From NCBI GenBank assembly GCA_034003325.1, contig JAVEYW010000008.1, positions 62,001-126,000 on the forward strand: a DNA stretch of 64,000 nucleotides. Reading direction: 5' to 3'. Shown in pieces: positions 1 through 64,000 of the stretch. The notes under the pieces are model-generated. The model ran no database searches and was not told the origin of the DNA. It saw only the letters and a list, made by a program, of their open reading frames with translations. Source of the stretch: Desulfobacterales bacterium (GTDB lineage: Bacteria; Desulfobacterota; Desulfobacteria; Desulfobacterales; JAFDDL01). Both the position numbers and the translations under genes were made by a program. Within the stretch, counting starts at the first letter, position 1. Each line of letters begins with the position of its first letter.

Positions 1-249
1 TATTTTCAGTTGCAGGAGCTTGAAGCTGTCACTGTCTTTGAGAATACAGAGTCTCCGCGCGTAAAGATCCTGCCCGAGCAGGTTTTCCGCCAATCGTTCC
101 GCGCTCTCTATCGTCGGCGTGTTCACCTTTGTGATGGACGCGTTGATCCGGTCCATCTCTTTTAAACTCGATAGCGAATAGGCTATATGCATGAAGACGA
201 CAAGAAGGAGCACCCCATACCCAAGCATTATCTTTTTGGCGATATTCAT
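1..249 (-). CDS. N-terminal fragment of a membrane-anchored sensor protein (runs off left edge)
   Basis: 83 codons are visible before the window edge, with no stop. The ATG is preceded by a strong ribosome site (AAAGGAGG, about 12 bases upstream). The N terminus has a short basic stretch, then a hydrophobic segment at about residues 8-25 that can span the membrane. The following residues look like the start of a periplasmic helical sensor region of the kind found in histidine kinases and methyl-accepting chemotaxis proteins (a Leu-Lys-Glu-Met-Asp-Arg-Ile-rich helix, as in 4HB_MCP-type domains). The catalytic or signalling part lies outside the window, so kinase and chemoreceptor cannot be told apart. 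That the frame is real is well supported by the ribosome site and membrane segment. The function is inference. Confidence 0.6.
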   Translation of the reverse strand, partial: MNIAKKIMLGYGVLLLVVFMHIAYSLSSLKEMDRINASITKVNTPTIESAERLAENLLGQDLYARRLCILKDSDSFKLLQLKI

Positions 250-764
250 TCGTCCGGAACAGCCCCTCCTTTAATTGTTTGCCGCATCTACCGGGCAACG
301 TGCGCCGCTTAACCCCGGACAAATAAAGCCGAAACATCGTTGCGCTCGGCTGTTATGGTGTCCGAACCATATTAAATCAATAGAATAAAACAAAGCAAGA
401 AATGCGCCACGCACGAAAAAAACTTCATTATCCAGGCAACATTCCGATTTCACTTCTTTTTTCAGTTTCTGACTTAACAGCCTGATAGGGAGATACTTGG
501 AATTGGTTCTCGAATTTGAACAATAGTATACACCCCATCAGATGTAACGACGAAGGGCAGGATGTGACAGATCGGGGCATTCCGACGCAACAATTGGTTA
601 TTGTTTTATAACCACTCCAAAAGGCGCTGTTATTTCGGCTTAACCATTCATTTTAAGGGGATAAATAAAGATTGTATGGAAATCCATCCTCTCGGAAATC
701 AAACCGTCAATAAACTTGAATTGTCTTCCGGTGTTGACGTTAACATAACATCACGCCGGATTTT
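250..764. other. Intergenic region without a recognisable gene
   Basis: 515 bases separate the cut sensor gene from the next membrane-protein gene, both on the minus strand. Short frames here lack ribosome sites and do not resemble proteins. The stretch is AT-rich around 500-760 and presumably holds the promoter of the left-edge sensor gene. I could not pick out a convincing -35/-10 pair or terminator. Confidence 0.4.
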
Positions 765-1586
765 TCAATTTTCATAGAAGCCGGGCACAGCGCTTTGGGA
801 GCCGGGGAAAAGAGCCCCGAAGCCGGCCTTCGCGCTGCCGGCGGGCGGTATTACCGAAGCGGCACCGCGGATCGCCACCAGTGCGAAGATAATGCTGATC
901 ACCGTGCCGATGGTGACGATCAACGGCGTGGTATTCTCCCAATGGAGCGCGACAACCGTCGTCATGCCAACACCCAGGTTAACACCGATCATCGTGAGGG
1001 GGAACAGCACGAACAATCCCAAAAGGTGCAGGTTGCTGCTTGCACGATAGCGCAGATTCGCCGCAGCGATGCTGAAACAGATCGTCTGGGCCGTTTCAAG
1101 GATACCAACTACCAGTGGGTATTTGATAATGCGGAATACGTGAGGACCCCAGTAGGAATAGGTACCGAAATTGATGCCAAGTATTTCGAAGGTACAGGAC
1201 ATCGCCATTTCGAGGCCCGCAAAGGCGAACAGCACAGGGAGCGTTAGGGTTCCCTTATAAATCCGGTTACAGATCATTATGGCGGGAAAGGCATAAAGTA
1301 TGGCATAACCGCTATGCGTCCAGAGTGGCTGGGGAATATTGAAGGCCGTAAAATGAGATATGATACCGGGCACATAGAAAAGCAGCATCATGCCCTCATC
1401 ATAAATCGGCTCGGCAACGGCACCGACAAAGACGGCAAGAAGCAACAGCGTATAAAAGGGCGTTCGCTCCTTCTTACCCATGCGTAAGGTTACCAATAAG
1501 AGAACAAGGGTCAGGCCGTAGCTGACGTAGTTCATGATATCCTGCATGACGAGATTACAAGGGTGGTCATAGGGCGGTGTCAACAT
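765..1586 (-). CDS. Polytopic inner-membrane protein, unknown function
   Basis: A 273-residue protein with about seven hydrophobic segments spread over its whole length. The start used here is the ATG at 1586, which has AAGGAG eight bases upstream; a longer frame to 1673 lacks a ribosome site. Visible features are an acidic pair in the second segment region (AVAEPIYDEG), a Trp-Thr-His motif before the third helix (PLWTHSGY), and an alanine-rich C terminus. The arrangement recalls the loosely defined spirocyclase AveC-like and carotenoid-pathway membrane proteins, but I do not recognise it securely. It lies upstream of, and divergent from, the aryl-polyene-like cluster. A role in that pathway is possible but unproven. 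Confidence 0.7.
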   Translation of the reverse strand: MLTPPYDHPCNLVMQDIMNYVSYGLTLVLLLVTLRMGKKERTPFYTLLLLAVFVGAVAEPIYDEGMMLLFYVPGIISHFTAFNIPQPLWTHSGYAILYAFPAIMICNRIYKGTLTLPVLFAFAGLEMAMSCTFEILGINFGTYSYWGPHVFRIIKYPLVVGILETAQTICFSIAAANLRYRASSNLHLLGLFVLFPLTMIGVNLGVGMTTVVALHWENTTPLIVTIGTVISIIFALVAIRGAASVIPPAGSAKAGFGALFPGSQSAVPGFYEN

Positions 1587-1919
1587 GTAGATTTCTCCTT
1601 TGTGTCGTTCTTCTGCTCTGTTGGCGTCTTTCGGAACATCACCGTACAAGGCATTGCCAACGGGTGCGGCCAAGTGCTTTTTTACCGTTTTTTAAATCAC
1701 TTTCAGTTGGTTATAGACGGGCCACAAGCGAAAATCAAGGACGAATAAGGGATCACAGCTTATCCGCCCGCCGCAGCGATCAATAGGGACTTAACATTCA
1801 ACGGCTTCACCGTTTACAGTATCAAACAATTATAGTAGCATGCGCCTGTTCTGAAGCATTTGTGGTTATCCGCTCACAGGGCCTATTCTCAATATATTTC
1901 TCGGTGGGAAAGGGAGGGT

Positions 1920-2354
1920 ATGGATTCTGCCGGAATTGAAGATCTGCTGGTTCATCGCGGCCGCATGCTGTTGATCCGCCAAATTATTACCGTGAACATG
2001 ACAAAAGCCATCACCCGGGCATTGGTTACGGATCAATGGCCCCTGGTGAACAACGGGGGGGCCAATCCCCTGGTACTCATTGAAGTGGCGGCACAAACCG
2101 CGGGCGTATATAATAGTTGGCGGCTGCACCGGAAGCAGGGGCCGAATGCCGATCATCGCGGATGGATGGTGGGCATCAAGATCTCGCGTTTTTTCGTGGA
2201 CCGCATTCCCCTGGGAACCGAAATCATCACAGAGGCGCAAAATCAGTTTGAATACGACGGCTATCGCGAAATCCGGGGCGTCGCCACCATTCACGGCCAT
2301 ACGGCCGCGGATGTAACCCTTCAGATCATGCAGGCCGGCATAGAAAATTCATGA
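1920..2354 (+). CDS. Hot-dog fold 3-hydroxyacyl-ACP dehydratase-like protein (ApeP/FabZ type)
   Basis: A 144-residue single-domain hot-dog protein. The start is the ATG at 1920, right after a purine-rich ribosome site (GGGAAAGGGAGG). The N terminus has the LLVHRGRMLLI motif that marks FabA/FabZ/ApeP-like dehydratases, followed by the central 'ValLeuIleGluValAlaAlaGln' helix and a VGIK strand. In this family the enzyme removes water from 3-hydroxyacyl-ACP during chain extension, in the cytoplasm. It is the first gene of the plus-strand arm of the cluster and is followed by a ketoreductase 69 bases downstream, which fits an iterative reduction/dehydration cycle. Catalytic residues cannot be assigned with certainty, so a binding-only hot-dog role is an alternative. 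Confidence 0.8.
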   Translation: MDSAGIEDLLVHRGRMLLIRQIITVNMTKAITRALVTDQWPLVNNGGANPLVLIEVAAQTAGVYNSWRLHRKQGPNADHRGWMVGIKISRFFVDRIPLGTEIITEAQNQFEYDGYREIRGVATIHGHTAADVTLQIMQAGIENS

Positions 2355-2423
2355 CGACCCTGAATTTATCCCTCAGCAAACGGGCTGGAAATAAAACCAT
2401 TGGAATCAGGAGCGCAATTCATA

Positions 2424-3161
2424 ATGCATGAAAAGAACACACGTCCGGTGGCACTGGTCACCGGCGGCAGCAAGGGAATCGGCAGCGCCATTTGCGTGGA
2501 GATGGCAAGCAGCGGTTACTTTACCATTGTTAATTATCTGTCCGACAAAACGGGCGCTGAAGAGACGTTAAAAAAAATCAGGCAGCAGGGCAGCGACGGC
2601 ATGTGCCTGGGATTCGATGTAACCGATGCGGCGCAAACGGAAACGGCCCTGCAAACCATTTTCAGTCAATATGCCAGCGTGGATGCCCTGATCAACAATG
2701 CCGGTCGGATTGCCGATGAGCTTTTCATCATGATGACACCAGACAAATGGCGTTCGGTCATCGAGGTAACCCTGCAAGGCTTTTATAATGTCACGCGGCC
2801 TGTGCTTGAGAAAATGGTGGTGGCCAAAAAAGGGGCAGTGGTCTCCATTGCATCGGTGGCCGGCCTAATGGGCAACCGCGGCCAGGCCAATTATGCCGCC
2901 GCCAAAGCCGGTCTGATCGGCGCCAGCCGGTCGGTGGCTTCCGAAGTCGCCCGCCTCGGGATTCGGGTCAACGTGGTGGCGCCGGGCCTGATTCAAACCG
3001 AAATGATCAAGGATGCGCCGGTGCTGAAAATCAAATCCATGATCCCGATGGCCCGCCCGGGAACCGCGCAAGAGGTCGCCAAGGTCGTCCGTTTCCTGTG
3101 CTCGGACGATGCTGCTTACGTAACCGGCCAGGTACTCAGCGTGAACGGGGGGATGTTTTAG
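2424..3161 (+). CDS. 3-oxoacyl-ACP reductase (SDR family, FabG-like)
   Basis: A 245-residue short-chain dehydrogenase/reductase. The ATG at 2424 is chosen over an upstream TTG because AGGAG lies 11 bases ahead and the Rossmann motif begins soon after. Visible motifs are TGGSKGIG (NADP(H) binding, near residue 14), NNAGR, the catalytic Ser in SIASVAG, and the Tyr-x3-Lys pair in YAAAKAG. The C terminus ends VLSVNGGMF, as usual in FabG. The reaction is NADPH-dependent reduction of 3-ketoacyl-ACP to 3-hydroxyacyl-ACP. Its place between the dehydratase and the LolA-like gene matches the ketoreductase of aryl-polyene-type clusters, so it probably serves this specialised pathway rather than housekeeping fatty acid synthesis. 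Confidence 0.9.
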   Translation: MHEKNTRPVALVTGGSKGIGSAICVEMASSGYFTIVNYLSDKTGAEETLKKIRQQGSDGMCLGFDVTDAAQTETALQTIFSQYASVDALINNAGRIADELFIMMTPDKWRSVIEVTLQGFYNVTRPVLEKMVVAKKGAVVSIASVAGLMGNRGQANYAAAKAGLIGASRSVASEVARLGIRVNVVAPGLIQTEMIKDAPVLKIKSMIPMARPGTAQEVAKVVRFLCSDDAAYVTGQVLSVNGGMF

Positions 3162-3168
3162 CCACCCT

Positions 3169-3792
3169 ATGAAGCCTCAATACCCTTTTGTCCTGCATGT
3201 TATCGCTTATCTGTTGCCGCTGCTGGCCCTGCCTTTGGCCGCTTGGGCGGCTTCCCTGGAAGCCATTCAGGCCGCCGCCGGTTCGGTGAACTCGGTTCAA
3301 GCCGAATTTGTTCAGAAAAAGCACTTACCGATTTTGGAAAAGCCCCTGACGTCTACCGGCCTGTTTTATTTTCAGGCGCCGCGCTCGTTGCGCTGGGAAT
3401 ATCGATCGCCGATTCGCAGCATTCTTCTATTGCATGACGGCCGGGTCAAACGCTTTGTGGCCGAGGCATCCGGGTTCAGGGAAGAAAACGGCGCCGGCAT
3501 GCAGGCCATGCAAGTGGTCATGGAAGAAATCGGCCAATGGCTTAAGGGCGGTTTTGACAAAAGCCTGATGTTCGCGGCCGCTTCGGCGTCCGATCTGAAA
3601 ATCATTTTAACGCCCCGTGAAGCGGCCATGGCCGAAATCATTCAGCGGATTGAATTAAATCTTTCTCCGGAACCGGGTGTCATTTACAGCGTGCTAATCT
3701 ATGAAAGCGCGGATTCCTTCACGGAGCTGATTTTCAGCCGAACGATTCTCAACCGGGCCATCGCGGCCGACCTGTTCAATAAAACTCCATGA
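3169..3792 (+). CDS. LolA-like outer-membrane lipoprotein carrier protein of the cluster
   Basis: A 207-residue exported protein. A signal peptide covers about residues 1-28 (hydrophobic LLPLLALPLAAWA, cleavage near AWA-A). The mature part begins with a helix (LEAIQAAAGSVNSVQAEFVQKK) and strands including GLFYFQAPRSLRWEY, typical of LolA/LolB-like folds that carry acyl chains in an incomplete beta-barrel. In aryl-polyene clusters, LolA-like proteins are thought to ferry the lipid product across the periplasm. The gene starts 7 bases after the ketoreductase stop and overlaps the next gene by four bases (ATGA), so it is translationally coupled within the plus-strand operon. The actual cargo is inference. 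Confidence 0.8.
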   Translation: MKPQYPFVLHVIAYLLPLLALPLAAWAASLEAIQAAAGSVNSVQAEFVQKKHLPILEKPLTSTGLFYFQAPRSLRWEYRSPIRSILLLHDGRVKRFVAEASGFREENGAGMQAMQVVMEEIGQWLKGGFDKSLMFAAASASDLKIILTPREAAMAEIIQRIELNLSPEPGVIYSVLIYESADSFTELIFSRTILNRAIAADLFNKTP

Positions 3793-4463
3793 AGCCAAAA
3801 TGTGTTGTCTTACTGCTGTTGGGGTTGCTGCTCGGATGTGCGCGTCTGCCGCCCATGGCAAATTTTACGGACCGGGGAGACACCCGGCCCACGCCGGAGA
3901 GCAGTCCGCTTTTCCCTCAGGGGCGCTGGCAATTGGTGCATGCCATCGAGGCCGTTCCGCCGAACGGCCAAAAGCAGACCATGATCGGCGTGAGCCGAAT
4001 TTGCACTGCCCGACGCACGGTCCACTGCGTGCTGATGACCCTGGAAGGACTCGTGCTCTTTGAGGCGGATTACGACCGGCAAATATGGGTCCGGCGGGCG
4101 GTCGGATCCATGTCCGCCCGCGGGTTCGCCGAGGGGTTGATGGGCGATATTCTGCTCATCTTTTTTGCCCCGGAAGGATCGTTGCAAAACACCGGCCGCT
4201 TTGCGGACGGGGCTTATGTCCGGCGATACGCGACAACGGATAAGGGAACTGAAGACATCATCACGCTGCCTTCCGGGCGCCGGCAAATCTGTCGTTATGA
4301 TGCAAAAAAGCGCCTGACCCGCACCGTCACCTTTGCGCCAACCGAGCCCGGTGCCGCTGAAGGAGTTGCACCATGCATCGCACTACAGGCCCACGGTCTG
4401 GCCGGTTATCGGTTGAATATGACCCTGGTCGAGGCGCAGCAATTAAACCATAGAAGCAAATAG
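3789..4463 (+). CDS. DUF3261-like outer membrane lipoprotein
   Basis: A 224-residue lipoprotein. A hydrophobic signal ends in the lipobox LLLGC, with the acylated cysteine at residue 17. The body is strand-rich, with WQLVHAIEA and QTMIGVSR, resembling the DUF3261 proteins that accompany LolA-like proteins in aryl-polyene gene clusters; this assignment rests on recall of the family pattern. It starts within the stop of the upstream gene (ATGA overlap), a sign of coupled synthesis. The likely place of action is the periplasmic face of a membrane, perhaps as a LolB-like acceptor that helps insert the lipid product. The last residues (about 200-224) are less conserved-looking. Confidence 0.7.
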   Translation: MKPKCVVLLLLGLLLGCARLPPMANFTDRGDTRPTPESSPLFPQGRWQLVHAIEAVPPNGQKQTMIGVSRICTARRTVHCVLMTLEGLVLFEADYDRQIWVRRAVGSMSARGFAEGLMGDILLIFFAPEGSLQNTGRFADGAYVRRYATTDKGTEDIITLPSGRRQICRYDAKKRLTRTVTFAPTEPGAAEGVAPCIALQAHGLAGYRLNMTLVEAQQLNHRSK

Positions 4464-4475
4464 GTAAATTTCCCC

Positions 4476-5750
4476 ATGAGATTCAAGCTGATATACCCCC
4501 GATGGACCAAACTCAGACACCAGACCGAATTTCATCTTCCGCCGCACGGGCCGGTGGTTTTTGCCGCCTGCCTGCCCACGGACGTCGAGGTGATGTTCAC
4601 CGATGAGAATCTGGAATCCATTGATTTTGACGACCCCGCAGATGTGGTGGGAATTTCCATGATGCTCAGCGTGCAGGTCAAGCGCGGCTGGCAAGTCGCT
4701 GACACCTATCGGCAAATGGGCGTCCCTGTGATTTTCGGCGGCATCGCGACCATGCTGCATGCGGAAGAAACCATGGGCCACGCCGATGCGATCTTTCTGG
4801 GAGAAGCCGAAGGCCGCATGGAACAGGTGCTGCAAGATCTTCGGCAAAACCGCCTTCAAAAAGTTTATGATTATCTGAATGACCGGCCCCCGATCGAATC
4901 CGTGGGGCCTGCCCGGCGCGATATCCTTAAAAAAGAACTTTATAATTACAAGGGCGTTCAGATGGTCGACCTCGTGCACGCGTCGCGCGGGTGCCGCTAT
5001 CACTGCTATCCTTGCGCCGTGGCCTATCTGGGGGGGAAACAATTCCGGCCGCGGCCCGTGGAAACGGCCATTGCGGAAATGGCCGGGATTGATAACCATC
5101 GGCTGTTTCTGGTGGATAACTCCCTGGCGCAGGACACCGAGTGGGAAATGGAACTCTTCCGTCAAATGATTCCGCTGAAAAAAAATTGGTGCGCCCATCC
5201 CATTGAAGATACGCCAAAGGTTCTGGATCTCGCGGCGCAAGCAGGCGCCTGGTATGTCTATCAGGCCGTGTTCGATACGTCCGACTATATTCGAGAACGC
5301 ATTCGGCGCTACCATGATCACGGCATCGGCGTGGAAGGCACGATTTTACTGGGTTTGGATCACCACACGGAAGATGAAATTCAGCGGCTGGTGGATTTTT
5401 TACTGGAGATTGAGCTGGATCTGGCCGAGTTTACGGTGCTGACCCCGTTTCCGCACACCAAGGCTTACGAGGCGTTAAAAAAGCAAAACCGCATTCTCTC
5501 CCATGACTGGGACGACTATTCGGCCGATAAGGTGGTATTTCAGCCGCAGCACATGCCCCCCGAACGGCTTCAGGAGTTGCTGGATTTCGCCTGGGACACG
5601 TTTTACCAGAATGAATCCCAGGAAATCAAAATGTCCAAACTCTTTCAGCGCGTGGTGTTTAAGGAAATGGCCGACAACACCTTCCGTCCCCGCCGCCGGG
5701 ATCTGCGCCGCCGTGCTTTCGGCCGCGATTATCAGGAGACTAAACGCTAA
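4476..5750 (+). CDS. B12-binding-type radical SAM protein
   Basis: A 424-residue enzyme. Residues 1 to about 140 form a Rossmann-like cobalamin-binding-type domain (ADVVGISMM and IFGGIATMLH segments, GEAEG motif); I see no clear DxHxxG cobalt-ligand motif. The radical SAM core follows with the cluster motif C-RYH-C-YP-C (CxxxCxxC, around residue 175), and glycine/glutamate motifs such as GTILLGLD. The C terminus is rich in arginine. Enzymes of this class use S-adenosylmethionine to make radicals for methylation or skeletal rearrangement of unreactive carbons. It is the last gene of the plus arm, 12 bases after the lipoprotein gene. A role in modifying the polyene or lipid product is inference; standard aryl-polyene clusters lack it. 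Confidence 0.8.
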   Translation: MRFKLIYPRWTKLRHQTEFHLPPHGPVVFAACLPTDVEVMFTDENLESIDFDDPADVVGISMMLSVQVKRGWQVADTYRQMGVPVIFGGIATMLHAEETMGHADAIFLGEAEGRMEQVLQDLRQNRLQKVYDYLNDRPPIESVGPARRDILKKELYNYKGVQMVDLVHASRGCRYHCYPCAVAYLGGKQFRPRPVETAIAEMAGIDNHRLFLVDNSLAQDTEWEMELFRQMIPLKKNWCAHPIEDTPKVLDLAAQAGAWYVYQAVFDTSDYIRERIRRYHDHGIGVEGTILLGLDHHTEDEIQRLVDFLLEIELDLAEFTVLTPFPHTKAYEALKKQNRILSHDWDDYSADKVVFQPQHMPPERLQELLDFAWDTFYQNESQEIKMSKLFQRVVFKEMADNTFRPRRRDLRRRAFGRDYQETKR

Positions 5751-5765
5751 GGGACAATTGCTCAC

Positions 5766-6575
5766 TCATGATATTTTCCCTTCCATCAGACCGCGCACCT
5801 CTTCCATCAGATTATCAATGGAAAAGCCGGGATCGTCATAGGACGGGGTGAGATGCGCCAGCAACTCCACCGAAATGGTGTTGGTGCAGCAAGTATTGAA
5901 CCGGAATTGGCCGGGTTTGAACAACCGGTCCGTATGGCGAATGAAAAGGACGCTCACGGGCGCCCGGCATAACCGGGCGATTTTAAACGCGCCCGGATGA
6001 AAAGGACCGATGGCGCCGGTGCGGCTACGGGTGCCTTCCGGAAAGACGAAAAGATTGGCGCCCCGGGCCAGATCCCCGGCCAGCGTATCCATGCGCTGAA
6101 TCATCAGTCCGGCCAGGCGGCCTTCGGTTGTGGACGGCAGATACCCGGAAAGCGTAAGCATCCATCCGAAAATGGGGAGATGAAACAGCCGGCTTTTGAC
6201 AATGGTCGTATGGTGGGGATACAGCGCGATCAGCAGCAGCGGATCAATATAGGAGACATGGTTGCACACGATCACCGAGGATCGAATGGCGCCCACGGCG
6301 TTATCGATGCGCCAGGTGTGACGGGGAATCAGCAGTCGGCAGAGCAGGAAAAACCCCCGGTAAAAATAATGGGTCAAGCGTTGAAACGCTTGGCGGCGCC
6401 GAGTCGCAACAATCGCCGCGACCAGATAAAAGGGCAGAAACAGCACCAGAAAGCCCACAGTAAAGTAGGCCCACAGAAGCAGGGTCACCGTCACATCAAT
6501 GCCGGCAAAAAACCATCCGGGCCGATGGGTCGACTGAACCGACATCTGCCCGGCCGGGCTCCCCATTTCAGCCAT
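5766..6575 (-). CDS. PlsC-family 1-acyl-glycerol-phosphate acyltransferase
   Basis: A 269-residue membrane-associated acyltransferase. An N-terminal hydrophobic segment (residues 22-55) anchors it. The catalytic NHxxxxD box is seen as NHVSYIDP and the second conserved box as FPEGTRS. These motifs define the LPLAT/PlsC family, which moves an acyl chain from an acyl carrier to a hydroxyl, usually of a glycerolipid. The start overlaps the ketosynthase stop by eight bases, so the two are coupled. It is the last gene of the minus arm and converges with the radical SAM gene at a distance of only 15 bases. The likely task is to attach the cluster's acyl chain to its lipid or sugar acceptor. Confidence 0.88.
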   Translation of the reverse strand: MAEMGSPAGQMSVQSTHRPGWFFAGIDVTVTLLLWAYFTVGFLVLFLPFYLVAAIVATRRRQAFQRLTHYFYRGFFLLCRLLIPRHTWRIDNAVGAIRSSVIVCNHVSYIDPLLLIALYPHHTTIVKSRLFHLPIFGWMLTLSGYLPSTTEGRLAGLMIQRMDTLAGDLARGANLFVFPEGTRSRTGAIGPFHPGAFKIARLCRAPVSVLFIRHTDRLFKPGQFRFNTCCTNTISVELLAHLTPSYDDPGFSIDNLMEEVRGLMEGKIS

Positions 6576-7809
6576 CCGTCTTTTGAATGAACAGGCAGGT
6601 GTTCACGCCGCCAAAGGCAAAATTCTGAATGGCGGCGATTCGGACCGGCGTCTGCACCATCTCGCGCACGTGCCGAATCATGGCGCACCGCGGGTCGACC
6701 TCGTCCAGGTTCAGGGTGGGCGCGACAAAACCCTCGTACATCATATATAAGGTGAGGATGGTCTCAATCACGCCGCAGGACGCCATGGTGTGCCCCATAT
6801 AGCTTTTCAGGCCTACTACCCGAGGCGTTGGTTGCCCATAGGCTTTGGCGATGGCCTGCGCTTCGATCACATCGCCCATCTTGGTGGCCGTGGCGTGAGC
6901 GCTGACCAGATCGACCTGGTCGGTGTTCAAACGGGCGCTTTCAAGGCCCAGGCGAATGGTCTGAGTGATGCCATCCAAATTGGGCAGAATCAAATCCCCG
7001 CCGTTATTATTACAGGCAAACCCAACCACCTCCCCGAAAATCGGTACGCCGCGCTTTTTCGCGGCTTCGTATTCTTCAAGCAGCACGGCGCCGGCGCCTT
7101 CCCCGACCACGAGACCATCGCGCCGAACGTCGAACGGCCGCGGCGTCAGGTGCGGCGTATCGTTGAAATCCACCGAGCAGGCCAGCAGGTTATCAAACAC
7201 CGCCACCGTGGTGGTATCATATTCATCCGCGCCGCCGCAGAGCATGGCATCCTGCAAGCCGAACTTGACCGCTTCATAACCGAACCCCAGGGATTGGCTG
7301 CTGGTCGTGCAGGCCGTGGACGAGGAAATCACTCGCCCTGTGATGCCGAACATCTTGGTGATGTTGACCGCGGTGGTATGCACCATCGATTTCAGGTAAT
7401 CCACGGCACCGATGCTGGAAAGCCCGGCCTCCGTTTGACCGAAAAAGGTCCGGTAAACCTGCCGTTGCACGGAAGGGCTGCCGTGCGTGGACCCAAACGC
7501 CACGCCCAGGCGGCCCGACGTGATAAACTCCCGGCTCAAGCCGGACTGCGCCAACGTTTCCTTGGCCACCTGGCAGGCATAATAGGATACCGGCCCCATG
7601 GTCTTGCGGTCTCCGCGCTTGAAATCATATTCAATCGGATAATCCACGGTGCCGAAAACGCCGGAATGAATGTGCTGGGTAATCAGGCCGTCGCTGCGCA
7701 ACGGTTTAACCCCTGAAACGCCCTTGGTCAGGGCGTCTACAATAGCCACCCGGCCGTGCCCAATGGGAGTAATGGCGGAACATGCCGTAATAACAACTCT
7801 TCTATTCAT
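6568..7809 (-). CDS. Beta-ketoacyl-ACP synthase (KAS II/ApeO-R-like)
   Basis: A 413-residue thiolase-fold condensing enzyme. The Cys-His-His triad is intact: Cys167 in SSTACTTSS, His305 in SAHATATKMGD and His340 in KSYMGHTMASCG. The loop around His305 reads HATAT where most KAS II enzymes have HGTGT or HGTAT, a small family-specific change. The enzyme joins a malonyl-ACP unit to the growing acyl chain. It follows the ACP gene by 18 bases. Known aryl-polyene clusters usually carry two or more ketosynthase-like genes, including a chain-length factor; only this one is present here. Its partner may be encoded elsewhere, or this enzyme may act alone. Confidence 0.92.
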   Translation of the reverse strand: MNRRVVITACSAITPIGHGRVAIVDALTKGVSGVKPLRSDGLITQHIHSGVFGTVDYPIEYDFKRGDRKTMGPVSYYACQVAKETLAQSGLSREFITSGRLGVAFGSTHGSPSVQRQVYRTFFGQTEAGLSSIGAVDYLKSMVHTTAVNITKMFGITGRVISSSTACTTSSQSLGFGYEAVKFGLQDAMLCGGADEYDTTTVAVFDNLLACSVDFNDTPHLTPRPFDVRRDGLVVGEGAGAVLLEEYEAAKKRGVPIFGEVVGFACNNNGGDLILPNLDGITQTIRLGLESARLNTDQVDLVSAHATATKMGDVIEAQAIAKAYGQPTPRVVGLKSYMGHTMASCGVIETILTLYMMYEGFVAPTLNLDEVDPRCAMIRHVREMVQTPVRIAAIQNFAFGGVNTCLFIQKTDG

Positions 7810-7827
7810 AAATACCGGAATGTTGCA

Positions 7828-8109
7828 TTAATTGTTCGCAGCCGGCACGGTGCCGAAAGACCGCGCTATTGCCAGGTCCATCACATAATCCACAATCTGG
7901 TTGATGGTGCCGATGCCCATGGCCCGCTTTTTTTCTTCGCGGGTCAACTCGGAACCCAGCAGAATCTCGATTTCACGCAATAACTCGATGGCGTCAATGC
8001 TGTCGAACTCATAGGCCTCACGCAAATTTTCATTCAGGTCGGGTTGCTCGATCTCGAATTGCCGGGAAAACACCGTCAGCATTCGGGTCACTATTTCATC
8101 ACGCGTCAT
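7828..8109 (-). CDS. Acyl carrier protein
   Basis: A 93-residue acidic helical protein with the phosphopantetheine attachment motif DSIDAIEL; the modified serine is residue 37. The size and motif are those of type II acyl carrier proteins. It holds the growing acyl chain as a thioester between the ketosynthase, ketoreductase and dehydratase encoded nearby. It lies between the LpxL-like acyltransferase (74-base gap) and the ketosynthase (18-base gap). The C-terminal tail after about residue 80 (ARSFGTVPAANN) is longer than in housekeeping ACPs. Only one ACP is present, whereas aryl-polyene clusters often have two. Confidence 0.93.
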   Translation of the reverse strand: MTRDEIVTRMLTVFSRQFEIEQPDLNENLREAYEFDSIDAIELLREIEILLGSELTREEKKRAMGIGTINQIVDYVMDLAIARSFGTVPAANN

Positions 8110-8183
8110 ATCGATTGGTCGTCCTTCATCGAAGTTATTTCACCGGCAGCGGTTGTACTATAAAAACCGTCTGAATTCAAAAC

Positions 8184-9071
8184 CTAATGGCGCTTCGGTC
8201 CCAGAAACGGCTCAAAATGATACCACTCGAACGGTGTGCGGCGGAGTTGGTGTTCCATTAGATTCGCGTATGCTTGGATAGACCGGTCAATCGCCGAGCG
8301 ACGGTCCTTGCGGGACTGCGCAGGAACATAAACCGGAGGGGACACGCTGAAATGATAGGTGCGCCGGCCCGTTTTGGATGCGAAAAAAATAAAAAGCGGC
8401 GCGCCCGAAACCAAAGCCAACACATGGGGTGCCTCCGGCAGCCGAACCTCGCGGCCCAGAAACCGCACCGGTATCGCCCGCTGATCGCGCCGCCAGATTC
8501 TATCTCCGGCCATGGAAACAAAGCCGCCCGATTGGAGAAACGAAACCGCTTCCACCAGGGCAAAGGGAGAATCGCCTTCCCGGTCCACGGCCAGGACATG
8601 AATCCCGCCGGCTTTTAAATCGCGCTTTTGCAGATGCTCGATCTCGTCTCCTGCACGTTGGCCCATATAAAGCATCAGCCGCAACTCCGGCAGGCTTTGC
8701 TGTAAGAGGTGCGCCGCCACCTCCCAATTGCCCATATGGGTCATGAGCAGAATCCCCCCTTCGTTTTTCCGCATGGCTTGCAGCAAATGATCCCGCCCCT
8801 CGAAGCTGTAATCAATGCGCACGCCGTCCTGCAGCAAGTACCGGTCCAGAAACACAGAGGTGAAATTTTGAAATTGTTTCCAGGTGCACCTCAAATGCCG
8901 GCGCAGGCTTTGGTCCGGAAACAGCGCGCGGTAAAACCGGACACCCACAGCGACCCGCCGCGGGAACAAGAGAAAATACCCGGCCGCAATACCGCGCGAT
9001 ATCCCCACGAACACCCATGTGCCGAAGACCTTTGAGGCAAGCGTCAGCAGATGATAAAAGAGTTTACGCAT
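8184..9071 (-). CDS. LpxL/HtrB-like lipid A-type acyltransferase
   Basis: A 295-residue protein of the Lip_A_acyltrans family. A hydrophobic N terminus (residues 4-36) anchors it in the inner membrane. The catalytic HxxxxE motif is seen as THMGNWEVA, and a later GDRIWRRDQ segment matches the second conserved block. Such enzymes transfer acyl groups from ACP to a glycolipid. It follows the GT2 gene by 18 bases. In aryl-polyene clusters the corresponding protein is, as I recall it, a glycosyltransferase-acyltransferase fusion (ApeK type); here the same two activities are separate adjacent genes in the same order. A cluster-specific function is therefore likelier than lipid A synthesis. Confidence 0.85.
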   Translation of the reverse strand: MRKLFYHLLTLASKVFGTWVFVGISRGIAAGYFLLFPRRVAVGVRFYRALFPDQSLRRHLRCTWKQFQNFTSVFLDRYLLQDGVRIDYSFEGRDHLLQAMRKNEGGILLMTHMGNWEVAAHLLQQSLPELRLMLYMGQRAGDEIEHLQKRDLKAGGIHVLAVDREGDSPFALVEAVSFLQSGGFVSMAGDRIWRRDQRAIPVRFLGREVRLPEAPHVLALVSGAPLFIFFASKTGRRTYHFSVSPPVYVPAQSRKDRRSAIDRSIQAYANLMEHQLRRTPFEWYHFEPFLGPKRH

Positions 9072-9089
9072 GGATGAGATGGCCCGCCG

Positions 9090-9812
9090 TCATTGCGGCA
9101 TCCCGTGCATCACCCGTTGCGTGATCAGGCGCGTGAACATTCCGGTATTGCGAAGAAAATCGAAAAATGGGTGAAAATGGGAAATCCGCTCCCGGCCGGG
9201 CGGGTAGATCACACCGATGGGTGCCTCGATTACCGGTATTCCGTGCCACCCAGCTTTGACCAGCACCTCGATTTCGAATTGATAACGCCTGGCCGTAACG
9301 CCGAGGTCCAGCACTTCCGGTAATGGATAAATGCGAAATCCGCTTTGAGAATCGGTTGTCAGGGGCCCCCCTGCCATTTTGATCCAGAAATTTGAAAATT
9401 CACGGCCGAACCGGCTGGTCCAGGGCGCGCCAGCCGCCAGCATGGCCTTTCGGCATCCGACCACAATCGGTCGGGTTTCAGGGGGTACGTCACGCAAGGC
9501 CTGAATCAAAACATGCGCCTCTTCAGGGTCATGCTGACCGTCGGCATCCAGGGTAATCGCCCAATCGGCGCCCTGCGCAACCGCCGCCCGCATGCCGGTC
9601 AGCAAGGCCGCGCCTTTCCCCCGGTTAACCCCATGGCGCAACACGCAAACGGGGGGCGCATCCTGAACGGCATGAGACCCACCGTCGGTGGAGCCGTCGT
9701 CCACTACGATCACTGCAAACCCCGATTTCATGCATTTTCGAACCACGGCCGCAAGGGTGCGCCCGTGATTATAGACCGGTATCACGACGATAAACCGCTC
9801 GGGCAGAGTCAC
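9090..9812 (-). CDS. Family 2 glycosyltransferase (DPM/dolichyl-phosphate-mannose-synthase-like)
   Basis: A 240-residue GT-A fold enzyme. Motifs are VVIPVYNHG at the start, VVDDGST, and the metal-binding DADGQHDPE. It resembles soluble polyprenyl-phosphate or lipid glycosyltransferases. The start is placed at the GTG at 9812 because GGGGAGGAAGG lies just ahead and the catalytic domain begins at once. An in-frame ATG at 9905 that overlaps the upstream stop (ATGA) would add 31 non-conserved residues and lacks a good ribosome site. It sits directly before the LpxL-like gene. It probably adds a sugar to the product or its lipid anchor; donor and acceptor are unknown. Confidence 0.85.
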   Translation of the reverse strand: MTLPERFIVVIPVYNHGRTLAAVVRKCMKSGFAVIVVDDGSTDGGSHAVQDAPPVCVLRHGVNRGKGAALLTGMRAAVAQGADWAITLDADGQHDPEEAHVLIQALRDVPPETRPIVVGCRKAMLAAGAPWTSRFGREFSNFWIKMAGGPLTTDSQSGFRIYPLPEVLDLGVTARRYQFEIEVLVKAGWHGIPVIEAPIGVIYPPGRERISHFHPFFDFLRNTGMFTRLITQRVMHGMPQ

Positions 9813-9901
9813 TCGCCTTCCTCCCCGAGCACATGCACCCGCACCGAGTTCCAGATTCCGGAAGATCGAATCAACTTTCTCATTTTCATAAGATTCCCTC
9901 A

Positions 9902-11653
9902 TCATACGGCGGACGTTGGAATTGCCGGCAAATATGCCATAGCCCAGGTACCCGGCCCCATGTGAGCACCGGAGGTCAGAGACAGCGGTCGTACCATAAT
10001 TTCCGCAGCCGGCAGCAGGGTTTGAATTTGAGCGGCAGCCGCATTTTCCACCCAAAAGCGGTTGTCCGAATATTGCAACAGGACCAGGGGCGCGCTCTTT
10101 GAATTAAAGCGCTGCCGCAACCGCGTCAGGGCAAATGCCAGTTGGTCCTTCCGATGCCGGACCACGGCCACCTTAACCGCCCCTTCCCGGGTGGGTGAAA
10201 TGACCGGTTTAAGGCTCAGCAGATCTCCGCAAAATCCACGCGTTTTTGAAATCCTGCCGCCTGCGGCCAAAAACTTGAGCTGGTCCAGAAAGACCAATTC
10301 ACAACTCTCTTCCACCGCCGCATGGGCGAAATCAATGACCCGGCGGGCATCGGCACCGCCCCGGGCCAACCGTGCCACAGCCTGCGCGATGATGCCCAAA
10401 CGGCCGGAAGCTGCACCCGTGTCGATAACCGTAAAGCCATCCGCGCGCTCGTGCCGGGCCTGCCAGGTGAGCGCGGCCTGACAATTGCCGGTAAAGGCCG
10501 ATCCCACACACAAGTAAAGCACGGAATCAAACCGGCGGACGGCGCTCAGGTAAGATTGCTCCCGCTCAAAAATCGAGGCCTGAGCCGTGGATACCTGTTG
10601 GCCCTGCGCCATGGCCGCATACAGTTCGTCAGGATCAAAAAGCGTTTCCGGAAAGGCCCGATCCCCCATGACAAGATAGCTGTTCAGCAGGGTGATGCCC
10701 AGCGCGGCGGCATCCGCCTGAGTGATGGAGCCGGCGGCGTCGGTTATGATATGAACAGGCGCGGAAGGGCTGAACTGTTGAATTTCAGGCACCGCTGCAT
10801 CCATCGACTCTTCAGACCAGGCCAGCACTCGGCCGAGCACGTCCGCACGCTTGCGCAGCCGGGCGGTGTCTTCGGTATGCAAATGAAGTTTAAGACGGCC
10901 GGCGGATTCATTCAGCACCATGCTGTGTCCGCAACTTGAAAAGCGATGGCGGGCTTCGTCGACACTTATGTCGGCTTCAATCAGCGTATTGACGCAATAC
11001 CCGTTGCCAAGTTCGATGCGCCCCGGCCATTCAGCGGCGATTTTAAGCTTGCCCGGAAAAATATCCGTTACCGGCCGCAACGCTTCGGAACGCCCCGAAA
11101 GGCGGGCAAAAAATGCCTCCAGGCAGATAAAAACACCCAGGGCACCAGCATCGATCACACCGGCCCGTTTGACCGCGGGCAGGATATCCGCCGTGTCGGC
11201 CACCGCCTTTTCCATACAGTGAATAACCGAGGCGGCATTTTCAGCGGTCGCTTCCCAACCGTTGTCCGGCGGAACCATACCGGCCAGCGCATCGAACACC
11301 GACAGCATGGTGCCGGGTTGCGGATCACTGATGGCCTGTTTTGCTTTTTGCCGCCCCCGATGAATGGCCGCACCCAGCCCGCCCGTGATTTCGGCTTTCA
11401 GCAATTCGGCAAAAAAGGGGGCGGCGATATTTCCGCTGTTTCCGATTGCCGCCCGCATCAGACCCCGGACCGATACTTCCGCATCTTCGAACGGCCAACG
11501 TAACGGCGAAAGGCTGATCTTCAGGTTTCTCCCCGTATCCGCATCCGCCACGGGAAACACATTGATCTGATCCAGCAGCCCTGACCAGGCCGCCAGGCGT
11601 TCGTACCCAAAGCAAAGAGGACTATGGCGTTCCATCGTATTTTCTTTAACCAT
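9902..11653 (-). CDS. DAK2-DegV fusion: probable fatty-acid kinase (FakA-like + FakB-like)
   Basis: About 583 residues. The N-terminal part (to about 200) is a DAK2/DhaL-like ATP-binding domain with the aspartate signature INVFPVADADTGRNL, matching the FakA kinase signature. The C-terminal part (from about residue 300) is a DegV/FakB fatty-acid-binding domain: VHIITDAAGS start, VSTAQAS loop, GSAFTGN, LAAGGRISK and the final AHMGPGTWAM histidine motif. FakA and FakB are separate proteins in Gram-positive bacteria and together make acyl-phosphate from free fatty acid and ATP; here both are in one chain. The ATG at 11653 is taken as the start because the frame upstream overlaps the thioesterase gene and offers only TTG; ATG at 11635 is an alternative. 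The ribosome site is weak for either. Confidence 0.82.
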   Translation of the reverse strand: MVKENTMERHSPLCFGYERLAAWSGLLDQINVFPVADADTGRNLKISLSPLRWPFEDAEVSVRGLMRAAIGNSGNIAAPFFAELLKAEITGGLGAAIHRGRQKAKQAISDPQPGTMLSVFDALAGMVPPDNGWEATAENAASVIHCMEKAVADTADILPAVKRAGVIDAGALGVFICLEAFFARLSGRSEALRPVTDIFPGKLKIAAEWPGRIELGNGYCVNTLIEADISVDEARHRFSSCGHSMVLNESAGRLKLHLHTEDTARLRKRADVLGRVLAWSEESMDAAVPEIQQFSPSAPVHIITDAAGSITQADAAALGITLLNSYLVMGDRAFPETLFDPDELYAAMAQGQQVSTAQASIFEREQSYLSAVRRFDSVLYLCVGSAFTGNCQAALTWQARHERADGFTVIDTGAASGRLGIIAQAVARLARGGADARRVIDFAHAAVEESCELVFLDQLKFLAAGGRISKTRGFCGDLLSLKPVISPTREGAVKVAVVRHRKDQLAFALTRLRQRFNSKSAPLVLLQYSDNRFWVENAAAAQIQTLLPAAEIMVRPLSLTSGAHMGPGTWAMAYLPAIPTSAV

Positions 11654-11703
11654 CGATTGGTCATCTGCATTTTTTGACGGAGTGGATGTCCGGCCGCCAG
11701 CAA

Positions 11704-12114
11704 CTAGCAAAAACCCAATGCACAGCGAATGTCATCGGGAATTTCAAATTCCAATTCCATCTCCGGATACCGGACCGCCACATGCTCGCTGGTGCCCCGG
11801 GCGCAGAGCGACCCGTCCCGCAGCAGACGAATTTCAAACTGCATCACGATCTTGTATTCGGCCTCGGTCACGGTCGCACGACACATAAACTCATCAAAAG
11901 GCCGCAACGGCGCTATGTGCTTGATGGAGGAGCGGGTCAACGGAAAAACAAACTTTTTATTGATCATGTAATCATACAAATCAATCCCGGCCGCGGCAAA
12001 AAGCCCGAACCGGGCCACATCAAAATATTTAAAATAATTGCCGTGCCAAACCACCCGCATGGGGTCCAGGTCGTGAAAGGCAACTTTCAAATTCACTTCG
12101 TAACTGTAACTCAT
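11704..12114 (-). CDS. 4HBT-type acyl thioesterase (YbgC/FadM-like hot-dog)
   Basis: A 136-residue hot-dog protein. The N-terminal motif HDLDPMRVVWHGNY matches the DxDxxxxVxHxxY signature of 4-hydroxybenzoyl-CoA thioesterase-type enzymes, in which the first Asp region is catalytic. The ATG at 12114 is used; a TTG four codons upstream is possible. It hydrolyses acyl-CoA or acyl-ACP. Its neighbours are an AMP-dependent ligase upstream and a fatty-acid kinase fusion downstream, so release of a free acid followed by phosphorylation to acyl-phosphate is a plausible sequence. Comparable thioesterases occur in aryl-polyene clusters. Confidence 0.87.
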   Translation of the reverse strand: MSYSYEVNLKVAFHDLDPMRVVWHGNYFKYFDVARFGLFAAAGIDLYDYMINKKFVFPLTRSSIKHIAPLRPFDEFMCRATVTEAEYKIVMQFEIRLLRDGSLCARGTSEHVAVRYPEMELEFEIPDDIRCALGFC

Positions 12115-12208
12115 ATTCAAGCACAACCAAATTATTCTCTAAAAAAATTCTAACCATCCAGTCGCCATTCGTACACCGACCGACCATCGAAAGGCAAGGT
12201 TGACGGGG

Positions 12209-13570
12209 TCATAAAAACATTCCCTCAATGGTTTTCCGATCGAATTTCCCGGTACCGGTGGTGGGAATTTTATCAATAATTTTGAAACGACGCGGGCAGG
12301 CATAAGCTTCTAACGCCTTCCGAGACGCCCAGGTCAACTCTTCCACACTCAAGTTTCCCTCGACCACGGCGACAATTTGGTTCTCGCGCGCCTTGCCAAC
12401 GGGCAGCGCAATAACCACGGCCTCCTCGATGCGCGGATCCTGTCTCAAGGTTTGCCGGACCGCTTCCATATCGACCCGCTTGCCGCCGACCTTAACGACA
12501 CCGTCGGCGCGGCCCAAGAGCATAAACCGGTTCTGCGCCGTGGCAACCGCCCGGTCACTCAATTGGAAATAGCCGTCGGAGGCTTCGATCAGGCCCGGTG
12601 AAAGATAGTCGGATCGAATCCGCATGGATTCCCCTTCTATTTGAAGATCGACGGATTCAAAAGGCGCAAAATCGACCTGCCCAGCGGCCCGAATGCGCGA
12701 GGCCACGCCGCCGGTTTCGGTGGAACCGTAAATTTCAACAATGTCAACGCCGGTCTGAGTGCTGAAGGCTTCCCCATCTTGGGCCGCAAGCAGACCCGCG
12801 GACGAAAAGGCCCGTCGCAGGGCAAGGGCCTTAAGCGGGTATCCGTTTAACGCACGGTAATGCGCCGGTACGCTAATTAAAAGGGTGGCTGCGCTTTCAC
12901 GCAGCGCCGTTTCGATTTCCGCCGGAAAAGACGGCGTGCATGCAAACACGGATGCCGAGGCGGCCACCGGCAGCAAAATGGAATACAGCAGACCGTAAAT
13001 ATGATGGGGATTGACCGTCGCCACCAGGCGATCACCGGCAGTTACCTGGTGCGTATCCTGCAAATAGAACGACTCGGCCAAAAGGTTGCGAACGGTTTTG
13101 GGCCACAGGCGCGGAGCGCCGGTGGTACCCCCCGTAAATAAATACATCCACGTTCTTTCGGGATTCACCGGCATGGATTCCGGCACCGGGGACCAGCGCC
13201 TTTCCGCGATACTCGGCACAATCCCCCGAACACCGGGCGGCAGGTCTCTTGGGCTGTCAATAATCGCGTGGCGAAAACCGGTCGATTGCCGCAACGCCTC
13301 AAGAACCTGAAGATCAAAGGCATAAGGCAGCACAAGCGTGAGACCGCCCGCCAGCGCAGCCAGCACGGCGGCTGCCGTTACGCCTCGATGGTCGGTGCAT
13401 AAGCAAACTACCTGTTCCACTGCGTTGTCGGCGCCGAAATATGCCCGAATATCGGCCGCCATGGCATAAACTTGCCGGTAAGTGGTCGTTGAGAGGAGAA
13501 ACTGTTTTTCAGGAAAAACGGGGCCGACCATCATCTGCGCAAGACGTCGTCTGAAATCCGCTTCCTTCAT
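12209..13570 (-). CDS. AMP-binding acyl/aryl-CoA or acyl-ACP ligase
   Basis: A 453-residue adenylate-forming enzyme, shorter than typical fatty acyl-CoA synthetases (over 500) and similar in size to the AMP ligases of aryl-polyene clusters. Motifs are LFTGGTTGAPR (ATP loop), IYGSTETGG (A5), and the C-terminal GTGKFDRK with the catalytic lysine. It activates a carboxylic acid, perhaps an aryl starter acid, as the acyl-adenylate and passes it to ACP or CoA. The start ATG at 13570 overlaps the stop of the MBL gene (ATGA), so translation is coupled; an upstream frame to 13600 lies inside the MBL gene. No aromatic ammonia lyase or chorismate lyase gene is seen nearby, so the substrate is unknown. 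Confidence 0.87.
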   Translation of the reverse strand: MKEADFRRRLAQMMVGPVFPEKQFLLSTTTYRQVYAMAADIRAYFGADNAVEQVVCLCTDHRGVTAAAVLAALAGGLTLVLPYAFDLQVLEALRQSTGFRHAIIDSPRDLPPGVRGIVPSIAERRWSPVPESMPVNPERTWMYLFTGGTTGAPRLWPKTVRNLLAESFYLQDTHQVTAGDRLVATVNPHHIYGLLYSILLPVAASASVFACTPSFPAEIETALRESAATLLISVPAHYRALNGYPLKALALRRAFSSAGLLAAQDGEAFSTQTGVDIVEIYGSTETGGVASRIRAAGQVDFAPFESVDLQIEGESMRIRSDYLSPGLIEASDGYFQLSDRAVATAQNRFMLLGRADGVVKVGGKRVDMEAVRQTLRQDPRIEEAVVIALPVGKARENQIVAVVEGNLSVEELTWASRKALEAYACPRRFKIIDKIPTTGTGKFDRKTIEGMFL

Positions 13571-14514
13571 CTCAATGGATCGGAATCTTTCAGGCACCAA
13601 CTTAAAAACCCCTTGATACTATTGGTTAAAAAAAACACTTCCCGTTCCCGCTCTGCTTCCGGCAATTGATCATAACCCACCAGCTCCGGATCTTCTGAAA
13701 GCAGCCGGTCAAGGCAACGCGTTACCAGATTCTCCGTGGGGCCACATTTGGCTTCCAATTCGATCACTCTTTCCCAAAAAAGAAGCTGCGCCCGGTGACG
13801 AACCAGGTATTGCGCCGCATCGGGTTGAAGACCGAAATGGCCATAGCAGATGGTATCGGGGTTCAGGGCGATCAAGGCATTCAAGCTGGACAGGGCTTTA
13901 TCAAGAAAGAACGTCGCGGGGGTGGCGGGCCGCATCCAGGATCGCCCGTCCGGCAGCTGAATACAGACGCCGCCAGCTTCACCGGCAAATAAATAATCGG
14001 GGGTTAGATAACTCACATGATGCGGCGAATGCCCGAGGGTCTCCAATGGCGTGATGGCAGGGGACTTAAACCGGTCTGCCGCCATGAGCAGCGGCGCAGG
14101 GACAGCGGTGAGGGGGCCATAAGCTTTTGCCGTTTCGCCAAGCGTGGTCAGGGAGCCGGCCCAAAGACGCTCCGGCGCCATCAAATGCGCGAGACCGTTT
14201 GCATGGACAACGATCGGGGTATCGGGAAAATGAAGAGACAACGCCCCGACGCCGCCCGCATGATCCAAATGAATATGCGTCAGAAGGATATAATCGAGAT
14301 GCGTAATCCCTATTTTTTGAAGCGCCTGCCGTAATAAAGGAACAGTTGCGGCCGGTCCGACATCCACGAGAACCGTAGAGGGCCCCTTATAAGCCCACGC
14401 CCCAATAAACCGCGAAAACCCCGCCAAGGGCGGGGTCAATTCAATAAGATACAGGTTGTCGGCATATGAATGAATAGGCGCTTTCAAATCAAAGTATCCG
14501 GCCTTGCGTGACAA
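13567..14514 (-). CDS. MBL-fold metallo-hydrolase
   Basis: A 315-residue metallo-beta-lactamase-fold protein. The metal motif THIHLDHAG is complete, with further histidines at HSPHHVSY and CYGHFG, so a dinuclear zinc/iron site is likely. The start appears to be TTG at 14514, since no ATG or GTG occurs before the fold begins. Such enzymes hydrolyse thioesters, phosphodiesters, lactones and similar bonds; the helical C-terminal extension (about residues 225-315) recalls glyoxalase II-like and flavodiiron-like relatives. It is the first gene of the cluster's minus arm and its stop overlaps the ligase start. It might act as an acyl-thioesterase in the pathway, but the substrate is unknown. It is not a usual member of aryl-polyene clusters. 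Confidence 0.8.
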   Translation of the reverse strand: MSRKAGYFDLKAPIHSYADNLYLIELTPPLAGFSRFIGAWAYKGPSTVLVDVGPAATVPLLRQALQKIGITHLDYILLTHIHLDHAGGVGALSLHFPDTPIVVHANGLAHLMAPERLWAGSLTTLGETAKAYGPLTAVPAPLLMAADRFKSPAITPLETLGHSPHHVSYLTPDYLFAGEAGGVCIQLPDGRSWMRPATPATFFLDKALSSLNALIALNPDTICYGHFGLQPDAAQYLVRHRAQLLFWERVIELEAKCGPTENLVTRCLDRLLSEDPELVGYDQLPEAEREREVFFLTNSIKGFLSWCLKDSDPLR

Positions 14515-14529
14515 ATTCCGGGGTAAATA

Positions 14530-14679
14530 TCAATCCATCTGCATCTCTTGCTCGAGTTTCTCGATCTCGGATGCCACCTGTTGCCTTTGCGTTTCGCTAA
14601 GATCCCCATTTTGCAATTGCTTTTTTAATCCGATCAACCGCATCTCCTGGCGGTAATCGTTACATGTGTACTTAGGCAT
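14530..14679 (-). CDS. Small helical protein (49 residues), unknown function
   Basis: A 49-residue frame from ATG at 14679 to TGA at 14530, too short to have been listed among long frames. The sequence begins MPKYTCNDYRQEM and continues as one charged amphipathic helix with a heptad-like pattern (LIGLKKQLQNGDL, then EIEKLEQEMQ). I recall similar short proteins with the same PKYTCNDYR start in other Desulfobacterota, but cannot verify it. It lies 54 bases downstream of the zinc-ribbon/receiver gene and 15 bases upstream of the MBL gene, all on the same strand, so it could be cotranscribed with either. Function unknown; the one cysteine near the N terminus is notable. Confidence 0.65.
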   Translation of the reverse strand: MPKYTCNDYRQEMRLIGLKKQLQNGDLSETQRQQVASEIEKLEQEMQMD

Positions 14680-14733
14680 GCCATTACTCCGATCCGGCGG
14701 GTTTCATCATGAGTATCCCCCGGGATAATAAAA

Positions 14734-15372
14734 TTAGTAGCGTCCAATCTTCTTCATCGTTTCCCTGAAAACACGGTAAAACGCTTTTTTTTCCTTTAAA
14801 GCGCGAGTCAAAATTTTACCAAACTCGCCGATATTGTCGATATTAAGAATCAAATCAACACTATTATTAAAGGCCATCATCTGATCCATGGTTTGAAACC
14901 GCCGGCTTAACAGCGTCACAAAAATATTCCGGCGTACCGACATCAACTGACGTTCCAAATAGATCAGGACCCCGTTGGCGCCGGGGTCGTTCGTGCCGAA
15001 CAATTCATTGACAACCACCACATCATACTCATGATACCGCATATTCCGCAACGCACTGCGGGCATCCGCGGCTTCCGTCATTCGATACCCCATTTCAGCG
15101 AGGGCAGCCTTGATTTGACTTTTGATAGACGGGTCCGATTCACAAATCAGCGCGGTTTCGACCCCCTCCTCCATATAGCCAAACGGGCTTTCCTCCGTAT
15201 TTGAAATATCCGAATCCATCACGGCCGTTGCATCGCTTGAAGGGGCAGGCGGACCGGTCACCGTTATTCGGCTTTCGCATTTGGTGCATTTAAGCGTCAC
15301 GGTTTTCCCTGAAGGAATTTTATCGTCCGGAATAGTGAATTTGCTCTGGCAGTTGTCGCAAACAACATTCAT
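14734..15372 (-). CDS. Zinc-ribbon (MJ0042-type) protein with receiver-like domain
   Basis: A 212-residue protein. Residues 1-35 form a zinc ribbon with two CxxC pairs (VCDNCQSKF and LKCTKCESRI), the MJ0042 family type. After a linker of about 30 residues comes a receiver-like alpha/beta fold (from ALICESDPSI to about residue 190). The usual phospho-accepting aspartate of beta-3 would lie in YDVVVVNELFG, where Asn-Glu replaces the expected Asp, so it may not be phosphorylated. ATG at 15372 is chosen because this puts the ribbon at the N terminus as usual; ATG at 15390 also exists. It follows the two pilus ATPase genes on the same strand, suggesting a role in twitching motility control. Confidence 0.78.
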   Translation of the reverse strand: MNVVCDNCQSKFTIPDDKIPSGKTVTLKCTKCESRITVTGPPAPSSDATAVMDSDISNTEESPFGYMEEGVETALICESDPSIKSQIKAALAEMGYRMTEAADARSALRNMRYHEYDVVVVNELFGTNDPGANGVLIYLERQLMSVRRNIFVTLLSRRFQTMDQMMAFNNSVDLILNIDNIGEFGKILTRALKEKKAFYRVFRETMKKIGRY

Positions 15373-15417
15373 TTTATTCAAAAGCTCCATGTTCCCGGTG
15401 CATTACCGGTTCCGGTC

Positions 15418-16590
15418 TTATTTGCGGACGGATTTCTGGTATTCCCGGTCAATTTCAAGAGAGTTGATATCCGTGGTGGCTTCTCCTCGGGAGCTTTTGA
15501 CCGAATCAATGCTCCGGCTCATGACGGCCTTTCTGGAAGCATAGGCCATAGCCGTCTCCTGCGAAACCAACCCCTTCTCATAAAGATCCGCAATGTATTC
15601 ATCAAAGGTGATCATGCCAAAGGGGCGTCCCGCCTGCATCATTTCGTAAAAGGTCTTGCCCTCGGATTCACCATGGAGTATCGATTCTTTTACCCGCAGG
15701 TTGGTGCCGAGTATCTCAAAGGCCGCGATTCGTCCACCGCCCACCTTGGGCAACAGCCGCTGCCCGACAATCCAACGCAAGGTGTCCGCCAGCCGTATAC
15801 GGACTTGATTCTCCTCTTCCGTGTTAAACATACCCAGAATGCGGTTTATGGTTTGCCCTGCATCCACCGTATGCAGTGTGGTCAACACGAGGTGGCCGGT
15901 TTCCGCGGCGCTCAGTCCGATCTCAACCGTCTCCCGATCCCGCATTTCGCCGACCAGAATCACCTTGGGGGCCTGACGAAGGGCGGCACGCAATCCGCTG
16001 GCAAAGGCGCTAAAATCCGCCCCCAGTTCCCGCTGATTGAACGTCGATTTCTTGTGCGGGTGCTGATATTCAATGGGATCTTCCAAGGTGACCACATGAA
16101 CGGATTTGGTTTCATTTACCTGGTCCAGAATGGCCGCCAGAGAGGTTGATTTTCCGGACCCGGTGGCACCGGTGACAAAGACAATGCCATTTCGTTCCTG
16201 CGCGATTTTATAAAAAATTTCCGGAAGCTCCAGCTCGCGAATCGTGGGAATCTTGGTCTCAAGTTTTCTTAAAACCGCTGAAATATAATTGGATTGTGAA
16301 AAGATATTGACCCGGAAACGCGCCTTTCCGGCCAGATGGTAGGAAAGATCACAAGAGCCTTCCGTCAACAGCTTTTCCGTCAGGCGATGATCCTGATTGA
16401 TCAGATTCAGGGCAAAAATCTCCGTTTGAAAGGGCGTCAGGTTGCCGAAATGTGGCTCCATTTCCACGGGAATCAATTCTCCGGCGCTTTCCACTTGCAA
16501 CGGCTTTCCAACCGTCCAATTCAAATCCGACACGTTACGGTGCGCATCCAGCATTCGTGTCAATATATGGTCGATTTCCTGTTTTTTCAT
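15418..16590 (-). CDS. PilT/PilU-family type IV pilus ATPase
   Basis: A 390-residue secretion-type ATPase. Motifs are Walker A GATGSGKST, Asp box (VVTLEDPIEYQ), Walker B (VILVGEMRD) and His box (HLVLTTLHT). The family is the hexameric motor that retracts type IV pili by depolymerising pilin at the inner membrane. It is more divergent in its N-terminal domain than the adjacent upstream pilT (residues 1-90 begin MKKQEIDHILTRML rather than the LMHDQGASDLHL type), and has a longer C-terminal tail, as in PilU-like accessory retraction ATPases. It follows that gene by 54 bases, so the two are probably cotranscribed. Confidence 0.88.
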   Translation of the reverse strand: MKKQEIDHILTRMLDAHRNVSDLNWTVGKPLQVESAGELIPVEMEPHFGNLTPFQTEIFALNLINQDHRLTEKLLTEGSCDLSYHLAGKARFRVNIFSQSNYISAVLRKLETKIPTIRELELPEIFYKIAQERNGIVFVTGATGSGKSTSLAAILDQVNETKSVHVVTLEDPIEYQHPHKKSTFNQRELGADFSAFASGLRAALRQAPKVILVGEMRDRETVEIGLSAAETGHLVLTTLHTVDAGQTINRILGMFNTEEENQVRIRLADTLRWIVGQRLLPKVGGGRIAAFEILGTNLRVKESILHGESEGKTFYEMMQAGRPFGMITFDEYIADLYEKGLVSQETAMAYASRKAVMSRSIDSVKSSRGEATTDINSLEIDREYQKSVRK

Positions 16591-16644
16591 CCTATCAAGC
16601 CCCTACCCGTCGATACGGTCCTCTCAAAATGAAGGCACTCCCGG

Positions 16645-17727
16645 TTACGCCTCGGTAAAATCCGCAGGCGGCGCTTTAATGAAGGGCCGGAATCTGGATT
16701 TGTCATTGGCCTTCATATAGGCCTCATCCGGGCTGATCCATCCCTTCTGATATAATTCCATAATCGCATCGTCGAGAAGCAACATGCCGTATTTCTTTCC
16801 AGTCTGAATCATGGAAGGAATCTGGTGTGTTTTGGACTCCCGAATCAGGTTGCGAACGGCCGGGCTGGCAATCATAATCTCAAGTGCGGCACACCGGCCC
16901 GGTTTATCGATCCGCTTAAAAAGCACCTGGGCCACTACTGCCCGAATGCCGTCCGCGAGCGTCGAGCGAATCTGCGCCTGCTCATTGGCCGGAAACACTT
17001 CCACCACACGGTCTATGGTTTTGGCGGCACTGGAAGTATGAAGTGTGCCAAATACCAGGTGCCCGGTAGAAGCGGCTTCAATGGCCAGAGAGATGGTCTC
17101 CCTGTCCCGCATTTCACCGACCAGAATAATGTCCGGATCTTCACGCAAGGCGCCGCGAAGGGCTGCGCTGAACGTTTTGGTATGAAGCCCGACTTCACGG
17201 TGATTAACGATGCAGCCCTGGCTCTGATGAACAAACTCGATAGGATCCTCAACGGTAATGATGTGATCCTTGCGCGTACGATTGGCCACATCGATAATGG
17301 CAGCCAGCGTCGTTGATTTACCAGAGCCGGTAGGCCCCGTAACCAGCACCAGGCCCCTGGGCAACCCGGATAATTTCGGAATGACCGGCGGCAACCCGAG
17401 TTGCTCGGCGGTCATAATCTGGCTCGGAATCTCCCTGAATACCGCAGCGACACCATTTTTTTGCATGAAAAAATTGGCGCGATAACGAGCCATGCCGGGA
17501 ATTTCATAACCGAAATCAACATCTCCTGTTTCTTCAAAAACCTTTATTTTCTCCTCGGAAGCGATCTCATAGAGCATCGAACGAAGCTCATCGTTATCGA
17601 GGGTTTTGTATTTGATCCGTTCAATGTCGCCTCGAAGCCGCAGCGCCGGCGGTTGCCCTGAAGCCAAGTGAAGGTCGGATGCGCCCTGATCGTGCATTAG
17701 TTTGAAAAAGGCATCTAATTTTGCCAT
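16645..17727 (-). CDS. pilT: Type IV pilus retraction ATPase PilT
   Basis: A 360-residue protein with the classic PilT start (LMHDQGASDLHLASGQPP) followed by Walker A TGPTGSGKST, Asp box IITVEDPIEFVH, Walker B IILVGEMRDRET and His box HLVFGTLHTSSA. The ATG at 17727 has AGAGGATAATGA ahead. PilT powers retraction of type IV pili for twitching motility, DNA uptake and surface sensing, at the cytoplasmic face of the pilus machine. No other pilus assembly genes are in the window, so it works with products encoded elsewhere. ComEC, the DNA channel that uses pilus retraction in competent bacteria, is encoded at 55220-57679. Confidence 0.93.
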   Translation of the reverse strand: MAKLDAFFKLMHDQGASDLHLASGQPPALRLRGDIERIKYKTLDNDELRSMLYEIASEEKIKVFEETGDVDFGYEIPGMARYRANFFMQKNGVAAVFREIPSQIMTAEQLGLPPVIPKLSGLPRGLVLVTGPTGSGKSTTLAAIIDVANRTRKDHIITVEDPIEFVHQSQGCIVNHREVGLHTKTFSAALRGALREDPDIILVGEMRDRETISLAIEAASTGHLVFGTLHTSSAAKTIDRVVEVFPANEQAQIRSTLADGIRAVVAQVLFKRIDKPGRCAALEIMIASPAVRNLIRESKTHQIPSMIQTGKKYGMLLLDDAIMELYQKGWISPDEAYMKANDKSRFRPFIKAPPADFTEA

Positions 17728-17756
17728 TCATTATCCTCTGAATTTTCAACCGGATC

Positions 17757-18257
17757 CTATTTCGTCAGCAGCTTGATCTTGCTGTCTTCTTCATCCAAAG
17801 ACCTGAGTTCTTCCTTACCGAGATCGAGCAGCTTGGAATGGGTTTCAAGAACCGAACGAATCTGAACCTCTATCTGAACCCGTTGACGCTTGAGTTCGGC
17901 CATATCCTCATGAAGCTGCGCCAACCGGTTATGAGCACGGTTTAGAATTTTCTCAGCCCTGACTTCCGCATCCGCAACGATGAGTTCGGCCTCCTTTTGA
18001 GCATTTTCCTTCATCTGTTCAATGGTTTGCTGTGAAACCAGCATGGCCCGTTTAAACGACTCTTCGCGTTCCTTATGCCCCTTTAACTCCGAAGCCATCC
18101 GTTGAATTTCGTCACGAAGCCGAGTGGATTCCGTTTGCATCGACTCAATCGTGTCAGCGATTTGTTCTAAAAAAGCATCGACTTCCCTGATGTCAAACCC
18201 TCTGAATTTAATTCGAAACTGGCGCTGCTGAATGTCAAGGGGAGAGATTCCGGTCAT
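17757..18257 (-). CDS. DivIVA-domain coiled-coil protein
   Basis: A 166-residue protein. Residues 3-40 match the DivIVA N-terminal membrane-binding domain (ISPLDIQQRQFRIKFRGFDIREVDAFLEQI), and the rest is one long coiled coil rich in Glu, Lys and Gln. ATG at 18257 has AAGGCAGG ahead; a GTG two codons earlier is the alternative. DivIVA-like proteins recognise curved membrane at poles or division sites. The genes next to it, yggT and (divergently) proC, are commonly found with divIVA-like genes in many bacteria. The neighbouring pilT genes, 30 bases downstream, make polar organisation of the pilus machine an attractive but unproven idea. Confidence 0.87.
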   Translation of the reverse strand: MTGISPLDIQQRQFRIKFRGFDIREVDAFLEQIADTIESMQTESTRLRDEIQRMASELKGHKEREESFKRAMLVSQQTIEQMKENAQKEAELIVADAEVRAEKILNRAHNRLAQLHEDMAELKRQRVQIEVQIRSVLETHSKLLDLGKEELRSLDEEDSKIKLLTK

Positions 18258-18278
18258 GCACACCTGCCTTTCTGGTAG

Positions 18279-18578
18279 TTACAACAACATTTCCGACAGT
18301 GAAAAGAGGCTTTTTACCAAAAATTCCCTTAAAAACACAATAGCCAAAAAAACAATAATGGGCGAAAGATCGATACCGCCGAATGTCACCGGAATCGAGC
18401 GGCGAATGCGATAGAGCACCGGCTCGGTAACGCTGTTGATAAACCGAACAATCGGGTTATAAGGATCCGGATTAACCCAGGACAACACAGCGCGCGCAAA
18501 AACGATGACCAAAAAAAACAGCAGCACATAGTCAATCACTTTCGCTGCCGCCATAAAAAAATAACCAATAATAAACAT
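18279..18578 (-). CDS. YggT family membrane protein
   Basis: A 99-residue protein with two YggT-type hydrophobic regions (about residues 15-35 and 70-88) and the family signature SWVNPDPYNPIVRFINSVTEP followed by a short IRRSIP stretch. YggT (YlmG) proteins are small inner-membrane proteins linked to cell division or osmotic shock tolerance in bacteria. It is the first gene of the minus-strand run that continues into the DivIVA-like gene 21 bases downstream and the pilT genes. A divergent proC is a common arrangement for this family. Confidence 0.9.
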   Translation of the reverse strand: MFIIGYFFMAAAKVIDYVLLFFLVIVFARAVLSWVNPDPYNPIVRFINSVTEPVLYRIRRSIPVTFGGIDLSPIIVFLAIVFLREFLVKSLFSLSEMLL

Positions 18579-18722
18579 AAGGGAACACTCGCTATTCTGC
18601 CCCCGGTCAATCGGCGGGCGCCTATCAAAACAATACTACACCATAAAGATGACCGCCAAAGGAATTCGGCGCATTGGCCACCCAGACCGCCTTTTCCGGC
18701 ACTCAGTCAAATTATTCCAAGA

Positions 18723-18752
18723 AAATTAAATACATCCTAAAAAATATGTCAA
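18723..18752 (-). promoter_or_regulatory. Sigma-70 promoter for yggT-divIVA-pilT
   Basis: On the minus strand, a perfect -35 TTGACA (18752-18747) is followed after 18 bases by TAATTT (18728-18723, four of six consensus). Transcription would begin near 18715, about 135 bases ahead of yggT. The divergent proC element is 75 bases away. Confidence 0.45.
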
Positions 18753-18826
18753 GTATTTTCAAGCAAAATGATTGACATGCCCCCAATCCTTTGCGTAAGA
18801 GGAGAAAGAACTTTCATCCCAAAGGG

Positions 18827-18854
18827 TTGAAAAGTATTGTAAGCGCACTATGTT
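18827..18854 (+). promoter_or_regulatory. Sigma-70 promoter for proC
   Basis: TTGAAA (18827-18832), a 16-base spacer and TATGTT (18849-18854) lie about 70 bases before the proC start. The spacer is one base shorter than ideal. The call rests on match and position only. Confidence 0.4.
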
Positions 18855-18923
18855 AACCCAATACAACGCCTATTGAACGGTTGCAGACGGCCTTCGGTGT
18901 ATGATTTTGAAAGGACAACACAA

Positions 18924-19766
18924 ATGGAACAAAAGATCGGATTTGTCGGCGCCGGGAACATGGCGGAAGCAATCATTGGCGCGGTGATCCGCGCTAAATT
19001 GGTCACGCCTGAAAACATCTTCGCGAGCGACGTTCGAGTGGAACGACTCGATGATCTGAAAAAGACTTACGGAATCACAACATCTCTGAATAACAGGTCT
19101 ATGTTATCCGGTTGCGACATTATTTTTTTAGCCGTTAAACCCCAACAAATCAACGAGGTATTGTCCGATATCGCGATAAATCCATCCGAAGATAAGCCCA
19201 GACGAAAGTTAATCATCTCCATTGCAGCGGGGATCAGATTAGAAAAAATAGAGACCGCTTTGTACGCTTCCCTTTCACCGGAAGCGCGATCGAACCTTCC
19301 GATTATTCGCGTCATGCCCAATACGCCGGCATTAGTGCTAAGGGGCATGTCCGGAATGAGTCCCAATATCAGCTGCACCCTGGAAGATATTGAAAACGCG
19401 CGCCTCATTTTGGCCTCAATGGGCAAGGTTATACAATTTCAGGAAAAAGACTTGGATGCCGTTACAGCGTTGTCCGGCTCGGGGCCGGCCTATGTATTTT
19501 ACCTTGCGGAATTAATGATCGCTGCCGGCATTCAACTCGGGTTGACCGCTAGCGATTCAAAAGCGCTAACCATTACCACCATGGAGGGGGCGGTCGCATT
19601 ATTAACTCAAGGGAATGCTTCCCCCGAAACCCTTCGGGCAAAAGTAACCTCTCCTGGAGGCACAACAGCGGCGGCCATCAGTCATATGGAGGCCAACGGG
19701 GTTTCGTCGCATATTGTGAATGCCATTGTCGCAGCAGCCGAACGCTCAAGAGAACTTAGCCGATAA
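18924..19766 (+). CDS. proC: Pyrroline-5-carboxylate reductase
   Basis: A 280-residue ProC. The ATG at 18924 has AAAGGACAA ahead; the open frame extends 17 codons upstream without support. The N-terminal Rossmann motif is IGFVGAGNMAEAI, the middle has FLAVKPQQ, and the C-terminal helical domain holds ALSGSGPAYVFY and the family signature region SPGGTTAAAISHME. The enzyme reduces 1-pyrroline-5-carboxylate to proline with NADPH, the last step of proline synthesis, in the cytoplasm. It is transcribed divergently from yggT. Length and motifs are complete. Confidence 0.96.
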   Translation: MEQKIGFVGAGNMAEAIIGAVIRAKLVTPENIFASDVRVERLDDLKKTYGITTSLNNRSMLSGCDIIFLAVKPQQINEVLSDIAINPSEDKPRRKLIISIAAGIRLEKIETALYASLSPEARSNLPIIRVMPNTPALVLRGMSGMSPNISCTLEDIENARLILASMGKVIQFQEKDLDAVTALSGSGPAYVFYLAELMIAAGIQLGLTASDSKALTITTMEGAVALLTQGNASPETLRAKVTSPGGTTAAAISHMEANGVSSHIVNAIVAAAERSRELSR

Positions 19767-19873
19767 ACGGCGAGCCAGACGGTTTAAATGATTTTGTTTC
19801 TTTCTGTTTGATTCCTTTCAAACGAAAGGATATGATTTAAAAACTTTAGGCAAGGCCGGTTCAGGAAACACAT

Positions 19874-20578
19874 ATGTTCACAGATCCCGTCTCATATTGG
19901 GCCGCCTTCATTGCGGGGCTACTCTCTTTTTTTTCACCCTGCATATTACCACTGATACCGGCCTACTTCACCTTTATCTCCGGATTTTCCCTGGAAGAAC
20001 TAACCACGCTGAAGGGAAAAGATGTCCGGAAAAAGGTGATTTCTTCAACCGTGTCCTATGTGCTGGGCTTTTCGCTTATATTTATTCTGATGGGGGCCTC
20101 GGCCTCATATCTGGGCAATCTGCTGTTTAAATATATCGATTATATCCGCGTCGGCGGCGGCATTCTGATCATCATCCTCGGTATCCACCTGACCGGTATT
20201 TTCCGGTTCCGAGCCCTTGATTTTGAAAAACGGGTCCATCTGGATAAAAAGCCGCTCCACTTTTTCGGCACCTTTTTGGTCGGCATGGCGTTCGCCGCCG
20301 GATGGAGCCCCTGTATCGGCCCATTGCTCGGCTCAATTCTGATTATCGCCAGCAGCAAGGAGACAGTGCTTCAGGGGATTCTTCTTTTATCTCTTTATTC
20401 AGCGGGATTGGCAATTCCCTTTCTGGTGCTTTCCATGTTTGCAAACCTTTTATTATTTTTTATTAAAAAGGCGGTCAAGGCGATTAAATATTTAAATCCT
20501 GCAGCCGGTATTCTTCTGATTCTTATCGGAATGATGCTCGTACTGAATAAATTGAATTTTTTTGTGGGCCAGATGTAA
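19874..20578 (+). CDS. CcdA-type cytochrome c biogenesis / thiol-disulfide transmembrane protein
   Basis: A 234-residue inner-membrane protein with six hydrophobic segments. The two redox cysteines sit in FFSPCILPLIPAY (near residue 23) and GWSPCIGPLLG (near residue 141), the CcdA/DsbD-beta hallmark. It carries reducing equivalents from cytoplasmic thioredoxin to periplasmic thiols, for example to keep apocytochrome c haem motifs reduced. The next gene, 12 bases downstream, encodes an exported thioredoxin-fold protein that is the probable partner. The pair would serve the many c-type cytochromes expected in this organism (two are partly or fully encoded in this window). Confidence 0.92.
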   Translation: MFTDPVSYWAAFIAGLLSFFSPCILPLIPAYFTFISGFSLEELTTLKGKDVRKKVISSTVSYVLGFSLIFILMGASASYLGNLLFKYIDYIRVGGGILIIILGIHLTGIFRFRALDFEKRVHLDKKPLHFFGTFLVGMAFAAGWSPCIGPLLGSILIIASSKETVLQGILLLSLYSAGLAIPFLVLSMFANLLLFFIKKAVKAIKYLNPAAGILLILIGMMLVLNKLNFFVGQM

Positions 20579-20590
20579 GGAGTCTTTTCT

Positions 20591-21109
20591 ATGGCAAAAA
20601 AAATGTTGGTGATCATTGGCTTTGTTTTGGTTTCATGTTTGGTTTGCGCCGCAAACGTTACAGCCGCAAAACAAATCAAGTGGCACCCTTATGATGAAGG
20701 TCTGGCCTTGAGTCAAAAGGAAGGGAAAAAAATTTTTCTGCATTTCTATGCGGACTGGTGTCATTTTTGCAAAGAAATGAAAAAAAGAACCTTCGCCAAC
20801 AATGATATCATTGATTATCTGAATGAAAATTTCATATCCATCCTCATAGACACCGATAAGGAAGGAAAACTGACCGCAACCTACTTTGTCCGGGGTCTTC
20901 CGGCAACCTTTTTTCTGAAACCGGACGGCACGAAGATCAATGTGCCCATTGAAGAAAATAAATCCATGAGCAATATCCCCGGATTTATTTCCGATGATAT
21001 GTTCTTGAAACTGATTCGATTCATTCACGATGACAGCTATAACAGTATGAACTTTAAGCACTACATTGAAAAAAGCGCGTCCGGGGAAGGCACGTCAAAA
21101 CCCCAATAA
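20591..21109 (+). CDS. Exported thioredoxin-fold protein
   Basis: A 172-residue protein. A signal peptide covers about residues 1-26 (hydrophobic LVIIGFVLVSCLVCAANVTA). The thioredoxin fold follows with the active site ADWCHFCKEM (CxxC) and a cis-proline region in RGLPATFFL. This is the DUF255/SoxW-like periplasmic type rather than cytoplasmic thioredoxin. It likely accepts electrons from the CcdA-like protein encoded 12 bases upstream and reduces periplasmic disulfides. A C-terminal tail from about 150 looks disordered. An internal Cys-x3-Cys in the signal region could be a lipobox (LVCA), so membrane anchoring is possible. Confidence 0.88.
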   Translation: MAKKMLVIIGFVLVSCLVCAANVTAAKQIKWHPYDEGLALSQKEGKKIFLHFYADWCHFCKEMKKRTFANNDIIDYLNENFISILIDTDKEGKLTATYFVRGLPATFFLKPDGTKINVPIEENKSMSNIPGFISDDMFLKLIRFIHDDSYNSMNFKHYIEKSASGEGTSKPQ

Positions 21110-21110
21110 G

Positions 21111-21359
21111 TCAACCTGGCTCCCGGCGGTGCACCAAGCGAACGGCAGTTGAGAGAAAGACGGTTCCGCTCAGGAATATCAACAGCGAGGGAACCCAGAG
21201 AACACCTTGGTATTGGTCCGTTTCGCCGGCTGCGGATATGCCAACGCAGCCGAATAAAAATATGCAAAGCATGAATATAAGTTGCATGGCACACAAAAAT
21301 TTTGAATCATACCATGGCGGAATGATTTTCCTGAAAAAAGGTTGAGGATTGAAACTCAT
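21111..21359 (-). CDS. Small two-helix membrane protein, unknown function
   Basis: An 82-residue protein with two hydrophobic segments (about 23-43 and 53-73) and basic ends. GGAGAG lies nine bases before its ATG at 21359. Its stop is one base beyond the convergent thioredoxin-like gene, so the two genes abut tail to tail. I recall no named family. Length, ribosome site and clear membrane topology favour a real gene. No partner is evident: the ChaN-like gene upstream is transcribed the other way. Confidence 0.6.
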   Translation of the reverse strand: MSFNPQPFFRKIIPPWYDSKFLCAMQLIFMLCIFLFGCVGISAAGETDQYQGVLWVPSLLIFLSGTVFLSTAVRLVHRREPG

Positions 21360-21443
21360 GTGTACTTGCTCTCCGCGCCCGTCTTAGCTCTTTATTGATG
21401 GATTCGATATATTTCTGCCGCAATTTGACTGAAAGATCAAGTC

Positions 21444-22409
21444 TTGAAAAAAAAAGATCCGCAGGTACCGCATAGCGGGGCATTTTTTGTACTCCTGATC
21501 GTCTGCTTATTCCTGATGGCGGCCTTCTGGGGATGCGCGGAACGTCCCAAGCGAATGCAACTCATCTTAAAGGATCGCACCATGTCATTTGCGCCGGGAA
21601 GCATTATTGCGACCAACACCGGCAGGCAAATTCCCTTCGAAACGATGATGGCGGATCTATCCACCGTAACAGTGATCTACATCGGAGAATCCCATACCAA
21701 CGCCGAACATCATGAAATTCAACTAAAAATTCTTACCTCGCTTCACAATCGATTTCCGGGCCTGGCCGTTGGAATGGAAATGTTCGACCGCACCTATCAG
21801 CCGCAACTGGATGTATGGTCCGACGGAAAGATGGATGAGAATCAATTTCTTAAAAAGGTTCATTGGTATGCCAATTGGCGTTACCATTACGCACTGTATC
21901 GACCAATCCTCCAATTCGTAAAAGCAAATCATCTGCCTTTAATTGGTCTGAACCTACCGTTTCATATTCCGCCCAAGATCAGCATCGGTGGCATCGCATC
22001 GTTATCGGATGAGGAAAAGCGACACCTGCCCGGTGCCATAGACTTTACAGACGTCGAGCACCGCGGCTATCTTCAAAAAATCTATTCGCACCACAGAATT
22101 CCCGGACGTGATGATTTTGAAGCGTTTTACGAAGCCCAGTGCGCTTGGGAGGATACCATGGCCGAAACCATCGCCCGCCATTCTCCCACCGGCAAAATGG
22201 CGGTACTGGTCGGCAACGGCCACATCTTTCGAAAATTCGGAATACCCAATCGCGCGTTCAACCGCTTTCCAGCGGATTACCGCACGGTGTACCCGGCTGA
22301 AGCGGGCGGAGATATCGAGCCTACCGCCGCCGATTATATTTGGGTCACCGCCCCGGCGAACACTCTGCGCATACCTCACCAAAAGCGTATCGAGGCCGAT
22401 ACCGAATGA
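21444..22409 (+). CDS. ChaN/Tiki-fold haem-binding-type lipoprotein
   Basis: A 321-residue protein. The N terminus is basic (MKKK) and hydrophobic, ending in a lipobox-like FWGC with cysteine at residue 31. The start is TTG at 21444; no better codon precedes the signal sequence. The body matches the ChaN/DUF399 family: IYIGESHTNAEHHEIQL early, GMEMFDR, a WRYHYALYRPI segment, and late VLVGNGHIFRKFG with the second conserved histidine. Members bind haem or act as metallo-hydrolases of the TIKI/EreA superfamily. The likely place is the periplasmic side of a membrane. Its relation to the nearby cytochrome-maturation genes is suggestive only. Confidence 0.82.
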   Translation: MKKKDPQVPHSGAFFVLLIVCLFLMAAFWGCAERPKRMQLILKDRTMSFAPGSIIATNTGRQIPFETMMADLSTVTVIYIGESHTNAEHHEIQLKILTSLHNRFPGLAVGMEMFDRTYQPQLDVWSDGKMDENQFLKKVHWYANWRYHYALYRPILQFVKANHLPLIGLNLPFHIPPKISIGGIASLSDEEKRHLPGAIDFTDVEHRGYLQKIYSHHRIPGRDDFEAFYEAQCAWEDTMAETIARHSPTGKMAVLVGNGHIFRKFGIPNRAFNRFPADYRTVYPAEAGGDIEPTAADYIWVTAPANTLRIPHQKRIEADTE

Positions 22410-22477
22410 CGGCCGATTCGGCACCTCCGGCTGTTACCTCCCGGAATATCGACGTTTTTTGTTATGGCGCACAAGCC

Positions 22478-22518
22478 CCATATATTGATTTTTTTTGTTG
22501 ACACATACCCATATATTG
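22478..22518 (+). promoter_or_regulatory. Tandem NrdR-like operator boxes
   Basis: The 10-base core CCATATATTG occurs twice, at 22478-22487 and 22509-22518, exactly 31 bp apart. NrdR repressors are known to bind paired AT-centred boxes about 31-32 bp apart (three helical turns) in front of ribonucleotide reductase genes. The next gene is nrdD, so repeat, spacing and context agree. The second box lies within the spacer of the promoter at 22498-22526, a position suited to repression. Confidence 0.8.
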
Positions 22519-22526
22519 GATAAGTA
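22498..22526 (+). promoter_or_regulatory. Promoter of nrdDG
   Basis: A perfect -35 TTGACA (22498-22503) followed after 17 bases by a poor -10-like TAAGTA (22521-22526). The downstream NrdR-like box fills the spacer. The -35 and the operator arrangement support the call; the weak -10 lowers confidence. Confidence 0.5.
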
Positions 22527-22754
22527 CGTTTCCAGGTGCCGATGTCGGTTGATTTTTTCGGCCACGCTATTTCCTACCCCGTGCCCATGCGGAACCGGTA
22601 GAAATCAGACACAATGCGGATAAGCCCGCAAGCTGAAAACTGCTTTTTTCGAATTGGCACTTCCTGTTTTTCAGCGTATTTTTTGTTCGCGTCATGACCC
22701 GGTTTAGTTGAAATGATTAACCCCTAACTTTTTGGAATCGCAGAGGTGCCACCA

Positions 22755-24932
22755 GTGATTGAAGAGATAAAAAAACGAGACGGACGGGTTGTAGAGTTTA
22801 ATTCATCCAAAATCACCGAAGCCATCACCAAGGCAGGGCAGGCCACCGCGGAGTTTACCGACCGGGAGGCAAAAAAGCTGACGCTCAGGGTCCTGACACT
22901 GGCCCATGAACTGAGGCTCGGCCCTATTCCGGAAGTAGAAGAAATTCAGGATATTGTGGAGCGGGTTCTTCTCGATTCCCCTTATTACAAAACCGCAAAG
23001 GCCTATATCATCTACCGGGAACAGCATGCCCAGATTCGGAATATCGCCACCAAGGTCAATGTGGACCTGGTCGAACATTATATTAAAAAGATGGATTGGA
23101 AAATAAAAGAAAACAGCAATATGTGTTATTCTCTGCAGGGGCTGAACAACTACATTTCATCCGATGTCACCTCCGAATACTGGCTGAGTAAAATTTATCC
23201 GCCCAGAATCAGGGAAGTCCACAAGAGTGGGGACATTCATATTCATGATCTCAGTTTATTGTCGGTCTACTGCGTCGGCTGGGATTTAAAGGATTTGCTG
23301 CGGCAGGGCTTTAAAGGCGTTGAAGGAAAAGTGGAAAGCGCTCCGCCAAAGCATTTAAGATCCGCACTCGGGCAAATCGTCAACTTTTTCTACACCCTTC
23401 AGGGGGAAGCGGCCGGTGCTCAAGCACTCTCCAATTTCGACACCCTGCTGGCACCCTTTGTGCGCTTTGACAACCTTGAATACAGTGAGGTCAAGCAAGC
23501 GTTGCAGGAATTTGTGTTCAACATCAATATCCCCACCCGTGTTGGATTTCAAACCCCTTTCACCAATATCACCATGGATCTGTTTGTATCCCCCTTGCTG
23601 AAAAATCAACCCGTGATTCACGGCGGCGTCGAAAATCAGCAATACACTTACGGAGAGTTTCAACCGGAAATGGACATGATCAACAAGGCCTTCGCCGAGG
23701 TCATGATGGAAGGGGACGCAAAAGGACGCGTGTTCACGTTCCCCATTCCCACCTACAATATTACGGCCGATTTCGACTGGGACAACCCGAATTTTGATCT
23801 AGTCTGGCAAATGGCTGGGAAATATGGCATTCCTTATTTTTCAAACTTCGTTAATTCGGACATGTCGCCTGAAGATGCGCGCTCCATGTGCTGCCGGCTT
23901 CGGCTGGATAACCGGGAGCTTCTCAAGCGCGGCGGCGGCCTGTTCGGCGCCAACCCCCTGACCGGCTCCATCGGCGTGGTCACCATCAACTTGCCGAGAA
24001 TCGGTTATGAATCCGCCACCAGGGAAGAATTTTATACCTCATTAACAGAAAAAGTGAATTTAGCGGTTGAAAGCCTTGCCATTAAGCGAAAGGTACTTGA
24101 AAAATTCACCGAAAACAACCTCTATCCCTATTCCAAACATTATTTGAGCGAAATTAAAAATGGCAGCGGCCTGTATTGGAAAAATCATTTTTCAACCGTC
24201 GGCATTCTGGGAATGAACGAAGCCTGTTTAAATTTTATGGGTGAAGACATCGCCAGCGACAACGGCAGAGAGTTCGCCCTGGAGGTGATGGATTTTCTGA
24301 GAAATTTGTTGGCTGCGGTTCAGGAAAGCACCGGAGACATTTTCAACCTGGAAGCCACGCCGGCAGAAGGCACATCCTACCGATTGTGCATGCTGGACAA
24401 AAAAAGATATTCAAACATCATCTGCTCGAACGAAGAGCAGTATCAAAACGGCGCGGCACCATATTACACCAATTCCACCCATTTGCCGGTGAATTATACT
24501 CAGGATATCTTCAAAACCCTCATGCTTCAGGATGATCTTCAAACCAAATACACCGGCGGCACGGTGCTTCACATCTTTTTGGGCGAGCAGGTCACGGATA
24601 CCGATACCATCAAGGCGCTCATCAGAAAAACAGCCGGAAATTTCAAACTTCCCTACTTCACCCTGTCTCCCACGTTCAGCATTTGCCCCACGCATGGGTA
24701 CCTGAAAGGCGAGCAGGAAACCTGCCATATCTGCAACCAGGAAACCGAAGTATATTCTCGCGTCGTGGGGTACCTGCGGCCGGTCAAACAATGGAATGAC
24801 GGCAAACAGGCGGAATTTCGAATGAGAAAAACATTTTGTGTGCCCGATAAAAACGCCACGGTGCCGGACAAACTATACCCTGAGCCTACCACGCCCGGCC
24901 TCTGCGTGCCGGCCGTCGGATGTGCCCGATAG
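22755..24932 (+). CDS. nrdD: Anaerobic (class III) ribonucleoside-triphosphate reductase
   Basis: About 725 residues. GTG at 22755 is used because AGAGGTG lies eight bases ahead; GTG at 22746 would add three residues. Residues 1-90 form an ATP-cone allosteric domain (IKKRDGRVVEFNSSKITEAI). The glycyl-radical barrel follows with MCCRLRLDNRELLKRGGG. Near the end are a zinc site (CPTHGYLKGEQETCHIC) and the glycyl radical loop RVVGYLRPV, with Gly at about residue 672. It reduces ribonucleotides to deoxyribonucleotides without oxygen, using a radical made by NrdG. A C-terminal extension of about 50 residues after the radical glycine ends in two cysteines (CVPAVGC), as in Thermotoga-type enzymes where C-terminal cysteines are thought to take part in reduction. 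nrdG follows 22 bases later. Confidence 0.95.
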   Translation: MIEEIKKRDGRVVEFNSSKITEAITKAGQATAEFTDREAKKLTLRVLTLAHELRLGPIPEVEEIQDIVERVLLDSPYYKTAKAYIIYREQHAQIRNIATKVNVDLVEHYIKKMDWKIKENSNMCYSLQGLNNYISSDVTSEYWLSKIYPPRIREVHKSGDIHIHDLSLLSVYCVGWDLKDLLRQGFKGVEGKVESAPPKHLRSALGQIVNFFYTLQGEAAGAQALSNFDTLLAPFVRFDNLEYSEVKQALQEFVFNINIPTRVGFQTPFTNITMDLFVSPLLKNQPVIHGGVENQQYTYGEFQPEMDMINKAFAEVMMEGDAKGRVFTFPIPTYNITADFDWDNPNFDLVWQMAGKYGIPYFSNFVNSDMSPEDARSMCCRLRLDNRELLKRGGGLFGANPLTGSIGVVTINLPRIGYESATREEFYTSLTEKVNLAVESLAIKRKVLEKFTENNLYPYSKHYLSEIKNGSGLYWKNHFSTVGILGMNEACLNFMGEDIASDNGREFALEVMDFLRNLLAAVQESTGDIFNLEATPAEGTSYRLCMLDKKRYSNIICSNEEQYQNGAAPYYTNSTHLPVNYTQDIFKTLMLQDDLQTKYTGGTVLHIFLGEQVTDTDTIKALIRKTAGNFKLPYFTLSPTFSICPTHGYLKGEQETCHICNQETEVYSRVVGYLRPVKQWNDGKQAEFRMRKTFCVPDKNATVPDKLYPEPTTPGLCVPAVGCAR

Positions 24933-24954
24933 GGCAACGGAACCATTCAGAAAA

Positions 24955-25653
24955 ATGATTTTCGGCGGTATTCAAAAAAATTCCATGATTGATTACCCGG
25001 GAAAGCTCGCCTGCGTTCTTTTTACAACCGGGTGTAATTTTCATTGTCCGTATTGCCATAATCCGAGCCTGGTATTGAACCAAACCGACCCGGCCGATAC
25101 CTTCAGCCTGAATGACGTCATTGAATTGCTGACGGAACGGCAGGGCTTTCTCGACGGCGTGGTGATTACGGGCGGCGAGCCGACACTGCGCGAAGAACTT
25201 CCATCTGCTTGCGAACAAATAAAGCAGCTCGGGTATCCGCTTAAACTTGACACCAACGGCAGCCGGCCCGAAGTAATTCGGGCGCTGCTTTCGGCAAATG
25301 CGATAGACTATATTGCCATGGACATCAAAAGCGCTCCGGAGAACTATGTGCCTCTTATTTGTTCAAACATGGATGAATCCGTCATTCGCGCCAGCATTCA
25401 ACTCATCCTGAATTCCGGCATCGCGCATGAATTTCGAACCACCTGTATTCATCCGCTGGTGAGTCACTCGATCATCAGGGAAATTGCCGATTTGATCAAT
25501 GGGGCCAATCTGTACGTGCTGCAGCAATTTCACATGACCGACGTGCTGAATCCCACCTTTTGCCGGGAAGTAACTCGCCGATTTGACATGCAAACACTTG
25601 ATTCGTTTCGGTCTGAAGCAGCGCCGAAGGTTAAAAAATGCATCATCCGGTAG
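24955..25653 (+). CDS. nrdG: Anaerobic ribonucleoside-triphosphate reductase activating protein
   Basis: A 232-residue radical SAM enzyme. The ATG at 24955 has GGAA ahead; the open frame continues upstream only because it overlaps nrdD. The cluster motif is TTGCNFHCPYCHNP (cysteines 27, 31 and 34), followed by GVVITGGEPTL. The N-terminal GGIQKNSMIDYPGK is typical of the Thermotoga/Desulfo type of NrdG-like activases. It cleaves S-adenosylmethionine to put the glycyl radical on NrdD. It forms an operon with nrdD under the NrdR-like boxes. Confidence 0.94.
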   Translation: MIFGGIQKNSMIDYPGKLACVLFTTGCNFHCPYCHNPSLVLNQTDPADTFSLNDVIELLTERQGFLDGVVITGGEPTLREELPSACEQIKQLGYPLKLDTNGSRPEVIRALLSANAIDYIAMDIKSAPENYVPLICSNMDESVIRASIQLILNSGIAHEFRTTCIHPLVSHSIIREIADLINGANLYVLQQFHMTDVLNPTFCREVTRRFDMQTLDSFRSEAAPKVKKCIIR

Positions 25654-25721
25654 TTGGAATAATGGAAGGCGGCGCTACGTTAAATGCCGGTCGGGCCGTT
25701 GGTGGAAAAATATCGGCGGAT

Positions 25722-27701
25722 CTACGCCTTTATGGAACGCATCTCCATATTTTGTGCGCGAACCGGTATTTTGGGCATTTTTATCGTGAAAGTGCTGCCG
25801 ATGCCCGGGGAAGAAGTCACTGAGATCAAACCGCCTTGTTGAGAAATAATCCGGCTCGACATGAACAATCCCAGACCGGTTCCCCGCTTTCCTTTGGTGG
25901 AGTGAACCGTTCGAAACAGGCTGTCCTGCGTCGTTTGATCCATTCCGACCCCATCATCCATTACTTCAAAGTAGATATGCTTTTTGTCTTGCCGAACCGC
26001 TACGGAAATATGATGTGTGGCTTTAGCGGTATCGATCTTACAGGCATCAATGGCGTTTTCGATAATATTGCTCAGCGCAGACCGAATAATGCCGATATCA
26101 AGATCCACATCCCCGAGGGAGGCATCGATATTCACGGAAAGACCGATGCCCGCATCCCGTATCTCCTTTTCAAGCGTGGCAAGGCTGTCCTTTACCAAGC
26201 TCGGCACATCGGTGCGCTCCCACTTCAGATTTCTTTCCTTGGCATAGTAGAGAATATCCATCATCATGCGGCGAATCCGGTCCACCATCATTCGGACCGT
26301 TTCCCAGCCTTCTTTGATTTTGGCCTCATTTTGCTTGGCAAACCCGGCACCCAATTGATACATACCGCCATCCAACCCGGTTAAAAGCCCCTTGATGGCA
26401 TGCGAGACGGACCCAATCAGAAGCCCCAGGGAAGATAAGTGATCTTCAAGTTGTCGCACTTCCGTAATATTGGTCGACATCTCCATTACCTGGGTAACTT
26501 CCGCCTTTTCATCCCGTATGGGCGCCGTCCAAATCAGCACATTGTACTCGTCACCGGTTTTGGATCGAACCACCGTTTCATGGGAATGGGATAGACCGTC
26601 TTCAAATGTCCGGGCAACCGGACACTGGGGGCATGGCGAATCGCGATGTTTATAAATTTTATAGCAAAAGCCGCCGGCCACCTCGCCGAATTCTTCCTTA
26701 AAGCGCTTATTGGCGTCGGTAATTTGAAATTGCCGGTCCTGAACACTGATATAGCAAGGCACTTCATTAAACAGTTGCTCATAGCGCGCACGAGTAGTCA
26801 TCAACTCGGCTTGAAGCCGATTCATTTCAGTAATATCCGCCGAAATTTCAAGAACCAGTTCCACTTCATGGTTCCGGTTGCGAATCGGTGCCGTATGAAC
26901 CATGACGGGCACGACCCCGCCACCCGCCAATTGAATGGAACGCTTGACCCGCCTTCCCATGCCGGTTTGAAAGGTGTCTTCCACCGGACAAGGCCTGGTC
27001 TTGCTATCGCCTTGATATATCTCCCAGCTCTTATGACCGATTTTATCTCCGATACGCTCCCGGAAAAGCTGATTGGCCGCAACGATTTCAAAGTCACGAC
27101 TATGAATGGAAACATAGCACGGCATATCATTAAAATAACGGATTCCGCCGTTAAGATCGCCGGCAATATCGCTGAAAGCCCGGACCAACCCCTCAATGGT
27201 CTGCCCCACGGCGACCTGGCGTTCCGCTTCAATTAACCGGGCGGACTTTTCAGCAACCAACCGCTCCAGGTTTTCCGTATAAGCCCGCAATTTTCCCCGC
27301 ATTGTGATGCGGTCACGGGCCCGCTTAAGCGCAATCGACAAAATATCGTCCCGAATCGGCTTGGTCACAAAGTCGGTGGCCTCAAATTTGAGGCTTTTAA
27401 TGGCCAACTCCATGTCGCCGTGGCCGGTAATCATGATGACTTCCGTATCCGGGTTTTCGTTCTTGATAATCTTCAAAAGTTCAATGCCGTCCATACCGGG
27501 CATTTTGATATCCGTCAGGACAATCGGGGGATAATGCTCGCGGAACTTAGCCAATGCCTCCTCACCGCTTTCAGCCGTCAAAACATGATAGCCGACATCG
27601 GCAAGGGATATTCCCAGCACTTTTCGAATGCCGGGCTCATCGTCCACCAACAGGAGGGTCTCGTTTATGGCTGGCGTATTCAAATATCCTTCCCATTCCA
27701 T
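25722..27701 (-). CDS. Receiver-PAS-PAS histidine kinase
   Basis: A 659-residue soluble signalling protein: an N-terminal receiver (residues 13-130, phospho-Asp in IVLTDIKMPGMDG), a coiled linker, two PAS domains (about 185-290 and 305-420), a HisKA region with the phospho-histidine in IGSVSHAIKG (about residue 433) and an ATPase domain ending near 640 (ENAIDACK, DDGVGMD, KGKRGTGLGLF). Both PAS domains carry a cysteine motif at the same place (RPCPVEDTF and SPCPQCPVARTF), which could bind a metal, haem or redox signal. It has no membrane segment. It is the last gene of the tmc-linked run, 238 bases after a stand-alone receiver, and probably helps control this energy-metabolism locus. Confidence 0.9.
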   Translation of the reverse strand: MEWEGYLNTPAINETLLLVDDEPGIRKVLGISLADVGYHVLTAESGEEALAKFREHYPPIVLTDIKMPGMDGIELLKIIKNENPDTEVIMITGHGDMELAIKSLKFEATDFVTKPIRDDILSIALKRARDRITMRGKLRAYTENLERLVAEKSARLIEAERQVAVGQTIEGLVRAFSDIAGDLNGGIRYFNDMPCYVSIHSRDFEIVAANQLFRERIGDKIGHKSWEIYQGDSKTRPCPVEDTFQTGMGRRVKRSIQLAGGGVVPVMVHTAPIRNRNHEVELVLEISADITEMNRLQAELMTTRARYEQLFNEVPCYISVQDRQFQITDANKRFKEEFGEVAGGFCYKIYKHRDSPCPQCPVARTFEDGLSHSHETVVRSKTGDEYNVLIWTAPIRDEKAEVTQVMEMSTNITEVRQLEDHLSSLGLLIGSVSHAIKGLLTGLDGGMYQLGAGFAKQNEAKIKEGWETVRMMVDRIRRMMMDILYYAKERNLKWERTDVPSLVKDSLATLEKEIRDAGIGLSVNIDASLGDVDLDIGIIRSALSNIIENAIDACKIDTAKATHHISVAVRQDKKHIYFEVMDDGVGMDQTTQDSLFRTVHSTKGKRGTGLGLFMSSRIISQQGGLISVTSSPGIGSTFTIKMPKIPVRAQNMEMRSIKA

Positions 27702-27942
27702 CAATATAAAATAGCGCTGAAATCAGGTTGGCGTAGGCCCGAGTTTTTATACCATACTGTTTGCGTATATGTTAAACGATTGTTAAAAACAAGCGCTAAT
27801 ACAGGCGGGATATTCATACGGTCCGGGCGAAAGGCTCCGGCGTTTTTCAAAAGCCCGATCATCCGCATTGAAAAACACCGGAAACCTGCGCCCATAACCT
27901 TAAGTATTATCTAAAAGCGGCAAAACGGTTCGGCCGACCGGC

Positions 27943-28296
27943 CTATCCGCCGATTGCCTTTCTCACAATGGCGATCAGCTTGTCCGGATCAAACGGTTTG
28001 GCCACATAGGCCACTGCCTTTTGAATGGCGTGACGACCGGCCATTCCACTGACCACAATAACCGGAATATCGCTTAGATTCTCGTCCTTGGTCATCTGCC
28101 GATAAAGTTGCGTCCCCCACCCCCCCGGCATTTCCAGATCCAGCGTCATCAGATCCGGTTTGGTTTTTTTCAAAACATCCATGGCCTCCTTGGACGAGCT
28201 GGCCGTCAGCGTTTCATACCCATTATCCTGAAGTAGACTCTCCAGATATTTTACCACCACCGGATCATCATCAATGACTAAAATTGTCTTTGCCAT
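27943..28296 (-). CDS. Stand-alone response regulator (receiver domain)
   Basis: A 117-residue CheY-like protein consisting only of a receiver domain. Acidic pocket residues are in VIDDDP, the phospho-acceptor Asp is in LMTLDLEMPGG, and the conserved Lys is in VAKPFDP. There is no output domain, so it acts through protein contact or phosphorelay. It lies between tmcA and the sensor kinase on the same strand. A palindrome (TTTAAC, six bases, GTTAAA) at 28371-28388 is in its upstream region. Together with the receiver at 32544 it brackets the tmc genes. Confidence 0.9.
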   Translation of the reverse strand: MAKTILVIDDDPVVVKYLESLLQDNGYETLTASSSKEAMDVLKKTKPDLMTLDLEMPGGWGTQLYRQMTKDENLSDIPVIVVSGMAGRHAIQKAVAYVAKPFDPDKLIAIVRKAIGG

Positions 28297-28370
28297 AAAA
28301 AAATCTCGCTTTCCGCCCGCATACCCTCACCTCTCAACATCGTTTCCCAACACGATGCCGCTCGGGAATA

Positions 28371-28388
28371 TTTAACTGATCGGTTAAA
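28371..28388 (-). promoter_or_regulatory. Palindrome upstream of receiver gene (operator-like)
   Basis: TTTAAC (28371-28376) and GTTAAA (28383-28388) form a 6+6 inverted repeat around a GATC-containing centre. It lies in the 172-base gap between tmcA and the downstream receiver gene, 75 bases before its start. No promoter boxes fit convincingly. The binding protein is unknown. Confidence 0.3.
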
Positions 28389-28468
28389 CCTACGGGCTCA
28401 TGGAAACCCGGCCGCCGAAGCAGTGGAAAATCACGCACCGGCGCCGAGCGTCCTTTATTGATGGGTTA

Positions 28469-28858
28469 TTATTTTTTTACGTGGCACTCGCTGCACATAA
28501 CAGGGCCTTTCTTTTTCTCCACATGACAGCCCTTGCACTGGCGGTGATAAATATTGGCCAGATTCAACAACTCCCCGCTTGTCTCGTTGATATGGCAGGC
28601 GGAGCATTCCCTGTCCTCGGAAGATTCATCTTCCAGGAGTTCGGTGCCGTCATATACATGATGGCAGACATTACACTCTCCTATTTCAGCCTTTTCATTG
28701 TGATCATCGTGAAAAAAAACCGCTTTCGGCCGCATTCGCTCGCCGAACGCGCTGTCCTCCACGGCGGTGACGTCATCCTGAGAAAAGGCGCAAACACCGG
28801 AAAACAACACCACGACGGTCATCACCGTCAATTGTATCCACAAAAACCGTTTCATCAT
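28469..28858 (-). CDS. tmcA: TmcA: acidic tetrahaem cytochrome c3 (type II)
   Basis: A 129-residue exported protein. ATG at 28858 has AGGGAGAG ahead; a second ATG follows at once. The signal peptide covers about residues 1-26. Four haem motifs are visible: CNVCH, CSACH, CKGCH and CSECH, with extra histidines ([17 protein letters not shown]) that serve as sixth ligands. The mature part is rich in Asp/Glu. TmcA takes electrons in the periplasm, from type I cytochrome c3 and hydrogenases, and passes them to the TmcBCD membrane complex towards the cytoplasm for sulfate reduction. The adjacent tmcB and the rest of the locus confirm the assignment. Confidence 0.92.
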
Positions 28859-28989
28859 CGGATCTCTCCCTGCTATCCACAAACGGCAACGGCAAATCCT
28901 CTTTTTGTTTTGACACGCCTTGCCGATTGCGCATCGCCGTTTGTTTTTTTAAAATTAACTTAATAGACGCTTGTGATCAACCCCAGCCT

Positions 28990-30327
28990 TCAAGCACCCG
29001 GCTTTTCCATAACCTCGTAAATAATATCAATCAAAAATTTCAAATCCAAACCAATATGATTGTCATGAATGATGTCCTCCAGACCGCCATGACAATTATG
29101 ACACGGCGCAATCAGGGTCTTGGCGCCCCGAATCTTCGCGGCAAACAATTGCTCGGACTTGACGCGGTTGCCTTCCACGCGTTTGTTCTTAAACGGAGGA
29201 CCGCAATTGATCACCCCGCCGCCGGCATTGCAGCAATAATTATGCTCCCGGTTCGGGTGCATCTCGATCACCGTCTCGCAAACTTCGTTGGCCACATAGC
29301 GCAGCATCTCGTGAAGGCCCCGGCCCCGAACAATATTGCAGGGGTCATGGATAGTGACGGGCGGCTCATATTTCTTCGGCACCTTAATTTTCCCCGCTTT
29401 AAACAATTCATAATAAAACTCTATAGCATGCACCATTTGCACCGGCGGCATTTTCCACCCCAGTGCCCGGTTACCCATATCATAAACGGAACGAAAGGCA
29501 TGCCCGCATTCGCCCATAACAATACGGCGCGCCTTCAATTTCATGGCAGCTTCAAAATGCTTTCGCTTCAGACGGGCCATCATGTCATTATCGCCGGTGT
29601 ACATACACATATCGCTGTTGTCCCACCCGGGCGTGGACGGCATTGTCCAATCAATCCCCGCGACATTAAATAATACTGCTGCCTGGTAAATAAGCTGTGC
29701 CCGAAATTTCGGCTCGGGGCCAATCACCGAATACATGACATCGGCCCCTTGCTTGTCCATGGGAATCCGCAACCCGGCTATTTCATCCCGGGCATCCTCT
29801 TCCTGCCAAAACAGCGTGTCCACCCACTCATCATCTTTAACCCACATCTGATTCATGGTGGCGGAATGGCTTTGCGCCGTATCCTGAATATATTGCGGCG
29901 CCATCCCCAAAAAGTGGGCAATCCGCCGCACGAACAACATCATATAGGCGACATCCACACCGAGTGGGCAATACATGGCGCACCGGCGACACACATTACA
30001 TTCCGTATAGGATATCTCCGTTGCCTTGCGCATAAAATCAACACTGACCTTGCCCTTTTTCTTGATCATCTCCCACAGGGTCTGCTTCACCTTGCCGGCC
30101 GGTGAAAATCTGGGGTCCCTATCGTGGGACAAATAATACTGACAAGCGTCGGAGCAAAGGCCGCAGTGGACACATGTCTCCACATAAACCTTCATCCGCG
30201 CACCGGCCTCAGTGTCCAACATCTTGTTTATCACTTTTTCAATTTTTTCAGGTGTCAAACGCCGAGCGCCCTCGTCGATGCCGACATCCGGGGTATGTTT
30301 GTATGGTTTCTCTGCTGTCACAGCCAT
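28990..30327 (-). CDS. tmcB: TmcB: HdrD/DsrK-like iron-sulfur protein
   Basis: A 445-residue protein. ATG at 30327 has AAGGAGATAGGA ahead. Two [4Fe-4S] motifs appear at about residues 50-115 (ETCVHCGLCSDAC and TECNVCRRCAMYCP), followed by two CCG-type cysteine-rich domains (HDPCN, YCCNAGGG, and PCHNCHG near the C terminus) that hold the special catalytic cluster of heterodisulfide reductase-like subunits. It is the cytoplasmic catalytic subunit of the Tmc complex and is thought to pass electrons to a thiol or disulfide partner in sulfate reduction. The tmcC gene lies upstream and tmcA downstream on the same strand. Confidence 0.93.
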   Translation of the reverse strand: MAVTAEKPYKHTPDVGIDEGARRLTPEKIEKVINKMLDTEAGARMKVYVETCVHCGLCSDACQYYLSHDRDPRFSPAGKVKQTLWEMIKKKGKVSVDFMRKATEISYTECNVCRRCAMYCPLGVDVAYMMLFVRRIAHFLGMAPQYIQDTAQSHSATMNQMWVKDDEWVDTLFWQEEDARDEIAGLRIPMDKQGADVMYSVIGPEPKFRAQLIYQAAVLFNVAGIDWTMPSTPGWDNSDMCMYTGDNDMMARLKRKHFEAAMKLKARRIVMGECGHAFRSVYDMGNRALGWKMPPVQMVHAIEFYYELFKAGKIKVPKKYEPPVTIHDPCNIVRGRGLHEMLRYVANEVCETVIEMHPNREHNYCCNAGGGVINCGPPFKNKRVEGNRVKSEQLFAAKIRGAKTLIAPCHNCHGGLEDIIHDNHIGLDLKFLIDIIYEVMEKPGA

Positions 30328-30451
30328 TCCTATCTCCTTATTTGAAAAACGCAATCGCATGCCTGATGAAGCCTTTCGCCTCTGCGACACACATTTTTGT
30401 TTAAATTGCGCATTCGAAAAAAAGCATCATAGATGCTATTACTTCAAATGC

Positions 30452-31111
30452 CTACCAATCCCGCGCATGCCGCACAGCGCCAAACTCCGACCCGATATAC
30501 CCCCGGGTAAACGGGAAAAAGAGCATATGGCTCAACCGTGTGAATGGAATCGCGGCTATCATGATTTGGCCGGACAGCATGTGCAAGATGGTCGCTACCG
30601 GCGCGCCGACCCACTGGTGGTACGCCCAAAATCCGGTAATAAAAGGTGCCGCAACCATCAGCAGCAGGACATAATCCGACGTGGTGGTTAAATAACGAAC
30701 TTCCGCCAGTAAAATCCTACGAAATAAAAAGAAGATACACCCGGCAATCACCACCAGCGTCATCATATCAACCGTGGTATCCGAGATATAAAACCATCCG
30801 ATATTCCATGACTCCTTGACGAGAATGATGTGGGCATAAAGAAAAATGGGTGCCAGCACAGCGCATAAATGAAAGGCGAAGGTGACAAACGTCATCATCG
30901 GTCTCTTGCGCATATTGACGGTGGCATAGGGAAGAATCCAATGAAAGATAGACCGAAACGCATACTTGAAACTCCAGTATTCATAAACGGCATAATCTTT
31001 TTTTTTGGCGAGTATCGCCATCGAAATCAACCGGTAAAGGCTGCCGCCGATAAAAATGATGAAGGCCGCCCATACCAGCGGACCACTGACAAAAGAATAT
31101 ATTTCATGCAT
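30452..31111 (-). CDS. tmcC: TmcC: NarI/DsrM-like cytochrome b membrane subunit
   Basis: A 219-residue integral membrane protein with about five hydrophobic helices (starting near residues 13, 75, 110, 145 and 180). AGGAG precedes the ATG. Histidines suited to bind haem b occur in SIFHWILPY, HLCAVLAP, ILHMLSGQ and LSHMLFFPF. It anchors TmcB and TmcD and carries electrons across the inner membrane from the periplasmic cytochrome TmcA. It starts 37 bases after tmcD ends and is followed by tmcB after 124 bases. Confidence 0.9.
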   Translation of the reverse strand: MHEIYSFVSGPLVWAAFIIFIGGSLYRLISMAILAKKKDYAVYEYWSFKYAFRSIFHWILPYATVNMRKRPMMTFVTFAFHLCAVLAPIFLYAHIILVKESWNIGWFYISDTTVDMMTLVVIAGCIFFLFRRILLAEVRYLTTTSDYVLLLMVAAPFITGFWAYHQWVGAPVATILHMLSGQIMIAAIPFTRLSHMLFFPFTRGYIGSEFGAVRHARDW

Positions 31112-31148
31112 AGTTGGCTTCTCCTGTTTACTGCTCGATTCTATTCGC

Positions 31149-32405
31149 TTATAGGGAAACGATCTGGCGAATGTATTTACGTCCAGAATCGGCTTTTATC
31201 GCCCGCACCATCAGCTTATCTCCTGCCGGGCTGAATACGGGGTTCCATGTTTCTGCCAAGTCACTGACCACCGGGCGGCCATTGACAACCACCATGTATT
31301 GACCATTCTTTTTCACCTTTGCGGCAACGGATGTTCCATCCGGACTAAACACCGGCTGCCACACCATATCGAATGTGGCCCCCCAGGACGTGCCATCCAC
31401 CACAATGGTCCACATATTTTTGTCCTTCGCTGCACATGCCACCCGCTTTCCATCCGGGCTGAAAACCAATTCATCAACCAGATCCCCGAAAGTTACAGAC
31501 CATGGCTTCTCGTCCACCGCCACAGTCCAACGGCCGTATTTCGGTGCCACAATGGCTGCGATGCGATTTCCGTCCGGGCTATATTGCTGATGCCACAATT
31601 GCGCAAAAGTCCGTGACCACAACAACTCGCCGTTTTGTGCCAACGTCCAGCCTTTAGGAGCCTTAACCGGAGCGATCACAGCGCCCGTTTTGGAAAACAA
31701 CGGCTCCCATACGGCCGGCCAGCATTGCTGCCACGGCTTCCCATCGACAACAATGGTGCAATCATAAAGACTGGTTCGAACCGTGGCCGCTACATGCGCC
31801 CCATCGGCGCTGAAAACAGGATCATACACATTGACAAAATTTTTCTCCCACACCTCGCCGTTGACCGCCACGGAATAGCACCCTTTTTGCCATTCAAAAA
31901 TATCGCCTTCACTCGTCGCCACCGTCTGAACGGCGGCAGCGGTGTTGTTGCCGTCCGCGCTCAGGGTGATATCCGTGACATGACCAAAATCCGTCTCCCA
32001 TGGGACATCATCCCGAATCATTAAATATCGCGTTTCCCGCTGTGCCGCCACAGCAATATGCCGGCCATCCGCTGACACCAAGGGGTTCCATACAAAATCC
32101 GACATTTCTTCCCAGGCCGTTCCGTCCACGGCCACTGTCCAGGCCCCCGTATCCGACACCAGGCCAATTAGCCGACCATCCGGCCCGTACTGTAAATGCC
32201 ATACTTTGTCGAATCCGTTTTCCCATGCATCACCGTTTTCACAGACACTGAATTCCGCATCTTCCGTCTGAACCACCGCGGCGATTTTTTCTCCGTCCCG
32301 ACTGACCACCGGCTCCAATATCTCAGAATAGCGCTCCTCCCACTCACTGAGATTCGCCACCTCTCGAGTTCCGGCTTTCCAGTCCCACTGGTTTACTTGT
32401 TCCAT
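31149..32405 (-). CDS. tmcD: TmcD: WD40/TolB-like beta-propeller subunit of the Tmc complex
   Basis: A 418-residue protein built of about nine repeats of 40-45 residues. Each has a 'PxxSxDGxxxAaxV' turn (for example NPLVSADGRHIAV, DPVFSADGAHVAA, QPVFSPDGTSVAA) and a 'WTVAVDGxxW' strand, which predicts a beta-propeller. ATG at 32405 has AAGGAG ahead; the open frame extends 33 codons upstream without support. There is no signal peptide, so it is cytoplasmic. TmcD is a known but functionally unassigned subunit of the Tmc complex. It lies first among the tmc genes here, the reverse of the A-B-C-D order of Desulfovibrio. Confidence 0.85.
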   Translation of the reverse strand: MEQVNQWDWKAGTREVANLSEWEERYSEILEPVVSRDGEKIAAVVQTEDAEFSVCENGDAWENGFDKVWHLQYGPDGRLIGLVSDTGAWTVAVDGTAWEEMSDFVWNPLVSADGRHIAVAAQRETRYLMIRDDVPWETDFGHVTDITLSADGNNTAAAVQTVATSEGDIFEWQKGCYSVAVNGEVWEKNFVNVYDPVFSADGAHVAATVRTSLYDCTIVVDGKPWQQCWPAVWEPLFSKTGAVIAPVKAPKGWTLAQNGELLWSRTFAQLWHQQYSPDGNRIAAIVAPKYGRWTVAVDEKPWSVTFGDLVDELVFSPDGKRVACAAKDKNMWTIVVDGTSWGATFDMVWQPVFSPDGTSVAAKVKKNGQYMVVVNGRPVVSDLAETWNPVFSPAGDKLMVRAIKADSGRKYIRQIVSL

Positions 32406-32543
32406 TCTTGAGATCTCCTTAATTAAATTCCGCCTGTCCATTGACCGGCACGGCGTTGTGCCGGGTTGATAAGTTAACCTATCCATCTTTGCACCACGCA
32501 TCATAAACGCGCATGGTCAATTAACCTGTTAGAATTCCTACTG

Positions 32544-32966
32544 CTATTTAACCAAATCACTTTCTGCTTTAGAACCCAGTACCCGGCGCGCAATACTGAG
32601 AAGCAGCTCGGCATCGGGCGGCTTTTCCACATACTGAGACGGATCCGGAATATTGTCTTCCAAGCGGAAATTAAGCATTTTCAGGTAATGAATGAATGTC
32701 TTTCGAGGCACGGCGGACAGCATGATCACCGGAATATTCCGAAGGGTGCTGTCCATCTTCAAGCCCTGATACATCGCCACCCCGCCCTCCCCCGGCATCA
32801 TCACATCCAAAATGATAAGATCCGGTATAATTTCCCTGGCTTTCTCAAGCCCCGCTTTCCCGTCACGGGATACTACCGGCTGGTACCCGTTGGTTTCGAA
32901 GAGAGTCGAAATGAATATTCTCATATCTATCTCATCGTCGACGATCAGCACTTTCGGCTTATCCAT
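32544..32966 (-). CDS. Stand-alone response regulator linked to tmc
   Basis: A 140-residue receiver-only protein. The acidic pair is in LIVDDEIDM, the phospho-acceptor in LIILDVMMPGEGG, and the conserved lysine in YVEKPPDAE. ATG at 32966 has GGAG seven bases ahead; a GTG two codons earlier is also possible. A loop insert of about 20 residues (KTFIHYLKMLNFRLEDNIPDP) before the conserved lysine makes it longer than a minimal receiver. It lies between the universal stress gene and tmcD, 138 bases before tmcD. Confidence 0.88.
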   Translation of the reverse strand: MDKPKVLIVDDEIDMRIFISTLFETNGYQPVVSRDGKAGLEKAREIIPDLIILDVMMPGEGGVAMYQGLKMDSTLRNIPVIMLSAVPRKTFIHYLKMLNFRLEDNIPDPSQYVEKPPDAELLLSIARRVLGSKAESDLVK

Positions 32967-33005
32967 TCGCACACTCCATTTACCTCCCCGCGTCCCGTTA
33001 AAAAA

Positions 33006-33932
33006 TCAAGCCACATCCGTCACTTTGTCCGGATGGTTCACACTGGCGACCGGACTTGCCGCCCGGAGGACTACTTGTTCCACCGTGCTCCCGAGAACAG
33101 CCTCTTCAAGATCGACCTCCCGCGTATGGTGCGCCATCACGATCAGGTCCGCCTTTTTCTCTCTGGAATACTTCAAAATCTCCACATAGGGAATTCCTTC
33201 CCAAATTTCGACTTCATAATTGTCAAACCCGTCCATCTTGCTGACATACAGATCTTCAATTTTCTTCCTGGCCGTCTCGATCTGCTGTTCAATTTCCTCC
33301 TGTCTCTCTACTTTTCCAGCGGCAATTTTGCTGATGTCCAGAGAGTGAAAAAGATAAAGTTTACAACCGATTTCCTTGGCAACCTTCAATGCGAAAAGAA
33401 ATGCGGACATGGATGCCTTGGAAAAATCCGCGCCGAAAACGATGTTGGAAAAATACCAGAAGCAATTGGCACACGGCCGGCTGACGATGAGAACCGGGGC
33501 TCTCGAACTCTTTGCGACCTTCTGCATCGTACTGCCCACGATGTTCCGGAACCGGGTGGCGCCGATTTCATCTTCCCGCGTATGAGCACCCATGACAATC
33601 AGATCCACGTCCTCTTTTCGTGCAAACCGAAGAATCTCCGTAGCGGGAACACCGGCTCGGGTTTCAAGGATACAATTCTTCGTTTTCGCCAATTGCACCG
33701 CGTAGGTGTTTCTCATCTCCTCTTTAACCCATTCCGTATAATCGGTATCGAAGCCCGCCTGCTCGCCGGTACGAATGTCGGTTGAAAATGCACCAAAACC
33801 CCGCGTCGGAATCCCGTAAGCATGAAACACATACAGCTGTGAACCGTATTTATTGGCCAAATCAAACGCTACTTTTGCCGCATGGTCGCAGGTCGGTGAA
33901 GCCGTGGTCGCAAATAATATTTTTTTAAACAT
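33006..33932 (-). CDS. Tandem universal stress protein
   Basis: A 308-residue protein with two UspA domains (about 1-150 and 155-305). Each starts with a 'KILFATTAS / NIVFGADFS' strand and has an 'ADLIVMGAHT' or 'ADLIVMAHHT' strand. The ATP-loop pattern G-x2-G-x9-G-S/T is recognisable as GSTMQKVAKSS and GSTVEQVVL. ATG at 33932 follows a near-ideal AAGGAGGTAG. Such proteins respond to energy stress, often by binding ATP. It follows the unknown gene at 33935 by two bases. A Usp gene next to a tmc operon also occurs, as I recall, in Desulfovibrio vulgaris, which supports a link to redox metabolism. Confidence 0.9.
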   Translation of the reverse strand: MFKKILFATTASPTCDHAAKVAFDLANKYGSQLYVFHAYGIPTRGFGAFSTDIRTGEQAGFDTDYTEWVKEEMRNTYAVQLAKTKNCILETRAGVPATEILRFARKEDVDLIVMGAHTREDEIGATRFRNIVGSTMQKVAKSSRAPVLIVSRPCANCFWYFSNIVFGADFSKASMSAFLFALKVAKEIGCKLYLFHSLDISKIAAGKVERQEEIEQQIETARKKIEDLYVSKMDGFDNYEVEIWEGIPYVEILKYSREKKADLIVMAHHTREVDLEEAVLGSTVEQVVLRAASPVASVNHPDKVTDVA

Positions 33933-33934
33933 AT

Positions 33935-34474
33935 CTACCTCCTTATTTCGCATTCCCCCGGCGTGGTGTGAAATCCCAACTCCCAGGCAATGCCATCAAT
34001 AAATTCAAACAATGTGCAGGCCGTCTCAAATTCGAGCACATCCACTTGGTCACCAAAAACAATATGCCGAAGTTTGCCGAGCCTTAAAGGGACATCCAAT
34101 AATCCCGACAGATCGATGGTACGAATTTCCAAACCTTCTTCTTGGCCTGCGCTTCTAAGACTGTTATATATTTCCAACCGCGGTTTCCCGGGAAACCCTA
34201 TCATTTCAATTGTTTTTCCAAACTCAAGCTGCTTTAATGCCAAATACCCCGCATCCGCTTCAGAAATCTCGTGGTATCGTTCAATCGCGCCCCGAAAAAA
34301 TTCACTCAGCTGCTGAAGCACAGGATAAGTCTCCAGCATGCAAAAATAACTTCGAAGGCAATACCCATTGGCCAGCATAATTTGGTCGCCCAAAAACACC
34401 AGCGGATTCAGCTTTTCCAAGGGATAATGGTTAACGTGAATAGATCCGTTTATTTCCAGATTAATTTTTTTCAT
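33935..34474 (-). CDS. Conserved-looking protein of unknown function, first gene of the tmc-linked unit
   Basis: A 179-residue soluble protein, mixed alpha/beta, without signal peptide, membrane segment or metal motif. It begins MKKINLEINGSIHVNHYPLEKL, and the C-terminal half has a series of Leu/Ile-rich strands (LRHIVFGDQVDVLEFE). I do not recognise a family. It is the first gene behind the sigma-54-type promoter at 34557-34572 and is followed after two bases by the Usp gene, so the two are tightly linked. A hypothetical gene at the matching place next to Usp and tmc in Desulfovibrio may be its counterpart. That is inference from gene order. Confidence 0.8.
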   Translation of the reverse strand: MKKINLEINGSIHVNHYPLEKLNPLVFLGDQIMLANGYCLRSYFCMLETYPVLQQLSEFFRGAIERYHEISEADAGYLALKQLEFGKTIEMIGFPGKPRLEIYNSLRSAGQEEGLEIRTIDLSGLLDVPLRLGKLRHIVFGDQVDVLEFETACTLFEFIDGIAWELGFHTTPGECEIRR

Positions 34475-34556
34475 ACACGTTCACCCTCACAAAAACATCA
34501 GCATTCTGCCGGGCATACTATTTCTCATGCTATTGGCCCTGTTGCCCCTACCTCAT

Positions 34557-34572
34557 TGCATAGGACGTGCCT
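34557..34572 (-). promoter_or_regulatory. Sigma-54 (-24/-12) promoter of the tmc-linked unit
   Basis: On the minus strand the sequence is AGGCACG, four bases, ATGCA. The invariant GG (34571-34570) and GC (34559-34558) are 12 positions apart as required, and seven further positions match the TGGCACG-N4-TTGCA consensus. Transcription would begin near 34546, about 72 bases before the gene at 34474. Upstream palindromes at suitable distance strengthen the call. Confidence 0.65.
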
Positions 34573-34637
34573 GAAAAATAAAAAAACGCCATAAAACGTA
34601 TATGAATAATGATATCTTTGTGTTACTTCGATATAAG

Positions 34638-34735
34638 ACAAGACCAACAGGCGTTATAATGGGTATTTGCTTGTTGCGGAAAAGCAACATAATCCCAAAC
34701 TGTTCGGTCAATATTAAAACAAGCCCGACAGGCGT
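34638..34735. repeat. 17-base direct repeat, two copies, upstream of tmc promoter
   Basis: ACAAGACCAACAGGCGT (34638-34654) and ACAAGCCCGACAGGCGT (34719-34735) differ at two positions and start 81 bases apart. They lie 66 and 147 bases upstream of the -24 element of the sigma-54 promoter, within the usual range for activator sites. Each is a direct, not inverted, repeat. Confidence 0.5.
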
Positions 34736-34829
34736 AATGCATTCTAACTATAAAATTTTAAAAATTATTGGATGTTTTTTCGATATGAAAAAGGTACCGG
34801 AGGGAATGTTGCAAGCAAAATGCAACATT
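34672..34829. promoter_or_regulatory. Two TGTTGC...GCAACA inverted repeats (possible enhancer sites)
   Basis: TGTTGC, six bases, GCAACA spans 34672-34689. AATGTTGC, nine bases, GCAACATT spans 34805-34829. Their centres are about 137 bases apart, close to 13 helical turns. The first is about 110 bases upstream of the -24 element. The same arms in both sites suggest one activator, though the spacers differ. Confidence 0.5.
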
Positions 34830-35070
34830 ATGTGCTTAATAGCAACGCTTGGCAGATATTTATTGATACCCGAGCCGGCAAAGCCGGAGGCTGGGCGGCT
34901 GCTGGGCGGAAAACAACCTTCTCCAGTTATGCACACCTGTTTGTGCTCGTTTCTGATAAAGGCCCCCATGCTGGGGCTCTCCGAATAGAACGCAATACCG
35001 ATGAGAGAATTTAGAGGATGAAAAGCAGACGGCAGACTAAAAATCCAAACCACTTGAAAGCGCGGGAAGA

Positions 35071-35595
35071 TTATTCCTGGTTGATTTTTCTACAGGGGAA
35101 AAAACCGGCCAACCCCTCGTCATCGGAACAACAACCGCAGTCATCACCCAACAAAAACAGCGGGTCGGCCTGGCATAAAGACGTTGCCCCCGGACGCGTC
35201 TGCAAAATATCTTCTATCGTTATAGCATCCAGAATACTGTAAAGGGCCTCGGTCGCTTTCATCCATGCCAATCGAACCCTGCACACCTCGGACATGGCGC
35301 ACTTTTCAGGCTCACTGATGCAAACAACCAACTCGGATTGTCCTTCAAAAAGGCGAACCAGCTGGCCCAGCGTGATTTCCGAAGGCTGTCGGTTGAGAAT
35401 ATGGCCGCCTTTCGGACCCCGTATACTTTTTACCAGTCTAGCCTGCTTTAATATGCGGATCAACTGCTCTAAATATTTAACGGGGATGCCTTGTTCTTTG
35501 GATATCTCGCTTACCTGAACAGGCCGTTGCGTGCCCCGGCGAGATAATTCCAATAATATGCGTGTTCCGTAACGGCTTCTGGTGGATAACTTCAT
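35071..35595 (-). CDS. Rrf2-family Fe-S transcriptional regulator
   Basis: A 174-residue winged-helix regulator. The N terminus MKLSTRSRYGTRILLELS and the SIRGPKGGHIL wing are typical of Rrf2/IscR proteins. Three cysteines (92, 99 and 105 in VCISEPEKCAMSEVC) match the iron-sulfur ligand set. A further C-terminal cluster DDCGCC (about residues 151-156) and a later Cys are unusual and could bind metal. ATG at 35595 is used; GTG at 35604 is possible. Rrf2 proteins sense cluster state, NO or cysteine supply. It diverges from the PaaI thioesterase gene and may act on the shared intergenic region. Confidence 0.9.
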   Translation of the reverse strand: MKLSTRSRYGTRILLELSRRGTQRPVQVSEISKEQGIPVKYLEQLIRILKQARLVKSIRGPKGGHILNRQPSEITLGQLVRLFEGQSELVVCISEPEKCAMSEVCRVRLAWMKATEALYSILDAITIEDILQTRPGATSLCQADPLFLLGDDCGCCSDDEGLAGFFPCRKINQE

Positions 35596-35681
35596 AAGTA
35601 TCACTTTATTATCACTGTTGAATGTTTACGCAGGGTACTAGGGGTTCAATTGGCTTGTCAATAAAAAGTTTGCGCGCGTTG

Positions 35682-35710
35682 TTGCCATGGAAAATCGTCC
35701 ATGTTACGAT
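35682..35710 (+). promoter_or_regulatory. Sigma-70 promoter for PaaI gene with ATGGA/TCCAT operator
   Basis: TTGCCA (35682-35687), 17 bases, TACGAT (35705-35710): five and four of six consensus positions. Within the spacer is an inverted repeat ATGGA (35687-35691), six bases, TCCAT (35698-35702), in the right place for a repressor or redox regulator such as the divergent Rrf2 protein. The start codon is 129 bases downstream. Confidence 0.5.
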
Positions 35711-35767
35711 GAGCTGGCGATAAATTACGCACACCGGTTAACGGCCCCTATTTTGATATCAGTTCTT

Positions 35768-35819
35768 GGTTGATCGGCTGCTTCTTTTATCGATACCCTG
35801 TCAAACCTCTCGATCAACC
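35768..35819 (+). promoter_or_regulatory. Leader hairpin next to the PaaI ribosome site
   Basis: GGTTGATCG (35768-35776) and CGATCAACC (35811-35819) are perfect 9-base complements around a 34-base loop. The stem ends five bases before AAGGAG (35825-35830), so folding could hold or free the ribosome site. The loop itself contains TATCGATA. No known riboswitch class is recognised. Confidence 0.45.
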
Positions 35820-35838
35820 CTATTAAGGAGTTTTCCCC

Positions 35839-36303
35839 ATGAAAAACAAAGCATTCCAGGACTATTACACAGATGAACACAGCCATTGCTACGGTTGTGG
35901 CCATCTCAACCCGGATGGCCTTCAGATAAAAACGTATTGGGACGGCGATGAAACCGTGACTGTTTTTACGCCCAAGGAATACCACATGGCAATGCCGGGA
36001 TACGTGTATGGCGGACTTATCGCCTCGGTTATTGATTGCCATTGCACGGGCAGCGCCGCCGCTGCCGCATATCGCGCGGAAAACAGAGGCATGGACACGG
36101 AGCCGCCGATTCGCTTTGTTACCGCCTCGCTTCACGTCGATTACCTGCACCCCACACCCATTGGTGTGCCGCTTGATATTCGAGGAGAAATTTTAGAAAT
36201 AACGGCTCGCAAGGTGGTATTGGCCGCTACGTTATCCGCAAACGGCCGGATTTGCGCCAAAGGAAAGGTTGTTGCAGTAAAGGTGCCTGTAACCTTTAAG
36301 TAA
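35839..36303 (+). CDS. PaaI-type hot-dog thioesterase
   Basis: A 154-residue protein. The early CYGCGHLNPDGLQI motif, then the central YVYGGLIASVIDCHCTG helix (with the HGG-type loop changed to YGG) and the closing VDYLHPTPIG strand are those of the PaaI/4HBT thioesterase group. AAGGAG lies nine bases before the ATG. It would hydrolyse acyl-CoA or aryl-CoA in the cytoplasm. The N-terminal CxxC could bind a metal but is common in this subgroup. It is a single gene, with its own promoter and a hairpin leader, followed by 281 bases without genes. Confidence 0.87.
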   Translation: MKNKAFQDYYTDEHSHCYGCGHLNPDGLQIKTYWDGDETVTVFTPKEYHMAMPGYVYGGLIASVIDCHCTGSAAAAAYRAENRGMDTEPPIRFVTASLHVDYLHPTPIGVPLDIRGEILEITARKVVLAATLSANGRICAKGKVVAVKVPVTFK

Positions 36304-36456
36304 CACACGGCATGCGCATCATCACCGGAAGGGTTTAAAAACCACCTTTATAAGGCTTAAAAACGGTTTGGAATATTCATAGACACCCCTTCGACCCGCA
36401 GGCTACAGTTCTTTTACGAAATCCGCGAACGGCATGACATGCGACATGCGGAAAAT

Positions 36457-36472
36457 TGGCACAGTCGTGGCG
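36457..36472 (+). promoter_or_regulatory. Sigma-54-like promoter of the ATPase-XRE-cupin gene
   Basis: TGGCACA, four bases, TGGC: the GG (36458-36459) and GC (36470-36471) elements are correctly 12 apart and the -24 box is perfect; the -12 box has G for the second T. Transcription would begin near 36483, 102 bases before the ATG at 36585. Repeated CATGC/GCATG motifs lie just upstream (36432-36449). Confidence 0.45.
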
Positions 36473-36584
36473 CTTATTTGCAACAGCGTGTGGTGTTTTT
36501 TTTACTTCACCTTGAACCGGCACGGTTGAATTGCTAATAACGCATTAGATTACAACTCAGGTTCAGCAAAAATTTGAGACCCGT

Positions 36585-37889
36585 ATGGAACCGAATAAAA
36601 AACTGGTCACTTCCGGCAATAAACACCTGGACTTGCTGTTGGATGGCGGCATTATCATCGGCGACAATGTGTTGTGGTATGATAACGCGGGCAGTTTGGC
36701 GCAGCTTTTCTGTTATCATCTGATTCAAGCCTCCATCGCCAAGAAAAAATCCGTCATTTATATCAACTTTGACAACAGCCCCAAAACGCTTCTTGAAAAA
36801 CTCGGCCCTTTGGCAAAATATCCCGCCTTAACCATTCTCGACTGTTTTACCAACGGCAAGGGGGAAGGCTCTGAGATATTTCAAAAGTTTTACAACCGGG
36901 GACGAGGAGATAAAATTTGCCAGGTCATTCGCATCGAGGATCCGCACAACCCGGATCATGTGATGGGGGCTTTTTACGGTTTGCATAAGACCATGACGGG
37001 CGATGTGCGGTTTATTTTCGACAGCCTCACCGGCATGCAAGAGCTTTGGGAAAGCGAAGAGCAGATTCAAAAATTTTATTCCCATTCCTGCCCCAGGCTC
37101 TATGAGTTAAATACGATCGCCTATTGGATCGTTGAGAAGGAGGCCCATTCATCCGTTTTAAAAGCGCATCTGAATAAGATCACGCAGGTGGCTATCGATC
37201 TGTCGCTAACCCGTGGAAAGACCTCCCTCACGATTCTTAAAGCGGATAAACGCGATCTGAATATCCTCAACAAAACCGCTAACTATAGAAGCAAAGGCAT
37301 GGAGATCGTCTTTGAAGGTGAACAGGGGCATTCTGAGGCGATCAATATCGGCGGACGGCTCAAGGAAATTCGAACCCAAAAGGGGCTGTCCCAAACAGAG
37401 CTGGCCAAATTGGTGGGCGTTACGCCTAGCACGATTTCCCAGGTGGAAAACAACCAGATTTACCCTTCGCTGCCGGCGCTGTTTAAGATGTCCGAAATTT
37501 TATCCGTGGACGCCGGCGCTCTTTTCCAAAAATCCGCCTTCAGCGCCGATCAGGTGGTTTACGCGGCCAAGGATGCGGTGGATGTTCAGTTGCCTAGAAT
37601 TCCAAAAGAATCCGGACGAATATCTTTGCTGACAAAAGTCGGCCTGGATTCAAAAATCGAGCCGTATTTGATTGAGCTTTTGCCGGGGACAAAACTCGCC
37701 TCACATTTTTTCATGCATAAGGGCGAAGAATTGGGGTATCTACTTTCCGGCGAGCTGAAAGTGAAGCTCGAGCGAGGCGTAAAAACCATTCAGGCCGGGG
37801 ATATCATCCATTTAAAATCATCCATTCCATTGCAATGGGAGAGCACCGGTTCCGATGCGGCAGCCCTGTTATGGATCAAGATAAAATAA
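36585..37889 (+). CDS. RecA/KaiC-like ATPase fold + XRE helix-turn-helix + cupin fusion regulator
   Basis: A 434-residue three-part protein. Residues 1-245 resemble RecA/KaiC/Rad55-type domains (SGNKHLDLLLDGG start, FIFDSLTGMQELW strand), but the P-loop place reads GGIIIGDNVLWYDNAGS and lacks the GK[ST] needed for ATP hydrolysis. Residues 255-310 are an XRE DNA-binding domain (RLKEIRTQKGLSQTELAKLVGVTPSTISQ region). Residues 350-434 are a cupin (MHKGEELGYLLSGELKV, then AGDIIHLKSSIP), as in many small-molecule-responsive XRE regulators. It probably binds DNA and a ligand; the first domain may sense or oligomerise. A perfect terminator begins at its stop codon. The fusion is not one I know from named regulators. 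Confidence 0.85.
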   Translation: MEPNKKLVTSGNKHLDLLLDGGIIIGDNVLWYDNAGSLAQLFCYHLIQASIAKKKSVIYINFDNSPKTLLEKLGPLAKYPALTILDCFTNGKGEGSEIFQKFYNRGRGDKICQVIRIEDPHNPDHVMGAFYGLHKTMTGDVRFIFDSLTGMQELWESEEQIQKFYSHSCPRLYELNTIAYWIVEKEAHSSVLKAHLNKITQVAIDLSLTRGKTSLTILKADKRDLNILNKTANYRSKGMEIVFEGEQGHSEAINIGGRLKEIRTQKGLSQTELAKLVGVTPSTISQVENNQIYPSLPALFKMSEILSVDAGALFQKSAFSADQVVYAAKDAVDVQLPRIPKESGRISLLTKVGLDSKIEPYLIELLPGTKLASHFFMHKGEELGYLLSGELKVKLERGVKTIQAGDIIHLKSSIPLQWESTGSDAAALLWIKIK

Positions 37890-37921
37890 AGGCCCTTCGG
37901 ACGAACCGGAAGGGCCTTTAT
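37888..37921. terminator. Bidirectional rho-independent terminator
   Basis: AAAGGCCCTTC (37888-37898) pairs with GAAGGGCCTTT (37909-37919), an 11-base perfect stem flanked by T-rich and A-rich ends. It overlaps the stop codon of the XRE-cupin gene and lies 38 bases beyond the end of the convergent glutamate-synthase-like gene, so it can serve both. Confidence 0.9.
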
Positions 37922-37956
37922 ATTTAAGATTTTCGCTTTAACACGACCGATGATTA

Positions 37957-39609
37957 TTACATATTGAGAATCTTCTTGGCGCTTTCATTGTTCACATCGG
38001 ACACATGGGGAATGCCCGTTTCGTATGCGGTTTCCCGGTTTCCGGAAAAAATATCGCTTCTGGCAATCTTCGGAAGGGAAAATTTCCGCGCGCCTGCCAT
38101 GAGTTGCTGAAGCCCGCATGCCAGTTTGTCGGTAAGCGTGCAAAATGCGATGGCACCATAGGGGATTTTCGCCATCTCGTCTTTCCCCAATTTCTTTTCC
38201 AGGGCATGATATCCGGCAAATATCTCATCGGCATTTCTTCCAATTTGAAGCACGGTCTTGGGCAGCTCATTCCAGTTGCCGTTGACGGCATCTCTTAGCT
38301 CCGGATGAAGCGCGCCCTGAATATTGGCACCCAGGAAGCCCGGAATCATCATCGCTCGGCCCATACAAACCATCTTGGTATAGGGCGCACCCAGGGCCAG
38401 CGCTTTAAAAATGTGATCCTCCAAGGCAAATCCGCCCGCAAAGGACATATCCACGACATCTTGTCCTTTTGCCGACAGAATACTGGCATACTCATGCGCT
38501 TTTGAATGCAGGTTGATGGAAGGAACCCCCCAGCTCTGCATCATGTTCCAGGGACTCATGCCCGTTCCACCGCCGGAGCCGTCAATGGTCAGCAGATCCA
38601 GCTTTGCGTCCGTAGCAAATTTGATCGCCATGGCCAGCTCTTCCATCCCGTAAGAGCCGGTCTTGAGCGTAATGCGCTCAAACCCGATACTGCGAAGGTA
38701 TTCAACGCTGGTCATAAAATCTTCTTGCACCTTTTCGACGGAAGATAAATTGGTCCCCCCCAACCGGCTGTGGCGGGCAAAGGAATTAATCGCTTTTCCT
38801 TCAAAGGCTTTCTGCACTTCAGGCAGCGTTGGATCGGGGTCGACCACATAGCCTCTTTCCTTAAGAAAGATGGCGTAATCAAGGCTGGTCACTTGAATCT
38901 CTCCGCCGATGTCCTTGGCACCCTGCCCCCATTTGAGTTCGATAATGCATTTGTCCCCATATTTATCCACCACGTATTCGGCAACCCCATTACGGGTGTC
39001 CTCAACATTGAGCTGCACGATGATGGCGCCGTATCCATCGAAATACCGCAGATAAGTGTTGATCCGGCGGTCCAGCTCCGGAGCGCTTTTGATTTTACCT
39101 TTTCTGGTTTCGCCACCGGCAATTTCCGAGTTGCGGTCCACGCCCACCACATTTTCACCGATGACAACGGGAATTCCCACCAGAGCGCCGCCTATAGCAA
39201 AGGCATCCCAGTATTTTTCGGCCACAAAGGTCGACCCCATCGCACCGGTCATCAGCGGCATCCGAATTTCTGTCTTTTTCTTCTTTCCGAATCGGGTTTC
39301 CAGATTGACATTAGGGAAAATACAGTCATCCGCGTCGCTGGTCAAACCACTGCTCAAACCATACGCGCCATACGCATAGCCTTGAATTCGAAGCGAATTA
39401 TAAGAAACACCCACATGACAGGTATTGTTTGCACCGGCGGTTACCAAACCGAAACTTCTCGGATAAAGCAATTTGCGGCCAACCATGCTGGACAGCCATG
39501 TTTCACATTTCCCCATGCAATCGGCGCGACACAGCGTACAAAGACTTGATTCAGCGGGGTTTCCACGGTTCGATGTTCCCAATACATCATTTGATTTTTC
39601 AAATCGCAT
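37957..39609 (-). CDS. Glutamate-synthase-like FMN-binding protein
   Basis: A 550-residue protein of the GltB FMN/Fe-S domain family without the glutaminase part. ATG at 39609 has GGAGG ahead; a longer ATG start at 39624 would put the ribosome site inside the gene. An N-terminal cysteine group (CTLCRADCMGKC) may hold a cluster. The core TIM barrel contains KTGSYGMEELAMAIKFATDA, DGSGGGTGMSPWNMM and GAPYTKMVCMGRAMM, matching FMN phosphate-binding and the central cluster loop. In archaea and anaerobes these proteins may work with separate partners, so glutamate synthesis is likely but not certain. It is isolated from other nitrogen genes. Confidence 0.88.
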   Translation of the reverse strand: MRFEKSNDVLGTSNRGNPAESSLCTLCRADCMGKCETWLSSMVGRKLLYPRSFGLVTAGANNTCHVGVSYNSLRIQGYAYGAYGLSSGLTSDADDCIFPNVNLETRFGKKKKTEIRMPLMTGAMGSTFVAEKYWDAFAIGGALVGIPVVIGENVVGVDRNSEIAGGETRKGKIKSAPELDRRINTYLRYFDGYGAIIVQLNVEDTRNGVAEYVVDKYGDKCIIELKWGQGAKDIGGEIQVTSLDYAIFLKERGYVVDPDPTLPEVQKAFEGKAINSFARHSRLGGTNLSSVEKVQEDFMTSVEYLRSIGFERITLKTGSYGMEELAMAIKFATDAKLDLLTIDGSGGGTGMSPWNMMQSWGVPSINLHSKAHEYASILSAKGQDVVDMSFAGGFALEDHIFKALALGAPYTKMVCMGRAMMIPGFLGANIQGALHPELRDAVNGNWNELPKTVLQIGRNADEIFAGYHALEKKLGKDEMAKIPYGAIAFCTLTDKLACGLQQLMAGARKFSLPKIARSDIFSGNRETAYETGIPHVSDVNNESAKKILNM

Positions 39610-39923
39610 CACAATCCTCCACATTTTGTTTGGTTTCGCTCAACACACTATTCCGACAGGATTAGGATTGAGCCAGTTGGAATGCCGTTCATGCCGCGAA
39701 TTATTCGAGGCATCCGAGCCCCCTCTTCGAAACCAGACGCCGCTGTCTGACCATCGCCCGGATTCCCCTCCCCCTGACACGCCGCTGTGCAGTGGGATCG
39801 ACAACCTGACCATAAACACCGTTCGTGTTCACCCGGACCGGAGGGTATTAAAAAATTAGGTGCGCTGTATTTTTTAAGCTAACTACTTAGGATAACACTT
39901 AAAATTTCGGATTTTATCGCTAT

Positions 39924-39963
39924 AAAAAAAGCGCCTACCTCCCCTTCTTAAGGAAGCAGACGC
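39924..39963 (-). terminator. Minus-strand rho-independent terminator without an upstream gene
   Basis: On the minus strand GCGTCTGCTTCC (39963-39952), a 9-base loop and GGAGGTAGGCGC (39942-39931) form a 12-base stem with a few G-T pairs, followed by seven T residues (39930-39924). The nearest minus-strand frame ahead of it is more than 7 kb away, and the next gene after it starts 315 bases downstream. It may be an attenuator or the end of a small RNA. Confidence 0.7.
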
Positions 39964-40002
39964 CGTTGTCCGCGGATTCTCCCTGCTTTTGAGCCGATGA
40001 GA

Positions 40003-40020
40003 TTGCACGCCATTGTGCAA
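40003..40020. promoter_or_regulatory. TTGCAC-N6-GTGCAA palindrome
   Basis: A perfect 6+6 inverted repeat with a six-base spacer, similar in look to sites bound by NtrC-class activators (TGCAC arms), though those usually have one more base between arms. It lies about 400 bases upstream of the glutamate-synthase-like gene and 40 bases before the minus-strand terminator. Confidence 0.35.
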
Positions 40021-40455
40021 AAAGAACAAAAATCACCGAACAAACAGGGTGGATAATATGACATGGTAGACTATCTAATCAAAAGCAATTAGTGCAACTG
40101 TAATTTAATGTCAATCATCAATATCTATGGCAACCGGTATTTTTTAGTCAGGCTTATTCAAGCAGGGTGAACACGGCAGGGTCTTTTTGATTGTGGCGCG
40201 TCTTTGCGACCTGATCCGATTTATTTTTTTTATTCTATAACAGTGTGTTACACATAATTTTGCCAAGATGGCGTTACAAAGGCGATCTAACCGGATCATC
40301 CGTGCATGACCTTGGACCAGATGCGGCATTCCCGGGCCAAGTACATGAGAGCTGAGAACCGATCGGAACCTTTCATGCCGGTAGAAGCATTGGTATTCAT
40401 AATCGAAGCGATGGTCCTCTATTTTTCGGTGTTACGATGATGTCTTTCTTAAATC

Positions 40456-40484
40456 TTGACACACAAGCCGGCTTTTCCTATATA
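40456..40484 (+). promoter_or_regulatory. Strong sigma-70 promoter of the exported 605-residue protein gene
   Basis: TTGACA (40456-40461), 17 bases, TATATA (40479-40484): perfect -35, five of six at -10, ideal spacing. Transcription would begin near 40491, 78 bases before the ATG at 40569. Confidence 0.75.
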
Positions 40485-40568
40485 TCAGCCATAAAAAAGC
40501 AAGGTTATATTACCCACCACCTCACCATCACTGAATCGAGTATGACGAGCCTTTAAAGAAAAATTATT

Positions 40569-42386
40569 ATGAGTTGTTTACGTTTAATTATCATTCTGTT
40601 CATTCTTTTTTTGGCAGGGGCCGTGAGCCCCGGGGAAATTCGAGCACAGGACCACAGGGACCAGGAACAGGTCCAAACCCAGCTGCAGGTGCTGCAAGCC
40701 TTAAACCAAATTGCAGTATCCCTGACCCATATCATCATCTATAACGACAAGGTGGTCCTCGACCAGGAATACAATGCCATCATCAACAACTTGAATTTGA
40801 GCAAGATTCCCGACGCCGACATCATTACCTTGCTGCAGGAGCTCATGGATCTTCTCACTAGTTCAAAAATTCAAGATAAGGACCGCGACTACCTCACTCA
40901 CAACTACGAAAAGAATGTTCAAAACGAGCTTAAAAAAAGAGTGCAGTCGCGCATTTTTGACACCGACCTGGTCATTAACCCCTATACGACCATTTTAAAT
41001 GCCGTACTTAACGTCGGGTCCTTTTATTTTAATTACCGCTCCCAAATGGAGGATTACAAAAAGGAGCAAGAAGAGAAGGTATGGAAAATTGAAGCCAAAA
41101 CCCTTCAGGGGCTTAATAATTTTTACAAGAAACTGCTCAAATATTCCTGGGAGTTAATGCGGCGCTATAATTTTCCCGATGAATGGCGGCTGGACGAAAA
41201 ACAGCTCAGCGATTATATCGCCATTTTAAAAGAAAATGACCTTAAACTGCGCTATCGTAAATTGGAGCGGATCGAAAACGGCTTTCAGAAATTTCCACCC
41301 TACTGGTATTACCGTGGACAAGCGGCCCAGGAAATCGGAAATAAAGCGGAAGCACTGCGCTGCTTCAACCAGTTTCAGCTCATTCATCAGGGCATTTTAC
41401 GAAAGGATCCCTATGCGGCCTCCACCGCCATGTGCAAAACCGTGTTGATGGCTGAACAGGCCACACCGGATGAGCTTAAAAACGACCTGGAAGTGATTTT
41501 GGCCAATTCGGAGGATGCCGATTGGGGCAACATCCTTTTTGTGGCCCTTCAGTATGCACGGTTGGGGGATTCGGTGAGGGCCGGCCAGCTGATATTGCGC
41601 AATTTGGACAACGGGCATTTCGCCTTCATTGAAAATCCGGATATGATTCGCACAGTCGGCCCGGTTTTACTGCTAAACGCCCAGCCCGATGTTTTCAACC
41701 GCATCATGGACACGGTGCTGGAAAATGACAAGCTTAAAAATTACGATGTGCTGTGGCTTTACGGGCAGATCCGCAACCGCGATATTTTAAAAAAAATAGA
41801 ACCGGAATTCGACCATGTGCTGTTGCTCACTGAAAGCAGATCCCTTTTGAACCCCCTTAACATGTTCAAAAGTGACAACCTGATCCTTTTTTTACCGACC
41901 CGATGGATGGCGGACAATATGGCGGTGACCTTGCGCCTCACAAATGAATCCAAAGAGCATCACTTTCAACCCGCCGAGATGGTCCCGCTACCCGCCTTTC
42001 CGGAAATAACGGTGCTAACCTTTAAAAATGTTCTTTCAATCAAAACCATTATCAAGAAAAAGCGCTGCGTGCAAATCGCCATCGCGCTTGAACGCGAAGC
42101 ACTTTCAACCGACAGAACCGATCAGGATGCTTACGGTATCGAACTGTTTTTTGCATCCAAGATCGTGCCGTCCGAAGAACATTTGTCCAAAACTGTAAAA
42201 TATTCAAACTATCTCCTCTTCACCGCCGCCGAAGACAAGCCCAAGCCCACCGATAAAAAGGCGAGCGCCGCAAAAGCTGAAGGGAAGAAAGATGCGGACG
42301 ACTACGACCTTTGGTTTGCAAAAGAAAAAATTGTGGTGAACGGTGAGATCTTTCAGTGGAGCGATGACGGCGTGATTTTTGAATAA
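40569..42386 (+). CDS. Exported protein of unknown function with helical repeats
   Basis: A 605-residue protein. A signal peptide spans about residues 1-26 (RLIIILFILFLAG, cleavage near IRA-Q). Mature residues 30-200 are helical and charged, with a coiled-coil-like stretch (YRSQMEDYKKEQEEKVWKIEAK). Residues 240-400 resemble TPR/alpha-alpha repeats (FPPYWYYRGQAAQEIGNKAEALRCFNQFQL). The final part is strand-rich with a Lys/Ala-rich low-complexity segment (about 555-575) before the C terminus WSDDGVIFE. I recognise no family. It has its own strong promoter and no close neighbour, suggesting an abundant periplasmic or surface protein. Confidence 0.8.
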   Translation: MSCLRLIIILFILFLAGAVSPGEIRAQDHRDQEQVQTQLQVLQALNQIAVSLTHIIIYNDKVVLDQEYNAIINNLNLSKIPDADIITLLQELMDLLTSSKIQDKDRDYLTHNYEKNVQNELKKRVQSRIFDTDLVINPYTTILNAVLNVGSFYFNYRSQMEDYKKEQEEKVWKIEAKTLQGLNNFYKKLLKYSWELMRRYNFPDEWRLDEKQLSDYIAILKENDLKLRYRKLERIENGFQKFPPYWYYRGQAAQEIGNKAEALRCFNQFQLIHQGILRKDPYAASTAMCKTVLMAEQATPDELKNDLEVILANSEDADWGNILFVALQYARLGDSVRAGQLILRNLDNGHFAFIENPDMIRTVGPVLLLNAQPDVFNRIMDTVLENDKLKNYDVLWLYGQIRNRDILKKIEPEFDHVLLLTESRSLLNPLNMFKSDNLILFLPTRWMADNMAVTLRLTNESKEHHFQPAEMVPLPAFPEITVLTFKNVLSIKTIIKKKRCVQIAIALEREALSTDRTDQDAYGIELFFASKIVPSEEHLSKTVKYSNYLLFTAAEDKPKPTDKKASAAKAEGKKDADDYDLWFAKEKIVVNGEIFQWSDDGVIFE

Positions 42387-42714
42387 TGGCTCACCGATGG
42401 TTAGTTTCCCCCTTGTGTTTTAATTTTGGGATGTCTGCGGGGTCGAAAATAATTTTTTAAGGCAACACCGGGTTCCCCCCGTCATTTCCCTATCAGCTGA
42501 TACAACCTTTGCAATCCAGCGCCACTGAGAAGAATGCCCCTGGCGACTCATACCGGCGCCGCTCATGACATCGACCAAGGGCGAACTTGTTTTTATTACA
42601 GAAAAATCGAATAGTTTGACAATCCCACCTGTTTTTGAGATATTTTTTTATGAAAATTGCCCGGGAAACGAATTTCGGTAATAGACCGCTCGCGCAGACG
42701 GTTGAAAGGAAACC
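42387..42714. other. 328-base intergenic region
   Basis: Apart from the promoter at 42616-42644 I see no gene, terminator or repeat. The first part is AT-rich with a T6 tract at about 42454 but no stem ahead of it. Confidence 0.4.
42616..42644 (+). promoter_or_regulatory. Sigma-70 promoter of the hybrid sensor kinase gene
   Basis: TTGACA (42616-42621), 17 bases, GATATT (42639-42644): perfect -35 and four of six at -10. Transcription would begin about 65 bases before the GTG start at 42715. Confidence 0.5.
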
Positions 42715-45255
42715 GTGAAGTATCGATATGTTTTCGGATTTCTGATTTGTACCGTCTGTCTTTGCCTCTATCTTTTTCATATAATTTACAGCGAGGCCAA
42801 AGACAGAGCCATTGCCGAATTAAATTCGCGGCAGATGATCCATGCCCGGCAGGCCCAAAAAGGGATTGAGAATTTTTTCCACAATTTAATTGCAATCATC
42901 ACGAAGCTTGCCAAGTCTGGCCATATCGCCGATATTGATGATTGGGGCCGGCACGAGATGGACTTTGCCTTAACCATTGATCCCGAGGCCATCACCGCAC
43001 TTTCCCGGGTGGATGCTTTCGGCAAAATAATCTATACATCGCCCTATAACGCCGCCCTTATCGGCCAGGACCTTTCCAGTCAAAAACACATTCATGAGAG
43101 TCTCACAACGCATCGGCCCGTTGTCAGCGATGTTTTCACCGCGGTTCAGGGGTATAAGGCCGTTGCCTTGCATGTGCCCGTGTTCAAAGGAAATGAATAC
43201 CAAGGGTCCATCGGTATTCTAATTAATTTTCAGTCTATTGCCATGCGGTTTCTGCAGGAAATTCATATCGGCAAAACCGGTTATGCCTGGATGATCGATA
43301 GAGAAGGAACAGAGATCTACTGCCCGGTTCCGGGCCATACGGGCAACTCCGTTTTCGATAACTGCAAGGATTTTCCGGACATCCTTTCCATGGCGAAGAA
43401 GATGACGCAGGGCCGCCAGGGCACGGCTGTCTATCTGTTCGATCGCATAAAAGATCAGCACCGGAAAACCGTCAAGAAGCATGCCGTCTATCTGCCGGTT
43501 ACCATCGGCGACAACTTCTGGAGCATCGTTATCGCGTCGAGCGAGGATGAATTGTTGGCATCCCTGGTAAGTTTCAAAAACAAAATTCTCGCGGTTGTGG
43601 GCCTGCTGCTGCTCTTAAGTTTTATTTTTTCCTATTTCGGCACAAAAGCATGGGGAATCGTCCGGGAGGAAACCGCAAGGCGAAAGGCTGAAGCCGCCTT
43701 GCGCGAAAGCGAGGAAATATTCAACCAATTGCTGGAGCAGAGCCCGATTTATATCTTTTTTAAAGATGAAAAAATCCGTTCCATCCGTCTGAGCAAAAAT
43801 TATGAAAAAATGCTGGGAAAACCAATAGAAGCATTGCTCGGCAAAACCATGGACGATCTTTTCCCGTCCGAGCTGGCCAAAAGCATGATCGCAGACGACA
43901 TGCGAATATTAAATGAAGGCAAAGTGATTCACACGGAAGAAGAACTTAACGGGCGGATTTATACCACCACCAAATTCCCCATTCATCTTGATGGAAAGCC
44001 GCGCTATCTTGCCGGGTACACAATTGACATCACGGACCGCAAGCAAATGGAGGAAGAAAAGCGATTTCTGGAAGAGCGACTCCAGCGGGCCGAGAAAATG
44101 GAGGCATTGGGAACCCTGGCCGGCGGGGTCGCCCACGATCTCAATAACGTGCTGGGGGTGGTTGTCGGCTATGCGGAACTGCTTTTAGACGATGTGGCAG
44201 CCCCAAGCCCACTTGCCAGCGGTCTTCAGGCTATTCTGGGCGGAGGGCAAAAAGCCGCCGCGATGGTGGAAGATCTTTTGACCCTGGCCAGAAGAGGGGT
44301 TCCCGGCAGAAGCATTTTGAATCTGAACCGGATCATCGTTACCAATCTCAATTCACCCGAATTTGAGCGCCTGTCCGCCGCCCATTCCGGCGTCCGGATC
44401 AAAACATCACTTGATCCGGACTTGCTGAACATTGCCGGTTCCGCGGTCCATCTGGCCAAAACGTTGTTCAATCTGGCTTCAAACGCGGCCGAGGCAATGC
44501 CGGACGGCGGTACTCTGACCATCCACACCACCAACCGGTACCTCGACAAGCCGATTCAAGGGTATGATGAAATCCGGGAAGGAGACTATGTCGTTCTTTC
44601 CGTATCAGACACGGGAGAAGGCATACAACCGGCCGATCTTAAACGCATCTTCGAGCCCTTTTATACGAAAAAGGTCATGGGTCGCAGCGGCACAGGCCTC
44701 GGACTGGCCGTGGTCTGGGGCACCGTGAAGGATCATCATGGATATATTAATGTTCATAGTGAAGCTGGCAAGGGCAGCACCTTTACCCTTTACTTTCCGG
44801 TGACGCGGGAAGAGCTGACCGTTGAAGCCGCCTCAATACCGATTGTTGAATATATGGGAAACGGGGAATCCATTCTGGTGGTGGATGATGTGAAAGAACA
44901 ACGAGATCTGGCAACAACGATACTCAAAAAGCTGAACTACAGTGTTGAAAGCGTTTCAAGCGGAGAAGATGCGCTGGTCTACATGAAAACGCATTCCGTA
45001 GATCTGCTGGTGCTGGATATGATTATGGACCCCGGCATGGACGGACTGGATACCTACAAGAGCGCTCTATCTATTCATCCGAAACAAAAAGCCATTATCG
45101 TCAGCGGGTTTTCCGAAACCGAGCGGGTAAATGCAGCCCTGGCCCTCGGTGCAGGGGTATATGTGAAAAAGCCCTATATCATCGAAAAACTTGGACTGGC
45201 CATTCGAAAAGAACTTGACCGCGCGAGTTTCAGGGAACCTGGGCAAAAAAAATAA
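42715..45255 (+). CDS. Membrane hybrid histidine kinase (Cache-PAS-kinase-receiver)
   Basis: An 846-residue sensor. The GTG start has AAAGGA ahead. A membrane segment at about residues 6-25 and another at about 284-305 frame a periplasmic double-Cache ligand-binding domain (PYNAALIGQDLSSQKHI, GKTGYAWMIDREG). A PAS domain follows (about 330-445), then a kinase core with the phospho-histidine in GGVAHDLNN (about residue 474), NLASNAAEAMP, SDTGEGI and GRSGTGLGLAV, and a C-terminal receiver from about residue 718 with phospho-Asp in LLVLDMIMDPGMDG. Such proteins sense small organic ligands and feed a phosphorelay. argS lies downstream and is not a functional partner. Confidence 0.92.
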   Translation: MKYRYVFGFLICTVCLCLYLFHIIYSEAKDRAIAELNSRQMIHARQAQKGIENFFHNLIAIITKLAKSGHIADIDDWGRHEMDFALTIDPEAITALSRVDAFGKIIYTSPYNAALIGQDLSSQKHIHESLTTHRPVVSDVFTAVQGYKAVALHVPVFKGNEYQGSIGILINFQSIAMRFLQEIHIGKTGYAWMIDREGTEIYCPVPGHTGNSVFDNCKDFPDILSMAKKMTQGRQGTAVYLFDRIKDQHRKTVKKHAVYLPVTIGDNFWSIVIASSEDELLASLVSFKNKILAVVGLLLLLSFIFSYFGTKAWGIVREETARRKAEAALRESEEIFNQLLEQSPIYIFFKDEKIRSIRLSKNYEKMLGKPIEALLGKTMDDLFPSELAKSMIADDMRILNEGKVIHTEEELNGRIYTTTKFPIHLDGKPRYLAGYTIDITDRKQMEEEKRFLEERLQRAEKMEALGTLAGGVAHDLNNVLGVVVGYAELLLDDVAAPSPLASGLQAILGGGQKAAAMVEDLLTLARRGVPGRSILNLNRIIVTNLNSPEFERLSAAHSGVRIKTSLDPDLLNIAGSAVHLAKTLFNLASNAAEAMPDGGTLTIHTTNRYLDKPIQGYDEIREGDYVVLSVSDTGEGIQPADLKRIFEPFYTKKVMGRSGTGLGLAVVWGTVKDHHGYINVHSEAGKGSTFTLYFPVTREELTVEAASIPIVEYMGNGESILVVDDVKEQRDLATTILKKLNYSVESVSSGEDALVYMKTHSVDLLVLDMIMDPGMDGLDTYKSALSIHPKQKAIIVSGFSETERVNAALALGAGVYVKKPYIIEKLGLAIRKELDRASFREPGQKK

Positions 45256-45387
45256 ATCAACTTGAAACCGCCCTGCAAAATGGTCTATGTCTGGAGCGGT
45301 TTTTTAATTCATTTTCAAGAACAATTCGGATGCACCGGCCGATGCGGCGGAACATCGAAACCCATTAAGAATCTGGAAACCGTTATA

Positions 45388-47160
45388 ATGAACCTGGATC
45401 GTCTGACGCATGCCGTACTGGATCACTTTAACCGGGCCGCCGAGGCGGCCTTCGGCCAAATCCCACCCGAGGTGAAAATTGTCGCTCCGCCCAATGTGGC
45501 CATGGGCGATTTTGCCATCGAGTGCTTTGCCCTGGCAAAAACCTTTCGAAAAGCCCCCAACCAGATCGCGCCACAAATCGCGGAGCGTTTTGAAAAAGGC
45601 GATTTGATACAGGAAGTTACCGCAGCGGGGCCGTATATCAATGTCAAAATAAATCCCGGTGAGCTCTTTTACTACGCATGCAAGGAGCTTTTCACCCTGC
45701 CCCCGTTTGTCACGCCGCCCATATCCAAAGATTCCCGGCGGGTAATGGTGGAATATCTTTCACCCAACACCAATAAGCCGTTGCATTTGGGCCATGTGCG
45801 AAACGGCGCGCTCGGAATGGCGGTGGCCCGGCTGTATGAAGCCACCGGGTGTAACACCATTAAAGCCAACCTCGTCAACGACCGGGGCGTTCATATCTGT
45901 AAAAGCATGCTGGCCTGGCAAACCTGGGGGAACGGCACAACGCCTGAGACCGAAGGGATGAAAGGCGATCATTTCGTGGGACACTGGTATGTGCGCTTTG
46001 CAAAGGAAGCCGATACCAACCCAAGCCTGGAAGAAAAAGCCCAGACCATGTTGCAGCAATGGGAAAACGGGGATTCGGAAATCATCCGCATTTGGAAGAT
46101 GATGAATGAATGGGTTTACGCGGGCTTTGCCGAGACCTATCGAAGACTCGGCCTTGCCTTTGACGCGTTCTACTACGAATCGCAAACGTATCAACACGGC
46201 AAGCAGGCGATCTTGGAAGGACTTGAAAAAGGCATTTTGTTTCGGGATCAAAAAGGCAACACGGTTTTTTCTCTTCCCGAGAAAAGTTTCGGTTTAAATG
46301 AAAACGGCGAGCCGAAAAAAATCACCCTGCTGCGACCCGACGGCACAAGCCTGTATATGACCCAGGATATCGGCACCACGCTTTTGAAAGTGGCGGATCA
46401 TCACCTTGAATCGTGCATTTTTGTGGTCGGAAGTGAGCAGAATTATCATTTCCAATGTCTCTTCACGCTGCTGGACGCTCTGGGGAATGAGTGGGCGAAA
46501 AATTGCCACCATTTATCTTACGGCATGGTCTATCTTCCGGAAGGGAAAATGAAATCCCGGGAGGGAAAGGTGGTGGACGCCGATGATCTGATCACGAGCA
46601 TGGAAGCCCTGGCCGCCGAAGAGGTGCGAAAGCGTGATCCGGATCATGAACTCACGGAGGCGGAGGTATTGAGGCGAGCCGAGAAAATCGCATCGGGCGC
46701 CATCAAATTCTACCTGTTGCGAGTCAAACCGGCCCAGGACATTCACTTCGATCCGCAGGAATCCATTTCATTTGACGGCTTCACCGGCCCCTATTGCCAA
46801 TATGCCTACGCCCGCATTTGCGGCATTTTGAGAAAAGCGGCGGAAAGGGGATTCGATATTGCAACGCAACCCGGCGCCATGCATCTTTTGGGGGAAGAAG
46901 AAGAACTCGTTCTGGCTCACTTGCTGATTCGATTTCCGGAAGCCGTGGCGCGGGCGGCCAGGGAACTTAACCCCTCTTTCATCGGCAATTACATCTTTAA
47001 CACAGCCAAATCCTTTAATCAGTTTTACAACAAGCACTCAGTCATCAACGCGGAGGAAAAGGAATTGGCCATCGCAAGGCTTCATCTAACCGCTGCCGTG
47101 GCCCGCATGATAAAGGAAGGACTGCGGCTTCTTAATATTGACGTTATGGAAAAAATGTAG
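45388..47160 (+). CDS. argS: Arginyl-tRNA synthetase
   Basis: A 590-residue class I synthetase. ATG at 45388 has GGAAAC ahead; the upstream in-frame TTG region is unsupported. The N-terminal domain (about 1-95) is the additional Arg-tRNA-binding domain. HIGH appears as PLHLGHVRNG and KMSKS as KMKSREG. A C-terminal DALR anticodon-binding domain starts near residue 475 and ends in the GLRLLNIDVMEKM helix. It joins arginine to tRNA-Arg using ATP, in the cytoplasm. It follows the sensor kinase by 132 bases; cotranscription cannot be excluded. Confidence 0.95.
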   Translation: MNLDRLTHAVLDHFNRAAEAAFGQIPPEVKIVAPPNVAMGDFAIECFALAKTFRKAPNQIAPQIAERFEKGDLIQEVTAAGPYINVKINPGELFYYACKELFTLPPFVTPPISKDSRRVMVEYLSPNTNKPLHLGHVRNGALGMAVARLYEATGCNTIKANLVNDRGVHICKSMLAWQTWGNGTTPETEGMKGDHFVGHWYVRFAKEADTNPSLEEKAQTMLQQWENGDSEIIRIWKMMNEWVYAGFAETYRRLGLAFDAFYYESQTYQHGKQAILEGLEKGILFRDQKGNTVFSLPEKSFGLNENGEPKKITLLRPDGTSLYMTQDIGTTLLKVADHHLESCIFVVGSEQNYHFQCLFTLLDALGNEWAKNCHHLSYGMVYLPEGKMKSREGKVVDADDLITSMEALAAEEVRKRDPDHELTEAEVLRRAEKIASGAIKFYLLRVKPAQDIHFDPQESISFDGFTGPYCQYAYARICGILRKAAERGFDIATQPGAMHLLGEEEELVLAHLLIRFPEAVARAARELNPSFIGNYIFNTAKSFNQFYNKHSVINAEEKELAIARLHLTAAVARMIKEGLRLLNIDVMEKM

Positions 47161-47262
47161 CGCATTCGGCAACAACCGGCACCAATTTCGTTCCGCAGCC
47201 GACAAGTATCAGGACCCTGATTTGCGTCGTAGCGGAAAACTTGTAGTTGTCGATTTAAGCCA

Positions 47263-47817
47263 CTATACGCCACGCTCAAGAACTTTCGGATCCTGCATCA
47301 AGCGCTCACGAATGCCTTTGCTCACATGATAGGTTCGACTGAACTCCGACCAGAAATCCTTGTCCTTTTCCTGCCATCCGGGGCCGAATCGTTCATTAAA
47401 ATAGTCCCCGAGAATCTCAAACAGGAATTTCCAGGTCGGCTCGCCTCGCTGCCAGGTTCCCAGCAGTTTTTCCAGCATTTTATCCAGATCCGCCAGTACT
47501 TCCTTCGGGAAATAGGCGATGGCCCCCTTTTGTATGGACGCCATCAGGGTTTCGGGATTCACGGCATGGGCGGTCAACATGACCGTGGGTATCTTTTTTG
47601 CGACACATTCCCCCAGCAGCACCAGACCGTTGACCCCCATGATATCCAAAATCGCCAGATCATACGGATTCATTTTTATTTTTTGAACCGCCTGCTCGTA
47701 ATCCTGCGCCGTATCGATTTTCGCAAGGTCCAGAATCTCCTCGACGGACTCCAGAATATCCGGATCATCGTCCACCACCAAAATATGTTTTCCCGACAAA
47801 TAAGATGAAGATGTCAC
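47263..47817 (-). CDS. Response regulator with C-terminal helical extension
   Basis: A 184-residue protein. The start is GTG at 47817 with AAGGAGAG ahead. The receiver (about 10-125) has VVDDDPD, phospho-Asp in YDLAILDIMG and Lys in AYFPKEV, with proline-lysine order changed from the usual KP. Residues 126-184 form a helical extension rich in Trp/Phe and charges (PTWKFLFEILGDYFNERF, KDKDFWSEFSRTY) that is not a DNA-binding domain I know. It follows the histidine kinase gene by 51 bases and is its likely partner. Confidence 0.88.
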   Translation of the reverse strand: MTSSSYLSGKHILVVDDDPDILESVEEILDLAKIDTAQDYEQAVQKIKMNPYDLAILDIMGVNGLVLLGECVAKKIPTVMLTAHAVNPETLMASIQKGAIAYFPKEVLADLDKMLEKLLGTWQRGEPTWKFLFEILGDYFNERFGPGWQEKDKDFWSEFSRTYHVSKGIRERLMQDPKVLERGV

Positions 47818-47868
47818 TGGACTCTCCTTTTAAAAATGCCATTGCACCGCAACGGTTTAATATGATAT

Positions 47869-48672
47869 TTAAATCGGCATAATGAACCGAAAAACAGCGC
47901 CACGTCCCCGGCCACTTCTTAATAAAATATCCCCCCCGAGACATCTTGCCAGGGCCCGGGCACCGGCAAGGCCGAGCCCATGACCCTTTCGGGGTAAGTC
48001 CAAACATGCGTTCGCTCGCATATAACGTTGAAAAATCTGTTTATGAAAGGATGCCGGTACGCCGGGGCCATCATCCCGAACATCTACAATAAAGCCGACC
48101 GGACCGATATCCACCCTTATCTCGACCTGTTTCTTGCGATGATACAGCGCGTTTTTGACCAGGTTACCGACAATTTGCTGAAACTTTCGCTGATCCTGAA
48201 CAATCTCGACCTGATTCGCCTGCTCCGACACCTCGAACAGAACATTTTCCCGCTGCAGCGCTTCGCCGATCTGCCGGCGTGTCTGCGCCGGTGCGATCGA
48301 TTCGGCCAACTCGACGGATACACTCTCCGCAGCCTCGACCAGTGCCGTGAAAACCGCCTCTGCGGGTCGAAACATTTCCGAAATAAAACAGCCGGATTCA
48401 CCGCGCCCGATTTCAAGAAGTTCTTGAAGAAGTCTTCCGGCTTTGCGCGAATTTCTCAGGGCGCGCTCTAGTGTCCGTCTTTGTCGCTCGGATAAGGGCC
48501 CGAACTTGTCCGGGCGCTCCAGAAGCGTTCGTATGCCGGCCTCTATCACAGCGACGGGATCCTTCAGTTCATGCACAAGAAAATCCACATCAATTTCCCT
48601 GAAAAACCCGATTGACGACGATTCGGAAGAATTCTTCACGCTTTCCTTAAGGATTTGGCGGGTTTCCGACAT
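47869..48672 (-). CDS. Soluble histidine kinase
   Basis: A 267-residue kinase without sensor domain or membrane segment. ATG at 48672 has GAGGCC ahead. The phospho-histidine is His34 in FLVHELKDPV; the ATPase domain has NLVKNALYH, VRDDGPGVP and KGHGLGLAGA. With no input domain of its own, the signal must come from a partner, perhaps the dynamin-like GTPase encoded 64 bases upstream. A receiver gene follows 51 bases downstream. The three genes form a minus-strand run. Confidence 0.9.
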   Translation of the reverse strand: MSETRQILKESVKNSSESSSIGFFREIDVDFLVHELKDPVAVIEAGIRTLLERPDKFGPLSERQRRTLERALRNSRKAGRLLQELLEIGRGESGCFISEMFRPAEAVFTALVEAAESVSVELAESIAPAQTRRQIGEALQRENVLFEVSEQANQVEIVQDQRKFQQIVGNLVKNALYHRKKQVEIRVDIGPVGFIVDVRDDGPGVPASFHKQIFQRYMRANACLDLPRKGHGLGLAGARALARCLGGDILLRSGRGRGAVFRFIMPI

Positions 48673-48736
48673 ATTGAATTCGGCCTCATTGAAACCATAA
48701 TATACAAAAGGCGACAGCGCCCAACTTGCCGCCATA

Positions 48737-50206
48737 CTACAATGATTCGGACTTCACCACCGGTCGCGACAACTCATCGGGAGCGACCGTCGGCTCATCG
48801 TACGGGGAATCAAGCGAAATTTGCACTCCCGGCTCATCTCCTTCGGCAACGATCAGGCGGTCCATTGAAAAATACCGCTTAAGATCTTCTCGAATGAACC
48901 GGTCCACCCGCTCAAGGTTTTTCTGGTGCGGGTGGGACAAGGCCTTCATATCAAGTTCCGGTGCTGATATCAGTGCCAACACATTACCGCGCACACGCTG
49001 CCAGATATATTCTTGGTAGGGAGTGGTGAGCGAAACCAGGCGGTCCACATCCTCCCGACAAGCCTGAAAATATCGCGGTAACCGCCATTTGGTAAACCAA
49101 AGCGCCGAAGCGGACCAAGTGATCAACACACCGAACAACGGCAGCACCAGCTTGTCGATTGCGACCGCTCCAGCTAAAAGAGATAACAGAAATGAGCGGC
49201 CCCCCGACCCGGTCACCATGGCGGAAAACAGATCGATCGTTATAAACACGCCGATACCACCGATAACGGCTTTCTTAACCACACCTCGCAATGCGCACCG
49301 CCCGCCCTTGACAAATTCGACCATTGCCTCCGCGGTCAGTTTGAGTTCATGAAGCTTTCGATCGAGCAGGTGCAGAATATGGCTGATTTTATGCCCCGGA
49401 GCAGCCAGAATTTTCTCCTTGAGCTGATTGCGCTCATCCACCCATGCTTCGAGTGCTTTGGTTTTGCGGCGCACAGTCGGAGAAAACGTTAAAAAAATTC
49501 TAGGGATATCCTTGCGCCCGGTCATCTGGGAAAGGTTCCAGCACAGCGTGCCGTAAGAACGAATCAGATCGCCGAGGTTATCACATTCATCAATGCGGCT
49601 CATCACGTAGACCACCCGATCTTCCTCGGATGTTTCCGGAAGCGTGCCGCGAATTGTTGTATAAGTTTCCTTGATGGTGCCGGCCTTGTGCGGATCAAAC
49701 ATCAACACCACCAGATCCGCAAGCAGGGCAAACTCACCGATCACCTTTTCAAAATCATATCCTCTGCCCTTTTCCGTCACCGAATCAAGCATTCCGGGCG
49801 TATCGATAATCGCCAGGTTTTCCAGCAGAGGAAAATCAATCAGTTTCATTTGGAAATGGGAGCTGAGTTTCTCTCCATAGGCTTTGAGCCTTGAAAACGG
49901 CAGCTGATCATCATTCACCAGAGACGCGCCGGTGACCAGACCCAATTTTTCGTTGACCCCCGGCGCCGTGATAACGGTAAAAGAATCATCGGTAGGCGCC
50001 TGGCCGGTAAGCTGAATCTCCGCATCTAGAAGCTCATTGATCAATGTCGATTTTCCCGATGAATAATTGCCCAGCAGCAAAACGATCGGTTTCCATTTGA
50101 GCACCATCGCCAATTCGCCTGAATCAAGCAAATATTCTTCAAACAGAGGAAACAGCTTTTTTTCAACCCGGGCTTGAATCTCTCGCTGCAGCTTCTTCTC
50201 ATTCAT
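48737..50206 (-). CDS. Dynamin-like/EHD-like GTPase with membrane segments
   Basis: A 489-residue protein. ATG at 50206 is used; the open frame extends 54 codons upstream with no ribosome site. The GTPase domain has G1 GNYSSGKST (residues 46-54), G2 APTDDSFTV, G3 DTPGMLD and a G4-like VMSRIDE, in the pattern of bacterial dynamin-like and EHD proteins. A helical stalk follows, then two hydrophobic stretches (about 320-340 and 347-385) that may insert into the membrane, and a C-terminal helical part. The family remodels or senses membranes using GTP. It is followed by a kinase and a receiver gene, so membrane state may be reported to a two-component system. Membrane role is inference. Confidence 0.82.
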   Translation of the reverse strand: MNEKKLQREIQARVEKKLFPLFEEYLLDSGELAMVLKWKPIVLLLGNYSSGKSTLINELLDAEIQLTGQAPTDDSFTVITAPGVNEKLGLVTGASLVNDDQLPFSRLKAYGEKLSSHFQMKLIDFPLLENLAIIDTPGMLDSVTEKGRGYDFEKVIGEFALLADLVVLMFDPHKAGTIKETYTTIRGTLPETSEEDRVVYVMSRIDECDNLGDLIRSYGTLCWNLSQMTGRKDIPRIFLTFSPTVRRKTKALEAWVDERNQLKEKILAAPGHKISHILHLLDRKLHELKLTAEAMVEFVKGGRCALRGVVKKAVIGGIGVFITIDLFSAMVTGSGGRSFLLSLLAGAVAIDKLVLPLFGVLITWSASALWFTKWRLPRYFQACREDVDRLVSLTTPYQEYIWQRVRGNVLALISAPELDMKALSHPHQKNLERVDRFIREDLKRYFSMDRLIVAEGDEPGVQISLDSPYDEPTVAPDELSRPVVKSESL

Positions 50207-50400
50207 TTGAAGGGTCCCCGTGTTTACTGCGCGGCCTTGAAGATCTATCCAGCGCGCGTCCATTCGAAAATGACAGCGCCAGTTTTTCGTACATAGCAGT
50301 TTTTTATTCATTTTTCCATAAGGAATGGTGAAATGGGCAAAGCCTTCGCGCCAGACCCGTTTTACCATTAGGTGAGCAACAAGGCTGTAATAAAAAAATG

Positions 50401-50429
50401 TTGATATTTATAAACACATTGTTTATAAA
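50401..50429 (+). promoter_or_regulatory. Promoter of the CI-like repressor with overlapping perfect palindrome
   Basis: TTGATA (50401-50406), 17 bases, TATAAA (50424-50429). Across the spacer and -10 lies a 9-base perfect inverted repeat, TTTATAAAC (50407-50415), five bases, GTTTATAAA (50421-50429). This is a typical autoregulation layout: repressor bound here would block RNA polymerase. The start codon lies 48 bases downstream. Confidence 0.75.
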
Positions 50430-50477
50430 GTATGAAACGAGCCAATTTTCCTCCCTCAAACAACCGGAGCCATTTAT

Positions 50478-51140
50478 TTGCCGATAGCACGATTTGACCA
50501 ATTTTTAGAACGGTTATCCCAAGCTGCCGGCATCGGCTCTCAGACGGCGCTTGCGGATGTATTGGGGGTTAACCGTTCCGCTATCACGCAGGCACGAAAA
50601 AAAGATGCGATTCCATCCAAATGGCTGCTGCAGATTTACCGCACCTACGGGTTAAATCCGGATTGGCTTGAAAAAGGTGAGGGGCAAACCTTCATCGACT
50701 CGTCCCATTCACCGATCGGCCAGACCGAAGCGTTCAGGCAAATCCCAAAGGTCAAGGCCCGCCTGTGCGCGGGTGACGGATCATTTGAAGTCGAATCGGA
50801 GATAGACAGCTTTTTTTCTTTCCGGGCCGCTTGGTTGCAACGAAAAGGGACCGCGGCGCACATGGTGCTGATGGATGTTTTCGGCAACAGCATGGAACCG
50901 GAAATAAGAGACGGCGATACGGTGCTGATCGATAAATCTCAGAAGGACATTCTGGCGGGGGCCATCTACGCCGTCGGCATTGAAGACACGATTATGGTTA
51001 AACGCCTCGAAAAACACCCGCAAGCGCTGGTGTTAATCAGCGACAATACATCTTACGCCCCGATTCACCTGAAAAAGGAAGATATGAATACCGTCCGGAT
51101 TATTGGGAAGGTCGTCTGGATCTGTCGCGAATTATGTTGA
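50478..51140 (+). CDS. CI/LexA-type self-cleaving repressor (HTH + S24 peptidase)
   Basis: A 220-residue repressor. The start is TTG at 50478, with GGAG nine bases ahead. Residues 5-70 form the phage CI-type helix-turn-helix (ALADVLGVNRSAITQARKKDAIP region) ending in LNPDWLEKGEG. The S24 peptidase domain has the catalytic Ser138 (FGNSMEPEIRDGD) and Lys175 (IMVKRLE). An Ala98-Gly99 bond lies in RLCAGDG, at the usual self-cleavage position, so RecA-stimulated inactivation is plausible. No phage genes lie nearby, so it is a lone repressor, possibly controlling DNA-damage or prophage-derived functions. Its own promoter carries a matching palindrome. Confidence 0.9.
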   Translation: MPIARFDQFLERLSQAAGIGSQTALADVLGVNRSAITQARKKDAIPSKWLLQIYRTYGLNPDWLEKGEGQTFIDSSHSPIGQTEAFRQIPKVKARLCAGDGSFEVESEIDSFFSFRAAWLQRKGTAAHMVLMDVFGNSMEPEIRDGDTVLIDKSQKDILAGAIYAVGIEDTIMVKRLEKHPQALVLISDNTSYAPIHLKKEDMNTVRIIGKVVWICRELC

Positions 51141-51183
51141 TTACCAGCGGCCATTTTTCGAGCCGCTTTTTTTAGGTCCAAAT

Positions 51184-51199
51184 GTTTATAAATATAAAC
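51184..51199. promoter_or_regulatory. Second GTTTATA/TATAAAC palindrome downstream of the repressor
   Basis: GTTTATA, two bases, TATAAAC. The arms equal those of the operator at 50407-50429 but in the opposite order. It lies 44 bases after the repressor stop and about 170 bases before the small frame at 51367, so the repressor may also control that transcript. Confidence 0.45.
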
Positions 51200-51366
51200 T
51201 TTCGTTTTTTATTATCAACAACCCTGATGCCAAAACGCTTCAGTTTGGCCTGGGCCATGTGAGTCAGCAAGCCAACCGGCAAAAGGCATTGCCTATTTTA
51301 AGGATTATAACCGGCACGATGTATAGCGGCTTAAAACATAGAAACATGGAAGGGAGGAACCAACTC

Positions 51367-51462
51367 ATGCTGGCACATATCATGAAAAGCGCTTACGACT
51401 GCTTGTGGATGGCAACAACGGTAATCTTCAGCATGGTGTTAACCTGCGTGTTGGGCGGATAA
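51367..51462 (+). CDS. Possible 31-residue membrane peptide
   Basis: ATG at 51367 is preceded by GGGAGGAAC at good distance, and the frame ends at 51462. The peptide (MLAHIMKSAYDCLWMATTVIF, then 10 more residues) has one hydrophobic helix over about residues 13-31. Small hydrophobic peptides of this size occur as stress-induced membrane proteins or toxins. It lies downstream of the CI-like repressor and of a palindrome resembling its operator. Unknown family; the ribosome site and position are the main evidence. Confidence 0.4.
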   Translation: MLAHIMKSAYDCLWMATTVIFSMVLTCVLGG

Positions 51463-51473
51463 ATTGGCGCGGC

Positions 51474-53357
51474 TTATCTTTCCCGCTGCACCAACGGCTC
51501 CGCCAGATCATTTAATAGATATTGCGAGCCTCGACCATGCGGACCAACGGCGCCGTAAAACGATGCCGGGGCCCAACCGTAGGTGTTCCAGGTGCGCGTG
51601 ACAATCAATTCGTCCTTGGCCCGGGTGATGGCCACATACAGGATTCTTCTTTCCTCTTCCATCTGATCTTCGGAGCCAAGGCTGCGCAAATGCGGATACA
51701 TGCCGGGCTCAACGCGTATGAGATAGCATACCGGCGCTTGCGTCCCTTTGGCGCTGTGAACCGTCGTCAAAGTGACCACATCCTCTTGTCCCTTCCTTTG
51801 GGCTGAAGAAACGGAAATGGGATCCAGGGTGTAAATTTCCAGAAAAGCCGAAAGGCTGCGATGCTCACCGGAGAGCCGCACGAGAAGATCCAAATCGCGG
51901 CGTCGGATACGCCAGTTCTCATAACGGGTTTCCAGCATCGGGCTTAAGAATTCCACTGCTGCCTTCATGGCCGCCGCCGGCTCGCTCAACTGCTCAGCTA
52001 CCTGGCGAGGGCCGTTAATAATGTTTTCCCTGTTTTTCAGCTTGACCGCGAGAAAGGTCATGGCCTCGAAAAAAGTCTCTCTTTGATTCATGCCATGAAT
52101 CAGCTTAGCCGCCGTTGCGTCGCCGATTCGTGGCCAAAGCGTCAAATATCGAGCCCAAGCCAGCTCATCGCGGTGATTGGCAGCGGCCCGAACCATGCTC
52201 AGCAAATCCTTAACATGGGCCGTCTGCAAGAGACTGGTACCACCGATAAACTGGTACGGAATCTCCTCCTCGACCATATACGACTCCACGGCCCTGGCGC
52301 CGTAACCGGTCCGGGTAATAATCATTATATCGCGCCAGGCTGTCCCGTTTTCATGGCGTCGCCGCAAGTCATCAACAACCCACCTCGCTTCTTCTATATC
52401 CGAAGAAAAATCCATCAGCACCGGCGTGCTCTTCTCTTTTCTGACAGCGGTCAACCTTTTGCCGTATTGAACCGGGGATTGTTTCAACAGCCAATTAGAC
52501 AGCTCAAGGATTCCCTGCGTGGATCGGTAATTTTCTTCCAGCCGGAGAACAACCGAATTGGGCACCCGAGAAGTAAAAGAATGAACATTTCTGAAATCGG
52601 CGCCGCGAAACGCATAAATACTTTGCGCGTCGTCACCGACACAAAACAGTTTCGCCGGATCCCGCAACCCCTGAAGTACTTCCCACTGCAACGGATTGGT
52701 ATCCTGCATCTCATCGACAAGAATATGATCATATAATCCGCGCAAGTGTGCACCGATGTCCGGATCATGTAATCGCTCCACAAACCGAAAAAGAATATCA
52801 TCGTAGTCAAGATACCCGTTTTGACGTTTTCGTTCATCGTAGCGGCTGAAAATCCGGATGACCTTTTCAGCCGTTTGCGCATCATAATTCGTGTACTGGT
52901 CCAGATACTCCCCCATTGGCCGAAGCGTGTTTCTGGCATAGGAGCATTGATTGAGCAACTCGGATGCGCGTGGGAAAGGTCCAGTTTTGTCTTTTATCTC
53001 GCTTCGAATTAATCTGAGAAGCTGAAGCTGATCATCCCGGTCAATAACCGTAGTCGAATCCAGCTGAAAGGCCGAAGGCATTCGCCGCATACTGTAGAGA
53101 CAAAAATGATGAAAGGTTCCCGCCAATATTCTTGCCGAATGGGCGCCGACCATTTGATTCAACCGATCCACCATCTCCCTGGCCGCGCGGCGCGTGAATG
53201 AAAGCAATAAAATACGTTCCGGCTTCACCCCGCGCTTTACAAGGTGCGCGGCCCGGGCAATAATAGTGCGCGTCTTTCCGGTACCGGCGCCGGCCAACAC
53301 CAATACATGCCCGTTTTCGTATTCAACAGCCGCTTGTTGCTGGCGGTTCAACTCCAT
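51474..53357 (-). CDS. UvrD/Rep-type superfamily 1 DNA helicase
   Basis: A 627-residue helicase. AGGTG precedes the ATG. Motif I is LAGAGTGKTRT, motif Ia LLLSFTRRAAREM, motif II VDEMQDTNPLQW, motif III FCVGDDAQSIYAFRGA, motif IV RLEENYRST, motif V VTLTTVHSAKGTQ and motif VI RRILYVAITRAKDEL. All are complete. It unwinds DNA 3' to 5' using ATP, in repair or replication restart. It is shorter than UvrD and PcrA (about 720), lacking the C-terminal polymerase-binding tail. The next gene upstream on the strand encodes an orphan recombinase-type HTH protein. Confidence 0.92.
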   Translation of the reverse strand: MELNRQQQAAVEYENGHVLVLAGAGTGKTRTIIARAAHLVKRGVKPERILLLSFTRRAAREMVDRLNQMVGAHSARILAGTFHHFCLYSMRRMPSAFQLDSTTVIDRDDQLQLLRLIRSEIKDKTGPFPRASELLNQCSYARNTLRPMGEYLDQYTNYDAQTAEKVIRIFSRYDERKRQNGYLDYDDILFRFVERLHDPDIGAHLRGLYDHILVDEMQDTNPLQWEVLQGLRDPAKLFCVGDDAQSIYAFRGADFRNVHSFTSRVPNSVVLRLEENYRSTQGILELSNWLLKQSPVQYGKRLTAVRKEKSTPVLMDFSSDIEEARWVVDDLRRRHENGTAWRDIMIITRTGYGARAVESYMVEEEIPYQFIGGTSLLQTAHVKDLLSMVRAAANHRDELAWARYLTLWPRIGDATAAKLIHGMNQRETFFEAMTFLAVKLKNRENIINGPRQVAEQLSEPAAAMKAAVEFLSPMLETRYENWRIRRRDLDLLVRLSGEHRSLSAFLEIYTLDPISVSSAQRKGQEDVVTLTTVHSAKGTQAPVCYLIRVEPGMYPHLRSLGSEDQMEEERRILYVAITRAKDELIVTRTWNTYGWAPASFYGAVGPHGRGSQYLLNDLAEPLVQRER

Positions 53358-53650
53358 AATCTAACACCTGATTCGATCAAAAGACGCATGTCTTCACCCC
53401 TTGGCACGCAGACCGTTACTACTATCCCGCTGCCCGATGAAACCGATTTCAGTTTGATATCATGGCAACGCATCAAGGTGATACTTGTATAAAAGGATAC
53501 GGATGAAATATTGCGTGTTTCCGTGACTCGTGTGCAGCCTTTCGAAGGGGAGAGTGGAATTGCTCAAAAGGACATGGCGCATTCGATGGTAGCGGCTGCT
53601 TATCAATAGCATAACACTTTGATTCTAAACCGATATCTTTCAGGACAAGT
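53358..53650. other. Intergenic stretch, nothing recognised
   Basis: 293 bases between the helicase gene and the HTH protein gene (both minus). I see no coding frame with a ribosome site, no strong promoter and no terminator. Confidence 0.35.
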
Positions 53651-54232
53651 TTAGACGCCTCGATTGCAAACCTTATGAACCGTCTGCGCGTGCCAAGCGC
53701 CTTTTCCGGAAAATGTAGGAACATGTTCATCTTCCAGGCGTTGGGCAATCTCTTTATAGGTCATGCCGTCTTCACGCAGCCTGAGAATCGATTCAACCAC
53801 TTCATCACGATCAATCATGGCCGGAGAAGCCGGTTGCGCGCTTTTATGAACCTCGCTTTGCCCTTGGCTATCTGCAGTGAACGGGCCTGAAAAAGGGACA
53901 TCATCTCCAGCGCCTTCAACCAGATTTTGTAATAAAACAGCGATCGTTTCGAAAATCTCAACCTGACGTACCTGGGCTTCTACGGTGCGTTCGACAACTT
54001 CGATCACCTTTCTCTGGCCTTCTTCGATACCGGTGAGCAGCGCCTTGATTCCCGGCATCAGGTCCACCATCAGGTCCTCAAATTCGCTTTTTTTCTGAAA
54101 TGGCCGACGCTGTTGATCCCGAGCGCCACGACGCTCCGGCCCACGGTATTGGGGATTGTTGTATTGTGGTTTGTTTCGTTTTTCGTAATTACGTTCCGTG
54201 TTTTTTCGCAAATTATGCAGAAAATCGTCCAT
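53651..54232 (-). CDS. Orphan protein with recombinase-type helix-turn-helix C terminus
   Basis: A 193-residue protein. ATG at 54232 follows AAGGAGG, an excellent ribosome site; the upstream frame is unsupported. The N terminus is basic and rich in Arg, Asn and Gln (RNYEKRNKPQYNNPQYRGPERRG), then a helical part with an amphipathic stretch (about 60-115). Residues 145-193 match the winged-helix 'recombinase' DNA-binding segment of large serine recombinases (ILRLREDGMTYKEIAQRLEDE, then PTFSGKGAWHAQTVHKV). The serine catalytic domain is missing. It may bind DNA as a regulator or architectural protein. It follows the TIGR02757 gene by 153 bases. Confidence 0.8.
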   Translation of the reverse strand: MDDFLHNLRKNTERNYEKRNKPQYNNPQYRGPERRGARDQQRRPFQKKSEFEDLMVDLMPGIKALLTGIEEGQRKVIEVVERTVEAQVRQVEIFETIAVLLQNLVEGAGDDVPFSGPFTADSQGQSEVHKSAQPASPAMIDRDEVVESILRLREDGMTYKEIAQRLEDEHVPTFSGKGAWHAQTVHKVCNRGV

Positions 54233-54385
54233 AAAGGACCTCCTTGTTTTGGTTTTTCCCCGATTAAATCCAGCTCCCCGGGCATCGGCGATAGAAACCA
54301 TCTGCATGTGCGCCGCCGCCGGTAAAAGAAAAAGAGTTCAGGTTAAACCACTTCATTGTAACTGTCAAAGGAAAGATTTGATTTT

Positions 54386-55154
54386 TCACCTTTCCAACCA
54401 TTGTGTTTTGCCCCAGACACCCAGCCGCGTCAGTACAAAATCATAGCGTACGGGATCCTCGGGCACCATGGCTTTAAAGCCGTTCGTAATTTCCAGCGCT
54501 GTTTTCATATCCCCTTGTTTGCGTCCGGTAAACCCCAAATTCAACCCGACGCGGTGCATATGCGTGTCCAAAGGAATAATCAACCGGGACGGTGGTATTT
54601 GTCGCCATTCACCCGGATCCACGGCATCCCGGCGAACCATCCATCGTAAAAACAAATTCAGTCGTTTGCACGCACTGCCACGCTCCGGTTGCGGCAGCAA
54701 GTGCCCGGGCGACGACGGCGCAGCCTCCATCACAACGCTCACAAAATGCGACAGCGCCGGTAAAATCGTTTCGTCCGTTTCGCTATATCCGGATAGAAAA
54801 GCCGCCTGAAGCGAACCGTATCGATTTATAACACCACCCGCTCCCACCAGTAGTGCCGATATTTCTTCACCTGTTGCGAAGCGATGGGAAAAGCCCGCAA
54901 ACATTTCTTGAAAAGAAGCCCATGAAGACTGTAATAAAAACTGATGTGGCGAAGTGCCCATTACCCGAAGAACGCGGGAAACGCTGTTTAGGATTTGGGT
55001 CACTCTGCCGTAAGCCAGCGCCGACGCTAAAAAACCGACAATTTCCCGATCCTCGGAAGAACTGAAAGCATACAAGAACTCAATAGGGTCCGGATGAACA
55101 TATTTGGGATGATTATAACTTTCGTACAGGCAGTCTAGTTTTTTTTAAGTCCAT
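54386..55154 (-). pseudogene. TIGR02757 (DUF2400) family protein with apparent frameshift in a poly-A tract
   Basis: The family core is in the frame ending at 54386: EDREIVGFLASALAYGRV, then PPSRLIIPLDTHMHRVG and VPEDPVRYDFVLTRLGV. That frame continues upstream of its first legal start (TTG at 55075) with the conserved family N terminus LDCLYESYNHPKYVHPDP, but hits TAA at 55147. An ATG at 55154 opens a different frame (MDLKK...) that stops at 55113. The two join perfectly if the run of eight A residues (minus strand, 55146-55139) is read as seven, giving about 255 residues. Polymerase or ribosome slippage on the A8 tract, a sequencing error, or a real inactivating insertion would all fit. Function of the family is unknown; a DNA/RNA glycosylase-like helical fold is often suggested. 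Confidence 0.75.
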
Positions 55155-55219
55155 GTTTATCTTATATCGACCTGAAAAGCACAAAGCAACCTTGAAAAAG
55201 AATGGTATTGAAAAAGCCC

Positions 55220-57679
55220 TCACAATTTTTTTGTTGTCCATACCCTCAGCCGCCGGCCATTGGTGGAAAAACATACCGCACCGCATGTCGCCGTACCGTA
55301 GAGCCGTTCGCATACCGCACGATAGCGCACCAACGCCTCCGGATGCGGCAATGGCCGCCAGGTTCGCGATGCAGCTGAAAAAACGACCACCCGTGGTTGT
55401 ACCTTTTTCAAGAAGGCTTCTGTGCCGGAAGACCGGCTTCCATGGTGAGGAGCGATCAGCACGTCGCTTTTAAGGGTATCGCCGGCATTGTTCACAAGCT
55501 CCCCTTCGGCTGCTCGTTCTATATCGCCCGGAAACAAAAACGCATGCGCACCCAATCGCACCTGTACCACCAACGAATTATTATTGGTGGTTCGCCAGGC
55601 AGCCCTTGACCGGGTGCCCATATAGTCAGCCGGGGGATAAAGATACTTAATTAGAACCTCGTCCATTTTTTCGATACGCGGCGAAGTCCGAAAATCGGTT
55701 GCCAAAATTTGTTTTTCCGCGATGATCCGCTTCAAATGATCATATGCTTTTGTATCGACGGACTCATTATTGCTCATGAGTCGCTTGACACGAAAATTTT
55801 CGGCAATATACAGCAGTCCGTTCAAATGGTCGCTGTCGGGGTGAGAGAGAACGATATCTTCCACCGTTCGAATTTTTTTCCGCAGCAACAACGGGGCGAT
55901 AATATTTTTCCCGACATCAAAGACGTCATTATCGGCAAAGCCGCCACCGTCAATTAACAAAACCCTTCCACTCGGCAATTCCAATAAGTTCGCCGTACCC
56001 TGTCCGACATCCAGCACGGTTACGCGCAGATCATTTCGCCAAAAACGCTGGTAGCACCAGTATCCGATATCCGCCAAGAGGATCAGCGCACAAGCCGCTA
56101 TCCCCACTCGAAGAATATCCAATCGTCTGTGCGCTTCGGCCATCCGCCCATTTTGCCGAAGGAAAACAGATATCAGTAACCCTATCGTGACATAGTAGCC
56201 ACAAACTTCCAGCGGCGAAGGCACGATCGTCATGACGGCAGCAAAGGGCCACGCCGCCATTTTTTCCAGGATTACCAACAAGGCGGACACCAATTGATCC
56301 GCAGGCCACAAAAGCCACGCTGCAACCACCTGACTCATGAGAAGCATGCATACGGCAAAGAGCGCTAACGGCAAAACCACGAATCCGATCAACGGCACAA
56401 AAACCAGATTTGAAACCACCCCGATCATTGAAACCTGTTGAAAATACATCATAACCAGGGGCAACGTGCCCAAATTCGCGGCTATCGACACAAAAAAAAG
56501 CATTAGAAGTTTTCGCTGCATCACAGCCCACAAGGATAGGCCCGCGGAGGCAATTACCCTTTTAACCGCATGAAGGCATAAAATGGTCGCCCCGGTCGCG
56601 GCAAATGAAAGCTGAAAAGAAACGGCTATCAATGTGGGTGGATCTATCAGAAGAATAACGATGGCGGCAGCCGCTATAGTGTTAAGCAGATCTTGCGCAC
56701 GCCCGATACAAACGGATAAAAAAAACAGGGTGATCATGCAAACCGCTCGTTGAGTCGAAGGTGACATACCGGCCAAAAGCCCATATCCCCATACGGCCAT
56801 AAGGGCCATTACTACCGCGCCGCGCTTGGTCCATCCCCGCCAAAGTAAATACGGAATAAAAGAGAGCACCCGGCCAACCAGAAAAAAAACGACCATACCG
56901 ATGATGCCGATGTGAAGCCCTGAAATTGCGAATAAATGCGCGATTCCGGCCCGTTCGAAGGCACGCCGGGAATCTGATGAGAGATCGCCTCTCTCACCCA
57001 ATAAAAGCGTCTTGAAAATTCCCAAATTTTTCTCGGCGGCATGTTGCGATAAAAATATCCGCATCTCGCGGCGAACTTCGCGAATCATTCTCGGAAAACC
57101 GGTGCCGTCCTCTCTTTGCAGAATCCCGATCGTACCAGCTCGCGCGTAGACAGAAGCCCAAATCCGTTGCGCCGCCATGAATCGTTTATAATCAAACCCG
57201 CCGGGGTTGTTGAAATTCTGTAACGGCCGAATATGACCTTTCAGCCGTATCGTATCGCCGATCATCAGCGCCGGTCCGTCATCGGCGAGCGTGACGCGCA
57301 ATTTGCCACTCACCCGGGTTCGGGTATTCCCCTTATCCAAAAATTGAACGCTGAGATTAAATTTTACGCGATGATGGTTGATTTCAGGCAAGGTGTCAAT
57401 TCGCCCCACAATGGCATAAACCCCCTTGTTCGAAAAACAGGAAATATGATCAGGCGCAAATCTTGGCGCAGCCCAAGGTTGAATAAGAAGATACCCGAGG
57501 CAAAGAAAAACAAGGGCAGGGATAAAAAAAACCGACCGCCTCAAGAAAAAACAAATCAGCCAGCCGGCAAAACAGACCGCGACTGCGCCGGATACCCACT
57601 GCCGGTGGTCCGGCCAGGCATATCCCAGGGCGATACCACATATCAATGCGCACGCCGGTATCAGCAAGGGGCGGTTCAT
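55220..57679 (-). CDS. comEC: ComEC/Rec2 DNA internalisation channel with MBL nuclease domain
   Basis: An 819-residue membrane protein. The ATG at 57679 is used, with a TTG at 57697 as alternative; neither has a good ribosome site. Parts in order: N-terminal membrane helices, an OB-fold/DUF4131 region (about 70-190), the competence domain with SGLHIGIIGMV and many helices (about 225-505), and a C-terminal metallo-beta-lactamase domain (VLDVGQGTANLLE, LIDGGG, SHPDSDHLNG, PHHGSRSSG). It imports single-stranded DNA across the inner membrane. With PilT, this suggests natural competence. It is 66 bases upstream of the TIGR02757 gene and downstream of murA. Confidence 0.9.
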   Translation of the reverse strand: MNRPLLIPACALICGIALGYAWPDHRQWVSGAVAVCFAGWLICFFLRRSVFFIPALVFLCLGYLLIQPWAAPRFAPDHISCFSNKGVYAIVGRIDTLPEINHHRVKFNLSVQFLDKGNTRTRVSGKLRVTLADDGPALMIGDTIRLKGHIRPLQNFNNPGGFDYKRFMAAQRIWASVYARAGTIGILQREDGTGFPRMIREVRREMRIFLSQHAAEKNLGIFKTLLLGERGDLSSDSRRAFERAGIAHLFAISGLHIGIIGMVVFFLVGRVLSFIPYLLWRGWTKRGAVVMALMAVWGYGLLAGMSPSTQRAVCMITLFFLSVCIGRAQDLLNTIAAAAIVILLIDPPTLIAVSFQLSFAATGATILCLHAVKRVIASAGLSLWAVMQRKLLMLFFVSIAANLGTLPLVMMYFQQVSMIGVVSNLVFVPLIGFVVLPLALFAVCMLLMSQVVAAWLLWPADQLVSALLVILEKMAAWPFAAVMTIVPSPLEVCGYYVTIGLLISVFLRQNGRMAEAHRRLDILRVGIAACALILLADIGYWCYQRFWRNDLRVTVLDVGQGTANLLELPSGRVLLIDGGGFADNDVFDVGKNIIAPLLLRKKIRTVEDIVLSHPDSDHLNGLLYIAENFRVKRLMSNNESVDTKAYDHLKRIIAEKQILATDFRTSPRIEKMDEVLIKYLYPPADYMGTRSRAAWRTTNNNSLVVQVRLGAHAFLFPGDIERAAEGELVNNAGDTLKSDVLIAPHHGSRSSGTEAFLKKVQPRVVVFSAASRTWRPLPHPEALVRYRAVCERLYGTATCGAVCFSTNGRRLRVWTTKKL

Positions 57680-57816
57680 TAACGTTGCAATCGTCAAAAT
57701 ATGGCGATGACACAGCCATTGGGGTTGGATTTAAGTCGTGTCCACCGGCCCGGATATCTTTTTTTGTATTTCTTCCCGCTATGGTCCGGAAGTTAGCTTT
57801 TTAATGAGGTGCTCAA

Positions 57817-59079
57817 TCAAAGGGGCATTTTTTCACGCTGAATGTCGGCGCCGAGACGAGCAAATTTTTTCTCGATCGACTCATACCCGCGATCCAGATG
57901 ATACACGCGGTGCACTTCGGTGGTTCCCCGGGCCGCCAGTCCTGCCAGAATCAGGCAGGCGCTGGCCCGAAGATCCGAGGCCATGACCGGCGCACCGGAA
58001 AGATACGCCGCACCCCGCACCATGGCGGCATTGCCGGACACTTGAATGTCGGCGCCCATGCGCCTTAATTCACTGACATGAATAAACCGGTTTTCGAAAA
58101 TGGTTTCCGAAATCAGGCTCAGTCCGGAGGCCACGGCCATCAACACCATGAACTGCGCCTGCATATCCGTGGGAAAGCCCGGATAGGGCAATGTTTTGAC
58201 ATCCACGCTGGCGATCGTATCGCCGCCCCGCACGCGTATACAATCACCGTGGATAGTCACTTCAGAACCGGTAAGACGCAATTTATGAATCACCGCTTCC
58301 ATATGGCTCGGCTCACACTTCTGCAAGGTGATATCTCCCTTTGTCAAAGCGGCCGCCACCATAAATGTTCCCGCCTCAATGCGATCCGGAATGATAGGCA
58401 TATCCGAAACAGGCTTCAGCCGGGGCACCCCGCAAATGCTAATAACCGGAGTGCCGGCACCTTGAACATTTGCACCCATTCTATTCAGAACATCGGCCAA
58501 GGCCGTTATTTCAGGCTCTCTTGCCGCATTTCGCAAAATGGTGACCCCTTCTGCCAGGGTCGCGGCCATCATCAGGTTTTCGGTGCCGGTAACAGTGGCA
58601 ATATCAAAATAGATTTCCGCACCCCGAAGTCTTTCAGCGCGAGCTTCCACATATCCATGCTGCAAATCGATCTCGGCCCCCAGCCGTTCCAACCCTTTTA
58701 AATGCAGATTGATGGGCCGGGCACCAATGGCACATCCGCCGGGCAACGATACCCTGGCCTTTTTAAGCCGTGCCAGCAAGGGTCCCAGGACCAGAATCGA
58801 GGCCCGCATTTTTCTGACCAGTTCATACGCCGCTTCATGGCAGCACAACCCGCCGGCGTTGATACGAACCGTATCGCCGTCGGTTTGAGTTTTGGCGCCG
58901 AGTTTTTCCAAAAGCTGCTTGATGCTGTCGATATCCCGAAGCGCCGGCACGTTGGTATAGGAATTCCACCCATCCACCAGCAGCGAGGAAGCAAGAATCG
59001 GTAAGGCGGCGTTCTTTGCGCCGCCGATAACCACCTCTCCCTGCAAGCGGCGACCGCCTTTAATGACAATTTTATCCAT
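57817..59079 (-). CDS. murA: UDP-N-acetylglucosamine 1-carboxyvinyltransferase
   Basis: A 420-residue enzyme, full length for MurA. It starts [27 protein letters not shown], contains the catalytic loop [18 protein letters not shown] with Cys116, and ends [18 protein letters not shown], all as in the family. It transfers enolpyruvate from PEP to UDP-GlcNAc, the first committed step of peptidoglycan synthesis in the cytoplasm, and is the target of fosfomycin through this cysteine. It is followed on the same strand by comEC (137 bases), and the qrc operon ahead ends in a terminator. Confidence 0.96.
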
Positions 59080-59127
59080 TGAAATGACCGCGCCCCCAAT
59101 ATTGGGTAAAAAACCAGTTCCTTAAAT

Positions 59128-59161
59128 AAAAAGCGCTCCCCATAGCCCGCATGGGAAGCGC
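59128..59161 (-). terminator. Rho-independent terminator of the qrc operon
   Basis: On the minus strand GCGCTTCCCAT (59161-59151), a 7-base loop and ATGGGGAGCGC (59143-59133) form an 11-base stem with one G-T pair, followed by five T residues (59132-59128). It is 42 bases after the small protein gene that ends the operon and 49 bases before murA. Confidence 0.88.
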
Positions 59162-59202
59162 ATCTGTCCGCGCCTGTTTGAACACCATCATAGACGCCGC
59201 TC

Positions 59203-59367
59203 TCAGTGGTGATGGTGACCGCCGCCCCCGGCCTTGGCCGAATCAATGGCCGCTTTGACGATACAATAGGTCAACCCGATCCCGATAATGGAAAGCGCAT
59301 ACCACAAGCCGCCGTGAAACACCATATGACCCACATCCCAGATCCATTCAAATGAAAAGGGTAACAT
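59203..59367 (-). CDS. Small membrane protein with C-terminal histidine tail, end of qrc operon
   Basis: A 54-residue protein from ATG at 59367, preceded by AAGGAGG, to TGA at 59203. It has one transmembrane helix (about residues 18-40; GGLWYALSIIGIGLTYCIV) and ends in AKAGGGGHHHH. It begins 25 bases after the QrcD stop and before the operon terminator, so it is cotranscribed with qrcABCD. I recall small one-helix proteins next to qrcD in related bacteria, but none with a name. It may stabilise QrcD; the four histidines could bind a metal or simply be flexible. Confidence 0.75.
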   Translation of the reverse strand: MLPFSFEWIWDVGHMVFHGGLWYALSIIGIGLTYCIVKAAIDSAKAGGGGHHHH

Positions 59368-59392
59368 CGTTTAAACCTCCTTCAACCGGCTT

Positions 59393-60637
59393 TTAGGATT
59401 CAACCGGGTTCAGTTCCTTTTCCTGCGGAAAAATCGGCAAATACCGATAGGAAATCAACACCATAATCACCCCGTAGGCCACCGGAAGAATCGTTGTGGC
59501 GACTTCCGGCCAGGTCGGCATATATAAGGCCCATTGATCAAACGGCATAACCGGTGGGGCCAGCACCTGCAGCACCATCACCCATCGGTTCAGGCACACG
59601 CCGATGGAAGCGAGCGTAACGGCCGCAAACAAAAGGCCCGGCCGTTCGCGCAAGCCGCGCGTAATCAGAACGACAGCCGGAACAATTCCGCACACAACGA
59701 TTTCCGCAAATAAGATCCAGTACCCGTATAAGCTGTTATTGGTATAAAAATGCGACAGGGTGAATCCCATAGCCGGTGCGGTCGAAAACGCCCAGTACAG
59801 GGTATCACAAATTTTTGCGATGATATAAGTGGTAAGCATCCACCCCGCTATCTTGGCCAGCAGATGAATCACCTCCGGTTTAACCAACCGCTTGCCGGTG
59901 ATCTTTTCGGTCAACCGCGTAATAAATATCGTAAAACAAGGCCCACAGGCCGCCGCGGACCAGGTAAACAGAAAAAAGGTGAACGGCCAAATCAGAATGT
60001 GTTCACGGTACCCGAAAGGTCGACCGAACAGGACGCCGGCAACGCCGCCCAGAGAGCCTTGGTGGAAAAAAGACAAAAACGCGCCGGTGGCAGCGAACAC
60101 TGCCATAATTTCATGGAGATTGTGCGTCAGGTTATGAAAGAAGGGAATGCGGTCCGCCTGGCGGTTTTCAAGCACCAATGGCAGGTATTCCACGCACAGC
60201 ACGCCAAAATAGCATGATAAACAAAACGCCACTTCCGTCAACATGGAATGAACATTGGCATGCCAGAAAATAAACCAATTTCGAAGCGGCTGCCCGACAT
60301 CAATGGCCAGAATCAGAAGCGCGGAGCTATAACAGATGAACCCGATCAGCACCGCGTAGTTAATAAGGTTTTTCAGCTCGTCTTTGCCGATCACGTATTT
60401 CAGCAAGCCCGTAAAAAAGGCGCCGCCGCCCAGTGCGATCACCGCCAAATCCGCCCATATCCACAGGGCGAACCCGTAGTAATCATTCATGCCGGTTATA
60501 TTCAACCCCTTGAACCAGCAGAGCAGCATGGCATAAACGCCCCACAGCAGCACTGCACCCGTCACCGCCAGTGCGAGCAGAAACTGCCAGAAGGGGCAGC
60601 GTTTTACGCCTTCGGGTATTAATGCAGAATCGATCAT
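59393..60637 (-). CDS. qrcD: QrcD: NrfD/PsrC-like quinone-binding membrane subunit
   Basis: A 414-residue integral membrane protein with about ten helices. ATG at 60637 has GAGGAG ahead. Family features are YYGFALWIWADLAVIALGGGAFF near the N terminus, HANVHSML, and later ENRQADRIPFFHNL. NrfD-type proteins hold the menaquinone site in the inner membrane. In the Qrc complex it passes electrons from the periplasmic subunits QrcABC to menaquinone, so linking H2 or formate oxidation to the quinone pool that feeds sulfate reduction through the Qmo complex. It follows qrcC by 75 bases. Confidence 0.93.
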   Translation of the reverse strand: MIDSALIPEGVKRCPFWQFLLALAVTGAVLLWGVYAMLLCWFKGLNITGMNDYYGFALWIWADLAVIALGGGAFFTGLLKYVIGKDELKNLINYAVLIGFICYSSALLILAIDVGQPLRNWFIFWHANVHSMLTEVAFCLSCYFGVLCVEYLPLVLENRQADRIPFFHNLTHNLHEIMAVFAATGAFLSFFHQGSLGGVAGVLFGRPFGYREHILIWPFTFFLFTWSAAACGPCFTIFITRLTEKITGKRLVKPEVIHLLAKIAGWMLTTYIIAKICDTLYWAFSTAPAMGFTLSHFYTNNSLYGYWILFAEIVVCGIVPAVVLITRGLRERPGLLFAAVTLASIGVCLNRWVMVLQVLAPPVMPFDQWALYMPTWPEVATTILPVAYGVIMVLISYRYLPIFPQEKELNPVES

Positions 60638-60712
60638 GGATGTGCTCCTCAACGTCTTTCAGTTTCCGGTAATTATCTAAAACCTATGCGTACGTCTGTC
60701 GACCCGGACTTT

Positions 60713-61534
60713 TCATGAAGGGTGCGCAGTCGCCTTCGCATTGTTTTTCATATCGTTATCCCCGCTCTTTCGGACCCATTCGCGCTCCGATAAATAATAC
60801 ACCTTGGGGTTGGTGCCCAAGCGTTCCAAAATCCGGAACGCTTTGGGATTGCGTGGCCTGCCGCCGTGAGCGGGATCGGGCTTGACCAGTTTATACACCG
60901 TATGGTCCGGATTGTTCAGATCTCCGAAGGTAATCGCGCCGGCAGGGCATGCCTGCGTGCATGATGTCTGGTATTCCTCTTCCCTTAGAGAACGCCGGCC
61001 TTCCAGGTAGGCCTTGTCCATAGCCTTTTGGTATCGATGAAAACAAAAGCTGCATTTTTCAACCACACCACGCATGCGGGGCGATACGTTGGGGCTTAAA
61101 TAGGTTTCCATGCCCTTGGGCCAGACCGGATCCCACCAGTTAAAATACCGGGCATGGTAAGGACAGGCGGCCATACAGTACCGGCACCCGAAACATCGGG
61201 TGTAGATCTGGCTAACGATGCCGGTTTCGCTGCTATAGTCCGTTGCCGTGGCCGGACAAACCGATACGCACGGGGAATGACCGTGGTCTCCCTTTCCGCT
61301 GCAGTGCATGCAGGGGCGGGGCAGATAGCAAATTTCCGTATCAGGATAGGGCTTTCCATTGGTTAATTGATAGACGCGCATCCAGGTAATACTGAGAAGC
61401 TTGTCCGATTCATCGGGTTTAAACGGTACATTGTTTTCCGTCATGCACGCCACCATGCAGGCGCCGCACCCGGTGCATTTGTCCAGGTCAATGACCATTC
61501 CGTATTTCTTGGTTTTTTGGTGTCCTTGTTTCAT
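60713..61534 (-). CDS. qrcC: QrcC: periplasmic iron-sulfur protein with four cluster sites
   Basis: A 273-residue ferredoxin-type protein. Cysteine groups run in order: CTGCGACMVAC (from residue 20), PCMHCSGKGDHGHSPCVSVC, CFGCRYCMAAC, and KCSFCFHRY with CTQACPAG. These can hold four [4Fe-4S] clusters. ATG at 61534 has GAGG ahead. There is no signal peptide, so it is presumably exported with QrcB, whose Tat signal is visible. It wires QrcB to QrcD in the complex. The gap to qrcB is 23 bases. Confidence 0.93.
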   Translation of the reverse strand: MKQGHQKTKKYGMVIDLDKCTGCGACMVACMTENNVPFKPDESDKLLSITWMRVYQLTNGKPYPDTEICYLPRPCMHCSGKGDHGHSPCVSVCPATATDYSSETGIVSQIYTRCFGCRYCMAACPYHARYFNWWDPVWPKGMETYLSPNVSPRMRGVVEKCSFCFHRYQKAMDKAYLEGRRSLREEEYQTSCTQACPAGAITFGDLNNPDHTVYKLVKPDPAHGGRPRNPKAFRILERLGTNPKVYYLSEREWVRKSGDNDMKNNAKATAHPS

Positions 61535-61557
61535 CAGAACCTCATTGCATCCGTCAG

Positions 61558-63831
61558 TTAGGCTTTGACCAATTTCGCTCGAATTCCCCAGGCAGCATCC
61601 AGACCGGAAATCGGATCCTCTATCACCCCTTTAAGCGCGTTAACGTTGACGCCTTTATTTTTCAAATATTCATCATAGGCTGTATGCCCAAGGCCCCGAG
61701 CCATGGCCAGCACACCGGGACGAATTCCGTCGTTCAGGTGTACCCGCACCCTTATTTTCGCTTTGGGGGTTTGTAAGACAGCCGCATCGCCTTCGGCCAA
61801 GGACTGTTTTCGGGCTGTCTCCGGGTTGATTTCAACAAATCCGTCCGCCCCTTTGATGACCGTATCGGGAACCGTCTTGATTAAAAAAGGCGGAGATCCG
61901 ACATAACCGCTGGAGAGGCGCATTGAGTCGTAAAAAATCATCACCAGAGGGAAAAAGGATTTATCTCCTTCAAGCGTAACCGGTTGATATACCGCATTCG
62001 GATAAGCGTCCGAAACGTTCAGCAAGGCCGTAGCGCTGAATTCGAACTTCTTTGAGGGGGTATCAAAGGCTTTTTCCCATTCAGGGGGAGTATAGCCTTT
62101 ATTGATCCAGAAGCCGTCTTCGGCCATCCGCTCCCATTTGCCGCCGAGGGCTTCCTTCATACAGGCCATGTAGTCGGTCCAGGGAAAGGCCGACGCGACA
62201 CTACCGCCGAGCCCTTTGGCAATCTCGATGACCACATCCCCTAAATGCCGGGTATTGCGCTGCGGAGAAACCACCGGACGAGCCAGCCCGATGATCGGTT
62301 GGTGCATCACTGCCGGTGCCGGAATATCTTCGTAGCGCTCAAGGAAAACGTGGTTTGGAAGAATAAGGTCTGCGTTCATGGCCGTCTCGTCCATGTAAGA
62401 GGAAAAGCTGACCACAAAAGGAATTTTGTCAAATGCGGCCTGAACGGCCTTGACATCCGGCAAACTGTAGCAGGGATTTGCCTCGGCCACGAAAAGGGCA
62501 TTGACCGGATAGGGCTTGGCGTCTGTAACGGCTTGCGCCAGCCGGTTTAGCAAATAGCGTGAATACGGGTTATTTTGACCACCGGCGCCGTCCAGGCGAC
62601 CTTTTTGAATGCCGTTAGCCGCCACCTGATCCATTTCGGGGTCCGGCCATCGAATATAATCGGGCTCGGGAATTGCCCAAACGCCGCCCGGCTGATTAAT
62701 ATTGCCGACAAGTGCATTAAGCGCGTGAATCGCCATCAACTCCCGGGTGCTGCCGGGCGTCCAGCCCTGGCCGCGCCCACCTAAGGCCAATGGCCTTTTG
62801 GCTTTCATCACCGCCTGGGCCAGCTCAATGATGCGATTCGCGTCAACACCTGTTATTTCGGCAACTTTCTCGGGGGAATATTCCGCCATAACAAGCGTTT
62901 TAAATCCATTTATTGACTTTCCGTTCTCATCCGTCCAGTCGAGAAAACCAAAACCATATTGGGCTACAAACTCGCTGGCACGATTCTCCCGAATGATCAC
63001 ATGGGCGATCCCCAGCGCCAGCGCCGCTTCGGTCCCCGGATTGATCGGCACCCAGATATCCGCCTTGGCCGCCGTATTGGACAAACAGGGTTCAACCTGA
63101 ATTACTTTCACACCGGAAGCCTTCCAGCCGCTGTTGGCACGAAACATGCGCACCGGTGAACCCCAGCCGTCAATTATGCCGCTGCCGAAGCTGACAATCA
63201 GATCGGCGTTTTCCACATCATAGCCCGCCAATGCCTGAACGCCGTGCATCAGATGCAGAACCAGCTCGTGGGTATCCTGAACCGATGGCATTCTGAAAAA
63301 ATTAGGAGAACCATAGGCCGTCAGCAAGCGTTCAAAAAGCTGCGGCACCGTGCCCCGATTCCGGTCCATTATGCCGGCCACCGTGTGCGCCTCTCCTTTT
63401 TCCCGTAACTGGCTGAGGTGATTAACAACTTCAGCGATCGCCTCTCTCCAGGAAATTTTTTGCCATTTGCCTTCTCCCCTTTTCCCGATTCGTTTGAGCG
63501 GCGCGGAAACTCGAGTGGGTCCATAAAGAAGTTGAAGCCCAGCAAGGCCCAGCATGCAAATGCCGCCTTTATTGACCGGATGGCCTGCCATTCCTTCAAT
63601 CTTTACCGCACGATCCTTCACTTTTCGAACGCTGATACCGCATCCACCGGGGCAAAGGGAGCAGGTCGAATGAGCGTAAGTCACCTCGCCGTCTTCGGGA
63701 ACGGGCGTCCATGGCCAATTCTGACTCCAGATGGACACGTCGTCCATGAGTTTCCATGGCAGCGGGGTTAACGCCGTCCCGGCCGCCGCGCCGATACCAA
63801 GTGATAAAAAGCTTCTTCTGTCTATTTTCAT
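61558..63831 (-). CDS. qrcB: QrcB: molybdopterin-oxidoreductase-family subunit
   Basis: A 757-residue protein. The N-terminal twin-arginine signal is MKIDRRSFLSLGIGAAAG. An iron-sulfur site follows (Cys57, 60, 64 and 92: STCSLCPGGC, then GICMLG). The body has folding blocks of the molybdopterin oxidoreductase family (SFGSGIIDGWG, GGRGQGWTPG, NADLILPNHVFLERYED). Qrc complexes studied so far were reported to lack molybdenum in this subunit, and I see no clear Mo-ligand Ser/Cys/SeCys in the usual place. It acts in the periplasm, taking electrons from the cytochrome QrcA and passing them to QrcC. Confidence 0.93.
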   Translation of the reverse strand: MKIDRRSFLSLGIGAAAGTALTPLPWKLMDDVSIWSQNWPWTPVPEDGEVTYAHSTCSLCPGGCGISVRKVKDRAVKIEGMAGHPVNKGGICMLGLAGLQLLYGPTRVSAPLKRIGKRGEGKWQKISWREAIAEVVNHLSQLREKGEAHTVAGIMDRNRGTVPQLFERLLTAYGSPNFFRMPSVQDTHELVLHLMHGVQALAGYDVENADLIVSFGSGIIDGWGSPVRMFRANSGWKASGVKVIQVEPCLSNTAAKADIWVPINPGTEAALALGIAHVIIRENRASEFVAQYGFGFLDWTDENGKSINGFKTLVMAEYSPEKVAEITGVDANRIIELAQAVMKAKRPLALGGRGQGWTPGSTRELMAIHALNALVGNINQPGGVWAIPEPDYIRWPDPEMDQVAANGIQKGRLDGAGGQNNPYSRYLLNRLAQAVTDAKPYPVNALFVAEANPCYSLPDVKAVQAAFDKIPFVVSFSSYMDETAMNADLILPNHVFLERYEDIPAPAVMHQPIIGLARPVVSPQRNTRHLGDVVIEIAKGLGGSVASAFPWTDYMACMKEALGGKWERMAEDGFWINKGYTPPEWEKAFDTPSKKFEFSATALLNVSDAYPNAVYQPVTLEGDKSFFPLVMIFYDSMRLSSGYVGSPPFLIKTVPDTVIKGADGFVEINPETARKQSLAEGDAAVLQTPKAKIRVRVHLNDGIRPGVLAMARGLGHTAYDEYLKNKGVNVNALKGVIEDPISGLDAAWGIRAKLVKA

Positions 63832-63919
63832 AGGTGCTACCCCTTAAACCTGAAAAAACCCGTTCGACTGGTTGTACTTACCGGGGGTTCGAAATACCGT
63901 TCAATATGCCGGAAATCGG

Positions 63920-64000
63920 CTACTTATGGCACACAAAGCAAGCGTCAAATTGTGTCTGAACACTCGTCCTGCGCCCGGTCATGCGTTCATGACAGGCGGC
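63920..64000 (-). CDS. qrcA: QrcA: C-terminal fragment of the multihaem cytochrome c (runs off right edge)
   Basis: The last 26 residues and TAG stop are visible. They begin at AACHE, whose Cys-His is the end of one haem motif, and finish with the full haem motif CFVCHK at the stop. This matches the C terminus of the multihaem c-type cytochrome subunit that precedes qrcB in qrc operons. QrcB starts 88 bases downstream on the same strand. The rest of the gene lies outside the window. Confidence 0.8.
   Translation of the reverse strand, partial: AACHERMTGRRTSVQTQFDACFVCHK

Follow-up and report, generated by a model that had tools for sequence, protein, structure and literature searches.

A single-chain FakA-FakB fusion conserved in aryl-polyene/flexirubin-like gene clusters of sulfate-reducer-like bacteria, a candidate acyl kinase for envelope-lipid assembly

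On the basis of domain order, residue conservation and gene context, we propose that one continuous reading frame in the window (the whole 64,000-nucleotide stretch of Desulfobacterales DNA analysed here) encodes a single-chain acyl (fatty-acid) kinase whose dedicated role lies in an aryl-polyene/flexirubin-like pathway for envelope lipids, a reading to which we give a probability of about 0.7. The frame extends from 11653 to 9902 on the minus strand and comprises 583 codons with zero stops; the starts of its homologues lie closer to an ATG at ~11635 than to 11653. Pfam models for Dak2, FakA-like_M and DegV match in a row, each above its curated cut-off (Table 1), in agreement with the original prediction of a FakA-like kinase joined to a FakB-like domain. 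The DegV assignment is strong both for PF02645 (143.5 bits, cut-off 27) and for TIGR00762 (151.4 bits, cut-off 99.7). The NCBIfam FakA/YloV models score below their cut-offs (TIGR03599, 135 of 396 bits; NF038248, 55 of 975 bits). FakA-like_C (PF13684), the C-terminal domain on which FakB docks, has no Pfam match in the chain even at E<=1, and DegV stands in its place, a replacement that the original prediction had not remarked on. With Dak2, middle domain and DegV present and PF13684 missing, the protein is therefore the N-terminal and middle parts of FakA followed by FakB: the carrier that is elsewhere a separate protein exchanging with FakA is here part of the same chain. In the source genome, which is 97.6% complete, no Dak2 or DegV gene was found besides this one.

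Table 1. Coordinates of the fusion gene, its domains and the surrounding genes in the window
Feature	Position	Strand	Evidence and remarks
FakA(N+M)-FakB fusion, single chain, 583 aa	9902..11653	-	continuous ORF; Dak2 + FakA-like_M + DegV; AlphaFold2 model
Dak2/DhaL ATP domain (residues 34-181)	11111..11554	-	Pfam PF02734 6.2e-12; D37, D39, T40, N72 and D168 inside, N31 just before
FakA middle (linker/dimerisation) domain (residues 218-286)	10796..11002	-	PF21645 FakA-like_M 5.2e-7; triad C220-H257-H259
DegV/FakB domain (residues 300-576)	9926..10756	-	PF02645 1.1e-41; R467 and H564 inside
GT2 glycosyltransferase	9090..9905	-	PF00535 1.8e-21; downstream neighbour in 35/74 distinct loci
LpxL-like acyltransferase (Lip_A_acyltrans)	8184..9071	-	PF03279 6.8e-14; conserved neighbour
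Acyl carrier protein	7828..8109	-	PF00550
Beta-ketoacyl-ACP synthase	6568..7809	-	PF00109/PF02801
PlsC-type acyltransferase, ApeD-like position	5766..6575	-	PF01553
4HBT thioesterase, immediately upstream of the fusion	11704..12126	-	PF13279 3.1e-13; upstream neighbour in 30/74 distinct loci
AMP-ligase	12209..13600	-	PF00501; top NCBIfam model 4-coumarate-CoA ligase TIGR02372 9.1e-29, below cut-off
MBL-fold hydrolase, overlapping the AMP-ligase ORF	13567..14514	-	PF00753
B12-binding/radical SAM protein	4476..5750	+	conserved in cluster
Predicted lipoprotein-like protein, 224 aa	3789..4463	+	conserved in cluster; no Pfam or NCBIfam match
LolA-like carrier	3169..3792	+	PF03548
Ketoreductase	2400..3161	+	flexirubin reductase FlxB model 280 bits (cut-off 340)
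Hotdog dehydratase, FabZ-like, weak	1860..2354	+	TIGR01750 5.7e-6; conserved

Far from being an isolated oddity, the fused FakA-FakB protein forms a conserved clade in sulfate-reducer-like bacteria. It is encoded as one chain in ~30 of the 395 genomes sampled over the phylum (a count that includes two copies, G083 and G117, that contig ends or gaps interrupt), mostly at full length, with 42-48% identity and no inner stop. An artificial joining of two genes by a frameshift, raised in the original prediction, is ruled out because so many genomes carry the uninterrupted chain. An alignment-based scan of GTDB genomes found further members of this group, here class A, in Desulfobacteraceae, Syntrophaceae/Smithella and Desulfobulbaceae/Desulfocapsa, in single metagenome-assembled genomes of Geobacter, Spirochaetes and Myxococcales, and in the isolate Allochromatium palmeri, with identities reaching 57%. 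The same scan revealed a second set of full-length single-chain FakA-FakB proteins, class B (L134-L163), with ~25-29% identity to class A, hosted by Marinimicrobia, Aminicenantes, Acidobacteriota, Gemmatimonadota, KSB1, Woeseiaceae, Thermotogales and others. Those tested have the Dak2-M-DegV order of class A, with higher scores. In trees of both halves, class A is one clade with 100/100 support, set on a long branch and separate from class B and from split FakA and FakB; class B is not resolved as a single group, and with their long branches and few split sequences these domain trees do not fix the number of fusion events.

The residues that Fak catalysis depends on are retained. In Staphylococcus aureus these are N32, D38, D40, T41, N82 and D185 and the middle-domain C240, H282 and H284 of FakA, and R173 of FakB1 (PMC9136124). 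Alignment places FakA N32, D38, D40 and T41 at N31, D37, D39 and T40 of the fusion, within the NVFPVADADTGRN motif that the original prediction had read as a DAK2-type aspartate signature, so that the Asn and two Asp that hold Mg in a DhaL domain are N31, D37 and D39; N72 and D168 are the further counterparts. C220, H257 and H259 align with the Cys-His-His of the FakA middle domain. The DegV motif set, likewise claimed to be complete, is found in full: TAQAS, the S/T-G loop, GGRIS with R467 and GAHMGPGT with H564. R467 corresponds to FakB1 R173 by position in the GGR motif, the FakB1 numbering not being aligned directly, and the FakA of 7w7h enters the residue alignment as a fragment whose columns past the middle domain are meaningless. 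In an alignment of 27 rows, N31, D37, D39, T40, D168, C220, H257, R467 and H564 are invariant and N72 and H259 nearly so, and over 33 class A sequences the catalytic residues are kept, apart from N72 and H259, each of which has a single exception. The ATP-binding aspartates, whose absence would have spoken against a kinase, are thus present and conserved. That the fusion might be a non-catalytic carrier or regulator, its kinase activity lost, could be read from the weak FakA-model score (NF038248) and from the long branch of the class A clade; since the triad and the residues that contact ATP, Mg and phosphate are invariant or nearly so in the 33 class A sequences, we hold it to be highly improbable.

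An AlphaFold2 model of the fusion, built from the family alignment, reached a pLDDT of 86.8 and a pTM of 0.88. Its top Foldseek match in the PDB over the full chain is FakA of the Streptococcus suis FakA-FakB2 complex (7w7h, E 1.7e-19, ~611 columns), with a low TM-score that presumably reflects domain placement, and the next matches are DegV/FakB chains. Taken separately, the DegV part superposes on 1pzx and 2dt8 (TMt 0.85-0.86) and the N-terminal part on the S. aureus FakA N-domain 8vip (TMt 0.76). Could the DegV-like part nevertheless be FakA's own C-domain? This was ruled out by the lack of a PF13684 match, by the FakB catalytic Arg and His and by its separation from FakA_C in the tree. The essential Arg and the conserved His near the carboxylate in FakBs are R467 and H564 in all class A rows. 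In the C-domains of split FakAs from the same phylum, the site of the Arg is occupied by E and that of the His by Y or C; R and H are shared with FakBs and absent from these domains, and the C-terminal part is therefore a catalytically equipped FakB. Class A binding-site motifs differ from those of canonical FakBs, with T388 for the S of the SG motif, and therefore the ligand may differ as well.

The fusion locus is part of a conserved gene cluster that, as predicted from its genes, is of aryl-polyene/flexirubin-like type. A minus-strand run of genes for MBL hydrolase, AMP-ligase, 4HBT thioesterase, fusion, GT2, LpxL-like acyltransferase, ACP, KS and PlsC-like acyltransferase faces a plus-strand run for dehydratase, KR, LolA, lipoprotein-like and radical SAM proteins. 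The thioesterase gene ends 50 bases upstream of the fusion start, and the fusion TGA overlaps the GT2 ATG (ATGA); the two genes sharing this overlap are therefore probably translationally coupled. On the same contig, ~10-25 kb before the window start, lie genes for an MMPL-methyltransferase, KS, KS, a second 4HBT thioesterase, a dehydratase, an ApeI-like dehydratase and a KS-containing 722-aa protein. Thus the aryl-polyene/flexirubin core of KS, KR, DH and ACP is accompanied by transport (LolA, MMPL) and acyltransferase genes, and the ApeI dehydratase model scores above cut-off at L065:1472-1834. Over 74 distinct loci, the upstream neighbour of the class A fusion is a 4HBT thioesterase in 30, an AMP-ligase in 19 and an aromatic amino-acid lyase in seven, and the downstream neighbour is GT2 in 35 and LpxL-like in seven; at least three core pathway families occur at 62 of the 74, many loci being cut by contig ends. 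For these counts two duplicate loci (same contigs) were removed, L050, L058, L088, L113 and L125 were excluded because ORF picking had missed the fusion gene, and genes were labelled by phmmer, from matches of single sequences to proteins of the window and to a set of nine reference proteins. The MBL-fold hydrolase adjoins the fusion essentially only in the source genome. The position between thioesterase and acyltransferase genes noted in the original prediction is therefore real, while its 'lipid cluster' has to be narrowed: lipid genes are present, but the conserved neighbours mark an aryl-polyene/flexirubin-like rather than a general lipid cluster. An MMPL exporter with a fused C-terminal methyltransferase domain is conserved in these clusters (L164:10314-13436, L093:2978-6058), as are several radical SAM/SPASM proteins (L164:8497-9570, L164:18785-19783, L039:13977-15080).

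An aromatic amino-acid lyase (PF00221) or AMP-ligase adjacent to the fusion at many loci, together with the changed class A binding-site motif, might suggest that the substrate is a short aromatic acid, coumarate or hydroxybenzoate, and that the kinase activates the polyene starter unit instead of a long-chain acid. In the known flexirubin and aryl-polyene pathways, however, the AMP-ligase already has the job of starter activation, the solved DegV-fold relatives with a named ligand bind long acyl chains, and the partner acyltransferase is of PlsY type; we judge an aromatic substrate to be improbable. No dedicated polyene-type lyase was seen in the source genome, whose one PF00221 gene (672 bits, on another contig) is probably a histidase.

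PlsY requires acyl-phosphate (PMC11633183), and a divergent PlsY is associated with the fusion. This partner acyltransferase (ACYLTRANSFERASE) was recognised in L051, where it lies 7 kb away from the fusion, beside the MMPL gene (PF02660, 3.5e-32), and it keeps the PlsY motifs SGN..N and GGKGVA. With the L051 protein as query, 16 of the 395 genomes gave matches of at least 135 bits, after which scores drop to 79 bits. The divergent PlsY is found in 15 of the 30 fusion genomes against 1 of the 365 others (Fisher p 4.6e-18), or by family in 7 of 13 against 1 of 95 (p 4.7e-7), p-values that are optimistic, the genomes and hence the family and genome counts being related. In L111, L166, L167, L168 and L169 its gene is the last of a KS-KS-thioesterase-dehydratase operon, with a similar arrangement in L173, and in L051, L100, L171 and L172 it lies beside other polyene genes; among the copies looked at, that of the fusion-less genome G210 (L170) alone has no polyene genes around it. 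Members of the subfamily (L100, L111, L166-L169, L051) often adjoin a ~300-aa protein that, in its source-genome form, matches PS-DH dehydratase. The source genome itself lacks the divergent PlsY; the single PlsY found there is of the ordinary kind, and nothing links it to the cluster.

Because the source genome also lacks PlsX (PF02504), a housekeeping role in place of PlsX was considered, in which a general fatty-acid kinase supplies acyl-phosphate to the ordinary PlsY for membrane phospholipid and the position in the cluster is incidental. Such a role would fit a genome with PlsY, without PlsX and with the fusion as its only FakA or FakB, seven related genomes of one family (f41) that are also without PlsX and carry only the divergent PlsY, and the class B fusions that adjoin plsY. 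Against it, PlsX is missing throughout the order as sampled here (17 genomes, of which 14 have PlsY), whether or not the fusion is present; over the phylum sample it is found in 19 of the 30 fusion genomes and 263 of the 365 others (p=0.30, no association); and the class A fusion is firmly linked to the polyene cluster. With PlsX presence alike in fusion and other genomes, PlsX replacement was rejected as a general role, and we regard a housekeeping kinase as unlikely. In most of the 17 order genomes, a search with the fusion as query found no Fak-like protein.

How might such a kinase serve the making of a polyene lipid? The adjacent thioesterase would free a long-chain carboxylic acid (the polyene acid or else a fatty acid) from its ACP. 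The C-terminal DegV (FakB) domain would bind this acid and the DhaL domain would phosphorylate it in place, generating an acyl-phosphate, so that the route from free acid to acyl-phosphate put forward in the original prediction is still the best reading of the sequence for the single-chain fusion. The acyl-phosphate might then acylate a glycerol-phosphate or glycolipid acceptor to give the polyene lipid, by way of the dedicated divergent PlsY where present and otherwise through the housekeeping PlsY or the acyltransferases of the cluster. As the carrier is covalently attached, we propose that the FakB-docking C-domain is dispensable and has been replaced by FakB itself. Conservation of the fusion in polyene-type pigment-lipid clusters suggests that lipid is built through an acyl-phosphate intermediate, and cluster linkage, the divergent PlsY and the class B genes placed before plsY all support a single-chain acyl kinase feeding acyl-phosphate to polyene-lipid assembly. 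The more specific scheme, in which acyl-phosphates would carry an entire branch of polyene-lipid biosynthesis in bacteria, the kinase acting on the finished polyene acid (or on the fatty acid that is its partner) and a PlsY specific to the pathway passing the product to a glycerol-phosphate anchor, is tentative, with a little less than an even chance of being right. Several observations run against the proposed role: half of the fusion genomes, the source genome included, are without the divergent PlsY, the class A DegV domains depart from canonical FakBs at binding-site motifs, and the Escherichia coli aryl-polyene cluster works without such a kinase (PMC8253772).

If the proposal is true, acyl-phosphate chemistry is used outside housekeeping phospholipid synthesis. 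How polyene acids come to be joined to their lipid anchor is a question that the aryl-polyene literature consulted regards as only partly solved, and the proposal suggests an answer open to test. A conserved Gram-negative Fak in a single chain, linked with a pigment-lipid cluster and with a PlsY of its own, would be a simple one-polypeptide system for studying how the FakA-FakB active site forms. Searches of the openly licensed literature turned up neither a paper about a FakA-FakB fusion nor one about DegV proteins with aryl polyenes; fatty acid kinase is described as a Gram-positive two-protein system, and Gram-negatives are said to use acyl-CoA instead (PMC11633183). The original prediction had called the arrangement unusual for a Gram-negative lipid cluster. 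The lineage is indeed Gram-negative, but the gene belongs to a conserved clade and single-chain Fak also occurs elsewhere beside plsY.

With FakA (YloV) and FakB (DegV) of Firmicutes the fusion has in common a DhaL ATP domain and its Mg/ATP residues, the middle-domain Cys-His-His and a FakB fold that contains both the essential Arg and the conserved His (PMC9136124); it differs in being one chain and not two, in having no FakA_C docking domain, in its Gram-negative host and polyene cluster, and in the class A motifs YTGN/FTGN where the Firmicutes have LSGT. Class B is like class A in domain order and length, and unlike it in sequence, in its canonical FakB motifs and in its contexts, which are a plsY operon or others without polyene genes; plsY lies directly 3' of the fusion in seven loci (L134, L138, L143, L151, L154, L157, L158) with a gap of -3 to 23 bp. 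The class spans several candidate and Gram-negative phyla, an example being L151:9908-12357, directly upstream of plsY. The E. coli aryl-polyene cluster (apeA-R; PMC8253772) and the Chitinophaga flexirubin cluster (PMC3992019) have most functions in common with the fusion cluster, namely KS, KR, dehydratases, ACPs, thioesterase, AMP-ligase, PlsC- and LpxL-type acyltransferases, GT2, LolA and MMPL, and flexirubin clusters have an aromatic amino-acid lyase, as do fusion loci. ApeJ is one glycosyltransferase/acyltransferase, whereas GT2 and LpxL-like proteins are encoded by separate genes in the fusion cluster, and the E. coli paper (PMC8253772) mentions no Fak-type kinase. Finally, the proposal shares with the PlsX/PlsY pathway the use of acyl-phosphate by a PlsY family, with the difference that the acyl-phosphate would arise from free acid and ATP rather than from acyl-ACP, and that the associated PlsY forms a subfamily of its own.
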